Part shown: positions 1 to 22,341 of the stretch, piece by piece
Numbering within the stretch: the stretch's first letter is position 1
How the letters are laid out: each line of letters starts with the position of its first letter
Virus record (IMG/VR): IMGVR_UViG_3300006810_000441
Span: 1-22,341 of that record
DNA: 22,341 nt
From: a virus
Direction: 5' to 3' (one strand)
Program-made: the position numbers and the translations under genes
The notes under the pieces: generated by a model
What the model was told of the DNA's origin: nothing
Databases searched by the model: none
The model's input: only the letters and a program-made list of their open reading frames with translations

Positions 1-60
1 GAAGGGAGAATACAGATGCCTATGGGAATTAATTTCTTCTGGCCGGATGCAGAACTTTAA
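1..60 (+). CDS. C-terminal end of an unidentified protein (partial)
   Basis: Frame 1 is open from the window edge to a TAA at 58-60, giving 19 residues that end in FFWPDAEL. A strong terminator follows 13 bases later, which supports this being the true end of a gene and of its transcription unit. The fragment is too short to identify. Its place before baseplate and tail genes makes a structural role plausible, but that is inference only. Confidence 0.6.
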   Translation, partial: EGRIQMPMGINFFWPDAEL

Positions 61-73
61 ATAATTCACTTGA

Positions 74-104
74 GATGCAAAACGTTGAGTTTTGCATCTT
101 TTTT
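74..104 (+). terminator. Rho-independent terminator
   Basis: A perfect 10-bp stem GATGCAAAAC / GTTTTGCATC (74-83 with 89-98) with a 5-nt loop is followed at once by six T. It closes the transcription unit of the gene ending at 60 and separates it from the homing endonuclease gene that starts at 131. Confidence 0.9.
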
Positions 105-130
105 AATGAGATTCAGTCCAAAAAAACGAA

Positions 131-979
131 ATGAATAAAAATTGTAAAAACTGTGGTAATTTATTAAATAAACGACAAAAGATGTTTTGTTGTAGGAAAT
201 GTAAAGCTGAATATGAAAAAACTATTGGAAAAAAAGAAATAGTAGATAAAATCAATTCTACATTTAAGAAAAAGTATGGAATGACTCCAATTGAAAGAAA
301 AAATGAAGTTCTGTTAGAAGCGCATGGAACAATTCACGCTTTACAAATAGAATCATCGAACCGAAAAATGAAAAACACGATGAAGGATAGGTATGGATGT
401 GAACAAGCGTTAAAAAATAAAAAATTATTAGATAAGAAAAACAAAACATGTGAACAGATATATGGATCACAAAATGTTTTTAATAATGAAGATGTTAGAA
501 AAAAAGCAAAAGAAACGATATTCAAAAAATACGGAACTGAATATGTTTCACAAAATGACGACATCAAACGTAAAGTGAAGAATACTATGTTTGATCGTTA
601 TGGAGTTGAATGTGCTTTTGAGTTGCCAAATGCTAAATCCCAACGAATATCAAAATTACAACAAACAATATTTGAAAGTGTAAAAAATATACACAGTGAT
701 GCTTTATTAGAACATAGATTGAATGACATCGGAAGATCGGTTGATATTTACATACCATCAAAAAATATAGTAATTGAAGTTAATGGTGATTATTACCATA
801 TGAATCCATCCAAATATTCCCCTAATGATTTTAATAAACGATATAAAATGACAGCTAAAGAAATATGGGAACGTGAAAAAAACAGGTTACATTTAATATC
901 AGAGCATTTAAGTTGTAGTGTAATAGTCATATGGGAATCGGATTGGAAAAATGACAAAAACATAATGAATTATTTATGA
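131..979 (+). CDS. Vsr-like (EDxHD) free-standing homing endonuclease with zinc ribbon and YG repeats
   Basis: The 282-residue protein has three parts. Residues 5-24 form a Cys-rich ribbon (C5, C8, C20, C21, C24). Residues about 44-158 hold five T-x4-Y-G repeats with YG at 49, 88, 111, 134 and 157; the last four are spaced exactly 23 residues apart and are probably DNA-binding helical units. The C-terminal nuclease core has D205, EVNGD at 216-220, H223, WEREKNR at 246-252 and IWESDW at 267-272. That core matches the Vsr-like EDxHD homing endonucleases found in phages. It lies downstream of a terminator and overlaps the next gene by 4 bases (ATGA), so it has settled between tail genes without breaking either. 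No ribosome site is visible before the ATG. The endonuclease call is firm; the target site is unknown and is likely the allelic junction in an uninvaded relative. Confidence 0.88.
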   Translation: MNKNCKNCGNLLNKRQKMFCCRKCKAEYEKTIGKKEIVDKINSTFKKKYGMTPIERKNEVLLEAHGTIHALQIESSNRKMKNTMKDRYGCEQALKNKKLLDKKNKTCEQIYGSQNVFNNEDVRKKAKETIFKKYGTEYVSQNDDIKRKVKNTMFDRYGVECAFELPNAKSQRISKLQQTIFESVKNIHSDALLEHRLNDIGRSVDIYIPSKNIVIEVNGDYYHMNPSKYSPNDFNKRYKMTAKEIWEREKNRLHLISEHLSCSVIVIWESDWKNDKNIMNYL

Positions 980-1860
980 AATTATCACATAAGACAATAT
1001 CATTACCTAGTGAGGGGTTTTTTTACGACAACGAATTGAGTTGTGGCAAAATACAAATATATCCATTTACAGCACACGAAGAAGATATATTATCTGAAAA
1101 TTCGTCGAATGATTATGAATTGATTGACCAAATATTAAAATCAATGATAGTAAATGATGTTAATATCGACGATTTATTGGCGGTAGATGTTGACGCTATA
1201 TTATTAGCTCAACGAATAATATCATACGGCACGTCATATGATGTTAAAATAACATGTCCACATTGTTCAGATGAAAATGATTATAGTTTAGATTTGAAAA
1301 AAATAACATCCGTAGATAAAATATACAATTTTAGTAATATAATACAGTTTGAAAATTATTCAATTGAAGTTGTTCCAGAAACGTGGGAAATGCGAAAAAA
1401 ATGTAAATCTAAATCGGATACATTAAAGAATATTATAAAGTCGGTAACTAAACACAATTCGATTGACGATTTTGTGGATAATCGCTTTTTATCCAGAGAT
1501 GCTAGAGAATTTAGGAAAAAATATAAATCGATTATGCCAGAACTGAATTTTTCTTTGTTTACGTGTTCTTGTAAAGCTTGTGACAAACCAATGCCAATTA
1601 ACTTAAAAATAAATAGATCATTTTTTGGTCTGACGCCGAATTATAAGATAACTCTTCATAAAGAGATATTTAATTTGGCATATTTCTCAGAAGGAGCGTT
1701 TAATCAAGATATTGTTTATAGACTCCCCGTTTATCTTCGTAGATTTTATTTAAATGAATTAAGAACTACTAAGGAAAAAGAAAAGGAGCAATCACAGGAA
1801 GGATTTTCTCCAAATGAGAAATCCGAAGGTGTTCCACGGGGACCTTTTGGGAAAAAATAA
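976..1860 (+). CDS. T4 gp26-type baseplate hub assembly protein
   Basis: The 294-residue protein opens with the family signature LPSEGFFY followed by YPFTAHEEDIL, the pattern of the T4 baseplate protein family (gp26-like hub assembly factor). It carries candidate zinc ligands, C94-x2-C97 and C197-x-C199-x2-C202, on both sides of a basic helical stretch. The region around residues 225-265 (EIFNLAYFSEGAF, then VYRLPVYLRRFYLNEL) is typical of phage baseplate chaperones, which help assemble the central hub before it joins the wedges. The start overlaps the end of the homing endonuclease gene by 4 bases, so translation may be coupled. It is longer than T4 gp26 (about 208 residues), partly because of the cysteine-bearing middle. 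The C-terminal 25 residues are low complexity. Confidence 0.75.
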   Translation: MKLSHKTISLPSEGFFYDNELSCGKIQIYPFTAHEEDILSENSSNDYELIDQILKSMIVNDVNIDDLLAVDVDAILLAQRIISYGTSYDVKITCPHCSDENDYSLDLKKITSVDKIYNFSNIIQFENYSIEVVPETWEMRKKCKSKSDTLKNIIKSVTKHNSIDDFVDNRFLSRDAREFRKKYKSIMPELNFSLFTCSCKACDKPMPINLKINRSFFGLTPNYKITLHKEIFNLAYFSEGAFNQDIVYRLPVYLRRFYLNELRTTKEKEKEQSQEGFSPNEKSEGVPRGPFGKK

Positions 1861-1868
1861 AAAAAGTA

Positions 1869-1897
1869 TTGACATTTTATAAAATCAATATTATGAT
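1869..1897 (+). promoter_or_regulatory. σ70-like promoter for the small membrane protein gene
   Basis: TTGACA (1869-1874), a 17-bp spacer and TATGAT (1892-1897) make a near-consensus promoter. The next start codon, ATG 1904, begins 6 nt after the -10 box. Initiation would therefore fall on or next to the ATG, giving a leaderless mRNA. Confidence 0.75.
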
Positions 1898-1903
1898 ATT
1901 ATC

Positions 1904-2143
1904 ATGTTTACATTAATTTTTAGTATATTAAGCGTGATTGCTGGTTTTTTAGGAATGGCATTATCGTTTTCAGCAGATGTTTCGGTCAATATGACGTGGT
2001 ATACATTTCCACTAGCATTGATACTCCAAATTTTATTTGGATGGCGTGGTGGATATTTTTATTCAGGAATGTTTGTATTGACTGCTATTTTAGATATGAA
2101 CGCTTTTCTCTTTTTATACGGAAAGGTTGATATTGTATGGTAA
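1904..2143 (+). CDS. Small membrane protein of unknown function
   Basis: The 79-residue protein is almost wholly hydrophobic, with about three predicted membrane segments (residues ~3-24, ~30-45 and ~50-72) joined by short polar links containing SADVSVN and GWRGG. It has its own promoter ending 6 nt before the ATG and its own terminator 20 bases after the stop, so it is a one-gene unit between tail genes. No family is recognised. Possible roles are host-membrane modification, superinfection exclusion or lysis control; the sequence does not choose between them. Confidence 0.65.
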   Translation: MFTLIFSILSVIAGFLGMALSFSADVSVNMTWYTFPLALILQILFGWRGGYFYSGMFVLTAILDMNAFLFLYGKVDIVW

Positions 2144-2162
2144 TTTAAATGATTTGAAAGAT

Positions 2163-2196
2163 AAAAACCGTAGGATGTAATTTCTACGGTTTTTTT
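2163..2196 (+). terminator. Rho-independent terminator
   Basis: An 11-bp perfect stem AAAAACCGTAG / CTACGGTTTTT (2163-2173 with 2184-2194) with a 10-nt loop runs into a T tract ending at 2196. It closes the membrane-protein unit just before the late tail block. Confidence 0.9.
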
Positions 2197-2203
2197 GTGC
2201 ATC

Positions 2204-2214
2204 CGATATTTATA
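2204..2214 (+). promoter_or_regulatory. Candidate late promoter motif (ATATTTAT) for the tail block
   Basis: CGATATTTATA lies just after a terminator and has ATATTTAT at 2206-2213, exactly 4 nt before ATG 2218. The same 8-mer at the same distance precedes the starts at 5874 and 12599, and the same 11-mer occurs on the minus strand upstream of the gene ending at 17154. No -35 box is seen, as is usual for T4-type late promoters. The role is inferred from repetition and position. Confidence 0.45.
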
Positions 2215-2217
2215 CAT

Positions 2218-2838
2218 ATGAAAAAGTCGGAATTGAAAATTTTAATAAAAGAATCATTGAACGAAGGTGGTTTTTTAGATTCTATAATGACATTGGTTAA
2301 TCCCGCAGGAGCAGCCAAGTCACTAACATCGGCTTCGGTGAAATCTCCAAAATATCAGAAAGCAATATCGGATTTAATAGATTTTTACATGGATCGTATA
2401 TTGTCAACCGACAATATAAAATCAAAAACAAACATACAACTTGTCAATATGATATTAAAACGGTTTTATGCGACAGTCAGTGACGCACTACGTGAAAAAT
2501 ATAAATTAGATAAGTTTGAATTATTTAAATCACGATTTAATAAAATATACAACATAAAGTCGTATGAGTTGGGAGATATGTTTTTTGAAAAACGAAATGG
2601 AAAACAAATTTCAATAGGACAAAAAATCAAAGAACTTGAACAAGCAATTTCAATCAACAATAAAACGATTGAAGATAAACGCAATAGCGATCCTAGCAAG
2701 GCTAAGGAGACTGAACGTAAAAATCAAAAAAATATAAATAATTACAATAAATTAAAATCACATTTTGAAAAAACGATTCAGGAAGATTCAAATAGATTTA
2801 AAGAAGACTTATTGCGATTCTTAAAAACAGGTGAATAA
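2218..2838 (+). CDS. Conserved-type phage protein of unknown function, upstream of tape measure
   Basis: The start is placed at ATG 2218 because the protein then begins MKKSELKILIKESL, a common opening for structural proteins of T4-like phages; an in-frame GTG at 2197 lies in the preceding terminator. The 206-residue product has a Gly/Ala-rich stretch near residues 12-35. Its C-terminal half is strongly charged and helical, with likely coiled coil (residues ~135-205) rich in Lys, Glu and Asn. Its stop codon shares one base with the start of the tape measure gene, so the two are probably translated together. A tail or tape-measure assembly role is suggested by position only; no domain is recognised. 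Confidence 0.7.
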   Translation: MKKSELKILIKESLNEGGFLDSIMTLVNPAGAAKSLTSASVKSPKYQKAISDLIDFYMDRILSTDNIKSKTNIQLVNMILKRFYATVSDALREKYKLDKFELFKSRFNKIYNIKSYELGDMFFEKRNGKQISIGQKIKELEQAISINNKTIEDKRNSDPSKAKETERKNQKNINNYNKLKSHFEKTIQEDSNRFKEDLLRFLKTGE

Positions 2839-5800
2839 TGGCTAACGAAGATGATTTTAAGCAATTTCAAGAATTTCAGAATAGCTTAGATAAAAGTGCT
2901 GATATAGCAGATAGACTATCCGATGCTGTCAAACAAGTCGCATCTAATGCTAAAGAAGTTAATTCTGCATTTGGTTCTACCGATGATGCTATGGCTGATA
3001 TTCAGAAGAAGATGCAAGCCACTAAAGAGGTGTCTCATGACATTTCAAAAAGTGTCATTTCTCAACGTGATTATTCTAAAGAATTGTTTTTAGCAGAAAA
3101 TAAATTAAAGATGACAGGCGACGATAAATGGTCATCAGTTGTCAATGGGATAAAATCTGCTCAAGTCGAACAAACTAAATTTCACACAGCACAAGAAGAA
3201 TCTATAAAAAATGCTGATAAGCTTAGTGATAATGTAGTTGGTATGTTTGATAAAATTCCAATTGTATCTAAGTATGTTGATTTTTCACCTGTAAAAGAAA
3301 ATCTGGCTAAGAACGTAACAGGACCATTACGAGAAGGCATGTTGAATGGCAAGATGTCAATGAAGGGATTGGGTAAGGTTGGAATCGGTGTATTTTCTGC
3401 TATTGGACAGGGTATATCAACTATGATGAAAAATCCTATGGTATTATTCGCAGGATTAGCAATATCAGTATTCAAAACATTTCTTGCGTTGGATAAAGCA
3501 GGAGAAGATTTTCGCAGATCTACAGGACTGACCGTTGCACAAACAAGAGACATCGATAAAAGTGTAAATTCAACAGTAAAATCCGTAGGTCATTTGGGAA
3601 TTGGGATAGAAGAAGCTTATAAAGCAGCCGGAGCATTATCATCTACATTTGGAAAAGGAGCAGCCGGAGTTTCCAAAAATGTTGAATTTGTAGCCGCAAT
3701 GAATGCTAATTTAGGAATTTCAGAAGAAACTTCGGCTAAAACTTTACAGAATTTTATGGGTATGGGTAACATGTCTTCGGAAGCGGCTAAGTCATCAATG
3801 GTGTTAGCTGCTAGTTTAGCAGAAGCAGCCGGAGTTGCTCCTAATGCTGTAATGCAAGATATGGCTAATGCTTCGGAAAAGACCAAAATTATGATGAGAG
3901 GTAATGTCGAAGCAATGATGAGGCTTGCGGTTGAGTCTCGTCGTGTAGGAATTAGCATAGAATCCGTATCTGGAGCCGCACGTGGTCATTTAGATTTCCA
4001 ATCATCTATTAACGCTGAGATGGAGATGTCTACATTGTTGGGTAAGAACATCAATCTTCAAAAGATGCGTCAACTGGCGTTTGAAGGCGACCTTGAGGGT
4101 ATGTTGAAGGAACAACAAAAACAACTCAAAAATGTAGGTGATATTACAAAAATGAATGCCTTCCAACAAGAGGCTGTCGCTAAAGCATTTGGAATGTCGG
4201 TAGACGAATTAATAAATATGCAAGCTAAGGAAAAAATAAATTCCGAAGCTAGAGCAAATATGAATGAAGCTCAATTAAAAGCATTAGAAGATCAAGCCAA
4301 AAAAACAAAGGAAATACAAGCAAGAAACGACAAAATACAAGAATTGGAAGCAAAAGCGGTTATTTACAAAAAAGCAGGAGGTGAACTTACAAAGGAACAA
4401 AAAGCTGATATGGATGCTCTTGCTAAGTTACACAAAGAACAAGTTGCTACGATGACCAAAGAACAGAAAATGCAAGCCGAATCCAAAAAGGCTATCAATG
4501 CTATAAAATCAGTATGGACTCAAGTTCAAATGACTCTAGCTCCGATTGTAGAAGTTCTTGTGAAAATGATGGTTCCTGTAATAGAAAAGATTGCATCTAA
4601 ATTAAGAGAATGGATGGCTCCATTCACAAAAGTAGATGCCGTTACAGGAGATATTTCTATAAAAATGGATGAATTTAAAGAAAAGATAAAATCCACATTA
4701 ACAACAATCACCAAAATCAGCGTTGCATTACTTGGAATTTATGGTACTATGAAATTATTATCAGCTTTAGGAAAAGCAGGAAAAGGTCCATTTTCATTTT
4801 TAAGCGGAGGAACATCAAAGGGTGGCGGCAAGGGTCTTGCTTCTATGGGCAAAGGTCTTCGTAAATTTGGAACTGGAGCTATTGTTGCTGCTGGTGCTAT
4901 GGTTTTAGTTGCTGCTTCTATGTGGATCATGACTAAAGCTCTCCAAGGATTAACTGGAGTTTCTTGGGATGATTTAAAGAAAGCTGGAGTTGTGTTGGCT
5001 GCTATGGCAGTTTCAGTTGTTGCTTTGGGAGCAGCAATGTTGATACCAGGGATACAAGTCGGAGTAGCAATTGCAGCTGCTGCGATGTTAGCATTCGGAG
5101 CATCATTGTTAATGGCTGGAAAGGGGATTGAATTTTTAGGTCGAGGCGTTGAAAGTATGGGAACGGTAATGATTCCTATAATAGAAACGTTAGGAGAAAT
5201 CGTAAAAACAGCATTTGAGGCTTTACCATCAATAATAGAAACCGCTGGAAATACATTCTTGAAAATTGTAGTTGGAATGAAAGACGCTGTTGTTGATTTG
5301 TTGGATAATTTAGTAAGACTTGGCGGTTCAGCAGGAGATTTAATGACAGCAGCAGCTGGTATAACTGCTGTTGGAGGAGCTTTGACAGCGTTGGCAGCAG
5401 CAACTGCAGTTAATGGATTTGCAAATTTAGTTGGGTTTTTCACAGGAGGTGGAAATCCAGTCGAGAATATGATAAAATTATCCGAAAAAGCATCAGGACT
5501 AACAACTGCTGCTAAAGGAGTCAAGGATATTGCTATTGCTATGAAAGGATTTGGAGAGATTGGCGATGGATTAGAAGACACTATAAAGGCTTTGGATAAG
5601 TTAGATAGTTTAGAAGACGAAGACCGAGAAACTATGCGAGAAATTGCTAATCTGAGTAGGGCAAATGCTGAATTGAATAATTCTATGAAAGCCGACAACT
5701 CAGGAATGGAAGCAAAATTGGATAAAAACAATGAGTTGTTAAGTCAATTGATAACAATGATGGCAAATGGCCATATTGCTGTTAATATGAGTGGTAAAAA

Positions 5801-5843
5801 GATATCCGAACAAATAGCATCAGATACTAAATACGACTTCTGA
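2838..5843 (+). CDS. Tail tape measure protein
   Basis: At 1001 residues this is the longest protein in the window. It has the tape measure layout: a charged, coiled-coil N-terminus (residues 1-150), an Ala/Gly/Met-rich helical middle (~180-450), a Lys/Glu/Gln coiled coil (~450-570) and then long hydrophobic Ala/Val/Gly blocks at about 680-702, 715-770 and 830-870. It ends in a polar helical tail. Such proteins fill the tail tube, set its length and pass through the host membrane during DNA injection. By the usual 1.5 Å per residue it would match a tail of roughly 150 nm, longer than that of T4 (gp29, 590 residues). AGGTG before the ATG can serve as a ribosome site. The gene follows with a 1-base overlap and precedes the tube-cap and hub genes, as expected. 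Confidence 0.88.
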   Translation: MANEDDFKQFQEFQNSLDKSADIADRLSDAVKQVASNAKEVNSAFGSTDDAMADIQKKMQATKEVSHDISKSVISQRDYSKELFLAENKLKMTGDDKWSSVVNGIKSAQVEQTKFHTAQEESIKNADKLSDNVVGMFDKIPIVSKYVDFSPVKENLAKNVTGPLREGMLNGKMSMKGLGKVGIGVFSAIGQGISTMMKNPMVLFAGLAISVFKTFLALDKAGEDFRRSTGLTVAQTRDIDKSVNSTVKSVGHLGIGIEEAYKAAGALSSTFGKGAAGVSKNVEFVAAMNANLGISEETSAKTLQNFMGMGNMSSEAAKSSMVLAASLAEAAGVAPNAVMQDMANASEKTKIMMRGNVEAMMRLAVESRRVGISIESVSGAARGHLDFQSSINAEMEMSTLLGKNINLQKMRQLAFEGDLEGMLKEQQKQLKNVGDITKMNAFQQEAVAKAFGMSVDELINMQAKEKINSEARANMNEAQLKALEDQAKKTKEIQARNDKIQELEAKAVIYKKAGGELTKEQKADMDALAKLHKEQVATMTKEQKMQAESKKAINAIKSVWTQVQMTLAPIVEVLVKMMVPVIEKIASKLREWMAPFTKVDAVTGDISIKMDEFKEKIKSTLTTITKISVALLGIYGTMKLLSALGKAGKGPFSFLSGGTSKGGGKGLASMGKGLRKFGTGAIVAAGAMVLVAASMWIMTKALQGLTGVSWDDLKKAGVVLAAMAVSVVALGAAMLIPGIQVGVAIAAAAMLAFGASLLMAGKGIEFLGRGVESMGTVMIPIIETLGEIVKTAFEALPSIIETAGNTFLKIVVGMKDAVVDLLDNLVRLGGSAGDLMTAAAGITAVGGALTALAAATAVNGFANLVGFFTGGGNPVENMIKLSEKASGLTTAAKGVKDIAIAMKGFGEIGDGLEDTIKALDKLDSLEDEDRETMREIANLSRANAELNNSMKADNSGMEAKLDKNNELLSQLITMMANGHIAVNMSGKKISEQIASDTKYDF

Positions 5844-5860
5844 TAATAATTACAATGTCA

Positions 5861-5869
5861 TATATTTAT
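5861..5869 (+). promoter_or_regulatory. Candidate late promoter motif (ATATTTAT)
   Basis: TATATTTAT ends 4 nt before ATG 5874, in the 30-base gap after the tape measure gene. Its TATATT core (5861-5866) lies 7 nt before the ATG, the same geometry as upstream of 12599. No Shine-Dalgarno sequence is present, so a leaderless transcript is plausible. Confidence 0.42.
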
Positions 5870-5873
5870 TGAT

Positions 5874-7970
5874 ATGGCATTAGTAAACACACCGACAACT
5901 CCAGATTCCTTATTGGTTATTCGGAAACATAGTAATTCAACTACTATATTCCGCCAAAACCGAAATAGTTTTTATTCCCCAAAAGGGCCTGGAAATATGA
6001 ATCCAAGAAGCACTTTGCCAGGTGATTATTTTGACAATGTAGCTAGATTTCAAGAAGCTGAACGTGATGTGTATGGAAAAGGATCTATATACGCTCAAGA
6101 CGTTCCGTTTTCAAATTTTGGATTTAGACAACCTTATGTGTGGACTTCATTAGACGATTCTGACTTTAAAAAGTTTGCTAAACGATATGATAACAGAGGA
6201 ATTCCATTTGGATCTACGCTTCAAGACGAAGAAAGATTAGGGAAGATGTTAATATCCGGACACGGATTAAAATTTTTAGCTAAACAGTTTCTACTACAAG
6301 CGCAAAATCCGTTTGACGAAACAAGAGCATACAACCCATTAAGCGTTAATATAGCTGCTACTGGGTTTATAAACCCAAAACGTCATTTGAATGGTGGTGT
6401 ATTAGGGTCTATAATGAGTCTGTTTGGGATGGGGGCTAAAAGCGATGGTGCTCCTAAATCAACTGTCGGTATACAGGCGTTGTCTGATATGGTAAAAGGT
6501 GATGGTGCTGGATTATTACGTGAAGAGACTGCTAAGAAGGGATTGAATCGTTTTACGTCTATATGGGATGATAGACTTACCGACAAAGGCGGTGGTTTAT
6601 TAGAAGGATTAATGAGTAAGTTCGGAAGTGTTGCTTTTGGCGGAGTCAATAAGACTGGAAATTTCACTTATAGAAAAGATGAACTTGCCCCATTATTACT
6701 CACAAATGATGTCAATAAAGACATAATAGGAACAGGTGCTTCAATTCTAAGAAAAGGAAGTCAGAGAACATTAACTGATAATATAATACATCGTTGGACT
6801 AAATCATCGGAAGATAGTGTAGAATTCCAATACGCTCCGGACAAAACTCGTAGAGATGAAAGAGATACCGATGGAGACGCTTCTGGAAATTTAAAAACCA
6901 AATTTAATCAGTCAATTGTAAACAAAAAATCAGGAGATCCTAAATTATATCAAGATGAAAATATCGTTGATAATAACCACGTGTCTGAGTTAAAATCAAC
7001 ATTTAATAATCAATATTCATCGGAGATAAAAAACTTCACAGAATTAAATTCAGTTACAAAAGAAACTGGATATTATAAAACAGGAAATTCAATCAAATAT
7101 CCATATAAGGTATCTGAATATTCACGTGAGGATAGATTATTATTTCCAGACTCGTCAAGAACTAAACAAGATTTGTATAATATAAATCGTATATTATCAG
7201 AAGATTCTACAAAAATAGACGATTTATCAAAAAAAGATATAATTCCTTTTTACTTTCACGACATTATCAATAAAGAGTATCTTATATTTAGAGCAACATT
7301 AAAAGGATTAAGTCAAAATACAACACCAGAATGGAATGAAACTAAATATTTAGGTCGTGCGGATCGTGTATATACCTATAATGGGGTAACTAGAGACTTG
7401 AGTTTTTCATTCAGAGCATATGCTGCAAGTAGAGATGAAATGGGTCCAATGTGGGATAGAATTGATAGATTACAAGGAATGTGTTATCCAACAAATACGG
7501 ATAAATTCAAGTTTGGAGAATCCAAAGAGTTTAGCGTAATGATCCCTCCTTTCATTAGATTGACAATTGGAGACATTTACAACAAAGTTCCTACTTTAAT
7601 TAAAAGTTTTAGTATGAGTATACCAGATGAGTCGCCATGGGAAATATTGGGGGTGGGAAATAAATTCCCAATGATGGCAGACATTTCAATTAATGTTACA
7701 TTATTAGAGGAAGAAATTGCCAAAAATGATAATGTAAGATGGAAATTTGAAGACGGTCAACCTAAACCAAGAACTCCTGATATAGAGGTGTTGCCAACGG
7801 TTCAAGAGAGAAATGATAAGAAAATTGAAAATGATCTTGTTAAATTAGATGAAGATGTTTCAAATAAGACAAAGGAAATTGCTCAAAAATCAATTTCGAG
7901 AAATCCCAGTCCAAAAGTTAAAACCGGTGGAGTTGGAGCTGGATTTAAAATGCCTGGAATTACACCATAG
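5874..7970 (+). CDS. Baseplate / tail tube cap-like protein (gp48/gp54 type)
   Basis: The 698-residue protein has a C-terminal third (residues ~460-620) with the pattern of tail-tube initiator or cap proteins. This includes PFYFHDIINKEYLIFRA, an N-T-T-P-E-W stretch, YLGRADRVYTYNG, a repeated-strand segment with F-R-A-Y-A, and MWDRIDRLQGMCYP. T4 gp48 and gp54 and related baseplate proteins share this strand-rich fold, on which the first tube ring assembles. The N-terminal 450 residues are Gly-rich and then Asp/Lys/Asn-rich and are not recognised. The extra length relative to T4 gp48 and gp54 (each under 370 residues) suggests added surface domains. It sits between the tape measure and a LysM baseplate protein, as such genes do. 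The C-terminus is low complexity (K, D, P, G). Confidence 0.62.
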   Translation: MALVNTPTTPDSLLVIRKHSNSTTIFRQNRNSFYSPKGPGNMNPRSTLPGDYFDNVARFQEAERDVYGKGSIYAQDVPFSNFGFRQPYVWTSLDDSDFKKFAKRYDNRGIPFGSTLQDEERLGKMLISGHGLKFLAKQFLLQAQNPFDETRAYNPLSVNIAATGFINPKRHLNGGVLGSIMSLFGMGAKSDGAPKSTVGIQALSDMVKGDGAGLLREETAKKGLNRFTSIWDDRLTDKGGGLLEGLMSKFGSVAFGGVNKTGNFTYRKDELAPLLLTNDVNKDIIGTGASILRKGSQRTLTDNIIHRWTKSSEDSVEFQYAPDKTRRDERDTDGDASGNLKTKFNQSIVNKKSGDPKLYQDENIVDNNHVSELKSTFNNQYSSEIKNFTELNSVTKETGYYKTGNSIKYPYKVSEYSREDRLLFPDSSRTKQDLYNINRILSEDSTKIDDLSKKDIIPFYFHDIINKEYLIFRATLKGLSQNTTPEWNETKYLGRADRVYTYNGVTRDLSFSFRAYAASRDEMGPMWDRIDRLQGMCYPTNTDKFKFGESKEFSVMIPPFIRLTIGDIYNKVPTLIKSFSMSIPDESPWEILGVGNKFPMMADISINVTLLEEEIAKNDNVRWKFEDGQPKPRTPDIEVLPTVQERNDKKIENDLVKLDEDVSNKTKEIAQKSISRNPSPKVKTGGVGAGFKMPGITP

Positions 7971-7980
7971 GATATAAATT

Positions 7981-8271
7981 ATGGCTAGATATAATAATAT
8001 AGATTCAAAAGACCGTTTTGACGGTAAGAAGGTTTTTTCAACAAGATTAATGCCTCGTATCCCCGTATCAGAAAATGATATTTACATATATTCCCAAGAA
8101 GGTGATACGTTGGATGGGTTATCCGATAAATATTATAGAAATCCTTCATACTGGTGGATAATTGCAAATGCAAATAAAATTGGAAAAGGAACACGTTTCA
8201 TAAAACCAGGAATACAAATACGTATACCTGTTAATATAAGTCAAGTATTATCTGACTTTGAAAAAGAATAA
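7981..8271 (+). CDS. gp53-like baseplate wedge protein with LysM domain
   Basis: The 96-residue protein has a single LysM-type fold over residues ~32-85. YSQEGDTLDGLSDKYYRN is the first LysM strand-helix, YWWIIANAN the second helix, and PGIQIRIP the closing strand. In contractile phages such small LysM proteins (T4 gp53 and relatives) clamp baseplate wedges together and do not act as lysins. AGGA 8 nt before the ATG serves as a ribosome site. The stop lies 5 bases before the hub gene, so the pair is co-translated or nearly so. Confidence 0.75.
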   Translation: MARYNNIDSKDRFDGKKVFSTRLMPRIPVSENDIYIYSQEGDTLDGLSDKYYRNPSYWWIIANANKIGKGTRFIKPGIQIRIPVNISQVLSDFEKE

Positions 8272-8276
8272 AGGTT

Positions 8277-10553
8277 ATGTCAAAAGAAGATTCAAGAGAA
8301 TTTCATGGATTGTCACATATAGAAGATTGGGTTAGAAAAGAATTAGAAACTCGACAAAAAAATATAGGATTATCCACTTCCCCATCGGATGTATTAAATT
8401 ACGATGGCAGTTCATATAAAGGCCCAAAAATGGCATGGGCCAGATTGGTTTCTAATGCTAAAGTAACGTTTCCAGGTGACAAACAAACAGAAAAGAATGG
8501 TTTTCAATTATTTACTCAAGACGGATTTGATGCTATATATGGTTATAGACCAAACGGATCTGAGTTTAAACAAGGTATAATTGGGTACACAAAGGATGGA
8601 AAAGAACACACGTTAACGGATGAATTTAATTTACATAGACCGCCTCCTGGACTTCAATCGATATCAACTGAAATGTTGGGTGGTAATGGTGGTAAATTTA
8701 GAAAAGCATCTGTTAAATTTTCAGTATCTTCAAAATATCAACTTGATTATATGACTCCATTTTTTCTGGTTCCCGGAATAACATGTTTTATTGAATTTGG
8801 ATGGAATAACTTTGATCCTTCTAGTTTATTAAAGTTGAATGTTCGTGGTCAAGTCAAAAAGAAGGGTCAAGAAGGAACAGGGGTATTAGGAAGATTAACT
8901 GATTATAAAAATACCCACAAAGCGCAAATGGATTCCAAAGGAAATTATAGTTGCGTGGTTGGTAGAATAAACAATTATAATTATAATTTAAGATCAGACG
9001 GTGGATTTGATGTAACGTTGGAAGTTATGCAAGTTGGCGAGGCTATATATGGATTATCTGTAGAACCTGATAGTAAAAATAAAGCCGACCCTTCTGAGTT
9101 CTCTATAAATTTATCCAAATATTTAGAAGATAATTTAGATAAAATAGCAGAAAACAACAAAGATGATCTTGGAGTTTTACCTGCTCCATTAGATACTGCT
9201 GTTAAGAAGGTTGGGAAAAATGAAATTCCATTAAAAATTGATGATCGTTATTTTTCATCTAAATATACAATAGAGGATGAGGGAAATCAATCCGCAAAAG
9301 AAGCCGATGCTAAATACATTTCATTTGGATTGCTTATTGATATAATAAACTATTATTCAGAATTAAAGACCGGGGATGATGTAATAAGCGGTTTTAAATT
9401 TGACATATCAAAAAGTTATATTTCAGCAACACCAAATTTAAAATCAATCGACCATTCGGTTATGATAATTCCTAATTCAATAGCACCATCTTTGAATTTT
9501 GACGCTGATTTAAATAAAACGTCAGATACTTCAAATTCAGAAGGAACTTCTTTACGTGAAGCTAATGACGCTTTGAAATTGGCGGTTGGTTCGTCAAAAA
9601 TTTCAACAGATAGAATAGATATAACTGAATTTTTTCCATTGAAGGGTAATTGTAAGTTTCCAGAATTAACCGATTTTTCATTAGATGAAATAAAATATGG
9701 CATTGGAGGATACTGGGGAAAATTAGAGAATTTGTATATTAATATAAAAATAATTAAAAACACAATAAAGTCATCAAAACGAATTGTCGATTTCGTTGAA
9801 TCTATTTTAGAAAAAATGTCTGGTGCCGCATGTGACATTTGGGATTTTGAAATAAAAGGCAAAACCAACGGAGAAGTTGATTTAGATTGTACAATTGTAG
9901 ATAATAATTTTGCTGTAGATTCGACTAGATTTAAAAACGAAACATACACATTTAATCCATTAGCCACCAATAGTATATTAAAAAATCTAACGTTTGGGAT
10001 AAATCTGCCAGATTCAGTGGCAACTCAAACTATAATGGATTCTTCTAGTTCCACAGATTCAAGAAAGGAAGCAACGTTTTTCTCTCAAATAAAAGGTCAA
10101 ACCGTTAAAGTTTACGATGAGTATTTAAATGACATGGTAGTAAATGAAACGGAGGGTAATAAAAAAAGTAAAGTAGAACCTGATAAAATATTGGCAAAGA
10201 ACTTCGATAATGATTATTTTACAATAAAATCAAGCGATGGTAATATATTCAAACTAGCAGAACCAAATAAGAAATTAATGCAAAATCTCATTAATTTAGA
10301 TAAAAGTCCAAATAATAATGCAATTTACAATGGCATGGTTCCCGGTGTAGAAGTTGAATTGGAACTTCTTGGAATTTCCGGTCTTAGATTTTTAAATGTA
10401 TTTTCATTGGAAGGTATTCCTGATATTTACTCAAAAAATGGAGTATATCAAATAAAAAACGTAAAGCATTCAGTATCGGATCATATATGGACAACAGTAG
10501 TTACTGCTGGATTAAGACCATTTCCAACTGTATTAGAAAAAAAGAAGGTATAA
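8277..10553 (+). CDS. Large baseplate hub protein (gp27/VgrG-like region)
   Basis: The 758-residue protein shows the hub signature near its end: a strand-rich block PGVEVELELLGISGLRFLNVF, then G-V-Y-Q-I-K-N-V-K-H-S-V-S-D and W-T-T-V-V-T-A-G-L-R-P-F. In phage hub proteins (gp27, gpD, VgrG class) this closes the tube-like domain ring. Residues ~140-180 (YMTPFFLVPGITCFIEFGW) and 225-260 (VVGRINNYNYNLRSDGGFDVTLEV) also read as β-barrel hub strands. An AAAGG sequence precedes the ATG. It follows the LysM gene by 5 bases and is followed after 3 bases by a small gene, so this is one operon. It is much longer than T4 gp27 (391 residues), so extra domains are present. The lysozyme domain seen in T4 gp5 is not evident. 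Confidence 0.65.
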   Translation: MSKEDSREFHGLSHIEDWVRKELETRQKNIGLSTSPSDVLNYDGSSYKGPKMAWARLVSNAKVTFPGDKQTEKNGFQLFTQDGFDAIYGYRPNGSEFKQGIIGYTKDGKEHTLTDEFNLHRPPPGLQSISTEMLGGNGGKFRKASVKFSVSSKYQLDYMTPFFLVPGITCFIEFGWNNFDPSSLLKLNVRGQVKKKGQEGTGVLGRLTDYKNTHKAQMDSKGNYSCVVGRINNYNYNLRSDGGFDVTLEVMQVGEAIYGLSVEPDSKNKADPSEFSINLSKYLEDNLDKIAENNKDDLGVLPAPLDTAVKKVGKNEIPLKIDDRYFSSKYTIEDEGNQSAKEADAKYISFGLLIDIINYYSELKTGDDVISGFKFDISKSYISATPNLKSIDHSVMIIPNSIAPSLNFDADLNKTSDTSNSEGTSLREANDALKLAVGSSKISTDRIDITEFFPLKGNCKFPELTDFSLDEIKYGIGGYWGKLENLYINIKIIKNTIKSSKRIVDFVESILEKMSGAACDIWDFEIKGKTNGEVDLDCTIVDNNFAVDSTRFKNETYTFNPLATNSILKNLTFGINLPDSVATQTIMDSSSSTDSRKEATFFSQIKGQTVKVYDEYLNDMVVNETEGNKKSKVEPDKILAKNFDNDYFTIKSSDGNIFKLAEPNKKLMQNLINLDKSPNNNAIYNGMVPGVEVELELLGISGLRFLNVFSLEGIPDIYSKNGVYQIKNVKHSVSDHIWTTVVTAGLRPFPTVLEKKKV

Positions 10554-10556
10554 ATT

Positions 10557-10949
10557 ATGTCTGATGTAGTATCTGATTATAATAAAACGATAACATCTTT
10601 ATCTAAATTGATGAAAAGCAAATTTCCATCAGCATTTAAATTGACCATTACGGAGGATGATTATACTGAAGGTTTTGTGTATCGATTTTTTTGTCAGAAA
10701 ATAAACACGAAGGAAATCACTGAAGTGAGCGACAGAAACTACAGAGATTTAAAGCGTTCACCGTTATATCATTGTTTTGATGTTGAATGGAAAATTACAG
10801 GGCCTGATCGAAATATAATGAATGAAAAGGTCATTCAAAATCAAGGAGTATACGAATATAATTCAGAAAGCATAGATGAAATTGCTAATATTGTTCCTGA
10901 AATTCGTAATTTTTTAGTTAATCCTCTTGAGTTCTGGCGAGGGTATTAA
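10557..10949 (+). CDS. Small protein of unknown function at the end of the tail operon
   Basis: The 130-residue protein begins three bases after the hub gene, with GAAGG about 8 nt before its ATG, so it belongs to the tail operon. It reads as mixed α/β with a helical N-terminus (residues 1-25), strands around LKLTITEDDYTEGFVYRFF and HCFDVEWKITGP, and a C-terminal helix ending in FWRGY. No catalytic motif, membrane segment or signal peptide is seen. A minor baseplate or assembly role is inferred from position only. The non-coding GTAC-motif region starts directly after its stop. Confidence 0.65.
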   Translation: MSDVVSDYNKTITSLSKLMKSKFPSAFKLTITEDDYTEGFVYRFFCQKINTKEITEVSDRNYRDLKRSPLYHCFDVEWKITGPDRNIMNEKVIQNQGVYEYNSESIDEIANIVPEIRNFLVNPLEFWRGY

Positions 10950-10963
10950 AATATATAAAAAGG

Positions 10964-11159
10964 GTACAAATAGTTTTTATAACTTGACAATGTACAATTT
11001 AATGGTACAATATTGGTACCAATTAATAAATAAAAAATATTAAATATAATTTGTACAATTTAAATTAATAAAAGCAATTAGGTACAAAATATATAAAATA
11101 AGCATAATGTACATTATATAAAAAATTAAGTACAATATCAACTATAAAAAGCATTGTAC
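10964..11159 (+). repeat. Array of nine GTAC-centred motifs (candidate origin or operator cluster)
   Basis: GTAC begins at 10964, 10992, 11005, 11016, 11053, 11082, 11109, 11130 and 11156, within 196 bp of otherwise A/T sequence. The common form is (G/T)GTACAA(T/A). Three sites extend into perfect palindromes: ATTGGTACCAAT (11012-11023), TTGTACAA (11051-11058) and ATAATGTACATTAT (11104-11117). Intervals are 11-37 bp. The array fills the gap between the tail operon and the DNA polymerase gene and overlaps a promoter at 10984-11011. Iterons of an origin or sites for a dimeric regulator both fit; the sequence does not decide. Confidence 0.7.
10984..11011 (+). promoter_or_regulatory. σ70-like promoter inside the GTAC array
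   Basis: TTGACA (10984-10989), a 16-bp spacer and TACAAT (11006-11011) form a near-consensus promoter. Its -10 box is part of a GGTACAAT repeat and a second repeat lies in the spacer, so a protein bound to the motifs would block it. It points toward the polymerase gene. Confidence 0.6.
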
Positions 11160-11172
11160 AGAATTTTTTTGA

Positions 11173-11201
11173 TTGACTTTTACTGAAAAGTGTATTATAT
11201 T
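11173..11201 (+). promoter_or_regulatory. Promoter directly before the DNA polymerase gene
   Basis: TTGACT (11173-11178), a 17-bp spacer and TATATT (11196-11201) make a good promoter. It lies inside the 5' end of the long open frame, which argues that translation starts downstream, at GTG 11209, 7 nt after the -10 box. The string TATATTTG also fits the Bacteroidota -7 consensus TAnnTTTG, so either sigma class is possible. Confidence 0.65.
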
Positions 11202-11208
11202 TGCTGTC

Positions 11209-12576
11209 GTGAGGTATATTGAAGACAGTTTAGGAATACAAGAATTAAGCACCGCCTTGAAAAATAAGGATGTGTTTATGTATTGCATTCCTACGACTAC
11301 CTACAAACATCCCTGTTGCGATAGTTTATCTTTATTATTTATTTTAGATATACAAGAGCGTGAAACCTTTGCGGTTATTTTTAATCATATAGATTCACAG
11401 TTTAATGTAAATTTGTCTGATATAATTCCAGTTCTTAATTTAACCAGAAGCCGTTTTGTCGTAGACAAAAAGAGCTTTAAGCAATATATTGATATCAGCG
11501 ACCTGCTTGACGTTAAGTTTTTAGCGCATGCTATTAATAAAGATTTTAGCATTAATCCAACTTCAGTTCATACATTTTACAAGTATCAGTTTCCTAAATG
11601 TAATACAGTGAATCGGATCGTTCCGATCAATAAACACTATGAAACATTTGAAAAACTATACAGTAATGCTTTTGAAATTTTAAAAACTGAACATAATAAG
11701 TTAAAATTAGACGCTTATATCAATTCTAATAATATTTTGACTGATACATTATACCAAATAGAGAAAAATGGTATATGCGTCAATCCAGGCGACTTTATCA
11801 AGTCATTCAAAGAAGACTCTGTAAAGTTATTAGACGGAAACTTAATTAGATCACAATATAATTTATTTACATCTACTGGAAGACCATCGAATAAGTTTGG
11901 TGGAATAAATTTTGCTGCTTTAAATAAAAAAGATGACAGTAGAAAATGTTTTGTAAGTAGATTTGGAACGAATGGAAAATTGTTTGATTTTGATTTTTCC
12001 GCTTTTCATCCTCATTTAATTTCTAATTTAGTAAATTATGATTTAGAATTCGGAACAAACATCTATGAATATCTTGGTAAACATTATTTAAGTAAAGATA
12101 ACTTAACTGAGTTGGAATTAGCTCATGCTAAGACTCTCACGTTCCGCCAGTTGTATGGAAACGTCGAACCTAAATACAAGTATATACCTTACTTTAAAAA
12201 GTGGATGCAATACATTGAACAACGTTGGAGCTTCTTTTTGGAAAATGGGTATGTTGAAACTCCGATATATAGTAGGCAAATCACGTTGGATCATATTGGT
12301 GATGATGTAAACCCAAGTAAACTTAGTAATTATATTCTACAAGCATATGAAACTGAAGTTGGTTTAACTACCGTATCCAGAATATTAAATTTACTAAAAA
12401 ACAAGAAAAGTAAAGTTATACTTTATACATACGATAGTATTCTAATTGATTTTCATAAAGACGATAGCGTTGATTGTTTACATGAAATCAAGAATGCAAT
12501 GGAGAACAACAAAAAATTTCCAGTAAAAATTAAAGCCGGTGATAATTATAAAGAAATGTTCAATGTAAACATTTAA
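11209..12576 (+). CDS. Compact family A DNA polymerase, exonuclease motifs not recognised
   Basis: The C-terminal two thirds carry the family A (Pol I-like) palm motifs in order, numbered from GTG 11209. STGRPSN (~222-228) matches the TGR-S-P region. DFSAFHPHL (~260-268) is motif A with its catalytic Asp. AKTLTFRQLYG (~306-316) is motif B with Lys and Tyr-Gly. TYDSILIDF (~406-414) is motif C, where the Glu of the usual HDE is Ser. The N-terminal ~170 residues show no D-x-E exonuclease motif and may be a decayed proofreading domain. At about 455 residues it is far shorter than Pol I (928) and lacks a full exonuclease. It lies downstream of the GTAC array. The start is uncertain: the frame is open back to a TTG at 11173 inside the -35 box, and ATG 11278 is another option. 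The T4 gene set normally pairs with a family B polymerase, so this enzyme may be the replicative one or an auxiliary. Confidence 0.8.
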   Translation: MRYIEDSLGIQELSTALKNKDVFMYCIPTTTYKHPCCDSLSLLFILDIQERETFAVIFNHIDSQFNVNLSDIIPVLNLTRSRFVVDKKSFKQYIDISDLLDVKFLAHAINKDFSINPTSVHTFYKYQFPKCNTVNRIVPINKHYETFEKLYSNAFEILKTEHNKLKLDAYINSNNILTDTLYQIEKNGICVNPGDFIKSFKEDSVKLLDGNLIRSQYNLFTSTGRPSNKFGGINFAALNKKDDSRKCFVSRFGTNGKLFDFDFSAFHPHLISNLVNYDLEFGTNIYEYLGKHYLSKDNLTELELAHAKTLTFRQLYGNVEPKYKYIPYFKKWMQYIEQRWSFFLENGYVETPIYSRQITLDHIGDDVNPSKLSNYILQAYETEVGLTTVSRILNLLKNKKSKVILYTYDSILIDFHKDDSVDCLHEIKNAMENNKKFPVKIKAGDNYKEMFNVNI

Positions 12577-12585
12577 ATTAACGGT

Positions 12586-12594
12586 TATATTTAT
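12586..12594 (+). promoter_or_regulatory. Candidate late promoter motif (ATATTTAT)
   Basis: TATATTTAT ends 4 nt before ATG 12599 in the 22-base gap after the polymerase gene. It is the same motif at the same distance as at 2206-2213 and 5862-5869. There is no Shine-Dalgarno sequence, so a leaderless late mRNA is plausible. Confidence 0.42.
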
Positions 12595-12598
12595 TACA

Positions 12599-13420
12599 AT
12601 GGAAATACAAAAGTTTATATCTAATATATTGGATGAGATTTGTCTTGATGAGCGAATAAAAAATGGTTTATTTGACATAGAGAGATCTGAACATCTTTTA
12701 ATTCTAAAAGAGTATGCTACTAAAATGGTAAGTGAGGAATTTGCTTCTGAGTTACACAACATGTTGACCAACGAAGGAAATTATCCTGAACGCCAAGCGT
12801 ATAACGACGATGGCATATTGGTTACGTTCCCTGATGCTGAATCCAAAAAGGCTGCTATTGAACGTGGAACTCACCACGACAACAATCCTACAGGTGCTTC
12901 AAATGATAGTGAAAGTGGAGATCCTGACACAGAAGATGCGCCCGAGGAAGAATCTGAAGAAGAAAGTATGTTTGCTGACTTTGAAACTCCGGAAGAAGTT
13001 ATGGCTGCTAAAGACGCAGGTGATATAACATTCCAAGAGTTTGAAAATCTGATGATAAAAGCTCGTGACGATGATGATACTTCGGATGAAGAAAAACATC
13101 ACATTTACGATGTGTTGACAAAAATGAAAGCGGATCAACAAAAGGCAGCCTCTGATGGCAAAATGACCGCTGATGATTTTGATGGAAGTGAAGCTAGTTC
13201 TGGATTAGAGTGGGATAGTTTACATCCTTCTATTTTGTTCGCTTTAAAACAAAAATGGGAATTTGATAAAGGTGGTAATTGGTATGATGAAACCAATCGT
13301 TTGCGTGGTGCTACTGATCGACGTGGACAATTAGATCCATATAAATCTGAAGACAAAGATGAAATGCTTATTTGGATGGATGATTACATCAAACGAAGAG
13401 GACAACCAAAAGGCAAGTAA
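12599..13420 (+). CDS. Acidic protein of unknown function
   Basis: The 273-residue protein has three zones. An N-terminal helical segment (residues 1-60, with LDEICLDERIKNGLFDIE) comes first. A long, strongly acidic and probably disordered middle (~90-205) is full of Asp, Glu and Ser. A basic and aromatic C-terminal segment (~205-273) has LEWDSLHPSILFALKQKW, then GGNWYDETNRLRG, and ends RRGQPKGK. No catalytic motif or known domain is recognised. The late-type motif before its ATG and the 1-base overlap with the next gene suggest a late two-gene unit despite its place among replication genes. An acidic middle with a basic tail would suit a scaffold or DNA-mimic-like partner, but that is speculation. 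Confidence 0.65.
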   Translation: MEIQKFISNILDEICLDERIKNGLFDIERSEHLLILKEYATKMVSEEFASELHNMLTNEGNYPERQAYNDDGILVTFPDAESKKAAIERGTHHDNNPTGASNDSESGDPDTEDAPEEESEEESMFADFETPEEVMAAKDAGDITFQEFENLMIKARDDDDTSDEEKHHIYDVLTKMKADQQKAASDGKMTADDFDGSEASSGLEWDSLHPSILFALKQKWEFDKGGNWYDETNRLRGATDRRGQLDPYKSEDKDEMLIWMDDYIKRRGQPKGK

Positions 13421-13806
13421 TGAGATCACAGTTGTTATGTACATTCAGTAATAAGAAGGAGTATGAATCAACGTTAATCCAAGTATCAAATAACCACGAT
13501 ATATTATTTGATAAAATTTACATTCTTCAGAACACGGAGAATCCACATTATTTGTATTTAACTTATAATGTCGAGGGATATGACTTTGACTTTTTGCCAA
13601 AAACAATTTCAGTTCACCGCAAGAAGCACACAAATACATTATATACAATAAATGCTTTAAACGAACTTGTTATGGAAAAGACAGGTGGTAAAAAAGACGA
13701 GCGGTATGAATTAGATTGGGATGAATATTATAATAATATCATATTAACCAATGATGATGGAATTAATATAATATCCACTAAATTATATAAGATCATAAAC
13801 CTATGA
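13420..13806 (+). CDS. Small conserved-type protein of unknown function
   Basis: The 128-residue protein begins on the last base of the preceding stop codon, with AAAGG upstream as ribosome site. It reads as a compact α/β protein with alternating strands (LLCTFSN, FDKIYILQN, HYLYLTYNVEG) and a motif KTISVHRKKHTNTLYTINALNEL that looks well conserved, followed by ELDWDEYYNNIILTN. Similar small proteins occur next to replication genes in T4-like phages, but no function can be assigned from sequence. It has no membrane segment or signal peptide. Confidence 0.65.
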   Translation: MRSQLLCTFSNKKEYESTLIQVSNNHDILFDKIYILQNTENPHYLYLTYNVEGYDFDFLPKTISVHRKKHTNTLYTINALNELVMEKTGGKKDERYELDWDEYYNNIILTNDDGINIISTKLYKIINL

Positions 13807-13847
13807 CCGAAACATTTATATTAAATGTAAACGAAAGTCAATCATAA
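13803..13847 (+). CDS. Tiny ORF, possible remnant of a small gene
   Basis: ATG 13803 overlaps the preceding stop in an ATGA arrangement and opens a 14-codon frame (MTETFILNVNESQS) before TAA. The overlap and the amphipathic strand-like sequence look like the start of a real small protein, but nothing recognisable continues after the stop. It could be a remnant left by a nonsense change or simply chance. Confidence 0.2.
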   Translation: MTETFILNVNESQS

Positions 13848-13910
13848 TCGGTTCAATTATTTTATTATAAAAAAATAATACTTTTTATAAGTAGATTATA
13901 TTAAAAGTTG

Positions 13911-13919
13911 TGGTATAAT
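13911..13919 (+). promoter_or_regulatory. Extended -10 promoter upstream of the SSB gene
   Basis: TGGTATAAT at 13911-13919 is a perfect extended -10 element (TGn-TATAAT) in the 224-base non-coding stretch between 13848 and 14071. No good -35 is seen. Together with the promoter at 13989-14029 it would give the SSB gene two start points. The rest of this stretch is A/T-rich sequence with no gene. Confidence 0.45.
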
Positions 13920-13988
13920 GATACTTATATATACGACCGGCTCAAATGGTTTAATTGAAAATTAAGAAATAAAAATTAATAATTGATT

Positions 13989-14029
13989 GACTTATTATAA
14001 ATTGACTTTGTTGATTTATAGTATATACT
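13989..14029 (+). promoter_or_regulatory. σ70-like promoter of the SSB gene with shared 18-bp upstream element
   Basis: TTGACT (14002-14007), a 16-bp spacer and TATACT (14024-14029) form a good promoter. The 18-mer GACTTATTATAAATTGAC at 13989-14006 recurs exactly at 18293-18310 before the helicase gene and includes TTGAC of the -35 box. The start codon at 14072 lies 42 nt after the -10 box, in an A-rich leader with no clear Shine-Dalgarno site. Confidence 0.7.
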
Positions 14030-14071
14030 GGAAGTGTAATTAAAAAATAACAAATAAAAAATAGGAAATAT

Positions 14072-14872
14072 ATGGATATTAACGCATTAAAACAACGACT
14101 TGGAGAAATCTCTGGGAAGAATAAAAAGAACAACAATCTCTGGAAACCAAACGAAGGTAAACAAATCATTAGACTTGTTCCTTGTAAAGACAATCCAGAC
14201 AACCCATTTAATGAATTACGTTTTCATTATGGTCTAAACGGAAAAAATTGGTTATCGCCTGCAACATATGGTCGTCCTGATCCAGTTCTTGAGTTTGCTA
14301 ATAAATTAAAGCAAACTGGAAACTCTGATGATTATAATTTGGCTAAAGACTTTTTTCCAAAAATGAGAATTTACGCTCCTGTAATTGTTCGTGGTGAAGA
14401 AGGCGAAGGAGTAAGATATTGGGGATTTGGTAAGAAAGTATATCAAGAACTTCTTGGGTTCATTTCTGATGAAGATTATGGTGATATTACTGATATGAAG
14501 GAAGGTAATGATATTACAGTTGAATATATACCAAAAGAACAAAGCGGAAAGAATTTCCCTGAAACTGTAATTCGTGTTAAGCCAAAGAAAACTGTAGTTG
14601 GTGATTCTGATGTAGTTGATGCTATCAAAAACCAACCTTCTATTAAAGACATCTTTGATGAAAAGAGTTATGATGAACTGAAGGATGCTCTTGAGTCTCA
14701 TATTAATCCTGAAGCTGGTGAAGTTGAAGACACTGATGATGAAGTTGTTGTTGTTGAACAAAAAGTAACCGAAACTTCAAAAGATGATGATGCTCCAGCG
14801 GTATCAAGTAAAGCTCCTAAAGCTGCTTCATCAAATGTAGGAACGGATTTTGATAAACTATTTGATGTATAG
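14072..14872 (+). CDS. gp32-like single-stranded DNA-binding protein
   Basis: The 266-residue protein has the T4 gp32 order. A basic N-terminus (ALKQRLGEISGKNKKNN) serves cooperative binding. A core runs from WKPNEGKQIIRLVP through FNELRFHYGL and DFFPKMRIYAPVIVRGEE to GVRYWGFGKKVYQELLGFI, then DYGDITDMKEGNDITVEY. A long acidic C-terminal tail (~225-266) ends in DFDKLFDV and would recruit replication and recombination partners. It coats single-stranded DNA during replication and recombination and works with the UvsX, helicase and RNase H encoded next to it. It has a single cysteine, so the zinc site of T4 gp32 (one His and three Cys) is absent. It has its own promoter and a strong terminator, which allows high expression apart from its neighbours. 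Confidence 0.88.
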   Translation: MDINALKQRLGEISGKNKKNNNLWKPNEGKQIIRLVPCKDNPDNPFNELRFHYGLNGKNWLSPATYGRPDPVLEFANKLKQTGNSDDYNLAKDFFPKMRIYAPVIVRGEEGEGVRYWGFGKKVYQELLGFISDEDYGDITDMKEGNDITVEYIPKEQSGKNFPETVIRVKPKKTVVGDSDVVDAIKNQPSIKDIFDEKSYDELKDALESHINPEAGEVEDTDDEVVVVEQKVTETSKDDDAPAVSSKAPKAASSNVGTDFDKLFDV

Positions 14873-14898
14873 TTTTCGTGTTGATTGATTCGTTGTTT

Positions 14899-14933
14899 GG
14901 ACAGAACCCTGTTAATGGGGTTCTGTCCTTTTT
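14899..14933 (+). terminator. Strong Rho-independent terminator after the SSB gene
   Basis: An 11-bp GC-rich stem GGACAGAACCC / GGGTTCTGTCC (14899-14909 with 14918-14928), an 8-nt loop and five T follow 26 bases after the SSB stop codon. It insulates the SSB unit from UvsX. Confidence 0.93.
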
Positions 14934-14959
14934 GTTTATAAACTTAAAAAATAAAATGT

Positions 14960-15316
14960 ATGGCTAAAAAAACTGCTAAAAAAACAACCTCAACTAAAAA
15001 GATTGAGGTAGAAGTCGAAGGAAATACCGACTCCATCATTGCCGACATTGCTGGCATGATCAATAAAGCTAACAAAGAGGGTGGAAATGTTGCTTTTGTA
15101 ATGGGAAATGACAATCCTGATGATCCGACAAAAATTGTTGACTGGGTTCCCAGTGGAAATGATCAATTAGATTTAATAATGTGTAATCGACCTGACGCTG
15201 GTTATCCGGTCGGTCGGATTACGGAAATTACAGGATTAGAACATTCCGGTAAAACATTATTATCTATGCACGCTCTCGGAGACACAAAGAAAAGATGGTA
15301 TTGCTGTGTTTATTGA
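14960..15316 (+). CDS. uvsX: UvsX/RecA-like recombinase, N-terminal part (frame broken)
   Basis: The 118-residue frame begins with a Lys/Thr-rich stretch, then VDWVPSGNDQLDLIM and YPVGRITEITG. The Walker A motif GLEHSGKT is at residues 92-99, as in RecA/UvsX. After ALGDTKK it loses homology, reads RWYCCVY and stops. The expected continuation, DGIAVFIDTE, is present in the +1 frame from 15294. The break lies at a run of four A (15290-15293). Removing one A or adding two restores one protein of about 394 or 395 residues. RecA length in this stretch favours two missing bases. A homopolymer sequencing error is the simplest cause; a real lesion or programmed shift is possible. An A-rich leader and no Shine-Dalgarno site precede the ATG. 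Confidence 0.85.
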   Translation: MAKKTAKKTTSTKKIEVEVEGNTDSIIADIAGMINKANKEGGNVAFVMGNDNPDDPTKIVDWVPSGNDQLDLIMCNRPDAGYPVGRITEITGLEHSGKTLLSMHALGDTKKRWYCCVY

Positions 15317-16145
15317 TACTGAATCATCATTAGATCATAATTTTGTTAGAGCGATTGGTGTTGACTTGGATAAATTATTATATATTTCATGTGATCACGT
15401 TGAAGAAATATTTGAACACATGGAAACTATAATTCAGAAAGTTAGATTATCTAATAAAGATAAGTTAGTGACTATTGTTGTGGATTCTGTAGCCGCTGCT
15501 TCTTGTAAAGCTGAACAGGAGTCTGATTTTGATCAAACTGGATTTGCAACTCAAAAAGCTATAATTATAAGTAAGGCTCTTCGTAAGATTACTCAATTAA
15601 TAGCTAGACAACGTGTAGCATTGATTTTCACCAATCAGTTACGTCTTAACTTGGGTGCTGTATACGGAGATAAATATACAACATCTGGCGGAAAGGCATT
15701 AGGATTTCATGCTAGTTTACGATTGAGATTATCTAAGGCTGGTCAAATTTTGGATAAACCTAAGAAAAACGGTGGTCGTGTAATTGGCATTAAAACTATA
15801 TGTAAGATGATAAAAAACCGACTGGGACCTCCTGATCGAGATCATACGTTTAATCTATTTTTTAATCGTGGCATTGACAATTATGGTGATTGGATAGAAA
15901 CGCTTAAAGATAAAAAAATCATAAAAGGGACTAGAACTCCTTATACATATACGGATACAAATGGTCAAGAAATTCTATTACATAAAGACAAGTTCACGGA
16001 TTTGATGAAATCCGATACAGAACTTCGTGACGAACTGTATAAACATTTATGTGACATTCATATAATGAAATATACATTTCAAGAAGAATGTGCTAGTGAT
16101 GATATATTAGTCGTTGAAGATGACGACGATGATTTAGAAGATTAA
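15306..16145 (+). CDS. uvsX: UvsX/RecA-like recombinase, C-terminal part (frame broken)
   Basis: The frame opens before 15306 and contains FIDTESSLD with the catalytic Glu (residue 6 from GTG 15306), the Walker B strand LVTIVVDSVAAA (Asp at residue 60), and a DNA-binding loop region. The segment ALIFTNQLRLNLG, then GDKYTTSGGKALGFHASLRLRL, is typical of RecA. It ends in an acidic tail EDDDDDLED like that of UvsX. The protein would form filaments on single-stranded DNA and pair it with a homologous duplex, supporting recombination-dependent replication. GTG 15306 lies inside conserved sequence, so it is unlikely to be a natural start. Without repair of the frame the Walker A and B halves would be made separately and be inactive. 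Confidence 0.85.
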   Translation: MFIDTESSLDHNFVRAIGVDLDKLLYISCDHVEEIFEHMETIIQKVRLSNKDKLVTIVVDSVAAASCKAEQESDFDQTGFATQKAIIISKALRKITQLIARQRVALIFTNQLRLNLGAVYGDKYTTSGGKALGFHASLRLRLSKAGQILDKPKKNGGRVIGIKTICKMIKNRLGPPDRDHTFNLFFNRGIDNYGDWIETLKDKKIIKGTRTPYTYTDTNGQEILLHKDKFTDLMKSDTELRDELYKHLCDIHIMKYTFQEECASDDILVVEDDDDDLED

Positions 16146-16147
16146 CG

Positions 16148-16183
16148 AAAAAAAGGGCGATCATTTAAGGTCGCTCTTTTTTT
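16148..16183. terminator. Bidirectional terminator between convergent genes
   Basis: The stem AAAGGGCGA / TCGCTCTTT (16152-16160 with 16171-16179, one G-T pair) has a 10-nt loop. It is flanked by an A run on the left and a T run on the right, so it works on both strands. It ends UvsX transcription and overlaps the last six codons of the minus-strand gene. Confidence 0.85.
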
Positions 16184-17154
16184 ACGAACTTAAAACTTCC
16201 CAGAGTCCTTCTTTCAAACTTATAATTTGATTTGAATTTGTCTATGTCAATGAAAACGGCAGTGTCATCACTACGTATTAAAATAATACCGTGATATTTA
16301 AGAACACTGAATAATTCTTCCGTAATATACTCGTCGTTCAATTTAGTTGGATCGTTTACAACATCCAATTTTCTCAAATCCAAAAATAACTTGCCTTCCA
16401 ATTTTAATTCATCGTCTATTTTTGCTTTTAATTTATCATTGTCAATTGAAATTTCCGAAGCTGAAAATGTTTGAGTGCGTCCATTTTTTCGTATTTTAAT
16501 ATAATCTATTACATTAGAAACTTCCTCAGTTGACCCTATTAATTTACAAAATTCACGGATAAATGAAAACAATCCTTTTGATATTTCAATTTTTGTGTTT
16601 GTTTTTAACCAGTTTTCAAATGATGTCTTTGCTTTTTTTGTAGCATTAATCTTCGCTATGATTTTTTTAATAGAATCGTATTTTAATGGATCTTCGTGTT
16701 TATTAAATGCTCTCTTCAATTCATTTATCTGATTGATAAAATTCAAATTAGCAAGATTGAGGGCTCCGCCCGGAATAGTGATTACTTCGGATGATTCATT
16801 TGGGCGTTTAATATCAATATATTCACTGTCGTTTATTATAATATCAGGATCAGTTGTTCCTCCTGATTTAACATTATCTTTACCCAATATCCTTTTTAAT
16901 AATACCATAAAAGCGGTTTCTCCTTTTCCCATTCCTTTAGTTTTCTTGTCAATATCATAATATTCTTCTTTTTCTTCAGTTGACATTTTATTAAATGTTT
17001 CCACAGCAAGCGATATAGCATCGAGATTGTCTTTACTTAAAAATTCCTTTAAGTATTTCAAATCATTCTTATTAAATTTACCATTTTCGATGATGGGGAA
17101 TCCTCTTGGAATCTTTTTACACCATTGTTCTAAAATAAAATTGGAAATCTTCAT
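16165..17154 (-). CDS. Unknown protein with PD-(D/E)XK-like nuclease motif
   Basis: This is the only gene read on the minus strand. Its 329 residues begin MKISNFILEQWCKKIPRGFP. Residues ~70-135 contain GMGKGETAFMVLLKRILG, then GGTTDPDIIINDSEYIDIK. The pattern Glu ... P-D-x(9)-D-x-K fits the PD-(D/E)XK nuclease core with a helix before it. The remaining ~190 residues are helical and then strand-rich, ending FVKKERP in the terminator. A T4-like phage could use such a protein for DNA processing or against host DNA. A late-type motif upstream and divergent orientation from RNase H suggest separate, probably late, control. The nuclease call rests on one motif and could be wrong; no family was recognised. 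Confidence 0.6.
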   Translation of the reverse strand: MKISNFILEQWCKKIPRGFPIIENGKFNKNDLKYLKEFLSKDNLDAISLAVETFNKMSTEEKEEYYDIDKKTKGMGKGETAFMVLLKRILGKDNVKSGGTTDPDIIINDSEYIDIKRPNESSEVITIPGGALNLANLNFINQINELKRAFNKHEDPLKYDSIKKIIAKINATKKAKTSFENWLKTNTKIEISKGLFSFIREFCKLIGSTEEVSNVIDYIKIRKNGRTQTFSASEISIDNDKLKAKIDDELKLEGKLFLDLRKLDVVNDPTKLNDEYITEELFSVLKYHGIILIRSDDTAVFIDIDKFKSNYKFERRTLGSFKFVKKERP

Positions 17155-17171
17155 ATCTTTAAACTTTTTTA

Positions 17172-17199
17172 TTGACTTTTGCTATAAATATCGTAAAAT
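17172..17199 (+). promoter_or_regulatory. σ70-like promoter of the RNase H gene
   Basis: TTGACT (17172-17177), a 16-bp spacer and TAAAAT (17194-17199) precede ATG 17207 by 7 nt, so initiation would fall at or next to the start codon (leaderless). The spacer contains TATAAATATCG, whose minus-strand reading is the late-type motif of the divergent gene. Confidence 0.6.
17183..17193 (-). promoter_or_regulatory. Candidate late promoter motif for the minus-strand gene
   Basis: Read on the minus strand this is CGATATTTATA, the same 11-mer as at 2204-2214 before the tail block. It lies 29 nt before the minus-strand ATG (17154) and inside the spacer of the plus-strand RNase H promoter, so early rightward and late leftward transcription could compete. 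Confidence 0.4.
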
Positions 17200-17206
17200 G
17201 ATAAAT

Positions 17207-18289
17207 ATGGAAAAATTAGACAAAAATAAAAAGAGCCGTCTTTTTTCAATTTTCGAGAATTTGGATTCTGATATAGACCTAAGATCGGAACGAAATATAA
17301 ATAGTGATGTGTTAATAATCGACGGTAATAACAATTACATAAGATGTCATTGTGCTAATCCAGCGATTAATGCTGATGGTGAACATATTGGTGGCATAGA
17401 CGGTTTTTTCAAGAGTTTAGGGTATGCTATACGAACTTTACAACCTACACGGTGTATCGTAGTATTTGATGGTGTAGGAGGAAGTCAGCGAAGACGAGCG
17501 ATATATAGCAATTACAAAAACAAACGTAAAAGCAAACTGCGGTTGAATCGTGTGTATGAGGATTTGGATGATGGTTCTGACGAACAAACGAGTATTTTAC
17601 GTCAAATGCAGAAAGTTGTGGTGTTGTGTCAAAATTTGCCGGTTAGTATGATGGCGATTGACAATATTGAAGCTGACGATAGTATAGCGTTTCTTTGTAC
17701 CGAAGTTTTCAATACTGATAAAACCGAAAACATTACTATAATGAGCAACGACAAAGACTTTTATCAGTTGGTAAATAAGAAGATAAAGGTTTATAGCCCA
17801 ACGAAAAAGAAAATATTTGGCCCTAAAGAGGTATATGATGAATTTGGAATAACTGCTAAGAATTTTATATATTACAAAATACTTGCTGGTGACTCTTCTG
17901 ATAATATTGATGGTATAAAAGGGATCAAAGAAAAAACAGCGGTAAAATTATTTCCACAATTATCTACAGAAGATGACTTTACGTTAAACGAAATGATTCG
18001 ATATACTCAAGATAATGTAAATGGTAAATTAAAAGCATATAACAACATAAATGAAAATGTAAACATATTACATAGAAATTATGATTTGATGCAATTGGGA
18101 ACTGCTGATTTTAACACACATTCAAAATTAAAAATTCAGAATATCATTAACCATAAGGTAGATCCTACTAATGTATATGAGTTTACAAAACTTTTAAAAA
18201 AATATAAATTGTTCAATGTAATAAAAAGCCACGACACTTGGTTACGTGATACATTTGACAATCTCGATTTTTACGCAAAACAGTCATAA
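17207..18289 (+). CDS. rnh: RNase H / 5'-3' flap exonuclease (FEN family, T4 Rnh type)
   Basis: The protein is 360 residues from ATG 17207; an upstream ATG at 17199 overlaps the -10 box and is less likely. It has the FEN metal-site series: D39 in VLIIDGNN, D88 in VVFDGVGGSQRRR, E155-A-D157-D158 in DNIEADDSIAFL, the Asp pair in SNDKDFYQL, and D229/D232 in GDSSDNIDGIKGIKEKTA, which opens the helix-hairpin-helix that grips duplex DNA. T4 Rnh (305 residues) removes RNA primers from the lagging strand and is stimulated by gp32, encoded nearby. The extra ~35 N-terminal residues are Lys/Asp/Glu-rich and not part of the fold. It sits between UvsX and the helicase, a common neighbourhood. Confidence 0.87.
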   Translation: MEKLDKNKKSRLFSIFENLDSDIDLRSERNINSDVLIIDGNNNYIRCHCANPAINADGEHIGGIDGFFKSLGYAIRTLQPTRCIVVFDGVGGSQRRRAIYSNYKNKRKSKLRLNRVYEDLDDGSDEQTSILRQMQKVVVLCQNLPVSMMAIDNIEADDSIAFLCTEVFNTDKTENITIMSNDKDFYQLVNKKIKVYSPTKKKIFGPKEVYDEFGITAKNFIYYKILAGDSSDNIDGIKGIKEKTAVKLFPQLSTEDDFTLNEMIRYTQDNVNGKLKAYNNINENVNILHRNYDLMQLGTADFNTHSKLKIQNIINHKVDPTNVYEFTKLLKKYKLFNVIKSHDTWLRDTFDNLDFYAKQS

Positions 18290-18292
18290 CAC

Positions 18293-18334
18293 GACTTATT
18301 ATAAATTGACGAAATCAAGTATATATGGTATGTA
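18293..18334 (+). promoter_or_regulatory. σ70-like promoter of the helicase gene with shared 18-bp element
   Basis: TTGACG (18306-18311), a 17-bp spacer and TATGTA (18329-18334) are preceded by the same 18-mer GACTTATTATAAATTGAC (18293-18310) found before the SSB gene. The leader to ATG 18371 is A-rich with no Shine-Dalgarno site. The shared element suggests joint early or middle control of SSB and helicase. Confidence 0.6.
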
Positions 18335-18370
18335 CTATATCTATATAAAATAAACACGAAATAAAAATAT

Positions 18371-19201
18371 ATGTCTAATAACAACGAGCGAGACACGTTA
18401 ACAAAATTTGGTAGTTCATTTCAAAGTAAATGTATTGCCAGTATATTCACAGATAAAGAGTTCCTTACGCAAGTGATGGATATTGTTCATTTGGATTTCT
18501 TTGAAAATTCCGCACATAAGTGGATTTTGAATGAGATCATTGAATATTTCAAACAATATACTGAATTGCCAACGCTTGAAGTATTCAAGCACAAGATGAA
18601 AGACATCGACAATAAGGTGTTATATGAAAGCATTGTAAATCAGTTAAGAGCGATCACAAATTCAACAACTTCTTCTGATTTGGTTTATATCAAAGAACAA
18701 TTTTTGGAATTTTGCAAAAATCAAAAATTAAAATGTGCTATCATAGAAAGTGCTGATTTGCTTCAAAGTGGTGAATATGAACAAATCAAACATGTTGTGG
18801 ATGAAGCTTTAAAGGCTGGAATGGAACGTGATGATGGACATGACTATTTAAACGAAATTGATGAACGTTTAGTTGATGATGCTCGTGATACGGTAAAGAC
18901 AAATTGGAAAGCCATTGATGATTTAATGGATGGTGGATTGGGCCCTGGAGAGTTAGGAGTATTTTGTGCTAGTGCGGGTGCGGGAAAATGTATAGGCCCT
19001 AATACCGAAATCGACCTTCAGTATGAAGAACTTGGAATTGAGATACAAGGTAATACCGGAAATCCTTATGTATTGTGGATTGATCCGTTTAAAGAATATG
19101 ATGTATCTGGAATAGTAGATGGCGTTACTTCGTGTGTTGGTTGGCGAATATACAATGTTTTATGGGAACTTGACAATATTAGAATTAACTCCCAAACATA
19201 A
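18371..19201 (+). CDS. gp41/DnaB-type replicative helicase, N-terminal half fused to N-intein
   Basis: Residues 1-206 are the N-terminal half of a T4 gp41-like helicase: a helical N-terminal domain, a linker with WKAIDDLMDGGLGPGELGVF, and the Walker A start CASAGAGK. Instead of Ser/Thr the next residue is C207, opening an intein N-fragment (CIGPNTEIDL matches intein block A) that runs 70 residues to the stop. The Ser completing the P-loop is on the other piece, encoded from 20556. The expected product of trans-splicing has 206 + 260 = 466 residues, close to T4 gp41 (475), and would unwind the lagging-strand template as a hexamer. Most of the N-fragment after its first ~14 residues (GNTGNPYVLWIDPF and onward) matches no canonical intein block I know. 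Alone this half cannot bind ATP properly. Confidence 0.87.
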   Translation: MSNNNERDTLTKFGSSFQSKCIASIFTDKEFLTQVMDIVHLDFFENSAHKWILNEIIEYFKQYTELPTLEVFKHKMKDIDNKVLYESIVNQLRAITNSTTSSDLVYIKEQFLEFCKNQKLKCAIIESADLLQSGEYEQIKHVVDEALKAGMERDDGHDYLNEIDERLVDDARDTVKTNWKAIDDLMDGGLGPGELGVFCASAGAGKCIGPNTEIDLQYEELGIEIQGNTGNPYVLWIDPFKEYDVSGIVDGVTSCVGWRIYNVLWELDNIRINSQT

Positions 19202-19237
19202 AACCAATAAAAATTATGTTTGATAATATATATTGAC

Positions 19238-20176
19238 ATGGAATTATTAAAATGTAAAATCTGTGGAATAGAACGTCGTAGTTTAGTAACTCATTTGACT
19301 AAAGTTCATAAAATAACTGGAAAACAATATAAGGAATTGTATGGTGATTGTAAATTAATATTGGTATCCGATGAAACTAAATTGAAGCTTAGTAAGTCTA
19401 ATAAACGATGGTGTTCTTCTGAGGAAAATAGAAAGAAATTATCCGAGCGTGCCAAAAACGGAGGAAGTATATTCACTGTTAATTATTGGATTAAACGTGG
19501 ATATTCATTGGAAGATGCAAAATGTAAAATTTCTGAAATACAGATTGAGAACGCGAAAAAATCAACTGACTCATTTGATAAATCAAGAAGTTGTTTCTGC
19601 GTCGATTATTGGGTTAATAAGGGATTTTCTATAGAAGAATCAAAAACGGAAGTTTCTAAATTACAAAAAGAACTAACAAAACGATCGTCGAAATTTAAAG
19701 GAAAAATTAGAACAGACGAATCAAAGATGAAAATATCAAAATCCATGACAGAACATATTAATTCAGTTGGTGCTAGCGAATGGTCTTCTCATTTTGGTGA
19801 TTTCAATGGTTCTTCTATTTTAGAAGACTCTGTATTTGACTTTGTTAATGGGAAGTTTCCTGGTGTCAAACGACATGTTGATATTTCACATTATGTAGTG
19901 GATATATTAATAGATAATATAATAATTGAGGTTAATGGTGATTTGTGGCATGCAAATCCGATTAAGTATTTAGAAAACGACATTATAAATGAGTCTATAT
20001 TGAACATTACCGCTGGAGAACGATGGGAACGTGAAAAAAATAGAACTAATATATTAGAGTCGCTTGGTTATATTGTATATGTTATATGGGAACATGATTG
20101 GAAAAATAATCGTAAAAATGAAGAAAATAAAGTAATTAAATTTTTATATGAAAATAATAGTAAAAACTGTAAATAA
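19238..20176 (+). CDS. Vsr-like (EDxHD) homing endonuclease inside the fractured helicase locus
   Basis: From ATG 19238 (a TTG at 19220 is in frame but adds nothing recognisable) the protein has 312 residues. Residues 6-24 form a C2H2 finger (C6, C9, H19, H24). Two 41-residue repeats follow, each with Y-W-(I/V)-x2-G-(Y/F)-S-x-E (first at ~79, second at ~120). Next is a NUMOD-like stretch TDESKMKISKSM. The Vsr-like core has EVNGDLWHANP (from E231), GERWEREKNR and VIWEHDW. The same core occurs in the endonuclease at 131-979. This type of enzyme with intein halves on both sides is the known fractured-gene arrangement: it would cut an intact helicase gene at the P-loop codons and be copied in with the intein. 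The gene starts 36 bases after the N-half stop and overlaps the C-half by 29 bases. Confidence 0.9.
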   Translation: MELLKCKICGIERRSLVTHLTKVHKITGKQYKELYGDCKLILVSDETKLKLSKSNKRWCSSEENRKKLSERAKNGGSIFTVNYWIKRGYSLEDAKCKISEIQIENAKKSTDSFDKSRSCFCVDYWVNKGFSIEESKTEVSKLQKELTKRSSKFKGKIRTDESKMKISKSMTEHINSVGASEWSSHFGDFNGSSILEDSVFDFVNGKFPGVKRHVDISHYVVDILIDNIIIEVNGDLWHANPIKYLENDIINESILNITAGERWEREKNRTNILESLGYIVYVIWEHDWKNNRKNEENKVIKFLYENNSKNCK

Positions 20177-21338
20177 AAAAGTAAAAATAAAAGATATATT
20201 TGATGGGGTTGGCATTCCTAATGAGGAACATGCTTCAAAAGCGCCACCAATAAACTTACGGGTAAAGACTCCATATGGTTATAAACGTATAGCAAATATG
20301 TTCAGAACTGAGCGTCAGAAAACCGTCACTACTTACTTCGGAAACAACAAAACTTTAAAAACGTCAGATAACCATAGGATAAAATCAAATGGCGATTGGG
20401 TATATGTTAAAGATTTGCGAGTTGGTCAAAAAGTTGAAACATTAAGCGACAACACTAAAGTAATAAAGAAAATAACAGGAAGAGAAGAAATTTTATATGA
20501 TATTAGTGTAGAAGATGTTCATTGTTATTATTCAAATGGAATATTGAGTCATAATTCTTGGTGTTTAAACAAGGTTGGAGTTGAAGCGTTAAAGCAAGGA
20601 AAAAACGTGGTTCACTTCACAATGGAACTTCAACAAAAATATGTTGGTAGACGATATGATTGTTGTTTTACTGGAGTTGACTTTCAAAACATCGTAAGTC
20701 ACAAAGAACAAGTATATCAAGAATTGAAAAATATAAATTCGTGGTTAAAAATAAAATACTTTCCGATCAAAACTGTATCAGCATTATCTTTAAAAAATTA
20801 CATTGAACGTATTCAGATGTTGAGTGGCGAAAAGGTAGATTTGATGATTGTGGATTATGCTGATATTTTGAAACCTGTTGCTGCTGAACGTAACAGCAAT
20901 TCATATAGTGAAGCTGGAGGAATTTATGAAGAATTACGTGGGGTTGCTGGAGAGTTACAAATTCCATGTTGGACAGCGTCACAAACGAATCGTGGTTCCG
21001 CTTCTGAGGATGTTATTGAAGCTGGAAGTATATCAGACAGTTTCAGAAAAATTATGACCGCTGATTTCGTAATGAGTATATCTCGTAAGACAGAGGATAA
21101 GTTACAAAATACAGCAAGAGCACACGTTATAAAAAACCGTTTTGGTGCGGATGGTTGTACATTCAACAGCTTTTTTGATGCTTCTTGTGGTAATATAAAC
21201 ATCTATGATAGAAATGACCCTGAAAGTGCTAAATTGCAATCGAAAATGGCCGACGGAGAAAATGCTGCTAAACGAAGAGTTCAAGACATATGGAATAAAT
21301 CAAAAAACGACGAAGAAAATGATTTCGATCTCGGATAA
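20148..21338 (+). CDS. C-intein fused to the C-terminal half of the gp41/DnaB-type helicase
   Basis: Residues 1-136 are the intein C-fragment and residues 137-396 the helicase. The intein part has LRVKTPYGYKRIANMF, block B (LKTSDNHRI, S-x-x-H), VKDLRVGQKVE, block F (YDISVEDVHCYYSNG) and the terminal His135-Asn136 before Ser137. Ser137-Trp restores GAGK-SW of Walker A. The extein then shows HFTMELQQ with the catalytic Glu, Walker B LMIVDYADIL (Asp 236), ASQTNRGSASEDV (sensor Gln) and KNRFGADG near the arginine-finger region, ending in an acidic tail. Block B on this piece means the intein is split unusually early, as in AceL-TerL and VidaL T4Lh-1. The start lies inside the endonuclease gene (29-base overlap), with no ribosome site seen. 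Confidence 0.9.
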   Translation: MKIIVKTVNKKVKIKDIFDGVGIPNEEHASKAPPINLRVKTPYGYKRIANMFRTERQKTVTTYFGNNKTLKTSDNHRIKSNGDWVYVKDLRVGQKVETLSDNTKVIKKITGREEILYDISVEDVHCYYSNGILSHNSWCLNKVGVEALKQGKNVVHFTMELQQKYVGRRYDCCFTGVDFQNIVSHKEQVYQELKNINSWLKIKYFPIKTVSALSLKNYIERIQMLSGEKVDLMIVDYADILKPVAAERNSNSYSEAGGIYEELRGVAGELQIPCWTASQTNRGSASEDVIEAGSISDSFRKIMTADFVMSISRKTEDKLQNTARAHVIKNRFGADGCTFNSFFDASCGNINIYDRNDPESAKLQSKMADGENAAKRRVQDIWNKSKNDEENDFDLG

Positions 21339-21347
21339 AAATAAAAT

Positions 21348-21367
21348 TCTTAATATTTATATTAAGA
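21348..21367 (+). promoter_or_regulatory. 20-bp palindrome before the ribbon-helix-helix gene (candidate operator)
   Basis: TCTTAATAT-TT-ATATTAAGA is a perfect inverted repeat of 9 bp arms (21348-21356 and 21359-21367). It contains the late-type 8-mer ATATTTAT (21353-21360) and ends within the ribosome site AAGAAAGG. Ribbon-helix-helix proteins commonly bind such palindromes at their own promoters, so autoregulation is plausible. As RNA it could also fold and partly cover the ribosome site. Confidence 0.5.
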
Positions 21368-21376
21368 AAGGTTGAT

Positions 21377-21559
21377 ATGGCTACTCACAAAACAAAAAAC
21401 AAAACAAACTCTACCTTTTCGTTATCTGACGATTTGGTAGAGGAATTTAATTCTGTAATACGTGAACAATGTGTTAATAAAAGCGCGTTGGTTGAAAAAT
21501 TAATTCGTGAGTGGTTATTAAAACAAAATCATGAGCGGAGTATACAAGATAGTAAATAA
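21377..21559 (+). CDS. Small ribbon-helix-helix (CopG/Arc-like) DNA-binding protein
   Basis: The 60-residue protein has a Lys/Thr-rich tip and then the ribbon-helix-helix pattern: strand NSTFSLS, helix 1 DDLVEEFNSVIREQC, the turn N-K-S and helix 2 ALVEKLIREWLLKQ. Such proteins dimerise and bind DNA through the paired strands. The ribosome site AAGAAAGG lies 5 nt before the ATG, and a palindrome that may be its operator sits immediately upstream. The last ~29 bases overlap the GIY-YIG gene; the tail NHERSIQDSK may not be ancestral if that insertion replaced the original end. Confidence 0.75.
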   Translation: MATHKTKNKTNSTFSLSDDLVEEFNSVIREQCVNKSALVEKLIREWLLKQNHERSIQDSK

Positions 21560-22196
21560 TGTAAATGGAAAATTCTATATAGGAAGCACCACTAGAAAAA
21601 TATCAAAACGTTGGCAAGAACATCTGAATAAGTTGCGAAAGGGAACTCATAGTAATTGTCATTTACAGAGGTCATATGATAAATACGGTGAAAAATCATT
21701 TGATGTTGAAACTCTTATTGAGTGTTCGCCATCCGATGTTTTGATACATGAACAGAAATATATAAATGAATTGACTCCTGATTATAATATATGTAAAACT
21801 GCTGGGAATACATATGGAATAAAACTATCAGATGATGTTCGTAAAAAAATGAGCGAATCCAGGCGTGGTAAAAATAATCCGTTTTATGGAAAACAACATA
21901 CAAAGGAGGTCATGGATGATCTTATTAAGCAACAAAAAGAAAGAGGTCAATGGAAAGGAACTGATAATCCTAAATTTGGAAAAGGACATGAAATTACAGG
22001 AAAAAATAACCCATCCTACAAGGGAGACTTTATATTTAAACATCCTATTTATGGAACTGAAATTTGTCATCAGCAATTTTTAATTAAAAAATACAATTTG
22101 TGTGGAAGTGCTATATCAAATATTTGTAATGGAAAACGAAACAAACATAATGGTTGGATATGTCTTGGTAAATCCGATGGTTTGGATTTAGGATAA
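21531..22196 (+). CDS. GIY-YIG homing endonuclease with NUMOD3 repeats
   Basis: The 221-residue protein starts with the GIY-YIG nuclease: G-V-Y at residues 3-5, Y-I-G at 16-18, Arg27 and catalytic Glu74 in IHEQKYINEL, then NICKTAGNTYG. Next come NUMOD3-type minor-groove binding repeats (RRGKNNPFYGKQHTKE, GTDNPKFGKGHE, GKNNPSYKGD; residues ~112-170). The C-terminal region (FLIKKYNLCGSAISNICNGKRNKHNGW) is an IENR1/NUMOD1-like helix-turn-helix that reads the target. This is the I-TevI / SegA layout. It is free-standing and overlaps the previous gene by 29 bases. Together with the two EDxHD enzymes it makes three homing endonucleases in 22 kb. Confidence 0.92.
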   Translation: MSGVYKIVNNVNGKFYIGSTTRKISKRWQEHLNKLRKGTHSNCHLQRSYDKYGEKSFDVETLIECSPSDVLIHEQKYINELTPDYNICKTAGNTYGIKLSDDVRKKMSESRRGKNNPFYGKQHTKEVMDDLIKQQKERGQWKGTDNPKFGKGHEITGKNNPSYKGDFIFKHPIYGTEICHQQFLIKKYNLCGSAISNICNGKRNKHNGWICLGKSDGLDLG

Positions 22197-22216
22197 ATTA
22201 TACTTTTTTTAAAATT

Positions 22217-22257
22217 AAACATATTTATATATTAATACATCTTATATAAATATGTTT
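22217..22257 (+). promoter_or_regulatory. 15-bp perfect hairpin covering the next start codon, with late motif in its 5' arm
   Basis: The arms AAACATATTTATATA (22217-22231) and TATATAAATATGTTT (22243-22257) are exact reverse complements, with an 11-nt loop. The right arm contains ATG 22252, so a read-through mRNA would hide the start. The left arm contains ATATTTAT (22221-22228); a transcript starting about 12 nt after that motif begins would lack the left arm and be free to translate. Confidence 0.6.
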
Positions 22258-22341
22258 GATTCTATATCTCCTCAATTTTTGACTATTATTTCGTCGTTTA
22301 TAACTGCGGTTCTTACCGGAGTTTTGACTTATTTTGGAGTA
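22252..22341 (+). CDS. N-terminal part of a small membrane protein (partial, runs off the window)
   Basis: ATG 22252 opens a frame that is still open at the window edge: 30 residues with a short polar start (MFDSISPQF) followed by a continuous hydrophobic helix containing TIISSFITAVLTGVLTYFGV. A single N-terminal membrane helix after a brief lead would fit a holin or other phage membrane protein, but the visible part is too short to decide. The start codon is buried in a long hairpin, which suggests tight timing of expression. Confidence 0.55.
   Translation, partial: MFDSISPQFLTIISSFITAVLTGVLTYFGV

What the first reader, a model, noticed from the sequence alone, without database searches (positions are those of the whole stretch)
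18371..21338. Replicative helicase gene broken into two genes joined by a split intein, with a homing endonuclease in the break
Seen: a gp41/DnaB-like N-half ends in GAGK-Cys and an intein block A, then a stop. A Vsr-like endonuclease gene follows, then a gene that opens with intein blocks and ends the intein in SHN before Ser-Trp and the rest of the helicase. Known: the fractured-gene arrangement from environmental phage data pairs split inteins with this endonuclease family. Inference: the two proteins trans-splice to a 466-residue helicase, and the endonuclease spreads the whole cassette.
Basis: partly seen in the sequence, partly recalled or inferred. Interest (0 to 1): 0.9.

Follow-up and report, generated by a model that had tools for sequence, protein, structure and literature searches.

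The report
Phage helicase gene split by intein
This phage's essential replication helicase is encoded as two separate genes that should be stitched together by a split self-splicing protein element (intein), with a selfish DNA-cutting enzyme gene in the gap; the arrangement is a known kind, but relatives reveal that the cutting enzyme's gene usually carries a copy of its own target site just upstream, probably a switch that restrains it.

Summary
Window 18371-19201 encodes a DnaB/gp41-like helicase N-half (206 aa) plus a 70-aa intein N-fragment; 19238-20176 an intact Vsr-fold homing endonuclease (HEN); 20148-21338 a 136-aa intein C-fragment plus the helicase C-half (260 aa). Dozens of relatives have the same helicase intact, joined exactly at GK|SW, so the exteins make 466 aa. 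Three near-identical contigs from other metagenomes rule out an assembly join. About 40 distinct relatives carry the intein at this site: most split, several contiguous, some with the HEN lost or reduced to a 3' stub. Intein and HEN are under purifying selection, and in some pairs the cassette is far less diverged than the helicase around it, the mark of homing. This is the 'fractured gene' class (Dassa 2009, paper not held), with unusual geometry: IntN 70 aa against 15-35 (atypical) or 100-120 (canonical). New: in relatives, DNA about 50-80 bp upstream of the HEN carries a copy of the insertion site, the P-loop codons (rank 1 of 1021 windows of the gene; validated on unseen loci; absent where the HEN is lost), resembling the I-TevI operator. 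The window has lost this copy by a 17-bp deletion. Trans-splicing and HEN activity remain untested.

The parts
18371..18988 (+). N-extein: N-terminal 206 aa of DnaB/gp41-like replicative helicase, ending in the P-loop GAGK
   Evidence: PHROG 19 E 2e-27; ends exactly where the intact gene continues in relatives
18989..19198 (+). IntN: 70-aa N-terminal split-intein fragment, Cys1 then stop at 19199-19201
   Evidence: conserved to about residue 65 in over 30 split relatives and part of contiguous inteins in L103, L109, L114, L124; dN/dS 0.03-0.2 in most relatives' pairs
19185..19237 (+). IntN end and HEN leader; place where relatives carry a copy of the P-loop insertion-site DNA; here lost by a 17-bp gap at about 19191/19192 relative to L267
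19238..20176 (+). Vsr-fold (I-Bth0305I-like) homing endonuclease gene, 312 aa, intact
   Evidence: AF2 model pLDDT 86, best Foldseek match I-Bth0305I 3r3p, then Vsr; 21-member alignment with conserved E/GDxWHxNP and WE motifs
20148..20555 (+). IntC: 136-aa C-terminal split-intein fragment, ends SHN; its ORF start overlaps the HEN 3' end
   Evidence: gp41-1 intein E 2e-9, VidaL E 4e-7 by profile; invariant block-B His and His-Asn
20556..21335 (+). C-extein: remaining 260 aa of the helicase beginning Ser-Trp; stop 21336-21338
   Evidence: DnaB_C E 3e-13; PHROG 19 E 3e-39; colinear with intact relatives

Best explanation
A 'fractured gene'. The replicative helicase is made as two polypeptides. 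IntN (70 aa) and IntC (136 aa) associate into one HINT domain and trans-splice through Cys1, the terminal His-Asn and Ser+1, giving a 466-residue helicase with an intact Walker A (GAGK-SW). The HEN between the halves recognises the intein-less P-loop DNA of a co-infecting phage's helicase gene, cuts it, and repair copies IntN-HEN-IntC into the break. The insertion point lies inside the catalytic P-loop, so only precise loss is tolerated. Shown here: the gene anatomy, the exact empty site, conservation of splicing residues, purifying selection, lateral movement of the cassette in relatives, HEN loss in some. Inferred: splicing, target recognition and cutting. In relatives the HEN's gene is probably held in check by the HEN binding a copy of its target upstream of its ORF; the window has lost that copy.
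For: Exact anatomy; intact relatives contiguous at GK|SW; no assembly join; single, broken helicase in 15 relatives' contigs; about 40 relatives with the intein at the same site, contiguous in L103, L109, L114, L124 and also L285/L286 and L289; AF2 HINT model pLDDT 96.5 with VidaL as best Foldseek match and VIA Z 19.8 to VidaL, 20 to VMA inteins; HEN fold I-Bth0305I/Vsr; dN/dS 0.03-0.2 for IntN, 0.05-0.17 for IntC, 0.07-0.30 for HEN in most pairs with usable dS; cassette less diverged than exteins at four-fold sites; HEN 3' stubs left in L011 and L105.
Against: No experiment shows splicing or cleavage. The record is a 22-kb fragment, so a second helicase elsewhere in this phage cannot be excluded directly. 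Close relatives of the window itself are either near-identical or about 60% identical, so selection and mobility were measured in other members, not in this lineage. Foldseek E for the HEN is only 7e-3, though ranks 1, 2, 6 and 8 are I-Bth0305I or Vsr.
Confidence: 0.92

Rival explanations
1. Broken, decaying helicase: the insertion destroyed the gene and the halves are relics.
For: Two ORFs, neither a complete helicase; uvsX upstream also looks broken in this record.
Against: Low dN/dS in exteins and intein pieces of relatives; the same split state recurs in over 30 distinct loci, and 15 contigs examined hold no other helicase; the uvsX frameshift is private to the window and absent from three near-identical contigs.
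Confidence: 0.03
2. Assembly chimera or join of two phages.
For: Metagenomic contig.
Against: Three contigs from other metagenomes carry the same join at 99.4-99.9% identity; dozens of independent contigs have the same order.
Confidence: 0.01
3. Non-covalent assembly: the halves work together without splicing.
For: Splicing was not tested here; some nucleotide-binding proteins tolerate splits (general knowledge).
Against: The break is inside the P-loop, so no ATP site forms without ligation; Cys1, block-B His, His-Asn and Ser/Thr+1 are conserved.
Confidence: 0.03
4. For the upstream site copy only: an insertion footprint (a relic of how the HEN entered) rather than an operator.
For: Resembles the flanking exon; lost in some lineages, including the window; in PGGGK-type relatives L104 and L107 only part of it seems left.
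Against: Kept at 50-80 bp before most HEN starts while HENs differ to about 30-40% identity; reading frame varies, so selection is on DNA; present in 20 of 29 HEN-bearing loci and 1 of 11 HEN-less ones; it follows each lineage's own P-loop residues although third codon positions have diverged.
Confidence: 0.3

Closest known systems
Fractured genes with split inteins and a Vsr-like HEN (Dassa et al. 2009, NAR 37:2560; cited in PMC13014065 and PMC7090010; paper itself not held)
   Same: Host gene in two ORFs, split intein across the break, free-standing HEN of the same fold between them, phage metagenome origin.
   Different: From memory that set includes gp41 helicase loci; whether it had this P-loop site or a target copy upstream of the HEN could not be checked.
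VidaL atypical split intein (PDB 6vgv)
   Same: Best Foldseek match to the contiguous relative; split near the N-terminus; Cys-dependent.
   Different: Known natural atypical IntN are 15-35 aa with the split right after strand 2 or helix 1 (PMC13014065); here IntN is 70 aa and carries an extra strand-helix insert before the split. Divergent relatives at the same site (L189, L191, L198) do have 27-34-aa IntN.
gp41-1 and gp41-8 split inteins
   Same: Also in T4-like helicases (memory); sequence relatives (gp41-1 E 2e-9). The second break seen in some relatives (SQxNR|S) looks like the gp41-8 site (memory).
   Different: Canonical split (about 90 + 40 aa) at another place in the intein and another site in the helicase.
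I-Bth0305I homing endonuclease (PDB 3r3p)
   Same: Closest solved fold to the HEN, Vsr-like catalytic domain.
   Different: This HEN has an added N-terminal helical region with repeated YWxxxGxSxxxAK-type motifs.
I-TevI operator (Edgell et al. 2004; reviewed in PMC2988022)
   Same: Copy of the homing site just upstream of the endonuclease ORF, beside promoter-like AT-rich DNA.
   Different: GIY-YIG enzyme inside a group I intron; here a Vsr-fold enzyme in a split-intein gene; binding and repression untested.

Membership tests
Fractured gene (split intein + HEN) | Host gene in two ORFs that join exactly at an intact homologue's conserved site | tested here: met
Fractured gene (split intein + HEN) | N-ORF ends in IntN and C-ORF begins with IntC, with conserved splicing residues | tested here: met
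Fractured gene (split intein + HEN) | Free-standing HEN of Vsr-like/I-Bth0305I fold between the halves | tested here: met
Fractured gene (split intein + HEN) | Protein trans-splicing occurs | not testable with these tools
   needs co-expression
Atypical split intein (VidaL / AceL-TerL type) | IntN of 15-35 aa | tested here: not met
   IntN 70 aa, conserved to about residue 65; definition from PMC13014065
Canonical split intein | IntN about 100-120 aa, IntC about 35-50 aa | tested here: not met
   70 + 136 aa; definition from PMC13014065
HINT-fold intein | HINT fold with N- and C-terminal splice motifs | tested here: met
   model of contiguous relative L124 pLDDT 96.5; Pfam HINT/intein hits for the window
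I-Bth0305I (EDxHD) HEN family | Vsr-like catalytic fold | tested here: met
   Foldseek top hit 3r3p, prob 1.00, TMt 0.76
I-Bth0305I (EDxHD) HEN family | EDxHD catalytic residues in register | tested here: inconclusive
   conserved E231, D235, H238, E285; not superposed residue by residue
Autorepressing HEN (I-TevI type) | Homing-site copy upstream of the HEN ORF, in this window | tested here: not met
   17-bp gap at the place of the copy; met in most relatives
Autorepressing HEN (I-TevI type) | HEN binds the copy, does not cut it, and represses its promoter | not testable with these tools
   needs binding, cleavage and reporter assays

The most novel reading that the evidence does not exclude
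The endonucleases of fractured helicase genes are autoregulated: each carries, a few dozen bases upstream of its ORF, a copy of its own homing site (the P-loop codons around GK|S) that it binds but does not cut, an operator evolved in parallel to that of I-TevI. The window is a natural operator-loss variant.
Probability: 0.5. Interest if true: 0.65.

Novelty: new variant of a known kind. Interest (0 to 1): 0.5.

Why it matters
It adds a large, well-sampled family of natural split inteins with an unusual break point, sited inside the P-loop of an essential enzyme, with contiguous, split-with-HEN, split-with-HEN-stub and split-without-HEN stages all present, so the birth and decay of fractured genes can be followed. 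The target-site copy upstream of the endonuclease makes a direct prediction about its regulation and its recognition sequence. The long IntN may also be of use for protein ligation.

Tried and rejected
Plain identity of the junction 18-mer to the HEN leader was not significant (combined p 0.21) because synonymous positions differ; a first PSSM ranking without per-window calibration was swamped by AT-rich windows (junction rank 76 of 1015). The calibrated version and the pattern count were then used, and new loci were fetched as a check. A conserved RNA hairpin in the leader was considered and dropped: z -0.4 to -2.0. No target copy was evident by eye before the HEN of the second helicase break, and it was not general in HENs of other genes (2 of 22). 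PDB sequence search with the HEN gave nothing meaningful. Dassa 2009 (gkp095) and gkr669 are not held, so priority for the P-loop site and the leader copy is unchecked; a search of the held library found no paper on it. No cultured phage with this IntC in its helicase was found: among the 20 of 28 records listed, the informative annotations are terminases.

Full report
Anatomy. The window is a complete 22,341-base virus record. The helicase N-half (18371-19201) ends in GAGK, then Cys1 and a 70-aa intein fragment. The HEN ORF (19238-20176, 312 aa) follows, and its last 29 bases overlap the C-half ORF (20148-21338), which opens with 136 aa of intein ending SHN and continues as Ser-Trp and 260 aa of helicase. 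PHROG 19 (DnaB-like helicase) is hit by both halves, at profile positions 161-366 and 368-613, that is, in series.

Empty site and authenticity. A scan of viral contigs gave about 69 relatives in which the N-extein match runs without a gap into the C-extein match, at GK|SW. Joined exteins are 466 aa. Contigs from three other metagenomes are 99.4-99.9% identical through the cassette, so it is not a chimera. In 15 relatives' contigs of 24 to 297 kb the only clear helicase is the broken one; these are fragments, so this is strong but not final.

The intein. About 40 distinct loci carry this intein at the same site. It is one contiguous ORF in L103, L109, L114, L124, and also in L285/L286 and L289, and split in the rest. 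The contiguous forms show that the whole 70-aa IntN, not only block A, is part of the fold. The AF2 model of L124's intein (193 aa, pLDDT 96.5, pTM 0.88) is a HINT domain in which residues 21-52 add strands and a short helix, and the split falls in the loop before the strand at 58-68. Best Foldseek match is VidaL 6vgv; VIA Z is 19.8 to VidaL, 20 to VMA inteins. The profile of IntC finds gp41-1 (2e-9) and VidaL (4e-7) in the PDB by sequence. Natural atypical split inteins are described with IntN of 15-35 aa and canonical ones with 100-120 (PMC13014065), so this geometry lies between. Divergent relatives L189, L191 and L198 at the same site have IntN of 27-34 aa.

The HEN. The window's HEN model (pLDDT 86, pTM 0.44) has I-Bth0305I as top match (E 7e-3, TMt 0.76), then Vsr. 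E231, D235, H238 and E285 are conserved. The same HEN plus IntC pairing occurs in other phage genes, several at a P-loop GK| site: terminase (L192), gp46/SbcC-like (L209, L215, L219, L226, L227, L229), an AAA protein (L212), a UvsW-like helicase (L232); also UvsX (L199) and NrdA (L211) (gene names by reading the translations). Split helicases without a HEN also exist (L005, L010, L097, L119, L257, L278, L284), and L011 and L105 keep only its 3' end.

Selection and movement. In relatives' pairs with measurable dS, dN/dS is mostly 0.03-0.2 for IntN (0.40 in one pair with very few changes), 0.05-0.17 for IntC and 0.07-0.30 for HEN (0.44 for a 61-codon stub). Between L092 and L094, four-fold sites differ at 0.57-0.62 in the exteins, right up to the junction, but 0.16 in IntN, 0.37 in HEN and 0.44 in IntC; L090/L092 and L082/L005 behave alike. 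The cassette is younger in these genes than the genes themselves, as homing predicts.

A copy of the target upstream of the HEN. Some N-halves end in a Walker-A-like peptide just before the stop (GSGKTT in L006, GIGKTS in L012). At DNA level the P-loop pattern GG(N4)GGNAAR occurs in the HEN leader of 37 of 50 helicase records (dinucleotide shuffles: 1.2 expected) and 2 of 22 HENs elsewhere (0.6 expected); many of the 50 are repeats of one locus. After removing repeats (26 loci), every 18-nt window of the helicase gene was compared with the leaders, calibrated by shuffles: the window -16 to +2 around the intein junction ranks first of 1021 with combined Z 17.7, and all top ten windows overlap the junction; in the control set the junction ranks 45th. 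Related loci inflate Z, the rank less so. In loci fetched afterwards, the three independent HEN-bearing ones have the copy and the four HEN-less ones do not (Fisher p 0.03); over all loci 20 of 29 against 1 of 11 (p 0.001; the counts themselves were made by hand). The copy sits 50-80 bp before most HEN starts, in varying reading frame, and its variable residues follow each lineage's own P-loop (23 of 60 against 10 by permutation, p 5e-5, not corrected for relatedness; the +1 residue of L187 and L190 was assumed to be Ser), while third positions of the G, G and K codons differ in 36 of 60. I-TevI has such a homing-site-like operator upstream of its ORF and represses itself; [quoted passage not shown] I read the copy as an operator (about 0.5) over an insertion footprint (about 0.3). 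The window's closest copy-bearing relative, L267 (HEN 51%, IntC 70%), has SGNGKS there; the window has a 17-bp gap at that very place.

Limits. Splicing, cutting and repression are not shown. Dassa 2009 could not be read, so what is new relative to it is uncertain; gp41-8 site identity is from memory.

Noticed in passing
window 14960-16145: uvsX/recA reads as two overlapping ORFs because of a frameshift near 15277; L002, L003 and L004 are intact there, so it is private to this record and may be an assembly error.
   Followed up: yes
window 21296-22172: A GIY-YIG HEN (ORF 21531-22196) and a small RHH-like ORF form an 878-bp insert just after the helicase, absent from near-identical L003; the helicase C-terminus also differs there, as after co-conversion.
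   Followed up: partly
window 131-979: Another HEN-like ORF with DUF7487 N-terminus and Vsr-like E/GDYYHxNP and WESDW motifs.
   Followed up: no
window 11173-12576: Family-A DNA polymerase ORF of only 467 aa, TTG start; Pfam matches only its C-terminal part.
   Followed up: no
L011, L086, L089, L097, L099, L103, L109, L110, L114, L121, L126, L129, L174: Helicases broken a second time, by a canonical split intein at SQxxR|S, in several with its own different HEN: helicase in three pieces (two where the first intein is contiguous).
   Followed up: partly
L192, L209, L212, L215, L219, L226, L227, L229, L232: Related HEN plus split intein at the P-loop GK| of other ATPases, suggesting a HEN lineage that tracks P-loop codons.
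   Followed up: partly
L104:4105-4125, L107:4100-4125: CCACCGGG and CCGCCGGG before TATTTATAATAAA look like an inverted partial copy of the PGG codons seen upright in L115 and L118.
   Followed up: no
L006:6275-7891: The nrdA-like gene downstream appears fractured too (ends in an intein-like N-fragment).
   Followed up: no
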